DNA from: Acholeplasmataceae bacterium
Lineage (GTDB): Bacteria; Bacillota_I; Bacilli_A; Acholeplasmatales; Acholeplasmataceae
NCBI GenBank assembly: GCA_021108415.1
Contig: JAIOQX010000002.1
Location: 434,001 to 498,000, forward strand
Direction of reading: 5' to 3'
Length of the DNA: 64,000 nt
Shown here: piece after piece, positions 1-64,000 of the stretch
Position numbering within the stretch: position 1 is the stretch's first letter
How the letters are laid out: each line of letters opens with the position of its first letter
Notes under the pieces: generated by a model
What the model saw: the letters and a program-made list of their open reading frames with translations, nothing else
Told to the model about the DNA's origin: nothing
The model's database searches: none
Made by a program: the position numbers and the translations under genes

Positions 1-1434
1 TATATGAATATCTATGATTATGATACACATACAATCAATGATGTAAATATATTTGATACAAATATGACAACCACTGTAGGATCTCTTGATATTACTATTA
101 CAGAGTTTAATACAATCACTTTAAATGGCAACTCATCATCAAGTGAAGCATCTATTAATTTAACATCATATTTGACAGATTTAGACAGTAACAAAAATTA
201 CTTAGTGAAATATGAATATGTAAGCGGAACTATGACCGACTCTGTAGGGCAAAAAATCCGACCAATTAAAATTAATGATATAAATACTCTTGTACTATCA
301 GAGGCAAATATGACTACATTTGCAGCATATAGTACTCCAGTTATTACAGCTTTAACAATCGAGCCATATATCTCTGGAAATGTAAGTTATACAGATTTTG
401 TGTACAAGATTTTGCTTGAAGAAATTGGAGCAGTTGAAGCGGTAGAAACTGTGGGCTATACTGTTTTTATTGATGATTATACATCTACTGGATCAGGGCT
501 TACAATGTCTATATCTGATGGCAATAAAATCACAATTGATGGAACTACTACATCAGCTGATATTTTATGGGATTTAAGCGGACATCTAAATGATGCAGAT
601 CCAGTTACTGCTTCTAATTATATATTAAGTTATGAATATGTAAGTGGTACGATTACATCAACAGATGATGCAGCATCAGTTTTTAATTTCTTATTTTTTA
701 TTGATGATACCGAAAGTTATGATGCATCTTTATTTAATGCAACACAATATGATAATGATAAAAACTACCGAGTATCAGGTAGTGATTTCTTATCTTTAGC
801 TGTTCAGTTAAGTGGTGCAATCAGTGAAACAATTACTTTTGATAATCTAGTATATACTTATACTCTTGTTGAAGCTACTGAAGAAGTTGACGCTACTGTT
901 AATTATTACATCGATGCATCAATTGATAGTACAGTAGTAAGTACAGTTGGTGCATCTATTACAGCTCCAAGCATTCCAGTATTAGCAGATCATATTTTTA
1001 TAGGTTGGTATTTAGAGGATACTTTTACAACATTATATGATTTTAACAGTGATGTTGTAGGTTCTGCAGTATTTAATTTATATGCAAAATTTGTTGCAGA
1101 TACATCAGATGTATATACAATCTCATTTGATTCAAACGATGGATCGTTAATTGATGATCGACTTGTAATATCTGGGGAAGCTATCACAGCTCCAACAGCT
1201 CCAACTAGAACTGGTTATACCTTTAATGGTTGGTATAGTGATGAAGCACTTACGACTATCTATGATTTTGAAAGTTTAGTATCAGCTGATGCAACACTAT
1301 ATGCTAAATGGACTGCTTCTTCTATTAGTACACCAACAGCTCCATCTGATGGCTTTTCTATATATCAGATCATGTTTTTTGGAGTAGGCGTTGCAATTCT
1401 TAGTTATTTGATTTTTAAAGGCTCAAAAAAATGA
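1..1434 (+). CDS. Secreted/surface protein with InlB-type repeats and C-terminal membrane anchor (5' end outside window)
   Basis: The reading frame is open to base 1 and the first Met (base 4) is not followed by a signal peptide, so this is probably the C-terminal part of a longer protein. Two related beta-rich units of about 130 residues (both with a YEYVSGT motif) are followed by two InlB/Listeria-Bacteroides (Flg_new-like) repeats, recognisable by GYTFNGWY and LYAKW at about residues 400-440. The C-terminus is one hydrophobic helix ending in a Lys-rich tail, the pattern of a protein displayed outside and anchored by its tail. The stop overlaps the next start (ATGA). In this context a receptor-binding (pIII-like) virion protein is the best guess, but the function is inferred. 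The InlB-repeat assignment is more secure than the role. Confidence 0.7.
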   Translation, partial: YMNIYDYDTHTINDVNIFDTNMTTTVGSLDITITEFNTITLNGNSSSSEASINLTSYLTDLDSNKNYLVKYEYVSGTMTDSVGQKIRPIKINDINTLVLSEANMTTFAAYSTPVITALTIEPYISGNVSYTDFVYKILLEEIGAVEAVETVGYTVFIDDYTSTGSGLTMSISDGNKITIDGTTTSADILWDLSGHLNDADPVTASNYILSYEYVSGTITSTDDAASVFNFLFFIDDTESYDASLFNATQYDNDKNYRVSGSDFLSLAVQLSGAISETITFDNLVYTYTLVEATEEVDATVNYYIDASIDSTVVSTVGASITAPSIPVLADHIFIGWYLEDTFTTLYDFNSDVVGSAVFNLYAKFVADTSDVYTISFDSNDGSLIDDRLVISGEAITAPTAPTRTGYTFNGWYSDEALTTIYDFESLVSADATLYAKWTASSISTPTAPSDGFSIYQIMFFGVGVAILSYLIFKGSKK

Positions 1435-2144
1435 AAAAAATAACAGTGCTTATTTTAGCATTGTTAATGATATTTACGATGCAAATCACATCACATGCAG
1501 ATGCAATTAATATTGTTGGCCCTGGTGTGATTCATAAAGAAAAAAATCAAGCATTGACAATGACAGCTATACTTGGATTATATGAGTCAGATGTCATGAT
1601 ATTAGAGGATAATTATACTGGGTATGGGAACATACCTGGTATATACACTCTTACATTAAAACAAAATACAATAACCAAAGAAATAGAAATTCACGTATTA
1701 AATGATTGGGGAAATTTGCAAAACTCAACTGATGTAATATGTCTTACTGATTATAAAGATATACACATCGTAAATGATAGAATTTTGACACCTTATGAGA
1801 TTGTATATTATTTGCTCATGAGTACTGGATATTTTGAAAATACATCACAATTTTATTATGAATCATTAATAGATACATACAGTGGAGCAGTCAATGAAGA
1901 TGGAACTATTGATATTGGGATGTATGAGTTTTCATTTAAAGCAACATTTTTCACTGGATATGAAGCTACATATCACTCAGATATATATGTAATACAGGCT
2001 AGAGAAATATCCGGCTCAATACTTGAACCACCAACAACAAATGCAGATGTTTTAATAAAAGCTTTCCCGTGGTTTCTTGGAGTAGTAATATTAATTTATT
2101 TATTCTCAAAACGAAAAAAAAAGAATCGAGGTTATGACTTTTGA
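1431..2144 (+). CDS. Secreted protein with C-terminal membrane anchor, inovirus-like cluster
   Basis: 237 aa with a Sec signal peptide (MKKI, then a hydrophobic core, likely cut after SHA near residue 23), an extracellular region of about 180 residues and one transmembrane helix near residues 208-226 (FPWFLGVVILIYLF) followed by a basic tail. The early part (GIYTLTLKQNTITKEIEIHV) resembles bacterial Ig-like folds, but I do not recognise a family. The gene overlaps both neighbours by 4 bases, so translation is probably coupled. Signal peptide plus C-terminal anchor is the topology of filamentous-phage minor coat and adsorption proteins. The assignment to a virion rests on the neighbouring ATPase gene. 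Confidence 0.7.
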   Translation: MKKITVLILALLMIFTMQITSHADAINIVGPGVIHKEKNQALTMTAILGLYESDVMILEDNYTGYGNIPGIYTLTLKQNTITKEIEIHVLNDWGNLQNSTDVICLTDYKDIHIVNDRILTPYEIVYYLLMSTGYFENTSQFYYESLIDTYSGAVNEDGTIDIGMYEFSFKATFFTGYEATYHSDIYVIQAREISGSILEPPTTNADVLIKAFPWFLGVVILIYLFSKRKKKNRGYDF

Positions 2145-3985
2145 AAAAATTAATCTTAATCCTATTAATGATTTCCATATCTTTTTATATAAGTCTCAAT
2201 ATAGTAGCAAGTGAAATTGAGACTCAAATACTAGATATTACAAGTCAATTTAACACATGGACTTTAAAAAATAATGGCGACGTCTATTATATCGAATCTA
2301 ATCGAGTCATAAATAGTGCAGAATCTATCGAAATAGAATTAGGTACAACTTTCTCTGCATCTGATGCAGAGTACTATGATGCAGATGGAGATGGAGAAAT
2401 GGACGATCTTAATCCATATCATAATATAGCGAATGCTTTTGTAGCATCATACGGAACTGAAACAAGTAGAATCACAGTATATTCTACTTTAACATCAACT
2501 ACAATTATTGATACTTTTAATCTTACATACGAAGCCTATGAAGCAACTGAAACTCTATGGCTAAATTCTCAAACAATGGCTGATCCTGATTGGGGAGCTT
2601 CTTTTGATTTAGATACATACTATGCTTTATCTATTGTTCTATCTGATGCACTCTCAAGTGACCAAAGAAACAGAATAGTTGATGTCTTTAATAGTGGTGG
2701 AGCTTGGGGATCTATGATACCAGGTGAAACATATCTTTTAAATATCATTGCTAATGTAGTATCAGTTTATATTGATCCAACAATTGCTTCTGATTTGGAA
2801 TTACTTCCTAACACATATGGATCTATCTTTGATGAGATCAATCAAATGGGAGATGTGTCTATCGATGCTCTTAATAATTATGAGATAGATATATCAATAA
2901 GCTATGACACAATCTATTATTTAAGATATACTTTTAGTGAAAATACTGATATGACAATATTTAATAATGCATATGAGGCTTTTTACTATACATATAACGA
3001 TCAACATTTTATTGTATTAAATCACGGTACTCAATCATTATTTAAAATGAATAATTGGGCTACACAAAGTTTTATCCCCTATACGATCTGGAACTTAGAT
3101 ACAAATGAACTTGTAGAGCATAATCAAGTTAATGTCTATCTACATTTAAAATTAGGAGATGCAAATCATATTATCGGATACTTTTATATGGACGATTTTG
3201 TGATTGATAGACTTTTACAAGTTTCTACTGTTTTCAACTATCGATGGGATCCACTTGTTGGATCTAAATCCGATTGGATACCACAGGCTGTTATTCTTGA
3301 AGATGATACTTTAGTAAATCCAAGTGTTGCTTGGCAATACTCAGCAGCTGCAACTAGTATAGCTGCAACAGCTACAATAGCTGGTATTTTAGGTGCCACT
3401 GGTGTTGGGATAACTGTAGCACTTCCAGTATTACTCATTGGAGGTATTGTATCAGCATATTTTACTTATGTTGCTTTTGATTATGACGGGTCTCTTATTA
3501 GTGGATCTACAACAGAGATACAAGAAGCAAATCCAGATGCTGAATTATTAAATGAAATAACTACAGCTTATTCAAATCATGATGATGATTTCACTTCAGT
3601 AAATTTAAGTGAGTTCCCTTTATGGAAACTTGATTTTGGAGCATATAATAAAGCTCTAAATACTGCAGAAATTGATGCTGAATCAGTTAATGTTATCACA
3701 ATGAGTTATATGTCAGATGGTCAGGTTTATGTCTTGGAAGCAGATAAAATAAATACAAATGCAACCGTGGATGATTATCTAAATCCAGATAATGATTCTA
3801 CGCTATTTAATCCTACAGGAACTGATCCATTGTTTAATATTGTTATACCTTGGTATTATTGGCTAGGTGGTGGCATACTTGCTTATCTATTATTTAAAGA
3901 TTTAAAATTAGCTAAAAAGCCTGGTCTAGTCATTTTAATACTTGCAGTAATCATATATGGCTTATTAAAATTGGGACTGATATAA
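2141..3985 (+). CDS. Large secreted membrane protein, putative minor coat/adsorption protein
   Basis: 614 aa, starting with TTG at 2141 inside the previous stop; GAGG lies about 10 bases upstream. It has an N-terminal signal peptide and a calcium-loop-like motif (DADGDGEMDD, about residue 80). A long Ala/Gly-rich hydrophobic stretch follows at about residues 405-445 (IAGILGATGVGITVALPVLL), and two closely spaced C-terminal helices end the protein. The Gly/Ala-rich segment looks like a membrane-insertion element. No family is recognised. Size, topology and position just upstream of the Zot-like ATPase gene fit the pIII-like slot of an inovirus, although a host surface protein cannot be excluded from sequence alone. 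Confidence 0.65.
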   Translation: MKKLILILLMISISFYISLNIVASEIETQILDITSQFNTWTLKNNGDVYYIESNRVINSAESIEIELGTTFSASDAEYYDADGDGEMDDLNPYHNIANAFVASYGTETSRITVYSTLTSTTIIDTFNLTYEAYEATETLWLNSQTMADPDWGASFDLDTYYALSIVLSDALSSDQRNRIVDVFNSGGAWGSMIPGETYLLNIIANVVSVYIDPTIASDLELLPNTYGSIFDEINQMGDVSIDALNNYEIDISISYDTIYYLRYTFSENTDMTIFNNAYEAFYYTYNDQHFIVLNHGTQSLFKMNNWATQSFIPYTIWNLDTNELVEHNQVNVYLHLKLGDANHIIGYFYMDDFVIDRLLQVSTVFNYRWDPLVGSKSDWIPQAVILEDDTLVNPSVAWQYSAAATSIAATATIAGILGATGVGITVALPVLLIGGIVSAYFTYVAFDYDGSLISGSTTEIQEANPDAELLNEITTAYSNHDDDFTSVNLSEFPLWKLDFGAYNKALNTAEIDAESVNVITMSYMSDGQVYVLEADKINTNATVDDYLNPDNDSTLFNPTGTDPLFNIVIPWYYWLGGGILAYLLFKDLKLAKKPGLVILILAVIIYGLLKLGLI

Positions 3986-3986
3986 A

Positions 3987-4205
3987 ATGCCTTGGGGATT
4001 ATTTAACTGGATAGCTGATAACTGGCAACTTGTAATCATTTTTTTTCTATTACTGTTTATTCTAGGTATGACAGGTATTATTACTAAATCTATAAGAAGA
4101 GCAAAAGATGGCCTAAAAGAAACGTTTAACCCTTTAGGCTTTTTGGTATTTTGTATCATCATTTATTTTATATTTCTATTTATAAGAGATTTAGGGGTAA
4201 TATGA
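3987..4205 (+). CDS. Small two-helix membrane protein, inovirus-like cluster
   Basis: 72 aa with two hydrophobic helices (about residues 14-33 and 50-67) separated by a basic, amphipathic loop (KSIRRAKDGLKETF). It starts one base after the preceding stop and its TGA overlaps the ATG of the next gene, so it is embedded in the coupled series. Inoviruses carry several very short membrane proteins (coat and pVI/pVII/pIX-like), which this resembles in size and location. There is no signal peptide, so it is more likely a pVI-like assembly or terminal protein than a classical major coat protein. That role is inferred. Confidence 0.6.
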   Translation: MPWGLFNWIADNWQLVIIFFLLLFILGMTGIITKSIRRAKDGLKETFNPLGFLVFCIIIYFIFLFIRDLGVI

Positions 4206-5155
4206 TGGAAAAACATACAGACAAATTATTTGATAAAATAGAAAGCTTCTTTGATAAAAGTGTGCATTTAGCCGAAAAAGGCTTAGATGCATTTTGTCAT
4301 GTATCAAAGAAATTTTTAAATAATGCAGATAATATCAGCAATAGTTTATATGAAAAGATGCATCAGATGTATAAGAATAACGGACATGATCGATTCATAC
4401 GATATGCATCACTTCCATGGAGCATTACAATACCTGTAGCATATAAATATATAACAATGGGTGCATATTCAAGATTACCTATATTTCAACCAGGTATGCA
4501 CATGATTAGGGCTAAAGTGGGGGGTGGGAAGTCTTTAACATCATTTGTATTGGCCGAGATGACGCTACTAGCTACAGCTAATGGATCTTATTTTACTTCA
4601 CCTGTAGAAAAGCCTCAACTATCAGAAGATGGAAAATATTGGTATGTGCATCACAGAGTTGTCAATATGAGTGATTATTATAAAGATGGTAAAAAAGTTT
4701 TGAATTTTAATACTGATAAATATAAAGATATACATAAAGATGAAAGACATCTGCAGTATAATCCACGAATGAATAAAGGTAAAAAATATAATGAATCATT
4801 TATCCCCGAGCATGAGGATCATCTATTAATGAGACACGACGGTATGGAACACATTTACATGTACTCTCAGCATTTGAAACTTGATAGTCAAGACATGACA
4901 ACAATAACATATATGCATGAGGTCTCAACAAAAAAAGACATCCCAATTAAGAGATGGCTTGATAGTGGAGATTTGAAATATATCCCAGTTAAATTGAGAT
5001 TTGAATCATATACAATAGAACCAAGTTTTGATGGTGCTATGAAAAGAAAGAAAGTAGCTAAGTTTAATTTACCTGTTCCATACAATGTATTAGAGCGTTA
5101 CGATACGCTAGCTGAAAGACATAAACATGCTGGATTACCAGTTGATTACAAATAG
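4202..5155 (+). CDS. Zot/pI-like P-loop assembly ATPase (inovirus morphogenesis)
   Basis: 317 aa from the ATG at 4202, chosen over an in-frame upstream ATG at 4151 because AGGGG lies about 6 bases before it and the start overlaps the previous stop. An N-terminal helical region of about 100 residues is followed by a P-loop (AKVGGGKSLTS) near residue 107, preceded by MHMIRA. This is the glycine-rich Walker A at the start of the Zot domain in filamentous-phage pI proteins. That family drives virion extrusion through the membrane. No transmembrane helix is evident, unlike M13 pI; the next gene may supply the membrane anchor. An FtsK/HerA-type conjugation ATPase is the main alternative, but those are usually longer. 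Confidence 0.7.
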   Translation: MMEKHTDKLFDKIESFFDKSVHLAEKGLDAFCHVSKKFLNNADNISNSLYEKMHQMYKNNGHDRFIRYASLPWSITIPVAYKYITMGAYSRLPIFQPGMHMIRAKVGGGKSLTSFVLAEMTLLATANGSYFTSPVEKPQLSEDGKYWYVHHRVVNMSDYYKDGKKVLNFNTDKYKDIHKDERHLQYNPRMNKGKKYNESFIPEHEDHLLMRHDGMEHIYMYSQHLKLDSQDMTTITYMHEVSTKKDIPIKRWLDSGDLKYIPVKLRFESYTIEPSFDGAMKRKKVAKFNLPVPYNVLERYDTLAERHKHAGLPVDYK

Positions 5156-5169
5156 GAGGGTTTAAAATT

Positions 5170-5607
5170 ATGATAGATAGTAGTGTAATAGCGGCTTTGA
5201 ATTTTTTATTGAAAATAGTTTTGTATAGTTTTGCTTTAGCATCACCGCTCATTATTTTACAATTAATGATGTATGGCTATGAACATTATAAGAAATGGAA
5301 GAAAAAAGAAACCAAAGAAGCTGAGCGTATTATTGTTAAAATGAATGAGACGATTACAAAAGATGCACTTGTATGTGATGTATTAGCAAATGAAAAAACT
5401 AAGTTACAGCTTGATGTGGAATCATTAGAAAAACGTAGAAAAGAATTGCAGATTGAGATAGGTGAACCTGTTGAAGAAATCCTCGAAGAAAAGCAAGACT
5501 TAAAGGATCTAAATGTTAAGCAGTTGAAGAAACTTGCAAAGGCTCAAAACATTAAAAGATACTCTAAATTAAATAAAGCTGAACTGCTAAAAACTCTTGG
5601 CTCTTAA
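5170..5607 (+). CDS. Membrane-anchored coiled-coil protein with SAP/Rho-N-like C-terminus
   Basis: 145 aa preceded by a strong AGGAGG. One N-terminal helix (about residues 8-32) anchors it, with a charged heptad-rich coiled coil following at about residues 38-110. The last 35 residues (LKDLNVKQLKKLAKAQNIKR...LNKAELLKTL) match the short helix-turn-helix fold seen in SAP/HeH and Rho N-terminal domains, which often bind nucleic acid. It is the last gene of the coupled series, 14 bases after the Zot-like gene. It could tether phage DNA or the ATPase to the membrane during extrusion. The architecture is clear; the function is inferred. Confidence 0.6.
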   Translation: MIDSSVIAALNFLLKIVLYSFALASPLIILQLMMYGYEHYKKWKKKETKEAERIIVKMNETITKDALVCDVLANEKTKLQLDVESLEKRRKELQIEIGEPVEEILEEKQDLKDLNVKQLKKLAKAQNIKRYSKLNKAELLKTLGS

Positions 5608-5872
5608 ATCGTAAACACATACACGTACGCACGCGGGAAACGCAATCGTTTACCAGTAAATGAAACTTGCAATATCGTATATATTTATATATACGTATAT
5701 TCTGTACGTTGATTTTGCGATATCCTCGTTTCCCAATCATCAAAGAGAAATATTTTTATCCACAAATAATGTGGATTATTCCCTCCTAGATTAGTTGTAT
5801 AATTGTTGTTACGGACTTTAGATATACGTAGTATATTTAAATGTTACACAACATTCATGGGAGGATTTAAGA
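5608..5872. other. Hairpin-rich non-coding region between coat/assembly genes and integrase
   Basis: 265 bases without a gene. A long-range inverted pair (GGGAAACG at 5635-5642, CGTTTCCC at 5727-5734) encloses a strong hairpin at 5671-5701 (arms CGTATATA/TATATACG, loop TTTA, extended by AATAT/ATATT with a one-base bulge). TTGCAATATCG and TTGCGATATC recur as near direct repeats around it. In ssDNA phages such gaps hold the replication origin and packaging signal. Just before an integrase gene they can also hold attP arm sites. An RBS (GGGAGG) precedes the integrase ATG. Confidence 0.6.
5671..5701. repeat. Perfect-core hairpin in the non-coding gap
   Basis: Arms 5676-5683 and 5688-5695 are exact reverse complements around TTTA. 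The stem continues with 5671-5675 pairing 5697-5701 across one bulged T. No T-run follows on either strand, so it is not a typical terminator. It may be an origin, packaging or recombination structure. Confidence 0.7.
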
Positions 5873-6742
5873 ATGAAACTAGAAACAATGATTAATAATT
5901 ATCTTTTGGAGATTAAGCTTAGATATGCAAATGGCACATATCGATTTTATAAATCTCATTTATGGCACTTCTTCAATTATGCTAAGAAGTATGGTATTAC
6001 TGATACTGATGATGTAGATGCAAACACTATTGTAGACTACATTACGCATATGAAAGAAACAAATGCTAATGTTACGATCAACAAAAATATAGGTTGCTTA
6101 AAAAGAATGTATAAACAATCTGGTACTTCTTTTGATTATCTGCAGAACATACAAAAGTTAAAAGAACGATCTAAAACATTTGATGCGATTGAAATGAATG
6201 ATTATATGCGTATACGTAAGTATATACTTGAGTATCCAGAAGTCACAACTAATGGGATATTTTATAAATGCTTCCTGGCACTTCTTGCAGATACTGGAGC
6301 ACGTATCCAGGAGATCATGTTTATTGAAAAGAAAAATGTAAACTTAGAAACACAAGAGATCTTATTAACTCATACAAAGACTAAGGAAGATAGATCAGTT
6401 TTCTTTACAGATAAATTATCAAAAGATATTATAAAGAAAATGCTCAAAGTAAAATCAGATCATAAATACTTATTACACAATATTGATAAAAATAGACAAT
6501 CAAATTATGATGATATCAGATATATTTTAAGACAGGTTAAAAAGCAGCTTAAAATAAAGAAGCTGCATCCACATATGTTTAGGCATACTGTAGCAAGTCA
6601 TCTCATGGAAACAGGAATGAGCCTAATAAATCTGATGGATATTTTAGGACATAAAAATCTTGAAACTACTAAAAGATATTTACACATGTCAAAAAAGCAT
6701 ATGAAAAAATCATATAACGATAAGATGGATACTCTAAACTAA
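5873..6742 (+). CDS. Tyrosine recombinase / phage integrase
   Basis: 289 aa. Residues 1-90 form a SAM-like core-binding domain and the rest is the catalytic domain. The visible catalytic set is Arg144 (TGARIQE), Lys169 or Lys171 in the beta-hairpin, His234-x-x-Arg237 (HPHMFRHT), His260 (LGHKN) and the nucleophile Tyr269 (TKRYLHMS), so it looks active. The length fits small XerC-like integrases. Strand exchange at a host site would integrate or excise the element. A tRNA-Arg gene lies 1.3 kb to the right. The gene ends 4 bases inside the convergent repressor gene. The start ATG follows GGGAGG. A chromosomal XerD is less likely given the phage-like context. Confidence 0.88.
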   Translation: MKLETMINNYLLEIKLRYANGTYRFYKSHLWHFFNYAKKYGITDTDDVDANTIVDYITHMKETNANVTINKNIGCLKRMYKQSGTSFDYLQNIQKLKERSKTFDAIEMNDYMRIRKYILEYPEVTTNGIFYKCFLALLADTGARIQEIMFIEKKNVNLETQEILLTHTKTKEDRSVFFTDKLSKDIIKKMLKVKSDHKYLLHNIDKNRQSNYDDIRYILRQVKKQLKIKKLHPHMFRHTVASHLMETGMSLINLMDILGHKNLETTKRYLHMSKKHMKKSYNDKMDTLN

Positions 6743-6969
6743 TCTTCTAGTTGGTCCATTGCAACAACATATGATCCCTTGATACCAAATAAATCATTAG
6801 GTGTACATTTGAATAATTCACACATTTGGAGGATTCTATCTCCATTTGGAAATGAAACTCCATTTTCCCAAGCCCAGTATCCTTGCTGTGATATATCTAG
6901 CAATCTAGCAATATCTCTTTGGCTCAGTTTTAACTTTTCTCTGTACTCCTTTAGTTTTAGTACTATCAT
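6739..6969 (-). CDS. XRE-family repressor, HTH
   Basis: 76 aa, essentially one lambda-repressor-like HTH (LSQRDIARLLDISQQGYWAWENG at about residues 15-37, shown in part) with a short C-terminal extension (NDLFGIKG). It is a typical lysogeny or maintenance regulator. It converges on the integrase gene with a 4-base overlap and faces a region with three copies of an operator-like element, suggesting it represses its own promoter and that of the rightward 92-aa gene. The RBS (GGAGG) lies just upstream of the start. Confidence 0.85.
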   Translation of the reverse strand: MIVLKLKEYREKLKLSQRDIARLLDISQQGYWAWENGVSFPNGDRILQMCELFKCTPNDLFGIKGSYVVAMDQLED

Positions 6970-6995
6970 AGACTAAACCTCCTTAAATTTGATTT

Positions 6996-7076
6996 TGACA
7001 GTAAATAATTGTATTTATCCTTGACAATAATCTACTGTTGGTTTAAAATACATCTAAAGACAACTATTTACTGTCA
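6996..7076. promoter_or_regulatory. Operator-like repeat cluster between repressor and rightward gene
   Basis: TGACAGTAAATAATTG (6996-7011) recurs inverted and nearly exact at 7061-7076, where the reverse complement is TGACAGTAAATAGTTG. A third diverged inverted copy lies at about 7022-7040 (ACAGTAGATTATTG in reverse complement, 12 of 14 matches). TTGACA-like hexamers at 6995 and 7021 overlap the copies. Spaced inverted operators between an XRE repressor gene and a divergent gene are the classic phage immunity layout. Confidence 0.65.
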
Positions 7077-7128
7077 TTTGGTTTAAAAATTAATCCTGGA
7101 TAAATTATGTCGTTACCAGGATAGATAT

Positions 7129-7407
7129 GTGGGTTTGATTATGAAAAAATTGATGATCGATGTATTCAAAAAGAATAAATTGGGCTACAGTGTTGCATTT
7201 CTAACAGTATTAATACTGTCATATGGATTTGGGACTTTAATCCCCTTCAACATTTCTGTGATGATTCCATTCATATCCACATTCGTCATATTAACAATAT
7301 TCTGGACAATTTGTGAAATTAAGAAACAGCAAGACCAAAAGAAACTTATTAAAACAGTAAAATCGATGCTTAAAGATGAAGAACATTTAAAACCTCGAAT
7401 TTACTAG
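7129..7407 (+). CDS. Small two-helix membrane protein of unknown function
   Basis: 92 aa from a GTG start with AGGA seven bases upstream; an internal ATG at 7141 is an alternative. Two transmembrane helices (about residues 18-36 and 42-62) precede a charged cytoplasmic tail (KKQQDQKKLIKTVKSMLKDEEH). It is transcribed away from the XRE repressor through the operator cluster, so it is probably repressor-controlled. It may be a superinfection-exclusion or lysogeny accessory protein, but nothing in the sequence proves that. Confidence 0.55.
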   Translation: MGLIMKKLMIDVFKKNKLGYSVAFLTVLILSYGFGTLIPFNISVMIPFISTFVILTIFWTICEIKKQQDQKKLIKTVKSMLKDEEHLKPRIY

Positions 7408-7928
7408 TTTTCAAGAAAATCACGACACTCATCAAAAAAATTAAATAAACAGTCTTCAAAAATTTTGTTTTTTGCTTCAAATTTTATACCTAAAAAATTA
7501 TTTGAGTTAGAATAATTTACTGACATTAGCAGTTCCTTCCATGCCAATATCACTTCAGCCATTTCAGAATATAAATTTTTTGGTATTCTGTAAATTGTTT
7601 TATGAAAATGTTCTTTTCTCAACAATATGATCACATCAACTAATTCATCAATAGATTTGATAAATTGTTTATTACTTTCTTCGGTTGCCGGATTAATCAA
7701 TTTATAGTCTGAAACAATATTAATGAGTTCACGATGAACCAGTAAAAATGAATCTGTTATAACTTCGATCAGTTCTTGTGCAATTTTCTTCTTTTCTTTA
7801 GTATCAATACGATCATTTCGTATCTTATCTGAAAACATGAGTACTAACGGTGAAATAGTAGCCCCAAGAAGAACTGCTGTTGCAGTAATAATTGAAGTAA
7901 TAGCAGTATCAGTAAGCATGATATACAT
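7404..7928 (-). CDS. Membrane-anchored protein of unknown function, element cargo candidate
   Basis: 174 aa from ATG 7928, chosen over the adjacent TTG at 7931 because GGGGG sits 8 bases upstream of the ATG. One N-terminal helix (about residues 8-30) is followed by a soluble, helical, charged domain with no recognised motif. The gene converges on the 92-aa gene with a 4-base overlap. It lies between the integrase and tRNA-Arg, the usual position for lysogenic cargo such as exclusion or defence genes. This role is a guess from position. Confidence 0.55.
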   Translation of the reverse strand: MYIMLTDTAITSIITATAVLLGATISPLVLMFSDKIRNDRIDTKEKKKIAQELIEVITDSFLLVHRELINIVSDYKLINPATEESNKQFIKSIDELVDVIILLRKEHFHKTIYRIPKNLYSEMAEVILAWKELLMSVNYSNSNNFLGIKFEAKNKIFEDCLFNFFDECRDFLEN

Positions 7929-7965
7929 CAATTAATCCCCCTTTTTAATTAAAAGATAAATAAAA

Positions 7966-7995
7966 CCATGACATATCATAGGTGCAATGTCATGG
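7966..7995 (-). terminator. Terminator downstream of tRNA-Arg
   Basis: Perfect 9-bp inverted repeat (CCATGACAT at 7966-7974, ATGTCATGG at 7987-7995), followed on the minus strand by TTTTATTT. It lies 15 bases past the tRNA 3' end. Confidence 0.7.
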
Positions 7996-8009
7996 CTGTA
8001 ATTCTATAG

Positions 8010-8086
<77 letters not shown>

Positions 8087-8103
8087 ACAAGTCGGCACAA
8101 GTT

Positions 8104-8133
8104 ATTATAACAAATATACATGCCGATTGTAAA
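8104..8133 (-). promoter_or_regulatory. SigA-type promoter of tRNA-Arg
   Basis: On the minus strand, TTTACA (8128-8133), an 18-base spacer and TATAAT (8104-8109), ending 17 bases before the tRNA 5' end. Confidence 0.65.
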
Positions 8134-8167
8134 GGATAAATCTATCTATTTTTATATTAATTTAGAT

Positions 8168-8605
8168 TTATGTTTTAATCTTACCTATTTCACTGATTTT
8201 ATTCATGATTCTAAGCAAATTTTTACTATCTTCTTCTCCAAGATGAATTGCGAGTTGTTCAATTGGTTTATAATAGTCATCTCTAATTGATTCAACATAT
8301 TTTTTACCATTTTCAGTTAACCGAATAAAGATCACTCTTAAATCTTTTGCTGAAGGAACTTTTTCTAAATAGTTTTTATCTACTAAATCATTAACTTTAT
8401 GCGTAACTGCTGGTAATGTTACTTTTAGTGTTTTTGCAATATCTGTTAATTTTACTTTTTGGTTTATGTCACAAAACGCGACACAAAACAAAACCATAAT
8501 ATCTGCATCACTTAATTTAGTGTTTACTCGATCATAAATGCCACTTCTTCTAAATATTTTTAATGCTCGATCTAATTGTTGTAAAGTCTGATAATCTTTT
8601 GACAT
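8168..8605 (-). CDS. MarR-family transcriptional regulator
   Basis: 145 aa. A winged HTH (LTDIAKTLKVTLPAVTHKVND at about residues 53-72, then a wing at VPSAKDLRVIFIRLTENG) sits between dimerisation helices, the standard MarR layout and length. ATG 8605 is chosen over 8608 because GGAGG is then 7 bases upstream. It is the last gene of the ybeY-to-trmK series (14 bases after trmK), an unusual place for a MarR gene; no obvious adjacent target such as a pump is present. The ligand and targets are unknown. Confidence 0.85.
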   Translation of the reverse strand: MSKDYQTLQQLDRALKIFRRSGIYDRVNTKLSDADIMVLFCVAFCDINQKVKLTDIAKTLKVTLPAVTHKVNDLVDKNYLEKVPSAKDLRVIFIRLTENGKKYVESIRDDYYKPIEQLAIHLGEEDSKNLLRIMNKISEIGKIKT

Positions 8606-8622
8606 CATCCTGCCTCCTTATA

Positions 8623-9240
8623 TCATTTCATTTCATATATGTTTATAAGTCTTAATAAAGTTTGTTTTCTAATCTCATCTGCTTTAGGATAAATCTTCTT
8701 ATATTGTTTAATTTTGTTCTCATAAAATGGCTTGGCGTCTGCTTTGTGTTTTAATTTGGGTCCTAGATATAAATCTTCCTCTAAAAGTGTCATATGACCT
8801 TTTTTAACAACCATAATGATATAGTAGAACTTATCATAGATGATATGTTCATCTACGATTTCAAATCCATGGTTTGCTAAATATGCTCTTAAGATATCAT
8901 GATTATCATTTGCTTGTAAGATATATGTTTTATCTTTAGGAGCTAATTTTAAGATATCTTTAATCAAATATGCACCCATTCCTGCAATGATACATAAATC
9001 AAAATCTGATTTAACATGTTCAAATCCATCTGATACGACAAATTCAACAGGATAATCTATTAAGTTCTTTTTTGCTGATTTAAGAGGTTCTTCTCTTAAA
9101 TCACTAGCAATCGCTGATTTTATATAATCGTTTTTAAATGCTTCGAGTAAGACTAGTCCATGATCAGTTCCTATATCTAGGATGCGGTCATAACCTTTAG
9201 TTAATTCACTTAAAAATCTAATTCTCTTATTTCTTGCCAT
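8623..9240 (-). CDS. trmK: tRNA (adenine(22)-N1)-methyltransferase TrmK
   Basis: 205 aa, class I SAM methyltransferase. The SAM-binding motif is [15 protein letters not shown] (about residues 17-30), with an acidic residue after strand 2 (ASDLREEP) and the TrmK-typical [11 protein letters not shown] near residue 84 in place of a catalytic NPPY motif. TrmK methylates A22 in the D-loop of tRNAs in low-GC Gram-positives. It overlaps the end of rpoD by 14 bases; rpoD-trmK adjacency is conserved in Firmicutes. The Nif3-like gene that often follows is absent, replaced by marR. Confidence 0.9.
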
Positions 9241-10477
9241 AATAAAATTCGCGTAGTTTATTTTGTCTCGATGGAGATCTTAATTTTCTTAATGCTTTGG
9301 CTTCAATTTGACGAATACGCTCACGTGTCACACCAAACTCACGACCTACTTCTTCTAATGTATGATTCTTACCATCAAATAGTCCATATCTTAGTCTTAA
9401 GACTTTTTCTTCACGATCTGTAAGTGTTTCTAGAACTTCATCAAGTGTTTGTTTAACCATTTCTTGTAACATATATTCATGAGGTGTTAGTGCATTTGGA
9501 TCAGATATAAAATCACCTAGTGATGAATCTTCTTCTTCACCAACATGAGCTTCAAGAGAAATAGGTTCTTTTGCAATTCTTTGAATGTTTTGTACTTTCT
9601 CTGGTGTGATTCCCATTTTTTCTGCGATTTCTTCAATGACAGGCTCTCTTCCCAAATCTTGAATTAATTGTCTTTGAATTCTAATCATCTTATTAATTGT
9701 TTCAACCATATGAACTGGAATACGAATCGTTCTAGCTTGATCTGCAACTGCACGTGTTATGGCTTGTCTAATCCACCATGTTGCATAAGTTGAAAATTTA
9801 AATCCTTTTTCATAATCAAACTTATCAACTGCACGCATAAGTCCCATATTACCTTCTTGAATCAAATCAAGAAATAATAAGCCTCTGCCTACATATCTTT
9901 TTGCAATAGATACTACAAGACGATAGTTTGCTTCTACAAGCTTATTTTTAGCTTGTGCTGCAATTCTTAATGTTTCTTTTAATTCTTCTATATCACTTTC
10001 TTCTAAATCTAGAATACCTTGTTCATATTCGTCTAATTGTTCTTTTGCATAACGACCATTAGATACTTGAACAGCATATTTTGTTTCTAGTTCATGTGTA
10101 AGTAGGGGAATTTGTCCAATTTCTTTAAGATACATACGAACTGGATCATCAATCTTAATAGTTGATGCGATCGTTTCAATATTGACTAGTTCTTCTTCTT
10201 CAACTTCAAGACCTGATAAAGATAGATCATCTGGTTCATCATCATCTTCTAATTCTATAACAAAGTCATCGTCATCATCTTCCTCTGTTTTGACAATACC
10301 TACATCTTCATATTCTTCATCTTCAGCGATATCAATATCTACATTTAATAAAGCGCGTTCTATTTCAAAATAGGTTTCGCTTCCTGGTTTAGCAAATGCT
10401 TCAACATCCTTTGGTGATAACAGTTTGTTTTTACCTGCTATTTTTTTTAGTTGTGCTATGATTTTATTAAAATCCAC
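9227..10477 (-). CDS. rpoD: RNA polymerase housekeeping sigma factor
   Basis: 416 aa. Region 1.2 ([18 protein letters not shown]) is at about residue 112, regions 2.1-2.4 ([18 protein letters not shown], then [17 protein letters not shown]) at about 180-250, region 3, and region 4.2 with the -35-binding HTH ([20 protein letters not shown]) near 370-395. Residues 50-100 replace the usual N-terminal region 1.1 with a very acidic run of Asp and Glu. It follows dnaG by 19 bases, the conserved dnaG-rpoD macromolecular-synthesis order. The product directs transcription from the TTGACA/TATAAT promoters seen elsewhere in this window. Confidence 0.97.
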
Positions 10478-10496
10478 GAAAATACCTCCTAAGTAT

Positions 10497-12230
10497 TTAT
10501 TTCATTTTTGTTAATGCGGTTAATTCTTCCATTAATATTTGATTTTGATAGCCTTCTTTTTCAAGTTGTGCTCTTACATAAACTTTTCTTCTCATATAAT
10601 TTGCATGCTTTACTAAATTAATGTAATTATCAAATTCAATGGCATCTATGGTTTCATTTTGTTCCCATAAAATGTCTTTAAATAAAGTGTTTGTTGCATA
10701 CTCTCTTTGTTCCTGGTTTAATCCATCAATAAATTCATCAACATCTAATTTTTGATGATCTTTATAGTAAGAATCGATTAAGAGTCTTATGGTTGATTGA
10801 ACTTGATCAACAAAATCACTCATCTTTAATCTTGCTTGAATATGATTTGCGTCAATCTTTGATCTAAGCATTGCATAAATCAAATATCGTTCTGCTTTTT
10901 CATACTTATTAGATATTCTTGCTATTTGTTTTTCAGGTAAACTTTCTTTATGTGGTAAGCTAGGTTGTTTTTTTACCTTAATTTCAAATGCATCTGGTGA
11001 TACTTTTAAGTCTTGTGCTAATTTATTCTTATACATATTTTGAATGCTTGGATCAGCTGTGATCAGCATTTCTAAAATATTGTTTTTAAATGTTGTAATG
11101 TCATTTGCATTAGATAAATCTTTTCCGCTTTTAAAATACTGATATTTAAATCGGTATGGATCTGTGGTGTATTCACCAAATAATGCTTCATAACGATCAG
11201 ATCCATATGCTTTAATAAATTCATCAGGATCCATTTTTTCTGGAATTGTTAAGATTTCAGTTTTTAATCTTACTTTTTCAAGTAACGGAATTGCTTTTAG
11301 TGTTGCTGTTTGTCCAGCTGAATCACCATCATATGCAACAACAATCGAGTCCGTAAATTGCTTGATGAGTTTTGCTTGATCTATCGTTAATGCAGTCCCC
11401 ATGGTTGCTACACCATGCTTAATGCCTGCTTTATAAGAACTAATCACATCAAAGAAACCTTCATATAAAACAATTTGTTTGTTTTTTCTAATCTCTGATA
11501 AAGCTTCATTGAAATGATAAAGCAGTTGACCTTTTTTAAATATCATGGTCTCTGGTGAGTTCATATATTTAATCGATTCTTTTTTGTTTAGTGTTCTACC
11601 ACTAAAGCCTACAACTAATCCTTTTGGATTTGTAATTGGAAAAATTAAGCGATCAGAGAATAAATCATAATAAGGTCCATCATCTTTTTGTTTAACTAAA
11701 CCTAATTTAATCATGTCAGAAACTTGATAGCCTTTATCATTTAACATTTGATATAAGACATCAGAATGACTTGGTGCATATCCAATTTCAAAATGATCGA
11801 TAATATCATCTGATATTTCTCTACCCGATAAATACTTATATGCAAGTTGTCCTTTTTCACTATTTTTTAAATTAAATTTATAAAACTCTTTTGCTTCCGC
11901 CATCAGTTTGTAAAAAGATTCATAAGGATCTGTTTGTCTGACTTTCTTTTCAACTTTGATGCCTGCTTTTTCAGCAAGTTCTTCTGCTGCTTGATCAAAA
12001 GATATGTTTTTTATTTTTCGATAAAAATTAATAGGTGCTCCACCTTCACCACAACCATAACATTTACAAATGTTTTTTTCTGGTGAAACAAAGAAGCTTG
12101 GTGTCTTTTCTTGGTGAAAAGGACATAATCCTCTAAAGTTTTTACCTGTTTTTTGGAGAGACACAAATTCAGAAACCAATTCGACGATTGGTGTTTTCTC
12201 ATTTATTAATTCGATGAGTTTATGATCCAT
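10497..12230 (-). CDS. dnaG: DNA primase
   Basis: 577 aa. The N-terminal zinc-binding domain shows the CHC2 pattern ([12 protein letters not shown] at about residues 37-48, then CYGCGEGG near 58), followed by the catalytic core with a TOPRIM domain ([16 protein letters not shown] at about 255 and [11 protein letters not shown] at about 300). The C-terminal helicase-interaction region is diverged. It makes RNA primers for lagging-strand replication. It is encoded between glyS (20 bases upstream) and rpoD (19 bases downstream). Length is within the normal range for Gram-positive DnaG. Confidence 0.96.
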
Positions 12231-12250
12231 CTAATCTCTCCTTTTTTTAT

Positions 12251-13621
12251 TTAATAATTTATTTTTTGTTCTATATAATCTCTTAAATCCTTTATGAGTA
12301 TACGTTCTTGTTCCATCGTATCACGATGTCTTACCGTAACTGATTCTAAAGATACAGTATCATGATCAACAGTAATACAAAGATAAGTTCCAATCGCATC
12401 TTGTCTTCTATATCTTTTTCCTATGTTTTGTGTTTCATCATAGACAACATCAAAATATTTAGAAAGTTTTTTATGAAGATCTTTTGCTTGATCAGCATGT
12501 AGCTTTTTAACTAAAGGTAGAACTGCTACTTTATAAGGTGCTAGTTTTGGATGAAGTCTTAAAACTTGTCTCATATCTCCTGATTCAAGCACTTCTTCGT
12601 CATAAGCACTTGTTAAAAATGCTAAAACTAATCTTTCGACACCCACAGATGGTTCAATCACAAATGGTAGATATTTTTCATTTGTTTCAGGATCTAAATA
12701 ATCTAGGGATTGATTTGATTGAAGTTGGTGTGCATTTAGATCATAATTTGTACGAGACGCAATACCCCATAATTCATCAAATCCCCAAGGAAATTCAAAT
12801 CTAATATCAGTTGTTGCATTAGAATAATGACTAAGTGCTTCTTTTTTATGGTCATCAAAAATTAATTTTTCTTTTGGTAATCCCAAATCTAATAACCAAT
12901 CCATGCAAAATGTTTTCCAATATGAAAACCATTCAAGCTCAGTGCCTGGTTTTACAAAAAATTCCATTTCCATTTGTTCAAATTCTCTAGTTCTAAATAC
13001 AAAGTTACCTGGTGTGATTTCATTTCTAAATGATTTACCTACTTGGCAAACTCCAAATGGAACTTTCTTACGAGTTGTTCTTTGGATATTTTTAAAGTTT
13101 ATAAAAATACCTTGAGCAGTTTCTGGTCTTAAATAGATTTGATCTGCTTGTTCTTTAACAACACCTTGATGTGTTTCAAACATCATGTTAAATTTACGAA
13201 TTGGAAGAAAATCGTGTTCTCCACAATTTGGGCATTTAACTTTGTGTTCTAATAGGTAGTCATACATTTGATCTGTTGACCAACCATCAGCATTAACACT
13301 TGAATCAACTGATTCAATCAATTGATCTGCACGATATCTTTGATTACATTTTTTACATTCAGTCAACGGATCGCTAAATCCACCTAAATGTCCACTTGCT
13401 TTCCAAACATCAGTGTTTAATAAAATGGATGTGTCTACTAAAACATTATATTCAGTTTCTCTTTGAAACTTTTGAACCCATGCATCTTTTACATTCTTTT
13501 TTAAAAGAGAACCTAGAGGACCATAATCCCAAGTGTTCGCAAGCCCACCATAAAGTTCACTACCTTGGTAGATAAACCCTGTTGATTTGGCAAATTGTAC
13601 GATTTTATCAAGTGTTACCAT
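12251..13621 (-). CDS. glyS: Glycyl-tRNA synthetase, single-chain alpha2 type
   Basis: 456 aa class II synthetase of the eukaryote/archaea-like dimeric type, not the bacterial alpha/beta GlyQ-GlyS pair. It begins with the typical SSGFIYQGSELYGG-like segment, has a zinc-binding-like set (CKKCNQRY and CPNCGEHDF), motif 2 (FRNEITPGNFVFRTREF) near residue 200, motif 3 (GVERLVLAFL) near 340 and a C-terminal anticodon-binding domain. It charges tRNA-Gly. The 34-base gap to recO leaves no room for a T-box leader, so it is expressed with the operon. Confidence 0.96.
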   Translation of the reverse strand: MVTLDKIVQFAKSTGFIYQGSELYGGLANTWDYGPLGSLLKKNVKDAWVQKFQRETEYNVLVDTSILLNTDVWKASGHLGGFSDPLTECKKCNQRYRADQLIESVDSSVNADGWSTDQMYDYLLEHKVKCPNCGEHDFLPIRKFNMMFETHQGVVKEQADQIYLRPETAQGIFINFKNIQRTTRKKVPFGVCQVGKSFRNEITPGNFVFRTREFEQMEMEFFVKPGTELEWFSYWKTFCMDWLLDLGLPKEKLIFDDHKKEALSHYSNATTDIRFEFPWGFDELWGIASRTNYDLNAHQLQSNQSLDYLDPETNEKYLPFVIEPSVGVERLVLAFLTSAYDEEVLESGDMRQVLRLHPKLAPYKVAVLPLVKKLHADQAKDLHKKLSKYFDVVYDETQNIGKRYRRQDAIGTYLCITVDHDTVSLESVTVRHRDTMEQERILIKDLRDYIEQKINY

Positions 13622-13655
13622 GTTTACACATCCTTAACATTTATAGTTTTTATCT

Positions 13656-14309
13656 CTACATATTCTTTAGTGTAATATGTAGATGATATTGATAGTATTT
13701 CTGAACAAATTCTTCTAGTCGTTTTAATATATCTATTTCATAGATACCATGTTCATTATAAGGTAAATAGTATAGTTTTAAAAGGCTTAAGGCATCTTTT
13801 GTGTTTAAATCAATGGATTCTTCTTCACCTTGATAGACGAGTCCACCCTTTTCTATGCTAATGCCTTTGATGGTTCTACCATCTGCAGTCAAGTTTAACT
13901 CATATCCTAAAGGTTTGAGTATTTTAAGTGAAAAACTTAAACTTGAAACAGTTATATCACTTTGATTGAGTGCAAGTATCATATCATCAAAGATGAATTG
14001 ATAGTTGACTTGATCAACAACTAATTGATCAATAATTTCTAAAATAAGTGCCGCTTTTTTTGTTTTATGGTAATCAGTTTTAATCAGATTAAACTCATTT
14101 ATAATTTTTGGTTCACTTAATGTATAAAACTTTTTATTAATTTGCTCTTTAAATGAAATATGGGTTAAAAATTGAGATAAGACTCTTGATTTCTCTTTTA
14201 ACTTTTGAGCACCTCTAGCCATTAATGTAACTTTGCCTTTTGGTGTAAATACAAAAAGTAATCTAGAACTTTCTTGATAAGGTTGAACTTTATAGATTAA
14301 CCCTTCCAT
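13656..14309 (-). CDS. recO: DNA repair protein RecO
   Basis: 217 aa. An N-terminal OB fold (starting MEGLIYKVQPYQESSRLLFVFT) is followed by a helical domain. RecO promotes RecA loading onto SSB-coated DNA with RecF and RecR. The family's zinc-finger cysteines are absent, which also occurs in many mollicute proteins. It starts 3 bases after era, in the classic era-recO-glyS order, which supports the call although RecO sequences are poorly conserved. The protein is a little shorter than the usual 240-255 aa. Confidence 0.87.
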   Translation of the reverse strand: MEGLIYKVQPYQESSRLLFVFTPKGKVTLMARGAQKLKEKSRVLSQFLTHISFKEQINKKFYTLSEPKIINEFNLIKTDYHKTKKAALILEIIDQLVVDQVNYQFIFDDMILALNQSDITVSSLSFSLKILKPLGYELNLTADGRTIKGISIEKGGLVYQGEEESIDLNTKDALSLLKLYYLPYNEHGIYEIDILKRLEEFVQKYYQYHLHITLKNM

Positions 14310-14312
14310 AAT

Positions 14313-15197
14313 TTATTCTCCAAATCCAAATGCTTTTAAATCACTTGGTCTATTTCGCCAATCTTTTTTCACTTTTACCCAAAGTGTTAAATGAATTTTA
14401 GTATCTAAGATTTTATTAATCTCTTTTCTAGCTTCTGTACCAATATGTTTAATTTTTTCTCCACCACGGCCAATTAAGATTTGTTTTTGTGTTGGTCTTT
14501 CGACAACTATGAGTGCAGAAACATCTACTTGAGATAACTCTTCATTGTTATAAATACTTTCAATGACAACAGCAACCGCATGTGGAATTTCTTGTTCAGT
14601 GTGAAATAAAATTCGTTCGCGAATTAGCTCAGACATCATCACTGTTTCACTTTGATCACTTTTCATCTCTGGTGGAAAATATTTCGGACCTTCTGGTAAA
14701 TATTTAATCAAAGAATCTTTAATTTTATCAATGTGTGTTTTATCTTTTGCGGAAACTGGGAAATATGCATCAAAATCATAAGTGCCTAAGTAACTCATGA
14801 TAATTTCATCTATGCCAGCATTTCCTTTAAGTTCATCAATTTTATTGATGACCAAAAAGATTGGTTTTTTTAATCCTTTAAAATATGCGATTATATGATC
14901 TTCAGCACTTGTTTTTACTCGATCAACAACAAATAGCACCATATCAACATCTTTTAAACTTGATACAGCAACTTTATCAATTGTTTTATTTAATAAGTCT
15001 CTACCCTTATGCATACCTGGTGTATCTACAAAAATCATTTGGTAATTTTCCGTAGATAAAACACCTGTTATACGGTGTCTTGTTGTTTGTGGTTTTGGAC
15101 TCATTATTGCAACTTTTTGTCCGATTAAAGCATTTAATAAGGTAGATTTACCGACATTAGGTCTACCAACAATCGCTATAAAACCTGATTTATGCAT
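14313..15197 (-). CDS. era: GTPase Era, ribosome assembly
   Basis: 294 aa from ATG 15197. An upstream in-frame ATG at 15266 is rejected because it lies deep in cdd; GAGG sits about 6 bases before 15197 and the next residues (HKSGFIAIVGRPNVGKST) match Era's N-terminus. Motifs are G1 GRPNVGKST, G3 DTPGMHKG and G4 NKIDEL, with a C-terminal KH domain (GRGGEKIKHIG) that binds the 3' end of 16S rRNA. The start lies inside the last codons of cdd (8-base overlap), giving translational coupling. It acts in 30S maturation together with YbeY, encoded two genes upstream. Confidence 0.96.
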   Translation of the reverse strand: MHKSGFIAIVGRPNVGKSTLLNALIGQKVAIMSPKPQTTRHRITGVLSTENYQMIFVDTPGMHKGRDLLNKTIDKVAVSSLKDVDMVLFVVDRVKTSAEDHIIAYFKGLKKPIFLVINKIDELKGNAGIDEIIMSYLGTYDFDAYFPVSAKDKTHIDKIKDSLIKYLPEGPKYFPPEMKSDQSETVMMSELIRERILFHTEQEIPHAVAVVIESIYNNEELSQVDVSALIVVERPTQKQILIGRGGEKIKHIGTEARKEINKILDTKIHLTLWVKVKKDWRNRPSDLKAFGFGE

Positions 15198-15591
15198 CTT
15201 GATCCTCATCAAAAGTTTCAAACGCATAAGGTAGGAGATCATCAGGATCTGTTTCTTTAACTTCACCTTTTAAATTTGTAAGATAAATTGGTGTATGCTT
15301 TGGCATTAATTCATGCATCACTTGTCTACATGCTCCACAAGGTGAAATTGGATGTTCTGAATCTGCAATAATCGTCATTGAAACAATATCTTCTTTTTGA
15401 TAGCCTTGACTTAAAAGAGAAAACAATGCACTGCGCTCAGCGCAATTAGCAAGTGGATAACTTGCATTTTCTATATTTGCGCCATGAATATATGTTCCAT
15501 CTTTTAACAAGATAGCTGCCCCTACTTTAAATTTTGAATAAGGTACATACGCTTTATTTCTAGCTAATTTAGCTTGTTCAATGTTTTTCAT
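15190..15591 (-). CDS. cdd: Cytidine deaminase
   Basis: 133 aa, the usual tetrameric CDA length. The zinc and catalytic signature is NCAERSALF (about residue 52) and PCGACRQVM (about residue 85), giving three cysteine ligands and the catalytic Glu. It deaminates cytidine and deoxycytidine for pyrimidine salvage. It starts directly at the end of ybeY and overlaps era, the ybeY-cdd-era order common in Firmicutes (dgkA, often present between them, is missing). Confidence 0.96.
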   Translation of the reverse strand: MKNIEQAKLARNKAYVPYSKFKVGAAILLKDGTYIHGANIENASYPLANCAERSALFSLLSQGYQKEDIVSMTIIADSEHPISPCGACRQVMHELMPKHTPIYLTNLKGEVKETDPDDLLPYAFETFDEDQDA

Positions 15592-16011
15592 TTAAATACT
15601 CCTTTTTAAATCCGCTTTATTTAATATTTCTTCTTGAGCTTTAATCATTTCTTTTTCTTCTTCATCACTGTGATGATCATAGCCTTTTAAGTGGAGATAT
15701 CCATGTACTGCAAGAAATCCAACTTCTCTATTTAATGAATGTCCATATTCTTTTGCTTGCAAGTTTGCTTGTTCAAGTGAGATGAATATATCACCTAAAG
15801 ATGAAATTTCTTTGTCATCATTTACAAAACTTAGCACATCAGTTGGTCTATCAATTTGTCTATAAGTCATATTCATCTGATGAATAATTTCTTGTGTGAC
15901 AATGATAATTTCCATACTGAATGGATCTTCAACAGTTTTAAAAAGTTTTTTCAAAACTTGCGAAATTTCTTTGATCGGTTGTTGGCTCTGATTATGAATA
16001 TTAATTTTCAT
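15592..16011 (-). CDS. ybeY: Endoribonuclease YbeY (16S rRNA maturation)
   Basis: 139 aa with the UPF0054 zinc motif HGYLHLKGYDH near residue 108, three histidines holding the metal. It acts in 16S 3'-end maturation and 70S quality control. It is the first gene of the operon. Its usual upstream partner phoH is not present; the preceding unit is rpsU. The start follows AAAGG. A 9-bp inverted repeat lies 56 bases upstream. Confidence 0.94.
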   Translation of the reverse strand: MKINIHNQSQQPIKEISQVLKKLFKTVEDPFSMEIIIVTQEIIHQMNMTYRQIDRPTDVLSFVNDDKEISSLGDIFISLEQANLQAKEYGHSLNREVGFLAVHGYLHLKGYDHHSDEEEKEMIKAQEEILNKADLKRSI

Positions 16012-16066
16012 CTTTCACATACCTTTCAAGACTAACTTTATGTCAAAGTAATTTTAGTAAAATGGT

Positions 16067-16087
16067 TGATTTAATGTTATTAAATCA
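16067..16087. promoter_or_regulatory. Inverted repeat in the leader of the ybeY-rpoD operon
   Basis: TGATTTAAT-GTT-ATTAAATCA, perfect 9-bp arms with a 3-base centre, about 55 bases before ybeY. On the minus strand a TATAAT lies about 25 bases upstream, so the repeat would be early in the transcript. It is an operator or a weak RNA hairpin; no T-run follows. Confidence 0.45.
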
Positions 16088-16169
16088 GCTCTTTTACCGC
16101 ATATTTATTATACCACACCGAGAAAAATAAAAAAGCACATCTGTACTTTTTTAAGTCTCTAATGATAGA

Positions 16170-16193
16170 AAAACGCATCATCGGATGCGTTTT
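16170..16193 (-). terminator. Terminator after rpsU
   Basis: Perfect 10-bp stem AAAACGCATC/GATGCGTTTT with a 4-base loop, 9 bases past the rpsU stop and followed by T-rich sequence on the minus strand. Confidence 0.85.
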
Positions 16194-16201
16194 ATTAATC
16201 T

Positions 16202-16375
16202 TTACTTTTTCTTAGCACGAGCTGCGCGAGCACGATCCTTACGTTCAACACTTGGTTTAACATAAAATTCACGTTTTCTCGCTTCTTGGAGGTTTCCTGA
16301 CTTAGAAACATCACGTTTGAATCGACGTAAAGCATCTTCTAATGATTCTTTTTCTCTAACGATTGTTTTAGGCAT
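16202..16375 (-). CDS. rpsU: Ribosomal protein bS21
   Basis: 57 aa, too short for most ORF listings. It begins [20 protein letters not shown] and ends in the basic run ARAARAKKK, the complete bS21 pattern. GGAGGG lies 7 bases upstream of the ATG. It is a single-gene unit with its own near-perfect promoter (16417-16445) and a strong terminator. bS21 sits near the anti-Shine-Dalgarno end of 16S rRNA and helps initiation. Confidence 0.96.
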
Positions 16376-16416
16376 AGTCTACCCTCCTTCCGCACTTGGT
16401 CTAATTAACCTGTTAC

Positions 16417-16445
16417 ATTATATACGATTTTTTTAAATTTGTCAA
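16417..16445 (-). promoter_or_regulatory. Consensus SigA promoter of rpsU
   Basis: Minus-strand TTGACA (16440-16445), 17-base spacer, TATAAT (16417-16422): an exact consensus at optimal spacing. The TGA stop of rsmE (16442-16444) lies within the TTGACA box. Confidence 0.9.
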
Positions 16446-17155
16446 AATAATTCAGTATTTTTAACAGATATATAAGATAACGCATAAATTGCTGCAATTT
16501 CAGTGGGTAAAATGTTATCTCCTAGTGAAATCATATGTGCATTTTTTTGATTAAAAAATACTCTCTCACCATCTGTTATTCCACCTTCAGGGCCAATAAT
16601 TAATGCGATTTTTTTATGTAGGTCTTCTGTTTTTATGACATCTTTTAACATTTTTGTTTTTTCATTTTCATCAGCTAATAAAATGACATCAAATGAATTA
16701 AATGCGATATCTTTCAAAGATTTAAAAAAACTTATTTCAGGGACATCAAATCGATGAGCAAGCTCAGCTGCTTCTTTTGCGATTAGATGTAATCTTTTAA
16801 TTTTATTATCGCTATTTTTCTCTTTTGCAATTGATCGATCCATTTGGACAAACATGATATTAGAAACTCCAAACATTGTTGCATATTTACACACGATATC
16901 TAGTTTGTTTCCTTTAGGTAATCCTTGAATTAATGTCATATCAACAGAATGTCTTTTTTCTAATCTATTAAGTGTTTCAAAACTGATATCTTGATCACTA
17001 ATCTTAAGTTTAGAAAGATAACATATTTGTTGATAACAAACTTCAATTTGATCATCTGTTTTCATACGCATGACTCTTAAAATATGATGTTTATCATCAG
17101 ATGTTATTATTTTATTTTCAAAATCATTTTTTGATAAAAAATATCGTTGAGCCAT
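16442..17155 (-). CDS. rsmE: 16S rRNA (uracil1498-N3)-methyltransferase RsmE
   Basis: 237 aa from ATG 17155 (GGGAG 7 bases upstream; the preceding TTG is less likely). An N-terminal PUA-like domain (DDKHHILRVMRMK) is followed by a SPOUT knotted methyltransferase domain with LIIGPEGGITDGE near residue 190 and LGDNILPTEIAAI near 215, both diagnostic of RsmE. It methylates U1498 in the 30S decoding region. Its TGA stop forms part of the rpsU -35 box. Confidence 0.94.
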   Translation of the reverse strand: MAQRYFLSKNDFENKIITSDDKHHILRVMRMKTDDQIEVCYQQICYLSKLKISDQDISFETLNRLEKRHSVDMTLIQGLPKGNKLDIVCKYATMFGVSNIMFVQMDRSIAKEKNSDNKIKRLHLIAKEAAELAHRFDVPEISFFKSLKDIAFNSFDVILLADENEKTKMLKDVIKTEDLHKKIALIIGPEGGITDGERVFFNQKNAHMISLGDNILPTEIAAIYALSYISVKNTELF

Positions 17156-17177
17156 CAAAGTTCTCCCTTTTTCTATG

Positions 17178-17207
17178 AAAAAAGCGTTTCCTTAGAAACA
17201 CTCTTTT
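17178..17207 (-). terminator. Terminator after secG
   Basis: GTGTTTC/GAAACGC stem with a short loop, flanked by AAAAG and TTTTTT on the minus strand, 16 bases past the secG stop. Confidence 0.65.
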
Positions 17208-17222
17208 AATTTATTATTTTTC

Positions 17223-17447
17223 TTATCTAATATTATTTGATAAAACAACTGAAACAATCATCACTACTGATAAAATGATTGAAGCACGTGTTAAGAATAA
17301 TTCCATTCCACGTATTTTTTTGTTTTTAAATAATTCAGATTTTTCTCCACTAAATGCATCTTGTATATTATCTTCTGATGATTGTAATAATACAGCTACA
17401 ATTAGTAGAACAGCAGAAATAATCGCTATCCAATCTATCCAAAGCAT
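17223..17447 (-). CDS. secG: Protein translocase subunit SecG
   Basis: 74 aa with two transmembrane helices (about residues 3-22 and 54-72). The SecG loop signature, VAVLLQSSEDNIQDAFSG, is adjacent to helix 1. The start is placed at 17447: AGGAGG ends 6 bases before it, and the longer frame from 17468 would read through this ribosome-binding site. SecG assists SecYE-SecA export of the many signal-peptide proteins in this window. It is a single-gene unit with its own terminator. Confidence 0.9.
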   Translation of the reverse strand: MLWIDWIAIISAVLLIVAVLLQSSEDNIQDAFSGEKSELFKNKKIRGMELFLTRASIILSVVMIVSVVLSNNIR

Positions 17448-17524
17448 AAGCATCCTCCTAAAATTCAATTTATGATATCAAATTTTTAAGCTTTTGTCAA
17501 TAAATCTTGCTATATCTTGCACAT

Positions 17525-18556
17525 TTATTCACTTATTTTTGATGTGAAGATTTCCAAGTCATCAATCATCTGATATGTAGAGCTAAATCCACCTGTAGAA
17601 AGATACCATGCTTCTCCATCTAATTCATATATATGATCATCTATACTTGCTTGAGTATTGTTTACTAAAGCATTGTTTAACACTTCACTAACTCCACTTG
17701 CATTTCCGATTGCTGCGCCTCTATCCATTAAAAAGATGATGGATGGATTAATTGATGCAATATACTCATATCCAACTAATTCTCCATGTGTCTGTCCGTT
17801 ATCATCTCTATCATCTGATGCTATAAAACCAAATTCATCATATAAAACTGCAAATCTTCCATCTCTTCCATAAAAAGAAAGTGTTGCTCCATTCACTAAA
17901 ATAAATAATGCATCGTATGTATTAGTAATATCGTGAATCTCATTGATTTTAGTTTTTATATTTTCAATTTCTTGATCTAATTCAGTTTGAATACTTGTAA
18001 ATATTTTTCCAAGATTTAAAATATTATTCTCTAAACTTTCAATATACTCTCCTTGTACAAATGTTACATCTAAAATATCGGTATTTGGATACTGTTGTTT
18101 TAATGCATCATATGCCCTAGTAGATCTACCTCCTATAATAATCAAATCTGGATTAAACAGATCTAACGAATCAAAGTCTGGCAAGAACAATGTTCCAACA
18201 TTTTTGTATTCGCTTTCTTGAAATGCATCTAAATAGTTAGGTAAACTACTTTTAGCTATACCCAATGTTGAAATTGATGTGTTTTCTAATCCTATAAAAT
18301 CAAGAATATCTAATGCATCATAACTGAATATTGCGACTGATGAAGGATTTGTTAGAAATGTTTGCTCAACTGTTTGAATAGAACCACCTTCAAAAGCTGT
18401 ATTTCCTTCATTGAGTTGTGATCCTGTTGTTATATTTTGAGTAATTGTAACCTCATCTCTTGCGTAAGATTTTGTTCCCTCTTCTTCCTTCTTGCTACAC
18501 GCTTGAATTCCTATCAATATGATTCCAAGTAAAACTAATATACTAACTTTTTTCAT
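17525..18556 (-). CDS. Siderophore/iron ABC transporter substrate-binding lipoprotein (YclQ/FatB-like)
   Basis: 343 aa. The signal peptide ends in a lipobox-like sequence (GIQAC, Cys20), so the protein is probably lipid-anchored outside the membrane. The fold is a class III (FecB/BtuF) binding protein: ISTLGIAKSSLPNYL, then FDSLDLFNPDLIIIGGR near residue 130 and the C-terminal lobe with SINPSIIFLMDRG. It is the last gene of the iron operon, 16 bases after the ATPase gene, in the same order as Bacillus yclNOPQ. The ligand could be a siderophore; given the IsdG-like gene, haem or haem-derived iron is possible. Confidence 0.88.
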   Translation of the reverse strand: MKKVSILVLLGIILIGIQACSKKEEEGTKSYARDEVTITQNITTGSQLNEGNTAFEGGSIQTVEQTFLTNPSSVAIFSYDALDILDFIGLENTSISTLGIAKSSLPNYLDAFQESEYKNVGTLFLPDFDSLDLFNPDLIIIGGRSTRAYDALKQQYPNTDILDVTFVQGEYIESLENNILNLGKIFTSIQTELDQEIENIKTKINEIHDITNTYDALFILVNGATLSFYGRDGRFAVLYDEFGFIASDDRDDNGQTHGELVGYEYIASINPSIIFLMDRGAAIGNASGVSEVLNNALVNNTQASIDDHIYELDGEAWYLSTGGFSSTYQMIDDLEIFTSKISE

Positions 18557-18572
18557 TGCTTGCTCCTTTATT

Positions 18573-19397
18573 TTATGAGCTATAATCTTGTAAGATTATT
18601 GCTTGCTCAATTTTGTTTTTGTTTTGATTAACTTGTTGTTGATTATAATATACACAAACTTTTTTCCCATGAACACCTGCTATACAAAAATCATGGTCAA
18701 ATACATGATCTAGTACATGCTTATTCATCATATAATCCACTTCACCTTGCTCTATTATCTCTCCATCTTTCATTGCTACAATATAATCTGAAAACGATGA
18801 AGCTATATTGATATCATGCATAACAATGACAATAGTTTTTTGATAATCTTTAACAAGTTTATCTAAAATCATCATCATTTCTACAGCATGCTTCATATCT
18901 AAATTATTAAGTGGCTCATCTAATAAAATATATTTTGTGTCCTGAGCTAAAATCATTGCGATATATGCTCTTTGTCTTTGTCCTCCAGAAAGTTGATCTA
19001 AATATTTATCTTTGATATCTTCAATTTTCATATAGGTCAATGCTTCTTGTATTTTGTCTTTATCAAATTGAGTTAATTTACCTTTTTGATGAGGATACCT
19101 TCCAAAAGTGACTAATTCTTTAACTGTTATACGAATCATAAGTTGATTCGATTGTTTTAAAATTGATAAAGATTTTGCTATATCTTTATCTTTTAATGTT
19201 TTTAAATCTATATCGTCCAAATATACATGACCACTTTGATGTGGTAAAAGTCTAGATATCACCCCTAAAAGTGTAGATTTTCCAGCACCATTAGCACCAA
19301 TTAATGCAGTGATTTTTTGCTCTGGAATCACTAAATTTATATCCTTTAATACTTGGAAATCTCCGTAAGATTTACTTAAATTTTTAATTTCTATCAT
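18573..19397 (-). CDS. Iron-siderophore ABC transporter ATP-binding protein (YclP/FecE-like)
   Basis: 274 aa. Walker A is GANGAGKST (about residues 34-42), the signature LSGGQRQR near 138 and Walker B YILLDEPLNNLD near 157, with the H-loop in VMHDINIASS. These are the features of FecE/FhuC importers. It overlaps the permease gene by 4 bases (ATGA). A C-terminal extension (VYYNQQQVNQNKNKIEQAI) is slightly longer than usual. It powers import through the two permeases encoded just upstream. Confidence 0.93.
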   Translation of the reverse strand: MIEIKNLSKSYGDFQVLKDINLVIPEQKITALIGANGAGKSTLLGVISRLLPHQSGHVYLDDIDLKTLKDKDIAKSLSILKQSNQLMIRITVKELVTFGRYPHQKGKLTQFDKDKIQEALTYMKIEDIKDKYLDQLSGGQRQRAYIAMILAQDTKYILLDEPLNNLDMKHAVEMMMILDKLVKDYQKTIVIVMHDINIASSFSDYIVAMKDGEIIEQGEVDYMMNKHVLDHVFDHDFCIAGVHGKKVCVYYNQQQVNQNKNKIEQAIILQDYSS

Positions 19398-20395
19398 GCT
19401 TTATTCTCCTTTAAAATAAGATAAATCATATATATTCCTCCAATCATTGATATCACAACACTTACTGTTGTTATATATCCAAGTTCAATAACTATCGTTT
19501 GTCCTACAACAATGCTAATAACTGCAATAAAGCTAGAAAGAATCAATAAGTATATATGTTTGTATGTTTTTAATAATTCTTTGGCAGCATTAACAGCAAT
19601 CAATCCTAGAAATGAGATAGGTCCAATTAATGCTGTGGATAAACTCATTGCAATCGCTATATAGATCAAACTTATATTCAGTTGCTTATTATAATTTATT
19701 CCTAAATTAATAGCTTGAGTTTCTCCAAGACTCATAATATCAAATTGTTTAACATCTTTAATCAATAACCCTAATACAATAATCATCAACGGAACTGCTA
19801 GCACTATAATAGATGTATTCATATTTGATATAGTGACTTGTGTTTGAATAGCAACACTTTGAAATTGATCTGGATCCATTATTGTTTGTAGAAAACTTGA
19901 AAAACTGTTTGATAAGGTCGCTAATATCATGCCAAACAATAATAGAAAAACAATATTATTTCTTTGTTTACTTAAAATTAATCTAAACATACTAAATGAT
20001 ACCAAAAGCATAATCATTGTTGTTGCTATAAAATTTAAGTAAGGATTGAAATAGAAAGCACTTTGTTCGCTCAAGAAAAACACAATTGCAGTTTGAGACA
20101 ATATAAACATCGAATCAAAACCAATTAAACTTGGTGTCAATATGCGATTATGAGTTAGAGTTTGAAAAACAAGTGTCGTAGATGCAATAAGCACAGCAGA
20201 TACAACCATTGCTAATACTTGATAGCTTTTTCTTGAAACTATATTTTTAATTGCTTGTCTCATTTGCTCTTGCTTTATTGGATCTGATGGAAATAGGACA
20301 TATTCTGTGGTCAGCATCCAAAAGAATAAATATCCTAAAATTGATATAACTGTGAGTAATCCAAATAGGATTAAAATCTTTTTTTGTCTATTCAT
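19394..20395 (-). CDS. Iron-siderophore ABC transporter permease (YclO/FatC-like)
   Basis: 333 aa, about nine transmembrane helices, FecCD family. The conserved segments PSLIGFDSMFILSQTA (helix 3-4) and ALIGPISFLGLIAVNAAKEL (the ATPase-contacting loop near residue 260) are visible. It forms a heterodimer with the other permease. The gene overlaps its neighbours on both sides by 8 and 4 bases, so the three transport subunits are translationally coupled. Confidence 0.93.
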   Translation of the reverse strand: MNRQKKILILFGLLTVISILGYLFFWMLTTEYVLFPSDPIKQEQMRQAIKNIVSRKSYQVLAMVVSAVLIASTTLVFQTLTHNRILTPSLIGFDSMFILSQTAIVFFLSEQSAFYFNPYLNFIATTMIMLLVSFSMFRLILSKQRNNIVFLLLFGMILATLSNSFSSFLQTIMDPDQFQSVAIQTQVTISNMNTSIIVLAVPLMIIVLGLLIKDVKQFDIMSLGETQAINLGINYNKQLNISLIYIAIAMSLSTALIGPISFLGLIAVNAAKELLKTYKHIYLLILSSFIAVISIVVGQTIVIELGYITTVSVVISMIGGIYMIYLILKENKA

Positions 20396-21347
20396 GACCT
20401 AATCTCCTAAAAATAATCCACATGAAGATCACAGCCCCAGTTACACCCATTGTTAAGCTTATACTTATTTCATAAGGAAAAACAATTATTCTTGATATGA
20501 TATCATTGAGTAAAACAAATGCTGAACCAAAAAGTGTTATATCAAAAATCGTGTTTTTTACATGATCACCATAAAAATGACTAACTAAATTAGGCACTAC
20601 TAACCCTATAAAGGGCAATATACCAACCATAACGAATGTTAATGATGTAATCATTGCAACAATTAAAAGACCAACAAGTACAACAGCTTTATAAGACACA
20701 CCTAAATTTTTAGAAAAATCTTCTCCCATACCAGCTATGCTAAACTTTTGGGCATAAACAAATGCTAATATAATAGCTGGGATAACTAAATACAGTATTT
20801 CATATGTTCCAATTGCTTTATTTGCAAAACCGCCTATACCAATTGTATTTAAAAATTGAAGTGCTTGATATCTATGGGCTATAAAAGTTGATATGGAAGA
20901 TATCAATGCACCATACATCATCCCAATTAATGGAATATAGATAGTGTTTTTAAATTTTATTTTATTAAGCAATAACATGAAAATACCTGTTAAAATTAGA
21001 GAAAAAACAAAAGCAAAAAGTGTTTTAACATATATAGTTTTATCCCCTAGTAAGAGATATCCAATAAGCACACCTAAGATTGCAGCATTTGTAGTTCCTG
21101 CAGTAGATGGAGCTATAAATTTATTTCTACTTATAGATTGCATAATCAATCCTGCTACACTCATGCCTGATGCAGCAATGATAATTGCTACTGTTCTTGG
21201 AATTCTAGAAACATATAATATTTCAATTGCTGTCTCATCAAGTGAAAACAGTTTTTTATATGTAAAATCTAAAACACCTATTCGTAAAGATAAAATAACT
21301 AAGAGAATAAAAACTATTCCAAGAACTAAACGTTTATGATTCTTCAT
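20388..21347 (-). CDS. Iron-siderophore ABC transporter permease (YclN/FatD-like)
   Basis: 319 aa FecCD-family permease with the hallmark segments IIAASGMSVAGLIMQSISRN (residues 56-75) and VGILPFIGLVVPNLVSHFYG near residue 250. It pairs with the second permease. The ATG lies within the last codons of the IsdG-like gene (14-base overlap), which firmly ties the two functions together in one transcript. Confidence 0.93.
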   Translation of the reverse strand: MKNHKRLVLGIVFILLVILSLRIGVLDFTYKKLFSLDETAIEILYVSRIPRTVAIIIAASGMSVAGLIMQSISRNKFIAPSTAGTTNAAILGVLIGYLLLGDKTIYVKTLFAFVFSLILTGIFMLLLNKIKFKNTIYIPLIGMMYGALISSISTFIAHRYQALQFLNTIGIGGFANKAIGTYEILYLVIPAIILAFVYAQKFSIAGMGEDFSKNLGVSYKAVVLVGLLIVAMITSLTFVMVGILPFIGLVVPNLVSHFYGDHVKNTIFDITLFGSAFVLLNDIISRIIVFPYEISISLTMGVTGAVIFMWIIFRRLGHE

Positions 21348-21648
21348 ATAAATCTAGTTGCTTAAGGATAAATGTCTGATGAGAAGCATTAAGAATACCT
21401 TCAGGTTTTTCTGACTTTTCTTTATGCATTTGTATATGTTCTTGACTACCTTCCCATTTATAAAAGGCCAGTTTGCTTTCAAAGTATACTAAAATCACAT
21501 ATATCATATAATCTTTATGTTTATGTTCTAGTATTTCTTTTTTAATAAATCCTTGAAAATAATTTAGTGCATTTTTTTTACTAATATGATTTAACAGTTC
21601 TTTTGCATTTTCATGCTCAACTTTTAATGTATTTTTTACTACAAACAT
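21334..21648 (-). CDS. IsdG-type haem-degrading monooxygenase
   Basis: 104 aa ferredoxin-like (ABM/IsdG) protein. The IsdG catalytic triad appears to be kept: Asn6 (VVKNTLKV), Trp65 (FYKWEGS) and His75 (QMHKEK). The 59- and 10-residue spacings nearly match Asn7, Trp67 and His77 of staphylococcal IsdG. Such enzymes open haem and release iron. It is the first gene of the operon and overlaps the permease gene, suggesting that the imported substrate or the starvation response involves haem. The alternative is a generic antibiotic-biosynthesis monooxygenase-fold protein without haem activity. Confidence 0.75.
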   Translation of the reverse strand: MFVVKNTLKVEHENAKELLNHISKKNALNYFQGFIKKEILEHKHKDYMIYVILVYFESKLAFYKWEGSQEHIQMHKEKSEKPEGILNASHQTFILKQLDLYEES

Positions 21649-21684
21649 TATATAAACCTCCGCTTTAAGTTCTTTAACACTTCA

Positions 21685-21712
21685 CAGTTTACGCAAGAAC
21701 TATTTTATTATC
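21685..21712 (-). promoter_or_regulatory. Promoter of the iron operon
   Basis: On the minus strand TTGATA, a 17-base spacer and TAAACT, ending about 37 bases before the first gene. The sequence TTGATAATAA at the -35 also resembles a half Fur site. Confidence 0.45.
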
Positions 21713-21745
21713 AACGGAAATGATTAAGATTATAAACTGCACTCT

Positions 21746-21760
21746 TAATTATAATAATTA
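21746..21760. promoter_or_regulatory. Fur-like 7-1-7 palindrome upstream of the iron operon
   Basis: TAATTAT-A-ATAATTA is a perfect 7-1-7 inverted repeat about 100 bases upstream of the IsdG-like gene. It matches 10 of 14 defined positions of the Bacillus Fur consensus TGATAATNATTATCA. AT-richness makes chance palindromes likely, so confidence is modest. Confidence 0.35.
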
Positions 21761-21800
21761 GCCTACTAAATTGCTTTATAAAGATATAAATAAGATAAAA

Positions 21801-21828
21801 AAAACAAGAAATTTAATTTTCTTGTTTT
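21801..21828 (-). terminator. Terminator of the cysK-cysE operon
   Basis: AAAACAAGAAA/TTTCTTGTTTT, an 11-bp stem with a 6-base loop, followed on the minus strand by further T. The cysE stop codon (21813-21815) lies in its loop. Confidence 0.8.
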
Positions 21829-22337
21829 TTAAAGTTATGTGCAGGTACTCCTATTAATTTTGAATTTGCAGGTGCATCTTTAACAACAACTGCATTTGCA
21901 GCAACCACACTATGATCTCCAATATGAATCGGTCCAATCACAGTTGCGTGTGCATATAAAATGACATTGTTACCTATTTTAGGGTGTCTATCTACTTTCT
22001 CAAATGTGTTTGCCCCTAGGGTTACACCATGGTATAGAACACAATTATCTCCAATCACAGCTGTTTCACCGATGACTACACCCATACCATGATCGATAAA
22101 TACACCTTTGCCAATCGTTGCACCTGGGTGGATATCAATACCTGTTTTTCTTCTTGTTCTGTAACTAATTAATCTAGGTATCGTTTTTAATCCTTTTTTC
22201 CACAACCAATGCGCTGTTCTATGTCTTCTAAGTGCAATCACTCCAGGATATGTAAAATATAACATGATACATCCAGGTGATGCAGGATCAAATTTCTTAG
22301 CTGAGTTTACATCTTTAACTGTACATTTAAAAAGCAT
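21813..22337 (-). CDS. cysE: Serine O-acetyltransferase
   Basis: 174 aa. A left-handed beta-helix of hexapeptide repeats dominates (GIDIHPGATIGKGVFIDHG at about residues 66-84, IGENCVLYHGVTLGA-like segment, IGNNVILYAHATVIG). The catalytic His and Asp of the family lie in IDHGMGVVIGE and DVNSAKKFDPAS. The N-terminal helical domain is shorter than in E. coli CysE (273 aa), as in other compact Gram-positive enzymes. It makes O-acetylserine, the substrate of CysK encoded two bases upstream, so the pair can assimilate sulfide into cysteine. Confidence 0.93.
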   Translation of the reverse strand: MLFKCTVKDVNSAKKFDPASPGCIMLYFTYPGVIALRRHRTAHWLWKKGLKTIPRLISYRTRRKTGIDIHPGATIGKGVFIDHGMGVVIGETAVIGDNCVLYHGVTLGANTFEKVDRHPKIGNNVILYAHATVIGPIHIGDHSVVAANAVVVKDAPANSKLIGVPAHNFKKQEN

Positions 22338-22339
22338 AA

Positions 22340-23266
22340 TTATTTATATAATGTTGTCGATAAATACCTTTCACCAGTATCGCAAACTATCGCAACAATC
22401 CTCTTTCCTTTATTTTCTTCTTTGATCGCTAGTTGTGTCGCTGCAAATAAAATTGCACCTGAAGATATACCAGCAAATACACCTTCTGTTTTTGCTAATG
22501 TTCTTGTTGTTTCAAATGCATCCTCATCACTAACTGTAATCACTTCATCTATAATATCAAGATTTAAAACACTTGGTATAAACCCTGCGCCAATGCCTTG
22601 AATCTTATGCGGTCCTACAGTACCTTTTGAGATGACAGGTGAACTTTTAGGTTCTACTGCAATAATTTTTGTGTTTTTGTTATTCTTTTTCAAAACCTCT
22701 CCAACACCAGTAATTGTTCCACCTGTTCCAACACCTGCTACAAAGAAATCAACTTGATGATCAGTATCTTCTAAGATTTCTATAGCTGTTGTTTGTCTAT
22801 GGATTTCTGGATTTGCAAGATTTTCAAATTGTAGGGGCATGATATAGTTTTTATGTTCTTTAACCATAGATGCTGCTAAATTAATTGAACCTTTCATACC
22901 ATCTTCTTTTTTGGTTAAAATGACTTGTGCGCCTAATCCTTTAACAATTAGTATTCTTTCTTCTGTAACAGATTCAGGCATAACTAAAATAAGTTTATAC
23001 CCTTTTGCAGCACAAATAAAAGCTAATCCAATACCTGTGTTCCCACTTGTTGGTTCAATAAATACTGTGTCAGGTTTAACTAGTCCTTTTTTTTCTATGG
23101 CATCTATTAATGCAAATGCCAATCTATCTTTAACTGAACTCATTGGATTAAAGTTTTCTAATTTAACGACGATCTCTGCTTTTGCTCCAACCAGTTTTTC
23201 ATATTTATTTAATCTTAATAATGGTGTTTTACCAATAAGATCAATATAAGAGTTTGCTATGTTCAT
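22340..23266 (-). CDS. cysK: Cysteine synthase (O-acetylserine sulfhydrylase)
   Basis: 308 aa PLP fold-type II enzyme. The PLP lysine is in SSVKDRLAF (about residue 45), with PTSGNTGIGLAF for substrate binding near residue 71, GVGTGGTITG near 176 for phosphate binding and GISSGA near 266. All core residues are present and the length is standard. It is the first gene of the cysK-cysE operon and is divergent from the metallo-hydrolase gene. No T-box fits in the 90-base upstream gap. Confidence 0.95.
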   Translation of the reverse strand: MNIANSYIDLIGKTPLLRLNKYEKLVGAKAEIVVKLENFNPMSSVKDRLAFALIDAIEKKGLVKPDTVFIEPTSGNTGIGLAFICAAKGYKLILVMPESVTEERILIVKGLGAQVILTKKEDGMKGSINLAASMVKEHKNYIMPLQFENLANPEIHRQTTAIEILEDTDHQVDFFVAGVGTGGTITGVGEVLKKNNKNTKIIAVEPKSSPVISKGTVGPHKIQGIGAGFIPSVLNLDIIDEVITVSDEDAFETTRTLAKTEGVFAGISSGAILFAATQLAIKEENKGKRIVAIVCDTGERYLSTTLYK

Positions 23267-23370
23267 ATTTCCACTTCCTTTTCCTTATACATTATATAAG
23301 GTTTAAGTAAAAAATGCTTGTAATATGATTAGAAAAACAGATTTATGCTATACTGAAATTGGTGATAAAA

Positions 23371-23976
23371 ATGGAAATTAAAAGATTTGTATTAAGTAAT
23401 TATCAAAGTAATTGTTATATCGTTTATCAAAACAAAAAAGCAATGATCATCGATCCAGGTGATCAAAGCGAAAAAATTGTAGAATATATTAACGAAAACA
23501 ACCTTGAAGTTGTCTTCATTTATGCAACACATGGCCATGTTGATCATGTTGCAGGTATTAAGTATTTTAAAGATTTGTATCAAGTAAAAACTTATGCACC
23601 TAAAAAAGATGAGATATGGTTTACCAATCCAATGTATAATCGACTAGGATATGATATCCCTGTAGATACTTATATTAGTGAAGGTGTACAACTTAAATTA
23701 GATGATTTGATTTTTGATATTTATGATACACCAGGTCATTCCAAAGGTGGTACAGTTATTTATAACGATAAATATAAGGTTTGTTTTTCTGGTGATACAT
23801 TATTTCGTCAAACCATTGGTAGAACAGATCTTCCTTTTGGAAATTTCGAAGAAATTAAACAAAGCATTCTAAAAATGTATGACTTATTTGATGATCAAGT
23901 AAAACTTTATCCAGGTCATGGGATATCTACAACTATTGGATTTGAAAAAGTAAATAACATGTATGTGAAAAAATAA
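23371..23976 (+). CDS. Metallo-beta-lactamase-fold hydrolase (glyoxalase II-like, YcbL/YqgX type)
   Basis: 201 aa from ATG 23371 with GGTGA 5 bases upstream; earlier TTG and GTG codons are rejected. The dinuclear metal motif THGHVDHVAG is near residue 52, with further ligands in DTPGHSKGG (about 128), FSGDTLF (about 147) and YPGHG (about 184). It is the short single-domain relative of glyoxalase II (hydroxyacylglutathione-hydrolase-like). The substrate in an organism probably lacking glutathione is unknown. It is a single-gene unit with a strong terminator. Confidence 0.88.
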   Translation: MEIKRFVLSNYQSNCYIVYQNKKAMIIDPGDQSEKIVEYINENNLEVVFIYATHGHVDHVAGIKYFKDLYQVKTYAPKKDEIWFTNPMYNRLGYDIPVDTYISEGVQLKLDDLIFDIYDTPGHSKGGTVIYNDKYKVCFSGDTLFRQTIGRTDLPFGNFEEIKQSILKMYDLFDDQVKLYPGHGISTTIGFEKVNNMYVKK

Positions 23977-24000
23977 GTGAACCAAATCGGTTCACTTATT
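23972..24000. terminator. Bidirectional terminator between convergent genes
   Basis: Perfect 12-bp stem AATAAGTGAACC/GGTTCACTTATT with a 5-base loop and T/A-rich flanks on both sides. It contains the stop codon of the upstream gene and serves both convergent units. Confidence 0.9.
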
Positions 24001-24009
24001 TTTATATCT

Positions 24010-25287
24010 TTATTTTTGTTTTAAAACAACTAATGTTTCTAAAGAAGTTGTATGATAAAACATTCTAATTGGATGAATGACTTCAATTTGATAATCTTCT
24101 TTTAATAGATTAATATCTCTTGATAGTGTTTTAACGTCACATGAAAGATAATAAATCTTTTTAGGTTTTAGCTTAATTAACATATCAACAAATTCAGGCA
24201 TTAGTCCATTTCTAGGTGGATCACAAATGACTTTATCAATAGGTTCTTTTGCTTCATAAAGTTCAGCTCTTTGATATGCAATTTCTACATTTTTTATACC
24301 AAATTGATCTCTTATTTCGTGAGCTAGATTTATATTTTGTTTATTTGATTCAACCATAATAACTTTATGAACTTTATCATAGATATAATATCCTATAGAT
24401 CCAATACCACTATATGCATCAAGTACAACATCATTATCCGATAAATCATCTTTTATGATTTGATATGCTTTTTGAATAACTGGTAAATTAATTTGGAAAA
24501 ATGCTCGATCATTTACCAACATATCAACACCGTTTAATCGCTCTCTTATGATATTTTCACCATATAGAGTTATACTTTCTTTTCCTAAGATTACTTTATG
24601 ATTTCTATTGACATTGTATGTAATCCCAACGATAAAGTTAAAGATTTGAAGTGCTTCACTAATTTTTGTGATACCTCTTATTTGATCTTTTTTCGCTACA
24701 AAAGTGATTAACATTTTACCTTCTAAATTGGTTCTAAAGACAACATGTGTTAATCCATTTTTTTCAATTTTAAACTTAGCATCACTAATAAATTTTAGAA
24801 TTTTATTAGTCGTTTCATCAGCTAAAATAAATGTATCTACCTCAATTAAATTATTTTTTGTTTCATCATATAATCCTAGTCTAAGCACTGAATCTTCAAT
24901 AACATGAAAGACTGATTTATTTCTATAATTCACATATCTTTCATCATTTATTGTTTCATCTAGTTGTACATCCATATCTGCAATTTTTCTAAATGTATCT
25001 ATGGTTGTTTTTTCTTGCCACTTGATTTGTCTTTGTGGTGTCATATGATATAAATTAAGTGCATCTAGTTCTGAATGCTCTTGAGATCGATCAGAACTTT
25101 CTTCTATGATCTCTATAACTTTTCCTTGACAAAAATTCTTCTTTACTTTTGTAATCTCAACTTTTGCCAATTCACCTTCAATAAGTTTTGGCACAAAAAT
25201 GACATAGCCATCATGTTTAATGACACCTTGTCCTAAATAATCTACATCTACTACTTTTTCTTTAATTACATTACCAACAGTTAACAT
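24010..25287 (-). CDS. TrmA/RlmD-type RNA m5U methyltransferase
   Basis: 425 aa from ATG 25287 (GAGG 9 bases upstream; the 25296 start abuts GAGG directly). It has an N-terminal TRAM domain (DYLGQGVIKHDGYVIFVP), then a SAM fold with VLDAYSGIGSIGYYI near residue 280, ICDPPRNGL near 348 and the nucleophilic Cys in YYLSCDVKTLSRD near 378. The family's [4Fe-4S] cysteine cluster between the TRAM and methyltransferase domains is missing: the region reads SELDALNLYHMTPQRQI with no Cys. 23S rRNA (U1939/U747) is the probable target. It overlaps sdaA by 17 bases. Confidence 0.88.
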   Translation of the reverse strand: MLTVGNVIKEKVVDVDYLGQGVIKHDGYVIFVPKLIEGELAKVEITKVKKNFCQGKVIEIIEESSDRSQEHSELDALNLYHMTPQRQIKWQEKTTIDTFRKIADMDVQLDETINDERYVNYRNKSVFHVIEDSVLRLGLYDETKNNLIEVDTFILADETTNKILKFISDAKFKIEKNGLTHVVFRTNLEGKMLITFVAKKDQIRGITKISEALQIFNFIVGITYNVNRNHKVILGKESITLYGENIIRERLNGVDMLVNDRAFFQINLPVIQKAYQIIKDDLSDNDVVLDAYSGIGSIGYYIYDKVHKVIMVESNKQNINLAHEIRDQFGIKNVEIAYQRAELYEAKEPIDKVICDPPRNGLMPEFVDMLIKLKPKKIYYLSCDVKTLSRDINLLKEDYQIEVIHPIRMFYHTTSLETLVVLKQK

Positions 25288-26488
25288 CGTTATCATCCTC
25301 TTTAAAATGTTTTGCTAAACCACCTTGCGAAGTTTCCTTGTAAGATGTATGCATATCTAATCCAGTTTGATACATTGTTTCAATAACTGTATCAAAACTT
25401 ATTTTCCTTGAATCACTTAAAAAATATGATAAGCCACATGCATCAATGGCACGAAGTGCTGCAACAGCATTTCTTTCTATGCAAGGAATTTGAACATATC
25501 CATTTACTGGATCACATGTCAATCCTAGATGATGTTCCATTGCAATTTCTGCAGCATATTCAACTTGATCTATGGATAAATTAAATAATGTTGCATGTGC
25601 TGCTGCAGCCATAGAACATGCACTACCAATCTCTGCTTGACATCCAGCAACTGCACCACTAATGGATGCATTGTATTTAATTAAATTACCAATTAATCCA
25701 GCAACAGCTAATCCTTCAATAATTCTTTTTTTATTGACAACCTTATGTTTTTGATTCATATAATATAAGACAGCTGGAAGTACACCTGCAGCTCCACATG
25801 TTGGAGCTGTTACTATAATTCCACCACTCGCGTTTTCTTCACTTACAGCAAATGCAAAACTACTGACTAATCTGTTTTCTGTGATTTCAGGGTATTCGTC
25901 TTCTCTTAAGTTATGATATAAATCATATGCTTTTCGCTTCATCTTTAAAGGTCCAGGTAGAATACCTCTTGTGTATATCCCTTTTTCAACTGACGATTTC
26001 ATTGCTTCCCATACACTTTCTAAAAACTCAATAATCTCATTGCCTTCAACCATCACAACATAATCAAATAATGACATATTGTTAGTTCTACAATATTTTT
26101 TTATATTTTTGAAAGTTGTATGTGGATAGATCATCGGATCACTATCTTCTTGATCTGAAAAGACAATGCGTCCACCACCAACACTCATCACTTCTTTTTC
26201 TACAATAAGATTTTCTCTATAATAACCTTTAATCCCCATTGTATTTGGATGTTTACTGTTATCAATAGCAGTGAAAAAAGTCACCATAGCCGGTGACAAT
26301 GTATCAATAATTGCTTCTTCGGTCATATGTCCTTTTCCGGTAAGTGCAAATGAATTGTATAATGTGATTTCATAATTATCTAGGGTTGCATTTTGTTCTT
26401 TAATAATCATACATGCTTTTGCAGGGCCCATTGTATGTGAACTTGATGGACCATAACCTATTTGATAAAGTGATTTAATTGATAGCAT
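25271..26488 (-). CDS. sdaA: L-serine dehydratase, single-chain iron-sulfur type
   Basis: 405 aa. The beta domain begins [17 protein letters not shown] and the alpha domain has [17 protein letters not shown] near residue 230 and [18 protein letters not shown] near 283, with [16 protein letters not shown] near 325. These provide the iron-sulfur cysteines. It converts serine to pyruvate and ammonia. The two domains are fused, as in E. coli SdaA, whereas most Firmicutes use separate SdaAA and SdaAB chains. It is followed by, and overlaps, the RNA methyltransferase gene. Confidence 0.93.
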
Positions 26489-26506
26489 TTATTTTTTTCC
26501 TTATAA

Positions 26507-27994
26507 TTAACTAAATTTACGTTTTAAATACTCAATATAATATGAAGGGTTAAAATCTTCTTTAGTTGCGATTTGTAAAATCTCTTTTGGTGTTTTAGAT
26601 TTACCAAATTGATGTACATGCTCTTTTAACCAAGCATTAATAGACTTAATATCATTGTTTAAAATGATTTCTTCTACATTGATTTCTTTATTCATTGCTT
26701 GATAGATTTGTGCAGCATAAGCTGAACCTAGTGCATAAGTTGGAAAATATCCAAATGCTCCACCTGACCAGTGAATATCTTGTAGAACACCTTGACTATC
26801 TAATTTAGGTCTCTTGCCTACATATTTGCTCATTAATGAATTCCAACGTTTTGGAAGGTCTTTAACTTTTAACTTACCTGAGATCAGTTGTTTTTCTAAT
26901 TCGTATCGAACTAAAACATGAAGTGAATAAGTTAATTCATCAGCTTCTATTCTAATTAAAGAACGTTCTGCTTTATTCATAAACTTATAGAATTCTTCTA
27001 AGGTAACATTTTTTAATTGTTTAGGGAAAATTTCAACTAATTTTGGATAATGTACACTCCAAAATGCATAACTTCTTCCGATCATATTTTCATACATTCT
27101 AGATTCTGATTCATGAATCCCTAAACTTGTTCCACCGTGTAGCATGGTGTCATCATATTTTGGATCATTTTGTAATTCATAAATTGCATGTCCCATTTCA
27201 TGAATAATCGAAAAAATTGATGATAATAAGTTGTCTTCATGATAATGTGTTGTAATTCTAGTATCTACACTGCTCATACCTGAAGTAAACGGATGTGCGC
27301 TTTCTTTTAACACACCTTTTGTTTGATCATAGCTAAAGACTTCCATTAAGTATTTACCAAAAGCTTTTTGTCCTTCAACTGGAAATAAGCCTTTTGTAAG
27401 TTTTCTACTAAATCTTTCTTTTTTAGAAGTAACTTCTAAAACAAATGGTGCTAAATCTTCTTTGACTTTATTAAAAAATAAATCATATTCTTTGACACCA
27501 AATGCTTCTTCATACATATCAAGTAGAACGTCATATCCTTTAAGCTCTTCTGTTTCTAAATATTTTACTAGTTTTTGATTAAATTCAACTATTTTTTCTA
27601 ATGTAGGTCTAAAGAGTTCAAAGTCATTTTTTTCTCTTGCTTCTGCCCAAATATGAGAACCTTTTTGAGTAAGTAACCCATAAGCAAGATATTCTTCTTT
27701 AGGTACTTTTTTTATCATTCTTAGTTCTTTATATGCATTTTTGATTTCAACTTGGAAATCTTTATCTTCAAGTTCATTTAAGTTTTCATAAAGCTTTTCG
27801 ATTGCCTCAACAAATTTAGGATCTGACTCCATTTGATACATATCTGCATAAATCACTTCAAATTGTTGTGAACTGAAATCTAATGATGCTTTAGGTGCTT
27901 CTGTTTCTCTATCCCAGCTCATAAGCCACATCATATAACTATAAGCTTTTAGTTTCTTTCTTGTTTCTTTGTAGATGTTTATATAATTTTCCAT
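26507..27994 (-). CDS. M32 family carboxypeptidase (Taq type)
   Basis: 495 aa from ATG 27994 with AGAGG 8 bases upstream; an earlier in-frame start at 28030 lacks such a site. The metal motif HEMGHAIYE is near residue 263, with the downstream Glu in HESESRMYEN near 293 and a HPF segment (ESAHPFTSGMS) near 240 typical of M32. The length matches the family (about 500). It is a cytoplasmic metallocarboxypeptidase that removes C-terminal residues during peptide use. It follows the second mgtE by about 55 bases and may be read from the same transcript. Confidence 0.93.
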   Translation of the reverse strand: MENYINIYKETRKKLKAYSYMMWLMSWDRETEAPKASLDFSSQQFEVIYADMYQMESDPKFVEAIEKLYENLNELEDKDFQVEIKNAYKELRMIKKVPKEEYLAYGLLTQKGSHIWAEAREKNDFELFRPTLEKIVEFNQKLVKYLETEELKGYDVLLDMYEEAFGVKEYDLFFNKVKEDLAPFVLEVTSKKERFSRKLTKGLFPVEGQKAFGKYLMEVFSYDQTKGVLKESAHPFTSGMSSVDTRITTHYHEDNLLSSIFSIIHEMGHAIYELQNDPKYDDTMLHGGTSLGIHESESRMYENMIGRSYAFWSVHYPKLVEIFPKQLKNVTLEEFYKFMNKAERSLIRIEADELTYSLHVLVRYELEKQLISGKLKVKDLPKRWNSLMSKYVGKRPKLDSQGVLQDIHWSGGAFGYFPTYALGSAYAAQIYQAMNKEINVEEIILNNDIKSINAWLKEHVHQFGKSKTPKEILQIATKEDFNPSYYIEYLKRKFS

Positions 27995-28048
27995 ATTTAA
28001 AACCTCTTTTCTTCTTATATAGTATAACATATTTATATGTTAAGTAAT

Positions 28049-29386
28049 TTATAAAAATGCGATTGTTGCTACTCCAAAATATATCACTAATGCCAAGATA
28101 TCATTCATCGTTGTCATTAATGGACCTGATGCAGATGCTGGATCAATTTTAAATTTATTAAGTGTTAATGGAACTAAAGTTCCCATCATTGCAGAAACTG
28201 TCATTGCACTAAATATTGCGATAAAAACGATTTGTGCAATTTCAATAGGTTTTTGTTGATTTGAGTTAATCACATTCAATAAAACAAACACAAATATAAA
28301 TGCTAAAATTGATAAAATTAAACTATTTAGAACACCTACACCTAACTCTTTAAATATATGTGCTTTTACTTTATCTTTTTTATCAAAACTATCTTTACTA
28401 ATACCTAATATGGTAACCGCTAAACTTTGTGTTCCAATGTTTCCTGCCATCCCTAAAATCATCGGTTGAAATAAAACGAGTATCGTTACAGTTTCTAATG
28501 TGTTTGAAAATAATGACAAAATTGAAACAGTAACTAAGTTTAAGACCACGGCGATAAATAACCAAGGTAATCTTTGTTTACTTCTTTGTATCGCTGTATA
28601 TGAAGATTGATGGTCTTGAACTAATGCGTATCTTTGATAATCATCATCAATGTCTTCGATTAATTCATCAAAGATATCATCGGCAGTAATAATACCAATA
28701 ATTTCTTGTTTAGTATTAAGTACAGGAATTGCATTTTTATCATAGTTTTGAATCATATCGATCGCTTGTTCAATCGTATCAGTTTCATTTAAAAAATGAT
28801 AATTACTTTTCATTATCTTTTCCAGTATAGTGCCTTCTCTAGCGATTATAAGGTCTTTTATATCTATCTTACCTACCAATTTTTTATCTTCATCAGTTAC
28901 AAATATCGTATCGATGAATTCGTTTTCTTTAGAATCTCTGATCACACGATAAGTTGCTTCTTTAATGCTTGTATCTTTAGATAGTTCTATAAATTCTGTA
29001 GACATCATAGATGCTGCAGAATCTTCTTCATATTGAAGCAGTAATTCAATTGTTTTAGCTTTAACTTTTGTAAGTTGTTTTAGATATTTCTTTTGAATTT
29101 CTGGATCAAGTTGTTCTATAAATTCTTTTAAATCATCACTTTCTAGATTTCTAAATAATTGTTTAACTTTCACTTCAGTCAAGTGACTAATGACATCAAC
29201 TTGGTAAACATGTTCTAATTCAACAAACATATCATTAAACTTTTCATTAGAAATTAATGCAATCATTCTCTTTTTTTCAATCTCATCTAATTGAGGATAC
29301 AAGACAGATAGGTCATATGCGTGAATCGCATCAAACATTTTATCGAGTAATGCATCACTGTTTTTAAAGTTTATACGTTTAGCCAT
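28049..29386 (-). CDS. mgtE: Magnesium transporter MgtE, second copy
   Basis: 445 aa from ATG 29386 (GGGAGG 8 bases upstream), one base after the stop of the first mgtE. An N-terminal helical superfamily domain (about 1-120), two CBS motifs (about 130-255) and five C-terminal transmembrane helices are present. The pore segment MAGNIGTQSLAVTILG and the Mg-binding Asp in TTMNDILALVIYFG are conserved. It is a homodimeric Mg2+ channel gated by cytosolic Mg2+. The tandem copies are clearly diverged paralogues. Confidence 0.93.
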   Translation of the reverse strand: MAKRINFKNSDALLDKMFDAIHAYDLSVLYPQLDEIEKKRMIALISNEKFNDMFVELEHVYQVDVISHLTEVKVKQLFRNLESDDLKEFIEQLDPEIQKKYLKQLTKVKAKTIELLLQYEEDSAASMMSTEFIELSKDTSIKEATYRVIRDSKENEFIDTIFVTDEDKKLVGKIDIKDLIIAREGTILEKIMKSNYHFLNETDTIEQAIDMIQNYDKNAIPVLNTKQEIIGIITADDIFDELIEDIDDDYQRYALVQDHQSSYTAIQRSKQRLPWLFIAVVLNLVTVSILSLFSNTLETVTILVLFQPMILGMAGNIGTQSLAVTILGISKDSFDKKDKVKAHIFKELGVGVLNSLILSILAFIFVFVLLNVINSNQQKPIEIAQIVFIAIFSAMTVSAMMGTLVPLTLNKFKIDPASASGPLMTTMNDILALVIYFGVATIAFL

Positions 29387-29387
29387 C

Positions 29388-30704
29388 TTATGCACCTCCC
29401 AATAGGATGGTTGCAAGACCAAAGTATAGGCTGATTGCTGATAAGTCAATCAGTGTTGTAATAAATGGACCACTTGCGACTGCAGGGTCTAATTTTAATT
29501 TCTTTAAAGTTACCGGAACTAATACAGCAATCATAGGTGCAATCAATACAGTAAGCCATAATGAAAGTCCCACAACAAAAGCGATTCTTAATGGCATATC
29601 TGTTAATTGTCTGTTTAATGAAGTAAATAAAAATGTAACTCCAAACGCAACAGCTCCTATTACAAATCCATTAATCATTCCAGTAAAAATTTCACGTTTT
29701 GAATTCTTTAAGACGCCTTCCTCATTTTTTGCAAACATCTTTAAAGTAACGGCTAGCGTTTGCGTTGCTACATTACCTGCTGAACCTGATATTAAAGGTT
29801 GAAAGATGATTAAGATTGCAACGGCAGTTAAAACTTCTTCAAATAAGGATGTGACAAGTGAAATTGGTATTGAAATAACCAATAACATTAATAGCCATGG
29901 AATTCTATGCATTGCAGTTTTAAATGTATTTTGATCAAGTGTTTCAGGTAGGGCAGACAATTTTTCAAAATCTTCTTGTGCTTCATCTTCATAAATATCA
30001 AGTGCATCATCTAGAGTAACCATGCCCAACAATTCTCTTTGTTCATTGACAACAGGTATTTCATAAATTGCGTAGTTTCTAATCTTAGCGATTGTTTCTG
30101 TAATTGGATCAGTGTCTAATACAGAGATTCTATCGATCATTATATCTTCGATGGTTAAAGGGAGTTTAGCTTTAAGTAATTTTTTTAGCGCTACTACACC
30201 TAAAAAGCGATTGCTCTGATCAACAATAAAAAGTGTTGATATAGATTCAACATCTGGTGCTTCCTTAATAACTTTCTTAGTGGCTTGCTTGACATCCATA
30301 TCAGGCGTTAAAGTTAAAAGAAGGGTAGTCATTGCAGATCCTGTTTCATCTTCATCGTATTCGATTAATGATGATATCTCATCAGCATCTGTTAAAACCT
30401 TTAAGAGTTGTTCCTGATTATCTTCTTCTAGTTCAGAGATAATATCAGCTGCATCATCTGGTTCCATTTCTTCAATAACTTGTTTTTGTTTTATTAAATC
30501 AAAATCTTGTAAAACTAAAGCTGCATCATCTAATTCTAAATAGGAAACTAGGTCTGCGAGTTTTTCATTTGTTAATATTTTATATAATTTTGTTTTTTCA
30601 TCTTGATTTAGTTCTAAAAACGACTGTGCTAAATCGTAGCCATGAATTTTATCTAATTCGATGATGATTTGTTTTTTACTTAATTTCATGATATCTTTTA
30701 ACAT
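29388..30704 (-). CDS. mgtE: Magnesium transporter MgtE, first copy
   Basis: 438 aa from ATG 30704 (GGAG upstream; the TTG at 30707 is an alternative). It shows the same N domain, CBS pair and five helices as its neighbour. The pore segment GSAGNVATQTLAVTLK and the Asp in TTLIDLSAISLYFG are present. It is acidic at its N-domain (EPDDAADIISELEEDN), as expected for the Mg sensor. It starts 36 bases after dtxR, leaving no room for an M-box riboswitch, so control probably comes from the metal-operon promoter. Confidence 0.93.
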   Translation of the reverse strand: MLKDIMKLSKKQIIIELDKIHGYDLAQSFLELNQDEKTKLYKILTNEKLADLVSYLELDDAALVLQDFDLIKQKQVIEEMEPDDAADIISELEEDNQEQLLKVLTDADEISSLIEYDEDETGSAMTTLLLTLTPDMDVKQATKKVIKEAPDVESISTLFIVDQSNRFLGVVALKKLLKAKLPLTIEDIMIDRISVLDTDPITETIAKIRNYAIYEIPVVNEQRELLGMVTLDDALDIYEDEAQEDFEKLSALPETLDQNTFKTAMHRIPWLLMLLVISIPISLVTSLFEEVLTAVAILIIFQPLISGSAGNVATQTLAVTLKMFAKNEEGVLKNSKREIFTGMINGFVIGAVAFGVTFLFTSLNRQLTDMPLRIAFVVGLSLWLTVLIAPMIAVLVPVTLKKLKLDPAVASGPFITTLIDLSAISLYFGLATILLGGA

Positions 30705-30740
30705 CAATGAATCACTCCTTCCTATTTTTTCTTATTTAAT

Positions 30741-31400
30741 CTATGCGATGATATCTCCAAAAAGCATTCTTGCTGTTTTCATTGATATCGTTATATATTC
30801 ATGCTTATGTTCAATCTTTATTATACTATTAAATGTGTCTTTTTCAATGACTATAAATTCATCATATAAACTTATTTTTTCTTGATTTAAATACTTCAAG
30901 AGCGCTTTAAAATCTAAGACTCTAGTTAGTTTAAACCTACTTCCAATTTCGCATTGATCCAAGCTAAAATGTGAAGCTTGTTTAATATTCCCATTTTCGT
31001 CTGGAATTGGATTTCCGTGTTGACAAAAACTTGGTTTTCCTAAAAAATCATAGAGTCTGCGAATTAAGTTTTCACTAGTTGCATGTTCAAGCTTTTCAGC
31101 ATCTTCATGGACTTCTTCCCACGAAAGACCCAATTCTTTTGTTAAAAAAACTTCCCATATTCTATGGACCCTTATCATTCTAATTGCTTCATTTCTACCT
31201 TTTGGTGTTAGTTTAACCCCTTTATATGGAAGAAAAGAAACTAACTTTTTAAAAGCTAGTTTTTTTATCATTTCATTAACTGATTGATCCGTATATCCAA
31301 AATGCTCAGCAATAACATTAGTTTTTACTAAAACATCTTCATTTTGAATGGTTAATTCATATATAGTTTTAATATAATCTTCTTCAGCTCTATTTAACAT
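30741..31400 (-). CDS. DtxR/MntR-family metal-dependent repressor
   Basis: 219 aa. The N-terminal winged HTH (AEHFGYTDQSVNEMIKKLAFK), metal-binding dimerisation domain (WEEVHEDAEKLEHATSENLI, then CQHGNPIP near residue 121) and C-terminal FeoA/SH3-like domain (about 145-215) are present, so it is the long DtxR form. Asp8 and the H-x-E-x-x-x-L-E-H cluster are probable Mn2+ or Fe2+ ligands. It lies between zip and mgtE in one operon headed by a perfect palindrome, which suggests autoregulation. Confidence 0.92.
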   Translation of the reverse strand: MLNRAEEDYIKTIYELTIQNEDVLVKTNVIAEHFGYTDQSVNEMIKKLAFKKLVSFLPYKGVKLTPKGRNEAIRMIRVHRIWEVFLTKELGLSWEEVHEDAEKLEHATSENLIRRLYDFLGKPSFCQHGNPIPDENGNIKQASHFSLDQCEIGSRFKLTRVLDFKALLKYLNQEKISLYDEFIVIEKDTFNSIIKIEHKHEYITISMKTARMLFGDIIA

Positions 31401-31416
31401 ACTTACACTTCCTATC

Positions 31417-32241
31417 TTATCCTAATGCAACATCTAACATCATCATGAGGATAAATCCGACCATCACTCCAAGAGTTGCATAATGTGCACCTTTTGGCGT
31501 TTGTTTTTGTTGTGCTTCAGGAATTAATTCTTCAACAACAACATAAATCATCGCTCCAGCTGCAAATGCAAGAGCATAAGGTAGAATTGCACTAATCGAT
31601 GTAACTAATATCGCTCCTAGAACACCAGCTATAGGTTCTACAATACCTGATGCTTGTCCAAGTAAGAATGATTTATTAAGTGAAACACCTTCTTGTCTAA
31701 GCGGAATAGATACAGCTGCACCTTCTGGAAAGTTTTGAATCCCTATCCCTAAAGCAAGTCCGATTGCTGAAAGAGTTGCTGCTACAGGATCACCAGTCGT
31801 ATATTGAATTGCACCAAACGCAACCCCAACAGCTAATCCTTCAGGTATATTATGTAGGGTAATTGAAAACACTAATAAGATATTTCTTTTAAGTTTGGTA
31901 GGAATACCTTCTTTATCGTGATTCATACCAAAATGCATATGGGGCACAGTTTTATCAGCAACATATAAAAATACACCACCTAATCCAAATCCAATTGCAA
32001 CAACTAACCAAGAAATAGCACCTTGTTCATTTGCCATATCTATAGCTGGTGCTAAAAGTGACCAAAAACTTGCTGCAATCATAACGCCTGATGCAAAGCC
32101 TAACATTAAATTAAATACATTTCTATTAATTGTTTTGAAAAAATAAACTAATGATGCACCTAGCGCAGTAACAGCCCAAGTGAATAACGTTGCAAGCAAT
32201 GCTTGCATAGGGAAACTTAATCCCATAAACCAATCTAACAT
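31417..32241 (-). CDS. ZIP family metal transporter
   Basis: 274 aa from ATG 32241 (AGGTGG 5 bases upstream; the GTG at 32250 overlaps that site). About eight helices; the metal-binding helix motifs HNIPEGLAVGVAFG near residue 127 and NFPEGAAVSIPL near 164 are typical of the GufA/ZupT group. The usual His in the second motif is Asn here. It imports Zn, Mn or Fe. It is the first gene of the zip-dtxR-mgtE-mgtE series and its promoter carries the palindrome, so the imported metal probably feeds back through DtxR. Confidence 0.92.
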   Translation of the reverse strand: MLDWFMGLSFPMQALLATLFTWAVTALGASLVYFFKTINRNVFNLMLGFASGVMIAASFWSLLAPAIDMANEQGAISWLVVAIGFGLGGVFLYVADKTVPHMHFGMNHDKEGIPTKLKRNILLVFSITLHNIPEGLAVGVAFGAIQYTTGDPVAATLSAIGLALGIGIQNFPEGAAVSIPLRQEGVSLNKSFLLGQASGIVEPIAGVLGAILVTSISAILPYALAFAAGAMIYVVVEELIPEAQQKQTPKGAHYATLGVMVGFILMMMLDVALG

Positions 32242-32270
32242 GAAAACCACCTATCCTTTGTATTAATGTT

Positions 32271-32286
32271 TTAAGGCATGCCTTAA
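32271..32286. promoter_or_regulatory. Perfect 16-bp palindrome, probable DtxR-family operator
   Basis: TTAAGGCATGCCTTAA is an exact palindrome located 11 bases downstream of the zip -10 box, covering the expected early transcript. It resembles MntR/TroR/DtxR-type operators (AAGGC/GCCTT arms). The DtxR-family gene is the second gene of the same operon. Confidence 0.75.
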
Positions 32287-32296
32287 TTTCATATTA

Positions 32297-32325
32297 AGTA
32301 TAGCATATATATTTGCATTTTTCAA
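32297..32325 (-). promoter_or_regulatory. Promoter of the zip-dtxR-mgtE operon
   Basis: Minus-strand TTGAAA (32320-32325), 17-base spacer, TATACT (32297-32302). Spacing is optimal and both boxes are close to consensus. Confidence 0.8.
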
Positions 32326-32339
32326 GTGTGAATAATGAA

Positions 32340-32363
32340 AAAGAGAAGCCTAAGCTTCTCTTT
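32340..32363 (-). terminator. Terminator of the ABC exporter operon
   Basis: Perfect 10-bp stem AAAGAGAAGC/GCTTCTCTTT with a 4-base loop, followed on the minus strand by TTTTTCATT, 21 bases after the last exporter gene. Confidence 0.85.
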
Positions 32364-32383
32364 AAAAATTTGTACTAATTAAA

Positions 32384-34174
32384 CTAATTATTTTGTAATT
32401 CTTCATCATATTGCAACCTATATAGATTGTAATACAACCCTTTTAATTTAAGTAGATCTTGATGACTACCAAATTCTTTGATCTCACCTTTTTGCATGAC
32501 AATGATTTTATCACTATGTTGAATAGTAGACAGTCTATGCGCTACGATTAACATCGTTGAGATATTCATCATTTTTTCTAATGATTCTTGAATCAACTCT
32601 TCTGTTTCACTATCAATGTTTGCTGTTGCTTCATCTAAGATCATTAAACTTGGTTTATAAACAAGTGCTCTAGCAAATGATATCAATTGTCTTTGTCCAC
32701 TTGAAAAGTTATTACCTCGCTCTAAAACGACATGATCATAAGCATCGGGTATTTTATCGATAAAGGTATTTGCGCCTACATATTCACTTGATGCGATAAC
32801 TTCTTTTGCATCAATGTCATCATCTTTTAAAGTGATATTATCTTTGATTGTTCCACTAAATAAGAATACATCTTGTAACATCTGTCCGATGTGTTTTCTT
32901 AAAGATGATCTCTTAATTCTCTTGATATCAATACCATCAATTAATATTTGACCTTTTTGGATGTCATAATTTCTAACAATTAAACTTAAGATCGTTGTTT
33001 TACCAGAACCTGTTGCACCAACAAAGGCTACAGTATCTCCTGGATTTACATCAAAACTTACACCTTTTAAGACCCATTCATCTTCAATATATTTAAACCA
33101 AACATCTTTAAACTCTATTCTTCCACTAAATGATTTTAATTCAATTGCATCTTTTTCATCTGTAATAATTGGTTTAGTGTCAAGTACATCAAATATTTTT
33201 TCTGCACTTGCAAATGAGTTTTGTAAAATATTAAAGTCTTCAGCTAATTGTTGGATAGGTTGGAAAAAATCACCTACATAATTATAATAAGAAAATAAGA
33301 TCCCAGCTGTAATCACACCAGCCATAACTTCTTGATAACCTATATATAATACAAAAATTGATCCAATCATTGCTGATAAATAAATAGATGGTCTATAAAT
33401 ACCAAATACTAAGATTTCTCTTAAATAACTCTTTTTTAAATTTGTAGTTTTATTAAAAAATTCTTGTTTTTTCTTTTCTTCTTGATTAAATATTTGTGTT
33501 ACTTTCATGCCTGATAGATTTTCAGATAAAAATGCATTAACTTCTGCAACATTTGAACGCACTCTTCGATAAGATGCTCTAGAGAATCTTCTAAATAGAA
33601 TACTTGCAACTATCACAAATGGAATGACAATTAAAACATACATTGTTATCTTTGGACTTATCACTAAGATAACAATTAAGATTGCAAAAATGTAAATGAT
33701 ATTTTTAACTAAATTCACTGCTACACTGGTATACATTTCACTGATTGTATTGGTATCATTAACAACTCTTGTTACTAGTTTTCCTACAGGAACTTCGTTA
33801 ATTTGACTAATTGCCAAATTCTCAATATGATCAAAAACATCATTTCTTAAAGTAACAACAGTTTGTTGACCAACTTTTTGTAGCATAATTGATTGATAAT
33901 AATTTACTAAATTACCTATGACTAATGCAACAATAAATGATCCACCCATAATGATAATTCTATATAGTTTTTGCGTTTGAGTTAAAACCTCATTTGACAC
34001 TGTATCAATAGTAAATCCTATTAAAAACGGAGGTAAAAGTTGAATCAAAATACCGATAAACATCATGATTACTATCCATACAAATTGTTTTTTATATGGA
34101 ATCATATATCTAATTAATCTTCTTAAGACTTCTTTATCACTTCGTTCTCGGGTGTTATCTTTAAAGTCCTTCAT
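32384..34174 (-). CDS. Heterodimeric ABC exporter, catalytically complete Walker B subunit (BmrD/TM288-like)
   Basis: 596 aa from ATG 34174 (GGAGGT 7 bases upstream). A six-helix type IV exporter domain (about 30-320) precedes the nucleotide-binding domain with Walker A GATGSGKTT near residue 380 and Walker B LMILDEATANID, which has the catalytic Glu. The signature reads FSSGQ rather than LSGGQ. This matches the asymmetric heterodimers, where this half carries the consensus Glu and a deviant signature. It exports drugs or lipids, substrate unknown. It overlaps its partner gene by 14 bases. Confidence 0.93.
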   Translation of the reverse strand: MKDFKDNTRERSDKEVLRRLIRYMIPYKKQFVWIVIMMFIGILIQLLPPFLIGFTIDTVSNEVLTQTQKLYRIIIMGGSFIVALVIGNLVNYYQSIMLQKVGQQTVVTLRNDVFDHIENLAISQINEVPVGKLVTRVVNDTNTISEMYTSVAVNLVKNIIYIFAILIVILVISPKITMYVLIVIPFVIVASILFRRFSRASYRRVRSNVAEVNAFLSENLSGMKVTQIFNQEEKKKQEFFNKTTNLKKSYLREILVFGIYRPSIYLSAMIGSIFVLYIGYQEVMAGVITAGILFSYYNYVGDFFQPIQQLAEDFNILQNSFASAEKIFDVLDTKPIITDEKDAIELKSFSGRIEFKDVWFKYIEDEWVLKGVSFDVNPGDTVAFVGATGSGKTTILSLIVRNYDIQKGQILIDGIDIKRIKRSSLRKHIGQMLQDVFLFSGTIKDNITLKDDDIDAKEVIASSEYVGANTFIDKIPDAYDHVVLERGNNFSSGQRQLISFARALVYKPSLMILDEATANIDSETEELIQESLEKMMNISTMLIVAHRLSTIQHSDKIIVMQKGEIKEFGSHQDLLKLKGLYYNLYRLQYDEELQNN

Positions 34175-35948
34175 GGTTGCCACCTCCTTGAACTAAGTTT
34201 TCTAATTGTTGGCGTCTAACCATATCTTGATATAATTTAGATGTATTCATTAACTCTTTATGTGATCCTACTGCAACCACTTGTCCATCATCTAATAATA
34301 TAATTTTATCCATTTTTTTAACTGTAGAAATACGGTGTGCAATGAAAATAGTTGTTCTACCTTTTCTTACACGATGTAAATTAGAAATAATTGCGTCTTC
34401 TGTTTTAGTGTCAACTGCTGATACTGAATCATCTAAAACTAAAACTTCAGGATTTTTAGCTAACGCTCTAGCTATACTAATTCTTTGTTTTTGTCCACCA
34501 GATACTGTAACACCACGCTCACCTAATACTGTTTGGAATTTTTCTTTAAATTCCATAATATTATCATATACATCAGACAATCTCGCTGCCTCTTCTATTT
34601 TTTCTCCACTAATATCTTGATAAGCAAATCCGATGTTTGACGTAATTGTTTCAGAGAATAAGAAATTATCCTGTGGCACATAACCAATCGTTTCTCTTAC
34701 ATCATAGATTGGAAGTTTCATAATATCATGACCATCTATAAAGAGTTGATCTTTTTCTAAATTATAAATTCTCAATAATAGATCGACTAATGAACTTTTA
34801 CCAGATCCTGTACGACCTAAAATCCCAACCATTTCACCAGCATTAATTTTAAATGATACATCTTTTAATACAGGTGTATCTCCATCTGGATATTGAAATG
34901 TTAAATTTTTAGCTTCTATACTTCCTTTTAAACCAGAGACATGCTCCACATCATCTGCATCTTTTATCTCTATCTCGTGATCGAGATATGCTTCAATTCT
35001 TTCAGCACTTGCTTTTGCTTGTGACTGAATTTGAATAAACCGAGATAAGGCCATGGTAGGCCAAATTAAGGTAAAGAAATAACTGATATATTCAGTTAAT
35101 TGTCCTGGTGTCAGTCCTGTTGAAGTCCGGTAGACGACAAGTAGAGAACCATACACAATGATTGTTAATATAACTACATTTAATGCAAGTGAGATCATAA
35201 TATTGACTAGCACCATATATTTAACAAATCCCATTTGTTTATTATATAGTTCATCATTTCTTTGTCTGAATAATAAATATTCTTTAGCTTCTCTCACGAA
35301 AGCTTTAATAACCGTAATTCCTGAAAAGTTTTCTTGTGTGAAATCACTTAACTCTTCAAATGATTTTTGTCTAAGTTTAAATTTAGCACTCATACTCTTT
35401 CTAATAAAAACCATAACCACTGTTAATAATAACATCGGTACTGCCGCTAATAAAGTTAATCTACCATCTAAGTTAGCCATACGATATATCGCAAAACCAC
35501 CTAAGAAAAAACCATCGACTAACATTAATAACCCTGGTCCAAATGCCATACGAATAGCTTGTAGGTCATTAATGAAATAACTCATTAATCCCCCGACTTT
35601 TTCATTTGCATAAAAACTTTGAGATAATTTTGTTCCATGTGCAAACATAACATTTTGTAATTGATATTCTATTCTTCTAGATGCACCAAATATAGTGTAT
35701 CGCCATAAGAATCTACCAAATGCAATGATAGATGCTAAAATTGCGATTTGTTTGATTCCATCTAAAATTAAAGTCTCATCTACAACATCATTATATAGTG
35801 TATCAATTATATTCCCGATAATTTGTGGGATTTCTAATTGTAGCCAATCCACTGCAATTAATACAAAAACGCCTATCAAAAAAAATAAGCCGTACTTTAA
35901 ATAATATTTTCTAAAATGTTTCCCAAATAACATAGCCTTCTCCTTCAT
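34161..35948 (-). CDS. Heterodimeric ABC exporter, degenerate-site subunit (BmrC/TM287-like)
   Basis: 595 aa. A six-helix exporter domain is followed by a nucleotide-binding domain with Walker A GRTGSGKSS near residue 376 and signature VSGGQKQR, but Walker B reads LVLDDSVSAVD, with Asp in place of the catalytic Glu. It therefore contributes the non-hydrolytic site, complementing the second subunit, as in BmrCD and TM287/288. The start follows GAAGGAG. A 12-bp inverted repeat sits about 30 bases upstream beside a TATAAT, a possible operator. Confidence 0.93.
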   Translation of the reverse strand: MKEKAMLFGKHFRKYYLKYGLFFLIGVFVLIAVDWLQLEIPQIIGNIIDTLYNDVVDETLILDGIKQIAILASIIAFGRFLWRYTIFGASRRIEYQLQNVMFAHGTKLSQSFYANEKVGGLMSYFINDLQAIRMAFGPGLLMLVDGFFLGGFAIYRMANLDGRLTLLAAVPMLLLTVVMVFIRKSMSAKFKLRQKSFEELSDFTQENFSGITVIKAFVREAKEYLLFRQRNDELYNKQMGFVKYMVLVNIMISLALNVVILTIIVYGSLLVVYRTSTGLTPGQLTEYISYFFTLIWPTMALSRFIQIQSQAKASAERIEAYLDHEIEIKDADDVEHVSGLKGSIEAKNLTFQYPDGDTPVLKDVSFKINAGEMVGILGRTGSGKSSLVDLLLRIYNLEKDQLFIDGHDIMKLPIYDVRETIGYVPQDNFLFSETITSNIGFAYQDISGEKIEEAARLSDVYDNIMEFKEKFQTVLGERGVTVSGGQKQRISIARALAKNPEVLVLDDSVSAVDTKTEDAIISNLHRVRKGRTTIFIAHRISTVKKMDKIILLDDGQVVAVGSHKELMNTSKLYQDMVRRQQLENLVQGGGNHEGL

Positions 35949-35978
35949 GCCTTAATTGATACTCTCATTATATAACAT

Positions 35979-36010
35979 TTCCACGTAGAAGTTTGAATTT
36001 CTACGTGGAA
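35979..36010. repeat. 12-bp inverted repeat upstream of the ABC exporter operon
   Basis: TTCCACGTAGAA (35979-35990) and TTCTACGTGGAA (35999-36010) are perfect complements across 8 bases. On the minus strand a TATAAT follows within a few bases, so the repeat covers the expected -35 region. No T-run follows on the minus strand, making an operator more likely than a terminator for the preceding operon. Confidence 0.6.
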
Positions 36011-36025
36011 TCTGCTATTTTTTTA

Positions 36026-36412
36026 TTATTCTACGATGATTTTAACAATATCTCCGTCACCTGATTCAATATTAACCAATTCTCCATCAACACCTTGACT
36101 GATCATTTCTAAGATTGCATCAATATCAATATCCGCATCTCCAATATTTGATTTGAATTTTGAAGTTTTTAATAATTTTGAAAATTCAACTGGAATTTGG
36201 ATTCTAACTTTATCACCATCATTAGAATCAACTAACACTTTTAACATCTTAAATGGTGCTTTCTTTTTGTTTACAACTATTTCTTGTTCTACTTCTTGTT
36301 CATTATGTCCTAGAGCTGCTAATAATTTTTCAGCTTCATCTGCAGTAATCACTTTATTTGATAATAATTCTAATATTTTCATTCTTTCTTCTTTAACTTG
36401 ATCTTTTGACAT
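36026..36412 (-). CDS. Protein with SHOCT/YvlB-N-like helical hairpin and acidic beta domain
   Basis: 128 aa from ATG 36412 with AGAGG 8 bases upstream. Residues 10-35 (ERMKILELLSNKVITADEAE and following) form the helical hairpin seen at the N-terminus of YvlB-like proteins. A beta-rich middle region (FKMLKVLVDSNDGDKVRIQIP) and an acidic C-terminus (GDADIDIDAILEMISQGVDG) follow. The same hairpin motif appears in both other main genes of this operon. The role is unknown; related proteins are linked to envelope-stress regulation. Confidence 0.75.
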   Translation of the reverse strand: MSKDQVKEERMKILELLSNKVITADEAEKLLAALGHNEQEVEQEIVVNKKKAPFKMLKVLVDSNDGDKVRIQIPVEFSKLLKTSKFKSNIGDADIDIDAILEMISQGVDGELVNIESGDGDIVKIIVE

Positions 36413-36439
36413 ATCTTTCACCTCTTATTTTCTTTTTTA

Positions 36440-36568
36440 TTATTCATGCATCATAAGATTATTTATATCTTGTATAGAATATCTTATGCTATTTACTGTT
36501 GTTAAACATGTACATACGTGTTTTTGTTTATGATTGTTTTCGCTAAGTTTTTTAAATAAACGATTCAT
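36440..36568 (-). CDS. Possible 42-aa small protein between DUF2089 gene and YvlB-N-like gene
   Basis: Begins MNRLFKKLSENNHKQKH, contains a CTC cysteine pair near residues 19-21 and ends NNLMMHE. It starts 10 bases after the DUF2089-like stop with AGGTGA about 5 bases before the ATG, and its direction and spacing fit the operon. The short length means it could be chance. No family is recognised. Confidence 0.45.
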   Translation of the reverse strand: MNRLFKKLSENNHKQKHVCTCLTTVNSIRYSIQDINNLMMHE

Positions 36569-36578
36569 CAAACTCACC

Positions 36579-37007
36579 TTACTTCCCTTTTTTTAACAAT
36601 TCTACTGCATCTAAAACTGAAATTTCTTTATTTGCGATTTTTTGTAGGATGCTCGCTTTTGATTCTCTTTGAGTTTCATCATCTTTTGTTTCTTTACTAT
36701 TTTGCAAATCTTCTTGGTCATTATCTGGTGTATATCCTAATCCAACAATGACATCATCTAACATTTTCTTAACAGTTGGATAACTAATATTTAACTCTTT
36801 TTCAATTGCTTTAATATTTCCTCTGTTTTTAACAAACACTTCAATGAAATATAGTTTTTCTGTTTCTAAGTAATTAAACTTAGATAATGTAAAACTTCCT
36901 TCTATCACTGTATCACAATGATCACATGCTAATTTAGTAACTTTCAAATCATGTTTACACACTGGGCAAACTGAGATGACAGGGTTTAGTTTATTTCTTT
37001 GGCTCAT
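36579..37007 (-). CDS. DUF2089-family zinc-ribbon/HTH protein
   Basis: 142 aa. A zinc ribbon (CPVCKHDLKVTKLACDHCD at about residues 14-32) is followed by a helix-turn-helix region (EKELNISYPTVKKMLDDVI near residue 70). The acidic linker leads to a C-terminal hairpin, KASILQKIANKEISVLDAVELL. This is the DUF2089 architecture, usually regarded as a putative DNA-binding regulator. It lies 13 bases after the first gene of the operon. Its C-terminal motif matches the N-terminal motifs of the flanking genes, suggesting they oligomerise or share a partner. Confidence 0.85.
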   Translation of the reverse strand: MSQRNKLNPVISVCPVCKHDLKVTKLACDHCDTVIEGSFTLSKFNYLETEKLYFIEVFVKNRGNIKAIEKELNISYPTVKKMLDDVIVGLGYTPDNDQEDLQNSKETKDDETQRESKASILQKIANKEISVLDAVELLKKGK

Positions 37008-37020
37008 TTTATTTCTCCTT

Positions 37021-37374
37021 TTATATTGTTTTTATTAGTATATGGGTCTTATCTTCTGCTATAACCTCAATAAATGTACCTTTTACCATTGCCATGTCTA
37101 TTAAATCTTTGATTGACATGGGTATTTCATCATCAATTGGTTTATCAAGTCTTTTCCTTAAAAAGAATTTAAGAAAAGAAATCGGTATAGGAAATAAGAA
37201 TAATGTATTTACAAATGCACTTACTCCTTTACTCTCTGGAATCTTAATTTTAAGCTTAACGAACCTAGCTCTTCTTACTTTTCTTTTTTTAATCTTTGGA
37301 TATAGCAGTTCATATGCTTTTTTTGGATCAATCTCATTTGATGATAATTCATTGAGAACTTCATATTTCGTCAT
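37021..37374 (-). CDS. Small protein with YvlB-N-like hairpin, amphipathic segment
   Basis: 117 aa. It starts with the helical hairpin EVLNELSSNEIDPKKAYELL, then a strongly basic stretch (KIKKRKVRRARFVKLKIKIP), a hydrophobic segment (FVNTLFLFPIPISFLKFFL) that could touch the membrane, and a C-terminal beta region. It is the first gene of the operon, behind a perfect consensus promoter and AAGGAGG. I do not recognise a named family. The basic plus hydrophobic core would suit a membrane-surface or nucleic-acid contact. Confidence 0.75.
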   Translation of the reverse strand: MTKYEVLNELSSNEIDPKKAYELLYPKIKKRKVRRARFVKLKIKIPESKGVSAFVNTLFLFPIPISFLKFFLRKRLDKPIDDEIPMSIKDLIDMAMVKGTFIEVIAEDKTHILIKTI

Positions 37375-37414
37375 ATTTAAGCTATCCTCCTTAATATTTT
37401 TAACTTACACATTG

Positions 37415-37443
37415 ATTATATTAAACTTTTTATCAAATGTCAA
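37415..37443 (-). promoter_or_regulatory. Consensus SigA promoter of the DUF2089 operon
   Basis: Minus-strand TTGACA (37438-37443), 17-base spacer, TATAAT (37415-37420). Exact consensus, so the operon is probably strongly expressed unless repressed. Confidence 0.88.
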
Positions 37444-37563
37444 GCGTTTTTATGAAAAAAAGTTAATAAAGTTAATTTTGATATTAATTTTATTAATTTC
37501 TTCCTTAAATAATTTTAGTTTTTGCGTTATAATAGGTATATATAATATAGAAAGGAAACTTAT

Positions 37564-38775
37564 ATGAATACACTTATTGAAAGATTTTTAAGATATGTTG
37601 CAATTGATACACAATCAGACCATGAATCAGAAACTTTTCCTTCAACAGAAAAACAAAAAGATTTATCAAGACTACTTGTTGAAGAGTTAATTGAAATGGG
37701 ACTTGATGCTTTTTTAGATAAAGATGGATATGTTTATACAAAAATAGAGAAAAATATAGAAGGTAAAAAATCTATAGGTTTCATCGCTCATGTTGATACT
37801 TCTCCTGATGCACCAGGTAAAGGTGTTAATCCAAGAATCATAAAAAACTACGATGGATCTAAGATCCAACTAAATAAAGATTTATCTATGCATCCAGAAC
37901 AATTTCCAAGTCTTACTCGAGTGATTGGACAAGATATCATCGTCACTGATGGAAATACATTGTTAGGTGCTGATGATAAATGTGGTGTTGCTGAAATTAT
38001 GGAGCTTGCTAAATATTTTACGACGCATAAAGAAGAAAAGCATGGAGATATCTACATTTGCTTCACACCAGATGAAGAAATTGGTAATGGCGCAAACCGT
38101 TTTGATTTTGATTATTTCAAAGCAGATTTTGCTTATACTGCTGATGGCAGTGAAGTTGGTGGTATTGAATATGAAAACTTTAATGCAGCCACTGTTAATC
38201 TAAACTTCACAGGAAAATCTATTCATCCAGGTTCTGCTAAAAACAAACTTGTCCATGCTGTTCATATCGCGATGGAGTTTCATCAACTACTTCCTGTATT
38301 TTTAAATCCAGCTTATACAGAAAACTATGAGGGTTTTAATCATTTAACACAAATACAAGGACTTGTTGAACAGGCACACAGCCAATATATCGTAAGAAAC
38401 CATGATAAAGCTTTATTTAAACAACAAAAAGATGAGTTTTTAAAAATTGCTAAATATCTAAATGAAAAATATGGATATAATGCTGTAGCTGTAGATGTTA
38501 AAGATAGCTATTACAATATGTATGACATTATTAAAGATCATATGGAAGTTATTGAACTTGCTAAACAAGCTGTAGTTAATTGTGGCTTAGAACCTAAAAT
38601 AGAACCTATCAGAGGCGGTACAGATGGTGCAAGATTAACATATGATGGTCTTATCTGTCCAAATCTTGGAACCGGTGGTTATCAATTCCATGGCAGATTA
38701 GAGTTTGCGTCTATCAATCAAATGGAAAAAGCTGTTGAGATCTATAAAGAAATCATAAGAGAAAACGCTAAATAA
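37564..38775 (+). CDS. pepT: Peptidase T (tripeptide aminopeptidase)
   Basis: 403 aa M20 metallopeptidase. Metal and catalytic motifs are HVDTSPDAPG (about residue 77), GADDKCGVAEI with the bridging Asp near 137, the general-base pair in PDEEIGNGA near 172, and RGGTDGARLTYDG near 350. The length fits PepT, which trims the N-terminal residue of tripeptides. It is a single-gene unit reading rightward from a TATAAT at about 37530, with GAAAGGA just before the start. Confidence 0.95.
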   Translation: MNTLIERFLRYVAIDTQSDHESETFPSTEKQKDLSRLLVEELIEMGLDAFLDKDGYVYTKIEKNIEGKKSIGFIAHVDTSPDAPGKGVNPRIIKNYDGSKIQLNKDLSMHPEQFPSLTRVIGQDIIVTDGNTLLGADDKCGVAEIMELAKYFTTHKEEKHGDIYICFTPDEEIGNGANRFDFDYFKADFAYTADGSEVGGIEYENFNAATVNLNFTGKSIHPGSAKNKLVHAVHIAMEFHQLLPVFLNPAYTENYEGFNHLTQIQGLVEQAHSQYIVRNHDKALFKQQKDEFLKIAKYLNEKYGYNAVAVDVKDSYYNMYDIIKDHMEVIELAKQAVVNCGLEPKIEPIRGGTDGARLTYDGLICPNLGTGGYQFHGRLEFASINQMEKAVEIYKEIIRENAK

Positions 38776-38802
38776 TATAGATTTTATTATACTTAATTAT
38801 TT

Positions 38803-38853
38803 AAAAGGACTTATGAGGTGACTGCAATAGCAGTTTCATAAATCCTTTTTTTA
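38803..38853 (+). terminator. Terminator after pepT
   Basis: Long hairpin: AAAAGGA/TCCTTTT, then TTATGA/TCATAA, then an inner ACTGC-AATA-GCAGT stem, followed by a T-run. Confidence 0.85.
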
Positions 38854-38949
38854 TTTATTTAATATGTTTATGGTTCAGATTCATGTGCCAACGCTATGTT
38901 GTTTATCTGTGATTTATAACTTAAGCTAAACCTTCATTTTTTATGAGAA

Positions 38950-39435
38950 CTATTTAATGGTACTTTTTATCATTCTAACAGCATTCTTAGAATATATAAT
39001 TTTCGAATGTCCATCTTTTCTAAACCCTTCATACTCATAGAAACGAATAGCCTTTTTGTTGCTTTCTAGAACCCATAAAATGATACTTGAGTAAATTGAT
39101 AATTCCTTGTAACAAACTTTCATTAATGTTTTTCCAATGCCCATATTTTTATAATCATTTAAGATATATATTGCCACTATTTCTCCAGTATTACTTAGGT
39201 CTTTATCTCTAGACTCTAGACAGCAAGCAAACCCTACAATCTTATTGTTAATGATAGCGATATACGTATTTTCTGGATGCTCTTTTGCTAGAGTTATACT
39301 TCTTTCTAAGGTTATCTTTTCCATAATCTCATGAGAAAAAAGAGTTGAATATGTCTCCACCCAACTCTTATAGTGTACATAGCCTTTGCCTTCAGCATCA
39401 TCAATAGTTGCTTTTCTAATGATTAATTCATTCAT
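38950..39435 (-). CDS. GNAT family N-acetyltransferase
   Basis: 161 aa single GNAT fold. The acetyl-CoA loop reads NDYKNMGIGKTLMK (about residues 95-108), preceded by the beta-4 strand GEIVAIYIL and followed by the C-terminal segment SNKKAIRFYEYEGFRKDG typical of RimI-like acetyltransferases. The substrate cannot be told. It starts 15 bases after the RelE-like toxin gene, so it may be co-transcribed with the toxin-antitoxin pair. Confidence 0.88.
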   Translation of the reverse strand: MNELIIRKATIDDAEGKGYVHYKSWVETYSTLFSHEIMEKITLERSITLAKEHPENTYIAIINNKIVGFACCLESRDKDLSNTGEIVAIYILNDYKNMGIGKTLMKVCYKELSIYSSIILWVLESNKKAIRFYEYEGFRKDGHSKIIYSKNAVRMIKSTIK

Positions 39436-39450
39436 TATTAATCACCATCT

Positions 39451-39714
39451 TTACTTATATATATCCTTTCGATGACCATATTCGATTACTAATACAATGA
39501 GTTCATCATCAAGAATATTAACAAGAATTCTATAATTACCTACACGATAACGCCATATGTCTTTCTTATCATGAGATAATCCTTTACCTTTTTCTCGCGG
39601 ATTATTGGTATTTTCTAGATTTTTTTCAATCCAAGCGATAATCATTCTAGCGATTTGTTTATCAGTTTTTTTTAATGATTTTATTGCTTTTTCAGAAAAT
39701 TTCACTCTAAACAT
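39451..39714 (-). CDS. RelE-family mRNA interferase toxin
   Basis: 87 aa from ATG 39714, two bases after the antitoxin stop. The RelE fold segments FSEKAIKSLKKTDKQIARM, the core IWRYRVGNYRILV (about residues 52-64) and the C-terminal EYGHRKDIYK with basic and Tyr residues are present; these tail residues take part in ribosome-dependent mRNA cleavage in the family. It is neutralised by the RelB-like protein encoded just upstream. Confidence 0.9.
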   Translation of the reverse strand: MFRVKFSEKAIKSLKKTDKQIARMIIAWIEKNLENTNNPREKGKGLSHDKKDIWRYRVGNYRILVNILDDELIVLVIEYGHRKDIYK

Positions 39715-39716
39715 AA

Positions 39717-39935
39717 TCAAAAATCCAGAATTTTCTTAGCTTCTTCAATCGTATAAGTTTTCGGGTTTTCTTCATATTCTTTATAAGCTTGTTCATATAA
39801 GAAAATATCAAACTCGTCTTCTATCTTTGAAAGAATCGCTTGTCTCATCACTTCAGATATTGTAGTGCCATTTAATTCTGCATATTTTTTAATAAGTTTT
39901 GATTCCTTCTCGCTAACTCTAATTGAAATAGACAT
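39717..39935 (-). CDS. RelB-like ribbon-helix-helix antitoxin
   Basis: 72 aa from ATG 39935 (GAGGTG 6 bases upstream). Residues 1-45 form a ribbon-helix-helix DNA-binding domain (SISIRVSEKESKLIKKYAEL, then TTISEVMRQAI). The C-terminal tail (EENPKTYTIEEAKKILDF) is the toxin-wrapping segment. Order and coupling with the toxin gene are standard for type II pairs, where the complex represses its own promoter. Confidence 0.88.
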   Translation of the reverse strand: MSISIRVSEKESKLIKKYAELNGTTISEVMRQAILSKIEDEFDIFLYEQAYKEYEENPKTYTIEEAKKILDF

Positions 39936-40060
39936 AACTTTCACCTCGTATTACATTGTACCACAAAAATACATTTTTGCAATACTTTGTCTCACATTTG
40001 CATAATCAGCATAGGATTTTTATCAAATTTAGGGTTGTCTAAGTACCTGATGAAATTATA

Positions 40061-40597
40061 TCATAATGCATTTATGTTACATTTCGTGTTTATATATTCT
40101 AGAAATTCATCTTTTTCTCTATCGGAACTAAAACAAGTAATTGGTATAATATATGCCTGTACTGCACTAATATAAATGTAGACAGCATGTTCATTTTGTC
40201 CTATTTTTTCAACTAAAACATAATTTGTTTTGGATTCTGAATTGAGAGATTTTTCATGTATCCCTGCTTCATCAAATGTAATTGTAGCCTCAATATTAAA
40301 AGGCAGTTTTCCATCTTTTTTTAATGTTTTAATTGATTTTGTCATTGTCTTCATCAAAAGTTTTTTACTGTAAAAAACCATCAAAATAGATACTATTACT
40401 GCAGTAATTGATAAAGTGATTATAAGCTCTACATCTGCATTAGCTATCAAAAAAATAAAGATTGCACATAGAAAGAGTATTGGAACTAGAATTCTAATCA
40501 TATTTACTGTCTTTTTACCTACTCTACTATTTGATAAGTGATAGTCATTAAATTGAATATAATCTTTTTCATCTAATTTAATTTTGTATTCATACAT
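40061..40597 (-). CDS. YcxB-like membrane protein
   Basis: 178 aa. A short N-terminal strand region (YKIKLDEKDYIQFNDYHL), two transmembrane helices (about residues 34-52 and 58-76) and a C-terminal beta domain (ATITFDEAGIHEKSLNSESK, then IYISAVQAYIIPITCF) give the YcxB-like architecture. The function of the family is not established. It follows the small zinc-ribbon gene by 27 bases and is probably co-transcribed. Confidence 0.8.
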   Translation of the reverse strand: MYEYKIKLDEKDYIQFNDYHLSNSRVGKKTVNMIRILVPILFLCAIFIFLIANADVELIITLSITAVIVSILMVFYSKKLLMKTMTKSIKTLKKDGKLPFNIEATITFDEAGIHEKSLNSESKTNYVLVEKIGQNEHAVYIYISAVQAYIIPITCFSSDREKDEFLEYINTKCNINAL

Positions 40598-40624
40598 GTT
40601 TTTATTCTCCTATTATGATTTGTT

Positions 40625-40846
40625 TTAATTCTTAACTGGTACTATGACCATCTTGCATGATTTACAATAATAAGCGTCAGCTTTTTTAGGTGCCATAACT
40701 GTAAAATCAGATAAGATAACACTTCCTTTTGGCTTGCTAATGATATTCCAAGGATTTCTTTGATCTTCTGGTATCCATAAAATCCTTCCACGACTAACCG
40801 GAATAAACCCTTTATCCATTTCCAACCCACACTTTGGACATTCCAT
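40625..40846 (-). CDS. Zinc-ribbon protein, DUF6487-like
   Basis: 73 aa. CPKCGLEMDKGFI at the N-terminus and YYCKSCKMVIVPV at the C-terminus form one four-cysteine zinc ribbon split by a loop with RILWIPEDQRNPWN. This is the DUF6487 pattern as I know it; the function is unknown. GGAGG lies just upstream of the start. It is the first gene of a two-gene unit with the YcxB-like gene. Confidence 0.75.
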   Translation of the reverse strand: MECPKCGLEMDKGFIPVSRGRILWIPEDQRNPWNIISKPKGSVILSDFTVMAPKKADAYYCKSCKMVIVPVKN

Positions 40847-40939
40847 TATTTATCCTCCTATGAATATATTATCAATTATCCCCAAAAACGTTTATTATAA
40901 ATAAAGTATATCATATTATATCTATTTAGAAAATAGAAA

Positions 40940-40967
40940 AACCATAGTATGTTTATCTACTATGGTT
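40940..40967 (-). terminator. Terminator after the Sel1-repeat gene
   Basis: Perfect 10-bp stem AACCATAGTA/TACTATGGTT with an 8-base loop, followed on the minus strand by TTTTTCTATTTTC. Confidence 0.85.
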
Positions 40968-41009
40968 CATATATATTCTTTTATTCTTTTGTATGACATA
41001 AACCATAAA

Positions 41010-42272
41010 CTACGATTGCCAATCACTTTTTTGAAGTTTTTCATAATTATTAATTGAATACATTAATTTAACCGCAACTTCTAATCCTTGGTCAGCAGCT
41101 AATTGCCATAAGGCTTTAGCTTTCAATTCATCTTTTTCAATTAGCTTACCTTCAAAATAAATCATACCTAAGTTATATTGTGCGATTGCTAAATTTTGAT
41201 TTGCTGCTTTTTCATACCAAAATAATGCTTTTTGATTATTTTGTGCAACACCATCACCTTTTTGATACATCACTGCTAAGTTATACTGAGCATTTGGATG
41301 ATCCTGTGCTGCTGCTTGTTCCAATAGTTTTGCAATTGTTTCAAAATCTTTTTCAGGTTGTCTAATCAATATCATTGCTAGATGATACAATGCATCTCTA
41401 TCTTTTTGAACTGCTGCTTTTTCATACCATATAATTGATTGTTTAATATCTTGTTTAACACCTTTACCATTTTGATAGTATAGTCCAACATAATAACTTG
41501 CTTCTACATGTCCTTGTTTTGCCGCAAGCATGAACCACTCAAAAGCTTTCAATGGGTGCTTTGGATCATGTTCATGGTAGTACTTACCAAGTGTATAAGC
41601 AGCTAAGCCATAATTTTGATAAGCTGCACTTTCTAAATACTTTTCTGCTTCATGCCAGTTTTCTTCTTCTATAGCTAGAATGCCTAATGCATATTGAGCA
41701 TATGGATGAGATTGTTTTGCAGCTAGTTTATAGTATTTAACTGCATTCTCTTTTTGATTTTCATCTTCACCAATGGTTTCATAGATCATACCTAGCATAT
41801 ATTGTGAATCACTATATCCTAATTCACTTGCTTTTAAAAACCATTCAATGGCTTTAAAGATATATCTTTGAACACTAAATCCATAATAATAGTATGTAGC
41901 TAATATATGCATACTCACAGGATCTTTGTGATCTGCTTCCATTAAAAGAACTGAATAATTTTGTTTAAAATAATCACTTGATAAATCTTCATCTTTAGCT
42001 ACACCAGTACCTGTATAATAAAGCATACCTAATGCATAGCCACATTTATGACTACCAAGTGAAACACCTTTTTGATAAAGGTCTATTGCTTTTGCAAAAT
42101 CTAGTGAAACACCATCACCTAAACCATAAAACCTACCTAAAAAATAGTATGCATCTGAATACCCTTGAGATGCTGCTTGTTCAAAATGTTCAATTGCTAG
42201 TTCTATATTTTTCTTTGGTGTATTTAATAAATAATGCGATAATGCTTTTTCATAATGATTTTTTGCGTTCAT
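41010..42272 (-). CDS. Sel1-like repeat (TPR-type) protein
   Basis: 420 aa composed of about ten Sel1-like repeats of about 36 residues, each with the pattern A-x-x-x-L-G-x-x-Y-x-x-G-x-G-V followed by a W-x-x-K-A-A helix (for example YQKGDGVAQNNQKALFWYEK near residue 335). No signal peptide or membrane segment is evident, so it is likely a cytoplasmic scaffold. Sel1 proteins mediate protein contacts in signalling, but no partner is evident here. It is a single-gene unit with a terminator. Confidence 0.92.
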   Translation of the reverse strand: MNAKNHYEKALSHYLLNTPKKNIELAIEHFEQAASQGYSDAYYFLGRFYGLGDGVSLDFAKAIDLYQKGVSLGSHKCGYALGMLYYTGTGVAKDEDLSSDYFKQNYSVLLMEADHKDPVSMHILATYYYYGFSVQRYIFKAIEWFLKASELGYSDSQYMLGMIYETIGEDENQKENAVKYYKLAAKQSHPYAQYALGILAIEEENWHEAEKYLESAAYQNYGLAAYTLGKYYHEHDPKHPLKAFEWFMLAAKQGHVEASYYVGLYYQNGKGVKQDIKQSIIWYEKAAVQKDRDALYHLAMILIRQPEKDFETIAKLLEQAAAQDHPNAQYNLAVMYQKGDGVAQNNQKALFWYEKAANQNLAIAQYNLGMIYFEGKLIEKDELKAKALWQLAADQGLEVAVKLMYSINNYEKLQKSDWQS

Positions 42273-42335
42273 GTTATCAACTCCATGATTATATTAACAT
42301 ATTATCATTATTTTTGCTTGCATAATGATGCAAAA

Positions 42336-42369
42336 AAAGCATATACAAAATATCAATTGTATATGCTTT
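42336..42369 (-). terminator. Terminator of the uvrB-SGNH unit
   Basis: Perfect 13-bp stem AAAGCATATACAA/TTGTATATGCTTT with an 8-base loop and a T-run on the minus strand, just after the SGNH gene. Confidence 0.85.
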
Positions 42370-42372
42370 GAT

Positions 42373-42996
42373 TTATATGTTTATCATATCTTTAAATCGA
42401 TTAAGATATATTTGATAGCCTAACTTATTTAAATGTATACCATCTTTAGTTAAAGATAAATTAAGATCTCCATGTTCATCTACTAAATTGTCGTAAACAT
42501 TTATATAATGATTTTGGTCAACGACTTTTTTTAGCATCTCATTTAAATTTAGTGCATCTTTTGGATCTCTATTAAGTAAATACAATTGATCTTTAAATTC
42601 TTTTTGATTGATTGGTGTTATTGACATCACATAGACCTCACTTGAAGGACAACTTTCTAATATGATATGTCTAATTTCTAATATGTTCTTTAAGGTCTCT
42701 TCTTTTTTTAAGTTTGTTAATACAAAATCATTAAGTCCAACTTGAAGTATAACTATCTTTGGATTTAGTTTAACAACTTGTTCAATTCGATTTAGAACAC
42801 CAACAGTCGTATCTCCAGGTATCCCTAAATTATGTATTTGACTTTCTAAATCAAAAGCTTTAGCAGGAAAATAAGCCATCATTGAATCACCTAACAAAAC
42901 GATAGGTTTAGATGGTGATAATTGAACAAATTTTTTCACATGTCTCTTATAATCTAAATCTATAAGGCGTTTTAATGCTTCAAAGTCTTTTTTCAT
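42373..42996 (-). CDS. SGNH/GDSL-family hydrolase
   Basis: 207 aa. Block I VLLGDSMMAYFPAK (nucleophile Ser near residue 38), block II GIPGDTTVGV, block III LQVGLNDFVL and block V DGIHLNKLGY (catalytic Asp and His near residue 187) are all present. It is an esterase or acyl-hydrolase of PAF-acetylhydrolase type, without a signal peptide and so probably cytosolic. It begins directly at the uvrB stop, so the two are co-translated. The substrate is unknown. Confidence 0.9.
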   Translation of the reverse strand: MKKDFEALKRLIDLDYKRHVKKFVQLSPSKPIVLLGDSMMAYFPAKAFDLESQIHNLGIPGDTTVGVLNRIEQVVKLNPKIVILQVGLNDFVLTNLKKEETLKNILEIRHIILESCPSSEVYVMSITPINQKEFKDQLYLLNRDPKDALNLNEMLKKVVDQNHYINVYDNLVDEHGDLNLSLTKDGIHLNKLGYQIYLNRFKDMINI

Positions 42997-44952
42997 TTAT
43001 TTACCAGCTTTTAATTCGATAATAATATCTCTGTATTCTGCAGCTCTCTCAAAATCAAGATTTTTAGCAGCTTCTTGCATTTGTCGTCTAAGATCTTTAA
43101 TGGTTTTTTCTCTTTCTTGCTTATTCATCTTGGTATAATCTTTTTCTTCTTCAACAACATCTGCTTTCATTGAAATATTAGCTCTGATCTCTTTTTGGAT
43201 ACTTACAGGATCTACACCATTTTTTAAATTAAACTCTTGTTGTATTGATCGTCTTCTATTGGTTTCATCAATCGCATATTGCATCGCAGGAGAAATAGAA
43301 TCTGCATACATAATGACATGTCCATTTAAGTTTCTAGCCGCTCTACCAATAGTTTGGACTAATGATCTTTCACTTCTTAAAAACCCTTGCTTATTGGCGT
43401 CTAATATGGCTACAAGCGATACTTCTGGTAAGTCTAGACCTTCTCTAAGTAAATTAATACCAATTAAACAATCGTATTTTCCAGTTCTTAATTCTCTTAG
43501 TATTTTAATACGATCTAACGCTTTGATTTTACTATGAAGATATGTGACTTTCATACCTAATTGTTTGAAATACGCTGATAAATCTTCACTCATTCTTATC
43601 GTTAGGGTTGTTACTAAAACACGTTCATTATTATCAATTCTTTTTTTAATTTCAAAATATAGATCATCCATTTGTCCATCAGTTTTTCTGATTTCGATAT
43701 CAGGATCTAAAAGATAAGTTGGTCTAATAATTTGTTCTATAATTGGAATATTTCTACCCAATTCATATTTTCCAGGTGTCGCACTTAAATAGATGACATT
43801 TTTTAATTTTTTCTCAAATTCATCAAACTTTAAAGGTCTGTTATCTAGTGCTGAAGGCAATCTAAATCCAAAATTAATTAATGTTTCTTTTCTTGAACGG
43901 TCTCCTGCATACATCCCACCAACTTGTGGCACGGTCACATGCGATTCATCTATGATCATTAAAAAATCATCACCAAAAAAATCAATTAAAGTCGCTGGTG
44001 TCTCTCCAGCTTCTCTTAATGTCATATGTCTTGAGTAGTTTTCTACACCACTACACATGCCTATTTCTTCTAACATTTCCATATCATATCTAGTGCGTTG
44101 TTCTATTCTTTGTGCTTCTAGTAACATATCATTGTCTTTAAAATAAGATATTTGTTCTGCAAGTTCATTTTTAATGCGTCTAATTGACTCCGCTAAACTA
44201 TCTTTATTTGTCATAAAATGTGTCGCAGGAAATATAGATGTATACTCTAGTGTTTCTAAAGCTTGTCCGGTTAAGACATCAAAATGTTTAATATCTTCAA
44301 TATCATCACCAAAAAATGAGACTCTTATTCCTTCAGCTCGTTCATAAACAGGAATGATTTCAATTGAATCCCCTCTTACTCTAAAGGTGCCTCTATGAAA
44401 ATCTATATCGTTTCTTTGATATGTTAGTTCAACTAGTTTGTTGATTAAATGATCTCTTCCATATGATTCTCCAGTTCTTAAGAAAATCATAGAGTTTTTA
44501 TAAGTATCTGGGTCTCCTATCCCATAAATGCATGAAACAGATGCAACCACAATGACATCATCATGATTTAAAAGTGAGGCAGTTGCGCTATGTCTCATTT
44601 CATCAATTTCATCATTGATTGAAGAATCTTTTTCGATATATGTATCTGTTGAGATAACATATGCTTCTGGTTGATAATAATCATAGTAAGAAATAAAGTA
44701 TTCAACTTTATTATGAGGAAAAAAGGCTTTAAGCTCGCCATATAATTGACCTGCTAAGGTCTTATTAGGTGCGAGTATTAAAGTCTTTTTTTGTAATTTT
44801 TGTATAATATTTGCCATTGTAAAAGTTTTACCAGTACCTGTTGCGCCTAGTAAGACTTGTTCTCTAACATTGTGATCGATATTATGCTTTAAGGTCTCGA
44901 TCGCTTTTATTTGATCACCTCTTGGTTTAAAGGGAGCCTTTAAATCAAACAT
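42997..44952 (-). CDS. uvrB: Excinuclease ABC subunit B
   Basis: 651 aa. Walker [12 protein letters not shown] near residue 40, the beta-hairpin segment [15 protein letters not shown] near 91, helicase motifs [18 protein letters not shown] near 338 and QTIGRAARN near 537, and a C-terminal UVR domain ([20 protein letters not shown]) that contacts UvrC. Length and motifs are complete. It verifies DNA damage and hands it to UvrC in nucleotide excision repair. uvrA is not next to it here. Confidence 0.97.
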
Positions 44953-44973
44953 TGGATCACATCACTTTCATTT

Positions 44974-46677
44974 TTAAATATCTTTATCTATTTCATGTGG
45001 TTTTGGAACTAAAACAGATTGAGGAACATACATAGGTTCAATGACTGCACTTGCAATATTCATCAAATGATCTCCAATTCTTTCTAGATTAGATAAGATG
45101 TCAACATAAGTTTCTGCAACATTAAATTTAATTTGACCACTCTTTAATCTTTCCATATATCTATATCGATAAACTTCTTCTAATTGGTCAATAACATCTT
45201 CATTTTTAACAACACGTTTGGCAACTTCAATATCACCAGTTGAAAAACAATCAAGTGAATCATCTAACATCGATGTTAAAACGCTAAATATTTCTTTCAT
45301 TTCACCTTGTGCATCTTCAGTTAAAGTTTGAGAATCTTTGTATCTTTCTACAAAGAATTCAATAATATTAGTTAAATGATCTCCAATTCTTTCAAAATCT
45401 TTGATGGTATCTAAGTCTCTTGAAAGTTTTCTAGAGTTATTTTTATCAAGTCCTGCTTGAGAAATTTTAATCAAATAATCATGTAGTTTTTGATCATAAG
45501 TATCCAACATCATTTCAAATGTAAAAGCTTCGTTGACTGATTCTTTCTTTTCTACTAAACTGTAATCTCTAGTCAAGGCTAAATAATCTTTAACAATAGA
45601 GCCCATATATAAGATGCCTTTTCTCACAAACTCTAGTGCTAAAACCGGAGATTCTTCAATTAACTTCTCATCAAACATGTCATCTGGGATGACTTGGATA
45701 GATTGATCTTTAACCACTTTTTTACTTAACCAAATCATCTTATTAATAAAGAAGAACAATACAATGGTCATCGTTGTATTTTGGATTAAGTGGGCAAAGG
45801 CTATTGTCAACATTGAATAAGGTTTTAAGAACCTTAATTCGAACCATGCCATAAATCTTTCATATGGATATAAAATAACTAAGAAGACTAATGCAGAAAC
45901 TACATTAAATAATATATGAATAAATGATGCTCTTTTAGATTCGATATTCCCACCAATTGCAGCAAGGAATGCTGTAATAGTTGTTCCTATGTTTGCACCT
46001 AATAATATAGGAATTGCACCATTTAATGATACTGATGTAATACCTTCAGCATTTAATGCATAAAGTTTTTCTAAAATACCAATTGCTGCAGATGAAGATT
46101 GAACAACGGCTGTAAAAAATGTACCAAAAAGAGTTCCTAAAAGCCAGTTATCAGAAAATACATTAAACATGTTTTCTGCTTGTTGAGTTTGTGCAAGAGG
46201 CTTTAAGCCATCACCCATTGTATTTAGACCAACAAATAACATACCCAAACCAATCAATACACCACCAAAATGATGTACTTTTCTGTTTTTCATAAAACTC
46301 ATAATAACGCCGACAAACAAAAACATCAATCCATAATCAGCAATCGGTAACCCAATAATAAATGCTGTAACGGTCGTTCCGATGTTTGCTCCCATAATAA
46401 TCCCAACACTTTGTGGCAAAGTCATTAGACCTGCACGTAATAGACCAATCATTAAGGCTGTTGTGCCTGATGAAGATTGGATAAGGATTGTAAGGATGAT
46501 ACCTACTAATATACCTTTTAATGGTGTATTTGTTGTTTTTTCTATAATTGCTTTAAGTTTATTTCCTGCTGCAGATTTAAGTGATTCACTCATTAAGTTT
46601 ATACCAAATATAAAGAGCGCTAAACCTCCGAAAACAAACATTAAACTATCTCCGTAATTTATGCTTGCAAATATCAT
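44974..46677 (-). CDS. Na+/phosphate cotransporter with C-terminal PhoU-like domain (NptA type)
   Basis: 567 aa. Two inverted Na/Pi repeats each carry the QSSS motif (LIQSSSGTTALMIGLLRAG near residue 65; TAVVQSSSAAIGILEKL near 190), followed by GANIGTT signatures. Residues 340-550 form two PhoU-like helical bundles (DLDTIKDFERIGDHLTNIIE and ILSNLERIGDHLMNIA). It imports inorganic phosphate driven by sodium. It is a single-gene unit starting with GGAGGA. Confidence 0.93.
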   Translation of the reverse strand: MIFASINYGDSLMFVFGGLALFIFGINLMSESLKSAAGNKLKAIIEKTTNTPLKGILVGIILTILIQSSSGTTALMIGLLRAGLMTLPQSVGIIMGANIGTTVTAFIIGLPIADYGLMFLFVGVIMSFMKNRKVHHFGGVLIGLGMLFVGLNTMGDGLKPLAQTQQAENMFNVFSDNWLLGTLFGTFFTAVVQSSSAAIGILEKLYALNAEGITSVSLNGAIPILLGANIGTTITAFLAAIGGNIESKRASFIHILFNVVSALVFLVILYPYERFMAWFELRFLKPYSMLTIAFAHLIQNTTMTIVLFFFINKMIWLSKKVVKDQSIQVIPDDMFDEKLIEESPVLALEFVRKGILYMGSIVKDYLALTRDYSLVEKKESVNEAFTFEMMLDTYDQKLHDYLIKISQAGLDKNNSRKLSRDLDTIKDFERIGDHLTNIIEFFVERYKDSQTLTEDAQGEMKEIFSVLTSMLDDSLDCFSTGDIEVAKRVVKNEDVIDQLEEVYRYRYMERLKSGQIKFNVAETYVDILSNLERIGDHLMNIASAVIEPMYVPQSVLVPKPHEIDKDI

Positions 46678-46752
46678 GATATGTCCTCCTAAAAATTTTC
46701 AACCATAATCATTTTACTTTAAATCGATCAAAATTGCGACCGTTTTTAAGAA

Positions 46753-46785
46753 AAAGTCCTAACTTTTTTTAAAAGTTAAGACTTT
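46753..46785 (-). terminator. Terminator of the GGDEF-EAL gene
   Basis: Stem AAAGTC-TAACTT/AAGTTA-GACTTT with one mismatch, followed by TTTTTCTT on the minus strand, 26 bases past the stop. Confidence 0.75.
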
Positions 46786-46810
46786 AAATATATTTATTCT
46801 TTTAAACAAG

Positions 46811-49681
46811 CTATTTATTCTTTAAGATATCATCGATATGTAGGGTATCCATTGGTTTGTAATAATAATATCCTTGAACTAAATCAACTTTCATATCTTT
46901 AAGTAAATTAATTTGTTCAATTGTTTCAATACCTTCTGCTAAAACTTCAAATCCTAATGATTCACATAATTGTACTGCTGTTAAGTAAACTATCTTTTTT
47001 TGTGAACTTAAAAATTTATCTGCGACATCTTTACCTATTTTTACTAGATCCACTTCAAAATTAGTTAAATAGTTTACACCTGCTTGACCAGATCCAAAAT
47101 CATCGATTGCTGTGATAAGTCCAAGTTGTTTCAATTTCTTTAGAGTTTGAATAACTAACCCTTCTTTATCGATAAAAACATCTTCTGTAATTTCTACACC
47201 TAATAAAGCTGGATTTAGTTTGTATTCATTTAATAGTTTTTTAATAAACCCTACAATTGTTATATCATGTAATTGATCAGATGAAATATTAATAAAGACG
47301 GGAATATGTAACATGTTTTTCTCGTTCCATATTGCCATTTGTTTAATCACTAACTCAATAACGATTTTTCCGATTTGACTCATTAATCCATTTTTTTCTG
47401 CAATTGGAATAAAGATTCCTGGTGACATTTTGGAACCTTTTATACGTAATAATGCTTCCAGTGCGACTACTTTTTCATCTTTAATGCTCATTTGCGGCTG
47501 ATAATACATCTCAAATCCATCATCAGCAATGCAATGTTTAAGTTGTTCTACAATTTGGGATTGTATATCAATCTCATTTTTTAAATTTTCATCAAAAAAT
47601 ACAGTAGATTTGTGAGAAAAGAGTTTTGCTTTCTGCATCGCAGTTTCAGCATGATCGATTACTTCGTTTATAGTATTTTGTTTATGCGTGTATATAGAAA
47701 CGCCTATACTAGCTGATAAATAGCATTTAAAATTATCAATTTCAATATCTTCTACGATGATTTTTTCTATAGCTTCAGCTAATTTTTTTGTGGTTTTTAA
47801 ATTTTCCGTATGAAATCCCACGACAAATTCATCTCCACTAAATCTTGATGCAATAATACTTTTACTTTCTAATGTCTTCAATCTATTCGCAAGTTCAACA
47901 AGTATCAAATCCCCTGCTGCATGTCCTTTTAAATCGTTATAATGTTTAAAGTTGTTTAAATCCATGTAATATATCGCAATATTTTTTGTCGATTTCCATT
48001 TATTCAACTCATTGACAAAACCTCTTCTATTTGTAAGATCAGTCAAATAATCATGATAATTTGAATACGTTGTTCTACGGTTTACAAAAACAACATATCC
48101 TAATGCTCCAAATAAAAGCATCACAATCGATCCTAGTAAAGCAAATGATAGATTCATGAATTTTAATCGATCACTAAAAAAACTGATTACATTGTTTTTT
48201 TCAGAATATGTATTAACGATTTGATCGATATCAAGCGTTGCTTGCGCCATATTAAAAAGCTCTGATAGTAATTCTCCTCTTTCAGTTTTAGGAAATGCAA
48301 ATCCAATTTCCCCCATGATCAGTGGTTTGATTTGAGTATCAATTACAATAGAAAATTCTTTATGTTCAATGACATAATCAAAATATGTTTGCTCGTTAAG
48401 TAAAATATAATCAACTTGTCCAGTAATTAAGGCAAAAATCATGCGCTCATTAGTAGGATAATATTCAAAAGTTTTAAAAGGGAAATATTCTTCTAAAAGA
48501 CTAGCATTTATATCATCTGACATCACGCCGATTTTTTCAAATACTAACTCATATATTAAAGAATAATTCGTATCATAATTATCTCTTTTCACCATAAAAA
48601 ATTCATTTTCATAAATAGCTTCTGAAAAATACAGATTTTCTGCTCTGTCTTGCGATTTTGCAACCGGAGATAATACATCTATCCTATCTTCAACTAAGTC
48701 TGTATACATAGCTTGCCATAGTTCATTTTCATCATTTTGAATCTCACACTCAAAATCAATGATTTCACAAATTTCTTTTAAGATATCTGGGAAAACTCCA
48801 GAAAGTCCACCATTTTCATTAAAAATGGCATGTGGTGGATTATTTTCGTACTTAATAGATAGCACTCTTTCATCAGGTTCAAAATTATCTTCTACAAATA
48901 AAGTTATTGCTTGTCTATTTGATAATTGTGTGTTTCTACGCTTAAAACTAGTGACCTCAAATCTAAAATCACTGGTAGTAATATATTTAGAGATTGCTTG
49001 AAGCAAATCAAAATGCATATCTTTTTTAGCGACTAAAGATACTGGTTTAACTGGTATCACATGGTTTATTTGTATAGCATAAATGTCATTGATTAATGCA
49101 TCATCATAATAAGCATTGTTATCTATAACACCGTCAATTGTTTGACTCATTAATAGATTTAAACCCTCTGAATAAGTATCAAAACTAACAATATTTACCT
49201 CAGGGAGATATTCAGCAACCATCGATTCATAAATGGTATCATTTTGTACGCCAATATTTTTTGAATCTAGTTGACTTAATATATGTTGATCATATGTGTA
49301 TAAATATAATTCTTCATAACTTGAAGCTTCAGTAAAATCAAAAAAAAGACTTCTACTATCTGAATAGGTTATATTAGGAACAATATCTAGTATTCCATTT
49401 TTTGCATCATCTAACATCAATGAAAAATCTGTATAAATTTCTGTAGTATAAGGTATATTAAAAGCTGTCATTATATTTTGGATAATATATGTGGAATCAT
49501 CAACACCAAAATAAAGGCCTACTACAAGTCCGTTTTCTTGTGCATCTTCAACAGCAATCATCTCATTTTCTGTAAGTATAGAAAAATCAAAGTCCTCTTC
49601 ATTTACTTGACATGACGTTAAAAAAAGTACAAGAATCATACTTATTAATATAGGGATTAAGATTCTTTGTAATCGTTTCAT
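46811..49681 (-). CDS. Membrane receptor with two substrate-binding domains and GGDEF-EAL output (c-di-GMP)
   Basis: 956 aa. A lipobox-like end (LTSC, Cys24) follows the N-terminal hydrophobic segment, then two periplasmic-binding (SBP_bac_3, amino-acid type) domains at about 45-260 and 265-500. A transmembrane helix at about 510-530 follows, then GGDEF and EAL domains. The diguanylate cyclase motif is SGDEF (near residue 614), slightly off consensus, and no RxxD inhibitory site is seen. The EAL domain keeps EALLR (740), the NISSDQL Asn, EITED, DDFGSG, the Lys in VKIGKD and AEGIET, so phosphodiesterase activity is likely. It should sense a small solute outside and change c-di-GMP inside. A lipoprotein with a later TM helix is unusual. 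Confidence 0.92.
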   Translation of the reverse strand: MKRLQRILIPILISMILVLFLTSCQVNEEDFDFSILTENEMIAVEDAQENGLVVGLYFGVDDSTYIIQNIMTAFNIPYTTEIYTDFSLMLDDAKNGILDIVPNITYSDSRSLFFDFTEASSYEELYLYTYDQHILSQLDSKNIGVQNDTIYESMVAEYLPEVNIVSFDTYSEGLNLLMSQTIDGVIDNNAYYDDALINDIYAIQINHVIPVKPVSLVAKKDMHFDLLQAISKYITTSDFRFEVTSFKRRNTQLSNRQAITLFVEDNFEPDERVLSIKYENNPPHAIFNENGGLSGVFPDILKEICEIIDFECEIQNDENELWQAMYTDLVEDRIDVLSPVAKSQDRAENLYFSEAIYENEFFMVKRDNYDTNYSLIYELVFEKIGVMSDDINASLLEEYFPFKTFEYYPTNERMIFALITGQVDYILLNEQTYFDYVIEHKEFSIVIDTQIKPLIMGEIGFAFPKTERGELLSELFNMAQATLDIDQIVNTYSEKNNVISFFSDRLKFMNLSFALLGSIVMLLFGALGYVVFVNRRTTYSNYHDYLTDLTNRRGFVNELNKWKSTKNIAIYYMDLNNFKHYNDLKGHAAGDLILVELANRLKTLESKSIIASRFSGDEFVVGFHTENLKTTKKLAEAIEKIIVEDIEIDNFKCYLSASIGVSIYTHKQNTINEVIDHAETAMQKAKLFSHKSTVFFDENLKNEIDIQSQIVEQLKHCIADDGFEMYYQPQMSIKDEKVVALEALLRIKGSKMSPGIFIPIAEKNGLMSQIGKIVIELVIKQMAIWNEKNMLHIPVFINISSDQLHDITIVGFIKKLLNEYKLNPALLGVEITEDVFIDKEGLVIQTLKKLKQLGLITAIDDFGSGQAGVNYLTNFEVDLVKIGKDVADKFLSSQKKIVYLTAVQLCESLGFEVLAEGIETIEQINLLKDMKVDLVQGYYYYKPMDTLHIDDILKNK

Positions 49682-49842
49682 GAACTCACTACCTTTTTGA
49701 GAGCTTTTTAGAACTTTATAACGTCTTTATTACTTTAACAAGTAATTATCTTTTATTATTTATTATATCATATACATTGTTGATTTATTTCTTAAGAATT
49801 TCTTACTTGTATACTTAAATCTATTCAATATGTGTATAGAAA

Positions 49843-49873
49843 AAATGGTTGCCCCCAAAGGAGACAACCATTT
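49843..49873 (-). terminator. Terminator after ppdK
   Basis: AAATGGTTG/CAACCATTT, 9-bp stem with a partly paired 13-base loop and a T-run on the minus strand, 29 bases past ppdK. Confidence 0.85.
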
Positions 49874-49901
49874 ATTATGTTATTTTGTTTAAATCCTAAA
49901 T

Positions 49902-52526
49902 TTATCTAGGATTTTTAATGTTTGCATGTGCAGCAGCTAATCTTGCGATTGGTACTCTAAATGGAGAACATGAAACGTAAGTTAAGCCAATAGCATGACA
50001 GAATTCTACTGATAGAGGATCTCCACCGTGTTCACCACAGATACCTAATTTAATATCAGGTCTAGTTTGTTTACCTAGTTCAGAAGCCATCTTCATTAAT
50101 TTACCCACACCTTTTTGGTCAACGTGAGCAAATGGATCATTAACAAAAATTTTCTTGTCATAATAATCTTTTAAGAATTTACCAGCGTCATCACGGCTAA
50201 ATCCAAATGTCATTTGTGTTAAGTCATTTGTACCAAAACTAAAGAACTCAGCTTCTTTTGCAATTTCATCTGCAAGTAATGCTGCTCTTGGTACTTCAAT
50301 CATTGTACCAACTGTATAGTCAAGTTTAACACCTGCATCTTTAATGATTTGGTCAGCGGTTTTCACAACAACATCTTTAATATATTTTAATTCTTTAACT
50401 TCACCAACAAGTGGAATCATGATTTCAGGTTTGACTTGCATACCTGATTTATTCACTTCAATTGCTGCTTCAATCACTGCACGTGTTTGCATTTCAGCAA
50501 TTTCAGGATATGTAACACTTAAACGAACACCACGGTGACCTAACATAGGGTTAGTTTCGTGTAAATCGTTAATGGTTGCATTTAATTCTTTTTCACTAAT
50601 CTTCATATCTTTAGCTAATGCTTTGATATCATCAGGATCAGTTGGAAGGAATTCATGTAGTGGTGGGTCTAAGTAACGAATTGTTACAGGGAACCCTTGC
50701 ATTTCTTTATAAAGACCAATAAAGTCTTCTTTTTGCATTGGTAATAGTTTAGCTAATGCAGCTTTACGTTCTTCTTCATTTTTAGCAACAATCATTTCTC
50801 TTACTGAAGAAATTCTATCTGCTTCAAAGAACATATGTTCTGTTCTACATAGACCAATACCTTTTGCACCAAAGTCAAATGCAACTTTTGCATCTCTTGG
50901 ATTATCAGCATTTGTACGAACGCCAATACTTGCATATTTATCAGCCCAATTCATAAGTGTTTCGAAATCACCAGATACAGTTGCATCCATTGTTTCTACT
51001 TTTTCACCATAAATCTTACCAGTTGAACCATCTAGAGAAATCCATTGACCTTCTTTATATGTTTCACCGTTAACTTCAAATGTTTTCTTAACTTCAGATA
51101 CACGTACTGATCCAGCACCTGCAACACAACATCTACCCATACCACGAGCAACAACTGCAGCATGTGATGTCATACCACCACGAGATGTTAGAATACCTGA
51201 TGCGACGATCATACCTTCAATATCTTCTGGAGAAGTTTCTTGTCTTACTAAAATTACAGGAAGACCATCAGCTTCTTTCATTTCTTTAGCGCGATCTGCA
51301 GAGAATGCGATACGGCCAGTAGCTGCACCTGGAGATGCGTTTAATCCAGTAGCTATCAATTTAGCACTACCAAGTGATGATGGGTTAAATTGAGGGTGAA
51401 GTAGAGAATCTAATTGAGCTGGTTCTACTTTTAATAATGCTTCTTTTTCAGATAATACGCCTTCTTTAACTAAATCAATAGCAATTTTTAAAGCTGCTTG
51501 AGCAGTTCTCTTACCATTTCTAGTTTGTAAGATATATAGTTTACCTTTTTGAATGGTGAACTCTAAATCTTGCATATCACGATAATGAGCTTCTAATTTA
51601 GTAGAAATTTCTACAAATTGGTTATAGATTTCAAGATTGTCTTTTTGTAATTCACTAATAGGTTTTGGTGTACGGATACCCGCAACAACATCTTCACCTT
51701 GTGCATTAAATAAATACTCACCATATAATTCTTTAGTTCCGTCTGAAGGATTTCTTGTAAAGGCAACGCCTGTACCAGAAGTATCACCCATGTTACCAAA
51801 AACCATTGCTTGAACATTTACTGCAGTTCCCCATTCGTAAGGAATGTGGTTTAATCTACGATAAGTATTTGCTCTTGGGTTATCCCATGATCTAAATACA
51901 GCAGTAATCGCTTCAATTAATTGTTCTTTAGGATCTTGAGGGAATTCTTCCCCTTTTAATTCTAAGTATAAAGCTTTAAATTCTCCAACTAAATCTACAA
52001 GATCTTGATCTCCTAAATCCGTATCAAATTCTACGCCTTTTCTTTCTTTCATTTCAGCTAATAATTCTTCATATTTTTCCTTGTCGATTTCCATAACAAC
52101 ATCAGAAAACATTTGGATAAAACGTCTGTAAGAATCATAAGCGAAACGTACATTACCAGTTAATGCTGCTAAACCTTTAACAGATTCATCATTTAAACCT
52201 AAGTTTAAAATCGTATCCATCATACCTGGCATTGATGCTCTAGCTCCTGAACGTACTGATACTAAGAATGGATCATTAGCATCTCCGAATTTCTTTCCTT
52301 CTACTTTTTCAGTTGCTGCAAGTGCCTTTTCGATTTGCTCGATAATCTCAGGTGCAATTTTCTTACCTCTTGCATAATAATCGTTACAAGCTTCAGTTGT
52401 TACAGTGAAGCCTTGTGGTACTGGCATGCCAATTTTACTCATCTCAGCTAAGTTAGCGCCTTTACCACCAAGAAGGTTCTTCATCGTTTGATTTCCTTCT
52501 TTGAATAAATAAACAAATTTTGTCAT
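49902..52526 (-). CDS. ppdK: Pyruvate, phosphate dikinase
   Basis: 874 aa. The nucleotide-binding domain starts MTKFVYLFKEGNQTMKNLLG. The central phosphohistidine domain has GGMTSHAAVVARGMGRCCVAG (catalytic His near residue 455), and the C-terminal PEP/pyruvate barrel carries SFGTNDLTQMTFGFSRDDA and GICGEHGGDP. It interconverts PEP, AMP and PPi with pyruvate, ATP and Pi, so in glycolysis it draws two phosphoanhydride bonds' worth of ATP from PPi. It follows pfkA by 52 bases without a terminator and is probably in its operon. Confidence 0.97.
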   Translation of the reverse strand: MTKFVYLFKEGNQTMKNLLGGKGANLAEMSKIGMPVPQGFTVTTEACNDYYARGKKIAPEIIEQIEKALAATEKVEGKKFGDANDPFLVSVRSGARASMPGMMDTILNLGLNDESVKGLAALTGNVRFAYDSYRRFIQMFSDVVMEIDKEKYEELLAEMKERKGVEFDTDLGDQDLVDLVGEFKALYLELKGEEFPQDPKEQLIEAITAVFRSWDNPRANTYRRLNHIPYEWGTAVNVQAMVFGNMGDTSGTGVAFTRNPSDGTKELYGEYLFNAQGEDVVAGIRTPKPISELQKDNLEIYNQFVEISTKLEAHYRDMQDLEFTIQKGKLYILQTRNGKRTAQAALKIAIDLVKEGVLSEKEALLKVEPAQLDSLLHPQFNPSSLGSAKLIATGLNASPGAATGRIAFSADRAKEMKEADGLPVILVRQETSPEDIEGMIVASGILTSRGGMTSHAAVVARGMGRCCVAGAGSVRVSEVKKTFEVNGETYKEGQWISLDGSTGKIYGEKVETMDATVSGDFETLMNWADKYASIGVRTNADNPRDAKVAFDFGAKGIGLCRTEHMFFEADRISSVREMIVAKNEEERKAALAKLLPMQKEDFIGLYKEMQGFPVTIRYLDPPLHEFLPTDPDDIKALAKDMKISEKELNATINDLHETNPMLGHRGVRLSVTYPEIAEMQTRAVIEAAIEVNKSGMQVKPEIMIPLVGEVKELKYIKDVVVKTADQIIKDAGVKLDYTVGTMIEVPRAALLADEIAKEAEFFSFGTNDLTQMTFGFSRDDAGKFLKDYYDKKIFVNDPFAHVDQKGVGKLMKMASELGKQTRPDIKLGICGEHGGDPLSVEFCHAIGLTYVSCSPFRVPIARLAAAHANIKNPR

Positions 52527-52578
52527 TTATAGTTTCCTTTCTATCTTTTATATTATTTTTTATTAAACACAAATTTTA

Positions 52579-53529
52579 TTAAGAGATCTTTTTAACCAAT
52601 GAATACAATTCATTTTTTGGTCTCTTTTGGCCGATAATATTTGCGAATGGTAAGTGTACCATTCTTGAATCTCTAATCCCTACACAAACTCCATAAATAC
52701 CGTCATTTAAAAGTTCAACTGCATATGTTCCCATTCGAGATCCTAAGATACGATCTTCTGGGCAAGGTTGTCCACCTCTTTGTATATATCCTAAAACAGT
52801 TGCGCGTGAACTAAATCCTGATTTTTCAGTAATTTCTTCAGCAAGTGCATGTACATCTAATATCTTTTCAGTAATAACGATGATTGCATGTCTTCTACCT
52901 TCACCTTTATACTTTTTAATCTTTTTTAACATATCTTCTTTATCCATTGGATTTTCTGGTGTAATGATAAATTCTGCACCACCACAAATTCCAGCATAAA
53001 CAGCTAGATCACCGCTATGTCTTCCCATTACTTCAATGATACTTACTCTTTGATGAGATGAAGATGTATCTCTTAGCTTATCTATTGCATCTACAATCGT
53101 TTGTACAGCTGTACTAAATCCAATTGTAAAATCAGTACCTGGAATATCATTATCAATTGTGCCAGGAAGACCAATGACTTTTAATCCCATTTTAGCTAAT
53201 TCCATAGCACCTCTATACGTGCCATCTCCACCAATTGTAATTAATGCTTCGATATCTCTAGCATTAAGATTATCAATTGCTTTTTGTCTAACTTCAATGT
53301 CTTTAAACTCAGGAAGTCTTGAGGTTCCTAAGAAAGTTCCACCTTTAGATAACATACCTGAAACACTTTGATGAGTTAATAAAACCATATCATCTTCGAC
53401 TAAACCTTTATATCCATCTTTTATACCATATACTTCATGACCATACATAGTCCCTGCACGAACAACTGCTCTTACACCAGCATTCATACCTGGAGCGTCA
53501 CCACCAGAAGTTAAAACTGCGATTTTCAT
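52579..53529 (-). CDS. pfkA: ATP-dependent 6-phosphofructokinase
   Basis: 316 aa, bacterial PfkA length. The nucleotide site has GGDGTYRGA near residue 101 (Gly after Asp, the ATP type) and the active site LPGTIDNDIPGTDFTIGF near 121 (Gly in PGTIDND). The substrate loop EVMGRHSGDLA is near residue 160. These are the ATP-dependent signatures, in contrast to the PPi enzyme encoded divergently. It catalyses the committed glycolytic step. The start lies after AAAGGAG. A perfect 18-bp palindrome overlaps its -10 box. Confidence 0.96.
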   Translation of the reverse strand: MKIAVLTSGGDAPGMNAGVRAVVRAGTMYGHEVYGIKDGYKGLVEDDMVLLTHQSVSGMLSKGGTFLGTSRLPEFKDIEVRQKAIDNLNARDIEALITIGGDGTYRGAMELAKMGLKVIGLPGTIDNDIPGTDFTIGFSTAVQTIVDAIDKLRDTSSSHQRVSIIEVMGRHSGDLAVYAGICGGAEFIITPENPMDKEDMLKKIKKYKGEGRRHAIIVITEKILDVHALAEEITEKSGFSSRATVLGYIQRGGQPCPEDRILGSRMGTYAVELLNDGIYGVCVGIRDSRMVHLPFANIIGQKRPKNELYSLVKKIS

Positions 53530-53574
53530 AAATTATATATCTCCTTTAAGTAACAATTCATAACCAATACTTAT

Positions 53575-53592
53575 TATAACATATATGTTATA
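53575..53592. promoter_or_regulatory. 18-bp palindrome at the pfkA-ppdK promoter
   Basis: TATAACATATATGTTATA is exact. On the minus strand it overlaps the TATAAT (53573-53578) that would be the -10 box of pfkA, the classic place for a repressor operator. Confidence 0.55.
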
Positions 53593-53618
53593 TCTTTTAA
53601 ACGGTTCTACTTGAGTTT

Positions 53619-53652
53619 TTTATGAAATATGATAACGATTTTTTTTCATAAA
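53619..53652. promoter_or_regulatory. Inverted repeat between pfkA and PPi-PFK genes
   Basis: TTTATGAAA (53619-53627) and TTTCATAAA (53644-53652), perfect 9-bp arms across 16 bases. The spacer contains ATGATAACGATTTTT, 13 of 15 positions of the CcpA cre pattern WTGNAANCGNWNNCW. It lies between the two divergent promoters. Confidence 0.4.
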
Positions 53653-53716
53653 GCTGTTTTTATATGTTAAAATAGACATGTCGATTTAAAAATTTAAAAG
53701 AAATGGTGATGAAAAT

Positions 53717-54961
53717 ATGAAAGATTTAAAAGGTGCTGCACTTCTAGGCCAATCAGGTGGTCCAACAAGTGTTATTAATTCAAGTGCTGCTGGTGTTTTC
53801 TTAGAAGCTTTAAAACAAGAAAACATTACTGAAGTATATGGTGCTGTTCATGGCATCAAAGGTGTATTACATGAAGAATTTTATGATATAAGACAAGAAG
53901 ATGTTGAAGAGTTAAAGTTATTAAAAAATACTCCATCATCTGCAATCGGAAGTGTTAGATATAAACTAGCTAATCCTAAAAAAGATGATACTGACTATAG
54001 ACGTCTACTTGAAGTGTTTAAAAAATATAATATTAGATATTTCTTCTATAATGGTGGAAATGATTCAATGGATACTTGTAACAAAATATCTAAATTCTTT
54101 AAAAAATCAGGTTATGATTGTAATGTGATGGGTGTTCCAAAGACAATTGATAATGACTTAAACATTACAGATCATTCTCCAGGATTTGCAAGTGCTGCAA
54201 AATATGTAGCAACTTCATTTATGGAGTTATATCATGACGCAACAGTTTATGCGATTCCACAAATTACAATCGTTGAAGTAATGGGTAGAAATGCAGGTTG
54301 GTTAACTGCTGCTTCTGCACTAGCTGCTTATAAAGGACAAGGTCCAGATTTAATTTATGTTCCTGAAGTTGCCTTCGATTTAGAAGAATTCTTTGAAGAT
54401 GTTACTAGAATCTTAAAAGAAAAAGGTAAAGTATTGGTTGCTGTATCAGAAGGTATTAAAAATGATAAAGGGCAATACATAGCTGAAACACTTCAAGAAT
54501 TAAAAACAGATGCATTTGGACACGCTCAATTAGGTGGGACTGCTTCAGTTTTAGCAACAGAAGTATCAAATCGTATCAATGTTAAAGTTAGAGCTATTGA
54601 ATTTAGTTTACTTCAAAGATCTGCTGCTCATCTTGCATCAAAAGTTGATGTTGAAGAAGCGTTTAAAGCGGGTCAAAAGGCTGTTAAGGCTGCAGTAAGA
54701 GGTACAACTGATAAAATGGTAGGATTCGAAAGAGTTTCATCAAATCCATATAAGATTAAATATAGATTAATCTCTTTAAAGAAAGCTGCTAACGAAGAAC
54801 AAAAATTACCTTTAGAATGGATTAAGCCAAGAGGTCAAGGTATGACACAAGAATTTATTGATTATTGTCTACCACTTATCCAAGGAGAATCTAAAGCTAA
54901 GTTAGTTGATGGTCTTCCAAGATTTGCTCAATTAAAGAAAATTAGAGTTCCTAAAAAATAA
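53717..54961 (+). CDS. pfp: PPi-dependent 6-phosphofructokinase
   Basis: 414 aa. The donor site reads GGNDSMDT near residue 115 and the active site PKTIDNDLNITDHSPGFASA near 142. Asp after Asn (where ATP enzymes have Gly) and Lys in PKTIDND are the residues that fit PPi rather than ATP. EVMGRNAGWLTAASA near 190 is the fructose-6-phosphate loop. It reversibly phosphorylates fructose 6-phosphate with PPi. It is divergent from pfkA-ppdK; PPi-dependent PFK activity is a known trait of Acholeplasma. The RBS is a GGTGATGA just before the ATG. Confidence 0.93.
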   Translation: MKDLKGAALLGQSGGPTSVINSSAAGVFLEALKQENITEVYGAVHGIKGVLHEEFYDIRQEDVEELKLLKNTPSSAIGSVRYKLANPKKDDTDYRRLLEVFKKYNIRYFFYNGGNDSMDTCNKISKFFKKSGYDCNVMGVPKTIDNDLNITDHSPGFASAAKYVATSFMELYHDATVYAIPQITIVEVMGRNAGWLTAASALAAYKGQGPDLIYVPEVAFDLEEFFEDVTRILKEKGKVLVAVSEGIKNDKGQYIAETLQELKTDAFGHAQLGGTASVLATEVSNRINVKVRAIEFSLLQRSAAHLASKVDVEEAFKAGQKAVKAAVRGTTDKMVGFERVSSNPYKIKYRLISLKKAANEEQKLPLEWIKPRGQGMTQEFIDYCLPLIQGESKAKLVDGLPRFAQLKKIRVPKK

Positions 54962-54966
54962 GAGCC

Positions 54967-54995
54967 AAAAGAGTATCCAAATCGGATACTCTTTT
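54967..54995 (+). terminator. Terminator after PPi-PFK gene
   Basis: Perfect 12-bp stem AAAAGAGTATCC/GGATACTCTTTT with a 5-base loop and a T-run. Confidence 0.88.
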
Positions 54996-55077
54996 TTTTG
55001 ATTTTATTTCTTGTTTATGAAACTATGATTTTAAGGTATAATATATTAAATTAAGCAAAATGAATTGAGGGATAAAT

Positions 55078-55818
55078 ATGGATTTTTTAAATGTTTGGTG
55101 GGTATATCTTATTGTTGGAATCATTTTTTTGTATGTATTGACTCAAAGTACTGTTTTCTTACTTAAAGCACGTAAGAGAGCTCTAGAATTAAATTTTACA
55201 AAAGAACAAATTAGAAAAACAATTACTTCTTCTATGATCTTTTCAATTGCGCCATCTCTTGCGATATTGTTTGGATTAGTGATTTTGACTAAAATATTTG
55301 GTCCGATGGTTGCTGGACTAAGACTTGGTACACTTGGAGCGCTCACTTATGAACTTCCAGCAGCAACTAATGTGATTGAAGGTGTTTTCAATATAAATAT
55401 TAACTCAGCATCCATAACACCTGAGATGATTATGACAGCACTATGGGTGATGACACTAGGTTGTATACCACCACTTTTGATTGTTCCACTTTTCTTAAAA
55501 AAGATTAGTAAAAAATTTGATCAACTCAAAGAAAAAGACTCAACATGGAAAAACATTATGATGGATGCTTTATTTCTTGGAATGATATCTGCATTTGTTG
55601 GATATGTTGTCGCACCGATTACAAATGAAACTACAAATGAGACTTATATCTCATTACTAGCAATTTTGGTATTATTATCAAGTGCAGGTCTAATTATTAT
55701 ATTTGGATTTATTATCAAAAAATACAAACAAGAATGGCTTAAAAACTATGCACTTCCATTATCGATGATGGCATCAATGGGACTTGCTTTAGTTTATGCA
55801 TTACTGGGGGTAAGATAA
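55078..55818 (+). CDS. DUF5058-like multi-helix membrane protein, putative transporter subunit
   Basis: 246 aa with about six transmembrane helices. Between them are a basic first loop (KARKRALELNFTKEQIRKT) and a conserved-looking Gly-rich segment (VAGLRLGTLGALTYELPAATN near residue 80). I associate it with DUF5058-type proteins, with moderate certainty. It is directly followed by a second membrane-protein gene and an M20 peptidase gene, which suggests a two-part permease supplying peptides or N-acyl amino acids for cleavage. The function is inferred from context. Confidence 0.65.
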   Translation: MDFLNVWWVYLIVGIIFLYVLTQSTVFLLKARKRALELNFTKEQIRKTITSSMIFSIAPSLAILFGLVILTKIFGPMVAGLRLGTLGALTYELPAATNVIEGVFNININSASITPEMIMTALWVMTLGCIPPLLIVPLFLKKISKKFDQLKEKDSTWKNIMMDALFLGMISAFVGYVVAPITNETTNETYISLLAILVLLSSAGLIIIFGFIIKKYKQEWLKNYALPLSMMASMGLALVYALLGVR

Positions 55819-56478
55819 ATGAAGAGAACATATCAAGATCAAATTCATTTTGAAGGTCGCATTTGGATGTTAATTGCATTGTTTCTATTTGTATCTCTAC
55901 CTTTGAGTATAAGTATCATTACTGGCGTATGGCCATCATTTAGTAAATTCTTGCCGGGATTTATCGCAACTGCAGTCATCTTTTGGCCAGTTACAACCAT
56001 TGAAGTTTTTACATTTACACCAATGCTTGGATCAGGTAGCAGTTATCTAGCATTTGTTACTGGTAATTTAACCAGTTTAAAAGTACCTGCAGCATTAAAT
56101 GCTCAAGATGCATTAAATGTAGAAAAAGGTACAGATGAAGGCGATGTGCTAGCGACAATAGCAGTCGCATCTTCTTCGATTGCAACAACACTTATAATTA
56201 TCGTTGGGATTGCATTAATAATTCCACTTGCACCAATTTTAGAATCTGACGTTTTAAAACCAGCTTTTGATAATGTGATTCCTGCATTATTTGGAGCAAT
56301 CGGAATCGTCTATATTTCTAAACGATTTAAAGTCGCAGTCTTTCCGCTTATATTTATGATTCTCTTCTTCTTACTCGTTCCAGGTAGTGGAGCTCTTGTT
56401 GGAATTATGGTTCCAGTTGGTGTTGTACTTTCTTTGGTTGTTTCAAGAATCCTTTATAAGAAAGGGATGATTAAATAA
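55819..56478 (+). CDS. Multi-helix membrane protein, partner of the DUF5058-like protein
   Basis: 219 aa with about six helices. The segment VTTIEVFTFTPMLGSGSSYLAFVTGNLTSLKVPAA (residues 60-94, shown in part here) has buried polar and Gly-Ser residues in the membrane region, as in substrate-binding re-entrant loops. It starts on the base after the preceding stop and its last codon abuts the M20 peptidase start, so all three genes are translationally coupled. No family is recognised with confidence. Confidence 0.65.
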   Translation: MKRTYQDQIHFEGRIWMLIALFLFVSLPLSISIITGVWPSFSKFLPGFIATAVIFWPVTTIEVFTFTPMLGSGSSYLAFVTGNLTSLKVPAALNAQDALNVEKGTDEGDVLATIAVASSSIATTLIIIVGIALIIPLAPILESDVLKPAFDNVIPALFGAIGIVYISKRFKVAVFPLIFMILFFLLVPGSGALVGIMVPVGVVLSLVVSRILYKKGMIK

Positions 56479-57911
56479 TGCCAGAAATTTTATATGCATG
56501 TATTGGTATACTTGTTTTACTTATACTTATTATTTTAGTCAAAACAGTTAAGTTTAAACCTACATTATATCCAGAAATGAAAAAGAAATATGAGATTAAT
56601 GAATCAAAAGTTTTAGAGTCATTATCTCAAAAAATAAAAATCCCTACCATTTCATATCAAGATTCAAAAAGAATCAATAAAAAAGCATTTAATGATTTTA
56701 AAGCACATTTAAAAGAACGTTATCCATTAATCAATGAACAAGCAACTTACCTAGAAATAGGTAGTGGTGTGTTATATCATATTAAAGGTGAGAAACAAGA
56801 TGAACCTACTGTTTTAATGGCTCATTTTGACGTTGTTCCAGTTGAGGGAAACTGGACATTTGAGCCATTTAGCGGTAAAATCGATGAACAATTCATTTAT
56901 GGCAGAGGAACCCTTGATACTAAGAGTAGCTTGAACGCTGTTATGGAAGGTGTAGAGTATAGTTTAGCAAATGGTAAAGTTTTTAAAAATGATCTTTACA
57001 TCTCCTTTTCTGGTGATGAAGAAATCAATGGACAGACTCAACATTTAATGGTTGAACACTTTAAAAAAGAAGGTGTGAAACCTTATATGGTCTTAGACGA
57101 AGGAGGCGCAATTGTTTCAAATATGTTTCCTGGTGTAGATAAGAAAGCTGCAGTAATTGGTATCGCAGAAAAAGGCTTTTTAAATGTTAAGTTAACTGCA
57201 TTTTCTAAAGGTGGACATGCTTCTACTCCACCAAAAGATACAGCACTTACGGTTTTATCTAAAGCAGTTATTAAGTTAAATAGATCAAAAACTTTTAAAC
57301 TCAAATTAAGCGCTCCTGTTAAAGTTCTATTTGATACACTGGCTCCACACTCAAAAAGTTTTCCTATAAAGATGATCTTTGCAAATCTATGGATTTTCAC
57401 TCCAATTGTTAAGCTAATCGCAAAACTATCTGGAGGCGAATTGTTATCAATGTTTAAAACAACACAGGCATTTACAACATCAAGTGCAAGTGATGCATTA
57501 AATGTTCTACCTAATGAAGCATCTGTTGGTATCAATTATAGATTACGTCCTGGTGAAGATAGTTCTTTAGTTCTTAAAAAGATTAGAAAAGTGATTAAGA
57601 ATGATGATATCAAGATTGAATTGATTAATGTTTCAGAAGCTACGACAACATCTAAGATTGATGATGCATATGCAATTGTTAGACAATCAATTAAAAAAAC
57701 TTGGCCTGAAGTTGTGGTCACTCCATATCTAATGGTTGCAACCTCTGATTCTAGACATTATCATGAGATATGTGAAAGAGTCTATAAGTTTTCACCTATG
57801 GTTGTTTCAAAAGCTGATTTAGCATTGATTCATGGTGAAGATGAAAAGATTAGTTGTGAGAATGTTATAAATGGAACAAATTTTTATATTAATTTGATTG
57901 AAAAATTGTAA
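56478..57911 (+). CDS. M20 family metallopeptidase (PM20D1/carboxypeptidase S-like)
   Basis: 477 aa with one N-terminal membrane helix (about residues 4-21). Metal and catalytic motifs are LMAHFDVVPVEGNW near 114, GRGTLDTKSSLNA with the bridging Asp near 147, the base pair in FSGDEEINGQ near 178, and DSRHYHEICERVY near 420. The length and motifs resemble carboxypeptidase S and PM20D1, which cleave peptides or N-acyl amino acids. It is the last gene of the three-gene membrane operon and probably processes what the permease pair imports. Confidence 0.88.
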   Translation: MPEILYACIGILVLLILIILVKTVKFKPTLYPEMKKKYEINESKVLESLSQKIKIPTISYQDSKRINKKAFNDFKAHLKERYPLINEQATYLEIGSGVLYHIKGEKQDEPTVLMAHFDVVPVEGNWTFEPFSGKIDEQFIYGRGTLDTKSSLNAVMEGVEYSLANGKVFKNDLYISFSGDEEINGQTQHLMVEHFKKEGVKPYMVLDEGGAIVSNMFPGVDKKAAVIGIAEKGFLNVKLTAFSKGGHASTPPKDTALTVLSKAVIKLNRSKTFKLKLSAPVKVLFDTLAPHSKSFPIKMIFANLWIFTPIVKLIAKLSGGELLSMFKTTQAFTTSSASDALNVLPNEASVGINYRLRPGEDSSLVLKKIRKVIKNDDIKIELINVSEATTTSKIDDAYAIVRQSIKKTWPEVVVTPYLMVATSDSRHYHEICERVYKFSPMVVSKADLALIHGEDEKISCENVINGTNFYINLIEKL

Positions 57912-57916
57912 GTCTT

Positions 57917-57943
57917 AAGAGTAGCTAATGCTACTCTTTTTTT
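57917..57943 (+). terminator. Terminator after the M20 peptidase gene
   Basis: AAGAGTAGC/GCTACTCTT, 9-bp stem with a 4-base loop and a long T-run. Confidence 0.88.
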
Positions 57944-57949
57944 ATATGA

Positions 57950-57984
57950 AAAACCCCAGCTACAATGTAGTTGGGGTTTTATTT
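57950..57984 (-). terminator. Terminator of the giant repeat gene
   Basis: AAAACCCCA/TGGGGTTTT outer stem plus CTAC/GTAG inner stem. It is followed by T on both strands, so it can also back up the rightward terminator. Confidence 0.85.
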
Positions 57985-58003
57985 ATTTGTTACTTGTTAA
58001 GTC

Positions 58004-61000
58004 TTATAGTAAGGATAGAGCTGCTGCTAATGCTGAACGTGTTAGTCTTAATCTAGTTGGACCACTCATGACATAATTAGCGTCAGATGCTTCATCATTT
58101 AGAGGATCTAAATCTGGAGTTAAATCATTTCCTGGATCTAATAGATTGCTCATAAAATAGTACACGATTAAGTTAGGTCCATCCGTTAAGCTTTCAGTTA
58201 TATCTTCAACATCTTGTGCTGTTAATCCATCTCCACCATTAAGACTAGAAATATGCGCTGTCGAAACACTTGCAAAATCAGTAACATCTGCAACACCTAA
58301 TATATCCATTGTATCAATTAAATGATCAATTTCTTCTGCTTTAATATCTAATGGTCTACCCACAATAAATGAACCACTAGGAACACTAATTGCTGCATCA
58401 ATAGCATCTGATAATAATCTATGAACAATATATGAGTCATAAACATCTAAAACTGGATCAACACCTAAACCTAAGTAGTTTAATTCTTGGATTTGTGCTG
58501 AAGTAGGATTACTAAATGAGAATCCTGCTGTTAAGTTTGTAATACCCATCACACCCATTGCTTCTATCAATGCACTGATTTCATCAACCTTAACATCTTC
58601 TTGAGCAACTGTCATATATGCATCATCTGGTACTGTAAGTGCACCAACAACTGAATCAGATATTAATCTATGTACGATATATGATTGATATAGGTCAGTT
58701 CCTGGATCAACAGCTAAACCTAAATAATGTAATGCTTGTAATTGATCTTTTGTTGGATTTGCAAATGATAATGATGCACCTAAACTTACAATGCCCATTT
58801 CTTCCATTGATGCGATTAATGCGCTTACTTCATCTGCTAATAAATCTTCATTTGCTACTGTCATAAAGACACCATTTGGAGCACTTGCAGGATTGCCTGC
58901 ATATAGAGAATCAACCACTGCATCACTAACCATTCTATGGATAATTAATGATTCGTATACATCTGTAGCTGGATCTGTTCCAAGTCCTAAATAATGAAGT
59001 TCTTTTAATGTTGCTACTGATAATGCATTGACATCAATTGGATCACTTAACTTAGATAATCCCATTTCACTTAATGCTTCAATTAATGCACTAATTTCAT
59101 CTGCTTCAACATCTTCTTGAGCAATTGTCATATATGCACCATCTGGAATAGTTACTGTTGCAATCACTGCATCACTAATTAATCTATGAAGTATCAGTGA
59201 TTCGTAAACATCAGTTCCTGGATCAGTTCCAAGTCCTAAATAGTGAACATTTCTTAATTGTACAACAGATAGATCATCAACATCAATTGGATCACTTAGT
59301 TTTGTTAATCCCATTACATCTAATGATTCTATTAAAGCACTAATTTCTGTTGCTAATAAATCTTCATTAGCTAGCGTCATAAAGACACCATTAGGAGCAC
59401 TTGCAGGATTTCCTGCATATAATGAGGTAACAACTGCATCACTGATCAATCTGTGAATAACTAGTGATTCATAAACATCATCAACTGGATCGGTTCCAAG
59501 TCCTAAGTAATGAATATTTCTTAATTGTGCGATTGATAAATCATCAACGTTGATAGGGTCACTTAATTTAGCTAATCCCATTTCATCTAATGCTTCAATT
59601 AATGCACTGATTTCGTCTGCTTTAACAAACTCTTGTGCAGCTGTTCTATATGCATCATTTGGAATCGTTACTGCTGAAATTACAGATTCACTTATCAATT
59701 TGTGAAGAATAATTGATTGATATTTTTCATCAACTGGATCAATACCTCTACCAAGATAATGAATATTTCTTAATTGTGCAATTGATAAATTATCAACATC
59801 GATTGGATCACTTAATTTAGTTAATCCCATTTCTGTTAATGCTTCGATTAATGCACTGATTTCTGTTGCTAATAAATCTTCGTTTGCTACTGTCATGAAG
59901 ACTCCATCAGGTGCACTTGCAGGATTTCCTGCATATAGTGAATCAACAATTGAGTCACTAATTAATCGATGTAATATAAGTGATTCAAAATCATCAACAA
60001 CTGGATCAGTTCCAAGTCCTAAATAATGAATATTTTGTAATTGAACAATAGTTAATTCTTCTACATCAATAGGATCACCTAAAGTAGCAAGTCCCATTGC
60101 ATCTAGAGATTCAATGACTGCACTGACTTCATTTGCTAATAAATCTTCATTAGCTAGCGTCATAAAGACGCCACTAGGTGCATTTAATGGATCGCCAGCG
60201 TATAATTGGTCAACAATCGCATCACTAATCAATCGATGAATCGTTAAAGAATCATATTGTTCATCTACTGGATCAACGCCATATCCTAGATAATTAATAT
60301 CTTTTAATTCTGAAATCGTTAAATTATTTATGTTTATTGGATCTGTTAGATTTGCTACACCCATAATGTATAATGCTTCAATTAAAGCACTCACTTCATC
60401 AGCTTTCATATCAAGCATAGCTATGCTCATATATCCATCAGCAGGTACAACAACACTATCATCCATTGCATCACTAATGAGTCTGTGAATAATTCTTGAC
60501 TCATAAACATCTCCTGAAGGATCTGTTCCTAAACCTAAATAATGGGTTTCTTCTAAATCAGCAACACTTACAGCTGAAACATCGATTGGACTAGTTAAAT
60601 TAGTAATACCTAAAACTGTCATCGCTTCTACTAATGCTTCCATTTCTTCAACTTTAAGATCACTACCGATAGCTAGTGGATCATAATTTATATCTACAAC
60701 ATCTTCTGCAAGGGATTCATCTGTTTGTAAATTTTGATCAATGATACCTTCTGAGATTAAGCGATATACGATTAATGATTCTAAATCAAGAAGTAGACCA
60801 ATATTTGCAGGTGTATATTTAGTTTGGTCAACAGCATTTGCACTAGATATATCAATATCTAAAATTTCTAATGCTTGAATTAAATTGTTTAATTCGCTTC
60901 TTTGAATATCTAGTTTTTGTCCTAGACCATCATCTTCACTTAAAGGATCATAGGCAAGTGAATGAATTGAGATGCCACTATCTATGATTGCTTCTGAAGT

Positions 61001-64000
61001 AATTCTATCAACGATTCTAGAGTCTATATCATGAATATCTTGTAACATCACTGAAGTAATCGTTGCTGTATCTATTGGCATTAATGTACTTAATGTTTGA
61101 TTTGCATCACCACCAGCTAAGACTAATAAGGTTTCTACCATTTTATAAAGTTCAGCTCTTGTGATTCTTGTACCTAATAGATTATAAGCTGTTGCTGGAA
61201 TCGTTGTTAAGTTATCACCAATCGTATCACTTACGAGTTGATCAATAATATTTGATTCAAGATCTAACATATCTTCTAAATCAGCAATCGTTACATCATT
61301 TACATTAATACTTGCTGGGTCACTATCTCCTAAGATATTGAATGCGGCAAGTAAATCTTTTATTTCATCTTTTTTAACCATGCCGTCATAATTGCCTGCA
61401 ACTTCAAGCGCATCTGTTGGAATCGTTAAACTTGCTTCTGATTTAAGCATTAAATCCAATGTGACATATAAATAGCTTGAGATGAGTAATTGATCTTGAT
61501 CAGGTTCATTTAAGGCAGTAATACTATCTAGTGAGATATCTGCATTTTCAAAATCAGTTAATCCAACAAGTTTTAATCCATAGAATAGATCATAAATTTC
61601 TTGTTTAATCATTCTATCTCTTGTTCCTACTGTAACTAGGCTATCTTGTGGCATTACAAAATCTACAAAATCAAATCTTGAATTTGCAATCAGTTCTATA
61701 ATTTGTTCACTTAATAATAATTGTGATACTTTATCTTGAATAAATATGCTATTTATAAATCGTGAGAAGTCATCATCTCCAGCTGGATCAATATTTTGAT
61801 CAATCATATCCATGATTGTAGTGATTGAAATATCTGTTCCACTATCTAAGCCAAGCATATCAAATGAGACCATTAATTGTCTAAGTTCAATGCGAGTCAT
61901 CAAATCTTCTTCAACACCTGTAAGTCCAAGTGCATCATCTGGGGTTGCCATATCAAGCGTGATTGGATCATCGCCAAATGCACCAGCTAACATATCACCA
62001 ACATAATCTCCAAATGCTGGATCTTCAAAAAGTCTAGCAAGAATTGTGTAAATGAAATCTGAATCAATAAATGTTGTGAAATCATCAGTTGGTTGATCAG
62101 GTTCAATCATATCAGTAAATGTATTTAATCCTAAAGAACCTAGGTCTCCAAGTAGAGAAAGTGAATTGATGATTGCTCTAAATTCTGCTTTTGGAATTTT
62201 TCCTTCTTCAATTGGTTCATATAAAGCACTATCATCTGCAAGCATTGCAGCTGAAGGTGCTGTTGTAAATGTTGTAACGGAAATACCAAGTGCATCACCT
62301 AACATGGTTCCAACATAATCACCAAGCTCATCAAGTTTTAATATTTTATCTAATAAAGTATAAATATAATTTGCTTTAAATACACGATCAAAATCATCTT
62401 CACCTGTAACAATGTCTGGATTGCTACCTAAAAGATTTGTAAATGTTGCAATTCCAAGTGTAGAAAAGCTTGCTGTATCAGTGATACCCAAATATCTTAG
62501 AGATAATAAAATATTTGATATTTCAGTTGCTCTGATGACATCGCCATCCATTAAGAGTGGATCGACTGCTAAAATATCATCTGGAAATACAACGATTGTT
62601 TGTGCATTGTTTAATAAATCAACAAGTGATGCTTGTAAATTGTTATCTAATAATGCATCTGATAAAATACCATGTATTAAATCTGCACCAATTAAAGTTT
62701 CTATTGAGTTATCACTAACGCCTAGAATTGCATTTAAGTATCCAGTATTTGCAGCATAATCAAGCATATCTTGAATCGTTCCGATATCTTGAGTTTGATT
62801 AATATCTTCTACTAATACTGCTATAGAATAGATAAGATCAGTAAGTGTGCCTTCAACCAACATACCATCATCAAGTAAATGATCAGGAACCTTTAACTCA
62901 TACCCAAATAATGTATCTCCTAAACTAGCACCAAGTGTATCAATTGTTTTTGCAATAGAGTCTCTTAAAACTACTGAACTATCAAGCGAACCAAAAGCAG
63001 CATCAGCTGTTGCTAAATCGCTGAACTGAGAAAATGCTTCTATTGCCAAGCTTGTTGGACTATTTTTAGCTTCTATAATTCCTTTTACAGATAATTCAAT
63101 ATCTGGAGTTTCACCTAAAGTTGTTGCTAAATCAAAAACAAATCCTAAAACTGCGTTGATTTCATCTTCCCATATTTCAGAATCAATATCAGCATTGGTC
63201 AATGAAGCAGGTATACTTATATAGTCAATAGTTGATCCTGTTTCACTAAAGTTTTTTAAATTATATGCGATATTTAAGAAAATTAAATCAGAATGTCTGT
63301 TATTATCAGTTGCTAGGAATAAATCAGTAAAATCAGAATCAGATAATAAATCAGTAAAATCTATGCTTTGATAATCTAAATATGAAGCACTTTGTGTATC
63401 AAGATAATTTGCAACTTCATATGCGATATCTATTAAAACTGCGATATCATGATTCAATTCAACTGTATCAGGAACATATAAATATGGAATATCAGTAATT
63501 GTTTCAATGTATTCTAATCCTGATTGACCAGCTCTTGATAAGATTTGTAAATCGTCAATAGCATCTCTTAATTCTAAGTATTCAGTATCAGTTAAAGTGC
63601 CTAATTGTGAGATTAGTTCTAACAAATCGTTTGTTTCTAAGCTTGATATTGAAGCTAGTTCACTAGCTGTTGTAAATTTAAAGACTGATTCCACGATTGA
63701 TAAAACATTATTTAACTCTTGTCCAAAACTGAAATCTACAACATCAGCAACTGGATCACTAATTAATACACCTAAGATAACTTCTTTTAAAGCTTCATCT
63801 GTAACATATTTATCAACCAATATTGGACTTGCTAATTCTATGGCAACATTGACGACATCACTGCCTTCAAATATATATTCTACAATAGCTCTTAGAGAAT
63901 CCATATGATCAACTGCAACATTATCAATTAATGTATAATAATTTGGATCATCACCAAAAACAGCACCAACACCTAATTTTAGTGCTTCTGTGTAAATGTC
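58004..64000 (-). CDS. Giant acidic repeat protein, probably surface-exposed (5' end outside window)
   Basis: The frame is open to base 64,000, giving 1,998 residues with no start in view; the Met at 63904 has no credible RBS. The whole chain is built of related helical units of about 80-130 residues with the plan E-I-x-x-L-I-x-A-L-x-x-M-G then a short acidic linker, then Y-E-S-x-I-x-H-R-L-I-S-D-A. Units are diverged in the N-terminal half and highly alike in the last 800 residues. It is rich in Asp and Leu and I see no Cys. The end (SALAAALSLL) has no LPXTG or clear membrane anchor. I know no named family; an adhesin-like surface protein is likely, but secretion cannot be checked here. Confidence 0.8.
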   Translation of the reverse strand, partial: DIYTEALKLGVGAVFGDDPNYYTLIDNVAVDHMDSLRAIVEYIFEGSDVVNVAIELASPILVDKYVTDEALKEVILGVLISDPVADVVDFSFGQELNNVLSIVESVFKFTTASELASISSLETNDLLELISQLGTLTDTEYLELRDAIDDLQILSRAGQSGLEYIETITDIPYLYVPDTVELNHDIAVLIDIAYEVANYLDTQSASYLDYQSIDFTDLLSDSDFTDLFLATDNNRHSDLIFLNIAYNLKNFSETGSTIDYISIPASLTNADIDSEIWEDEINAVLGFVFDLATTLGETPDIELSVKGIIEAKNSPTSLAIEAFSQFSDLATADAAFGSLDSSVVLRDSIAKTIDTLGASLGDTLFGYELKVPDHLLDDGMLVEGTLTDLIYSIAVLVEDINQTQDIGTIQDMLDYAANTGYLNAILGVSDNSIETLIGADLIHGILSDALLDNNLQASLVDLLNNAQTIVVFPDDILAVDPLLMDGDVIRATEISNILLSLRYLGITDTASFSTLGIATFTNLLGSNPDIVTGEDDFDRVFKANYIYTLLDKILKLDELGDYVGTMLGDALGISVTTFTTAPSAAMLADDSALYEPIEEGKIPKAEFRAIINSLSLLGDLGSLGLNTFTDMIEPDQPTDDFTTFIDSDFIYTILARLFEDPAFGDYVGDMLAGAFGDDPITLDMATPDDALGLTGVEEDLMTRIELRQLMVSFDMLGLDSGTDISITTIMDMIDQNIDPAGDDDFSRFINSIFIQDKVSQLLLSEQIIELIANSRFDFVDFVMPQDSLVTVGTRDRMIKQEIYDLFYGLKLVGLTDFENADISLDSITALNEPDQDQLLISSYLYVTLDLMLKSEASLTIPTDALEVAGNYDGMVKKDEIKDLLAAFNILGDSDPASINVNDVTIADLEDMLDLESNIIDQLVSDTIGDNLTTIPATAYNLLGTRITRAELYKMVETLLVLAGGDANQTLSTLMPIDTATITSVMLQDIHDIDSRIVDRITSEAIIDSGISIHSLAYDPLSEDDGLGQKLDIQRSELNNLIQALEILDIDISSANAVDQTKYTPANIGLLLDLESLIVYRLISEGIIDQNLQTDESLAEDVVDINYDPLAIGSDLKVEEMEALVEAMTVLGITNLTSPIDVSAVSVADLEETHYLGLGTDPSGDVYESRIIHRLISDAMDDSVVVPADGYMSIAMLDMKADEVSALIEALYIMGVANLTDPININNLTISELKDINYLGYGVDPVDEQYDSLTIHRLISDAIVDQLYAGDPLNAPSGVFMTLANEDLLANEVSAVIESLDAMGLATLGDPIDVEELTIVQLQNIHYLGLGTDPVVDDFESLILHRLISDSIVDSLYAGNPASAPDGVFMTVANEDLLATEISALIEALTEMGLTKLSDPIDVDNLSIAQLRNIHYLGRGIDPVDEKYQSIILHKLISESVISAVTIPNDAYRTAAQEFVKADEISALIEALDEMGLAKLSDPINVDDLSIAQLRNIHYLGLGTDPVDDVYESLVIHRLISDAVVTSLYAGNPASAPNGVFMTLANEDLLATEISALIESLDVMGLTKLSDPIDVDDLSVVQLRNVHYLGLGTDPGTDVYESLILHRLISDAVIATVTIPDGAYMTIAQEDVEADEISALIEALSEMGLSKLSDPIDVNALSVATLKELHYLGLGTDPATDVYESLIIHRMVSDAVVDSLYAGNPASAPNGVFMTVANEDLLADEVSALIASMEEMGIVSLGASLSFANPTKDQLQALHYLGLAVDPGTDLYQSYIVHRLISDSVVGALTVPDDAYMTVAQEDVKVDEISALIEAMGVMGITNLTAGFSFSNPTSAQIQELNYLGLGVDPVLDVYDSYIVHRLLSDAIDAAISVPSGSFIVGRPLDIKAEEIDHLIDTMDILGVADVTDFASVSTAHISSLNGGDGLTAQDVEDITESLTDGPNLIVYYFMSNLLDPGNDLTPDLDPLNDEASDANYVMSGPTRLRLTRSALAAALSLL
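58340..60660 (-). repeat. Tandem array of nine near-identical repeat units with alternating 249/267-bp spacing
   Basis: The codons for YLGLGTDP-like motifs lie at 60534, 60285, 60018, 59751, 59502, 59235, 58986, 58719 and 58470. Spacings in coding order are 249, 267, 267, 249, 267, 249, 267 and 249 bases. The 18-base difference is a six-residue linker (SLYAGNPASAPNGVFM versus the shorter TIPDGAYM type). A 36-base run is identical at 59351-59386 and 60134-60169. Confidence 0.9.

Follow-up and report, generated by a model that had tools for sequence, protein, structure and literature searches.

The question raised by this locus is whether three neighbouring genes, whose products had been described as otherwise different proteins sharing one short helical hairpin, form a single regulatory unit, and what such a unit would respond to. 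We analysed a window of 64,000 nucleotides (the whole stretch of contig JAIOQX010000002.1 from position 434,001 to 498,000) in an Acholeplasmataceae genome of 1.78 Mb, together with relatives spanning the Acholeplasmatales and Izemoplasmatales. Counted from the promoter, the order on the minus strand is A, B, a short ORF C and D. The three peptides in question were found where the preliminary description had placed them, at the N-terminus of D, the C-terminus of B and the N-terminus of A, all encoded on the minus strand. The features of the locus are the following.

37463–37497, minus strand: upstream array ATTAATAAAATTAATATCAAAATTAACTTTATTAA, exact, with RTYRA half-sites at 0, 9, 21 and 30 bp; it begins 54 bp upstream of the start of the −35 box
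37438–37443, minus strand: −35 box TTGACA, conserved in relatives
37415–37420, minus strand: −10 box TATAAT after a 17-bp spacer, conserved in relatives
37391–37425, minus strand: second array with one mismatch; it begins 18 bp after the −35 start, overlaps the −10 box and has the register found in relatives
37021–37374, minus strand: gene A, 117 aa; SHOCT-like hairpin plus a basic, hydrophobic beta-alpha-alpha-alpha-beta-beta domain; paralogue of D
37297–37374, minus strand: N-terminal SHOCT-like hairpin of A, VLNELSSNEIDPKKAYELL, from profile comparison; model helices 3–11 and 17–24
36579–37007, minus strand: gene B, 142 aa; DUF2089 regulator with zinc ribbon, HTH and SHOCT-like hairpin
36876–36968, minus strand: zinc ribbon of B, PF22747 (Pfam, E 1.5e-15)
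36729–36869, minus strand: DUF2089 HTH of B, PF09862 (Pfam, E 7.8e-22)
36585–36665, minus strand: C-terminal SHOCT-like hairpin of B, ILQKIANKEISVLDAVELL, from profile comparison
36440–36577, minus strand: short ORF C, 42–45 aa, in the interval between B and D; kept within the genus only
36026–36421, minus strand: gene D, 131 aa from GTG or 128 aa from the ATG at 36412; SHOCT-like hairpin plus an acidic beta-beta-alpha-beta-beta domain
36299–36391, minus strand: N-terminal SHOCT-like domain of D, PF22746 (Pfam, E 2.6e-9)
35979–36010, minus strand: terminator-like hairpin 3′ of D, from the sequence

Across the genus ORF C has a counterpart of like length and ending; other genera have an unrelated ORF or none. 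The operon is neighboured by a peptidase (M20 family) and ABC exporters. A ParE-type toxin gene (PF05016) lies beside a ribbon-helix-helix gene (DUF6290) at 39451–39944 (minus strand) and probably forms a toxin–antitoxin pair with it. A search of the whole window with Rfam reported a tRNA only.

A shared hairpin and a paralogous pair

Pfam assigns to B both the zinc ribbon (57.4 bits, gathering cut-off 27.6) and the HTH (77.1 bits, cut-off 33.4), and to D the SHOCT-like family PF22746 (36.8 bits, cut-off 27), whose name itself refers to DUF2089 C-termini. It reports the hairpin in neither B nor A of the window, where A has no Pfam match of any kind, and an A protein from a relative (L174) reaches 16.6 bits with PF22746, under the cut-off. 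Family alignments of A, B and D were built from relatives and the isolated hairpins compared profile against profile. The results obtained bear out a hairpin common to all three proteins: B–D gave 96.5% (score 38), by which the C-terminus of B is SHOCT-like, B–A gave 95.5% (score 31) and A–D 93.4% (score 26), far above the best score of 10 among 24 column-shuffled profiles per pair. In a rank test, the A profile placed D and B of the window above all 2682 other ORFs, and the B profile did so for D; the window's A scored weakly with the D profile and was missed by the B profile, so that single sequences alone are insufficient for the homology of the hairpins. As A is this weak in single-sequence scoring, the homology of its hairpin rests on the family profiles.

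A coincidental or convergent origin of this short helical motif, with no functional meaning attached, is very improbable. With about 27 residues the hairpin is short, and in the window A itself obtains poor scores from the D and B profiles, but scores of 26–38 against a shuffled maximum of 10 rule out chance similarity, Pfam recognises the domain in D independently, and the homology of A and D extends over their full length. This last result contradicts the description of the three as otherwise different: A and D are whole-length paralogues (96.6% over 105 columns). Their C-terminal domains alone gave 91.7% and a score of 37, versus a shuffled maximum of 14, in profile-profile comparison, and the D profile retrieves A genes directly in three genomes.

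The two paralogues carry opposite charges, with a median net charge of +11 in A and −7 in D. A is hydrophobic and basic, with Pro-rich hydrophobic helices; D is acidic, not hydrophobic, and has no membrane segment. The AlphaFold monomer model of A is confident (pLDDT 87.6) and that of D moderately so (pLDDT 72.8, pTM 0.40). Comparison of both with PDB sequences gave no convincing relative, and a Foldseek structure search gave none at E 0.001. Among the structures searched with VIA-align, the best match of D was the SPAK/OSR1 CCT domain (Z 5.5, rmsd 3.1, 74 aligned residues) and the best of A had Z 2.7 (rmsd 4.8, 69 aligned). A known fold was not adopted for A or D, neither Foldseek nor these VIA-align scores giving a trusted match.

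Linkage, fusions and exchanges of A, B and D

We compiled 79 named loci with B from the Acholeplasmatales and Izemoplasmatales, of which 76 had enough flank on the A side and 78 on the D side. A lies directly upstream of B in 74 of the 76 and D directly downstream in 77 of the 78; as the loci were found through B and the genomes are related, these fractions express stable linkage and not independent events. The adjacency is near-universal, as expected from the claim of a conserved operon, and it rules out that independent genes were thrown together here. No A was recognised at L120, L121 and L131. The loss of A in A. laidlawii (L099) is only apparent: the sequence is there and an ATG, GTG or TTG start codon is missing. 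Family genomes that lack B also lack D, bar one weak partial match.

Independent occurrence of the genes in relatives had been named as what would speak against a complex. None was found within the family; at the level of the class, B and D do recombine with other partners, B with HAAS-Toastrack genes and D with Xre, which fits modular partners. In another family of the order, a HAAS (PF22564)–Toastrack (PF13349) gene follows B in the place of D. The A–B–D operon itself is without Toastrack; the genome has two Toastrack matches, both outside it. Eight loci of class-level relatives carry a fusion of an Xre HTH (PF01381) with the D domain (at one of the eight, HTH and D are separate ORFs), followed by a lone A/D-like gene of 80 residues, whose profile gives 95% to D and 86% to A. 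Neither the Xre–D fusion nor this neighbour has a SHOCT-like domain at these loci. From the Xre–D loci it appears that the A/D domain pair serves a DNA-binding protein, there by fusion and here presumably through the hairpins.

A, in turn, forms a fusion protein with a VanZ-family membrane domain (PF04892) at 11 loci and adjoins a VanZ gene at 10 more, and ABC or MFS exporters are often found 3′ of the operon in relatives. The adjacency, the Xre–D fusion with its lone neighbour, the VanZ–A fusions and the opposite charges are several independent lines that suggest joint action of A, B and D. In loci L003–L008, from another family of the same order, the B homologues are without the zinc-ribbon cysteines and retain the HTH and the C-terminal hairpin.

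The promoter and the RTYRA array

The promoter at 37443–37415 is a perfect consensus one, as had been noticed (TTGACA-17-TATAAT, 12 of 12 positions), and most relatives keep it together with a conserved stretch 3′ of the −10 box. On either side lies an array of AT-rich RTYRA half-sites, paired at 9 bp, with the pairs spaced 21 bp (z 28–36 against dinucleotide shuffles, values inflated by relatedness). The array was defined on the promoters of relatives first and then sought in other sets, allowing one mismatch; since the genomes surveyed are related, the counts as well as the z-scores overstate independence. Upstream of B in other families of the order, mostly those with HAAS-Toastrack, it was present at 6 of 12 loci and missing at the other 6. 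A further set of 14 loci with B, taken for the most part from other families or classes and including a Fusobacteriales MAG that has the array, was searched over 800 nt; 11 had the array and 3 lacked it at this threshold. At the same tolerance none of 11 B-less D genes, searched over 400 nt, had it, nor did any of 58 intergenic gaps not adjoining B; among random 150-nt stretches it occurred in 2 of 400. As the array is present with B across families and classes and absent at B-less D genes, it follows B, and not A or D. It is probably the operator of DUF2089 proteins and the binding site of the module itself.

Within the family, the promoter plus downstream element was found in 29 of 38 genomes with B, one of them (G008) counted through a two-mismatch match in a glycerol leader, and in 0 of 23 without B, a set that includes strongly reduced genomes. 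Leaders of glycerol operons that match the promoter pattern were set aside as false positives without arrays. Such promoters, of glycerol-type operons at L260–L263 and L265, have a TATAATCAAAGTGTAA-like sequence, after which comes a conserved leader.

In the whole genome, the only non-coding copy of the exact four-site array is the one in this operon; a second exact match is chance-like and lies in less AT-rich, coding-looking sequence. With a single mismatch, 46 matches were obtained versus 33 for a reversed-pattern control, mostly in coding-looking sequence. At 7627–7661 of the window there is a 35-base coding-looking stretch with an identical copy 13 kb upstream in the same contig (G000:C1:428686), which suggests that a gene or element was duplicated.

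Array-bearing promoters were also met at other genes. In several genomes of relatives, promoters with 12 or 11 of 12 consensus positions and arrays in the same register precede a gene of about 150 residues with a lipoprotein-like signal, and in two (G006 and G019) a promoter of the same quality precedes an ABC exporter gene. A wider regulon was not recovered in the genome studied: the sole further perfect −10 box plus downstream element is at G000:C2:196357 (L234:2858). This element follows a gene that resembles the one preceding the array-bearing ABC exporter of G006 and G019, and its surroundings include mobile-element-like genes, among them an integrase; an exporter of the G006/G019 type was not found in the 45 kb after it.

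A putative membrane-linked switch and its known relatives

The host, as a member of the Acholeplasmataceae, is a mollicute, and a cell wall is presumably absent. The "envelope stress" put forward for this locus can here only mean membrane stress, and such a role is itself conjectural. Beyond the computed domain identities, A–D paralogy, linkage, fusions and conserved cis-element that follows B, we infer B to be the binder, repression rather than activation to be the outcome, contacts between the proteins to be direct and membrane stress to be the signal. The reading towards which we lean, if only slightly, is that the operon is a membrane-linked, autoregulated transcription switch in which B binds the arrays and A and D dock on B and modulate it. 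B would bind the tandem RTYRA arrays on both sides of the promoter and would regulate its own operon and a few others; the overlap of one array with the −10 box makes repression the most likely mode. Through their SHOCT-like hairpins, A and D may dock on B, possibly also on one another, and modulate the DNA binding of B. An experimental assay of a SHOCT domain gave no self-oligomerisation (PMC3581485), which makes hetero-docking or a common partner likelier than simple homo-oligomers. A would be the membrane end, with its hydrophobic Pro-rich helices, its strongly basic character and its VanZ fusions in relatives, and D its acidic, soluble counterpart; a disturbed membrane would alter the A–D–B assembly, and the targets of B would be released or activated.

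Two other arrangements were weighed against this switch. B might control the operon through the array while A and D are membrane effectors, stabilising the membrane or aiding the neighbouring ABC and MFS exporters, the hairpins bringing A, B and D to a common membrane partner. The frequent exporters behind the operon, the VanZ-fused, hydrophobic and basic A and the lipoprotein and ABC exporter genes behind array-bearing promoters elsewhere all agree with such effectors, as does the membrane anchoring predicted for SHOCT-like domains by Ravi et al. (PMC11237479), who propose a common membrane partner for them. However, D is acidic and soluble and has no membrane segment, and an Xre–D fusion with a lone A/D-like neighbour resembles the ligand or partner domain of a regulator; we consider the effector arrangement rather unlikely. 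Alternatively, another regulator might bind the array, with B acting elsewhere and the linkage of A, B and D reflecting shared expression only. All these genomes do encode further DNA-binding proteins, but the array tracks B across families and classes despite the change of neighbours, and B-less D genes do not have it upstream; we regard this last arrangement as improbable.

The switch reading admits a wider form, which we hold tentatively and rate somewhat below an even chance. A and D would be unrecognised paired domains, one for the membrane end and one for the soluble end, that control HTH proteins either by Xre–D fusion or by SHOCT-like docking of B, A and D; all DUF2089 proteins would recognise one conserved tandem array; and the whole would be a one-component, autoregulated membrane-stress switch of Mollicutes with a small regulon.

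With respect to known systems, the locus is less novel than the word "undescribed" had implied. DUF2089 proteins of the ZnR-HTH-SHOCT-like type, the architecture of B, are already placed in envelope-stress neighbourhoods by Ravi et al. (2024, mSystems, PMC11237479), who tie the family to envelope-stress systems through Toastrack neighbourhoods and predict, as here, an operonic link to membrane proteins and a transcriptional output. As seen above, B is followed by HAAS-Toastrack in relatives of the same order, whereas in the present operon, which is without Toastrack, the partners are the paralogous SHOCT-like A and D. The passages of PMC11237479 consulted have no mention of the A/D pair, of A–VanZ or Xre–D fusions, or of a promoter-flanking array or binding site, and a literature search on the DUF2089 family met neither a binding site nor a signal already described. 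The best reading is that A–B–D is one variant among the DUF2089/SHOCT/Toastrack systems that Ravi et al. predicted.

The Lia/Psp systems of Firmicutes (LiaFSR, PspA/PspC) are alike in outline, in that membrane-proximal partners are proposed to control a transcription factor of a small membrane-related regulon; the operon studied here, in contrast, is without PspA, PspC, LiaF, LiaH, LiaRS or two-component genes, and a DUF2089 protein of the one-component type serves as its regulator. SHOCT itself (PF09851; Eberhardt et al., 2013, PMC3581485) is likewise short, bi-helical and found at the termini of unrelated partner proteins, whereas here it is the SHOCT-like variant PF22746, N-terminal in A and D. 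If the proposed switch is true, it would be a membrane-sensing regulator for wall-less bacteria, where the cell-wall-based logic of Lia cannot apply. For the widespread DUF2089 regulator family, the conserved array is a concrete, testable candidate operator and the A/D pair are probable partners, and the A–B–D module offers a specific test of the function of SHOCT-like domains.

A short DUF2089 protein also stands beside membrane proteins and an ABC exporter in the clusters of the leaderless bacteriocin bawcin (PMC10707071), although that protein has 98 aa and the A/D pair is not listed in the cluster. This bacteriocin-cluster gene and the array-bearing promoters point to a possible function directed toward the membrane or its attackers.
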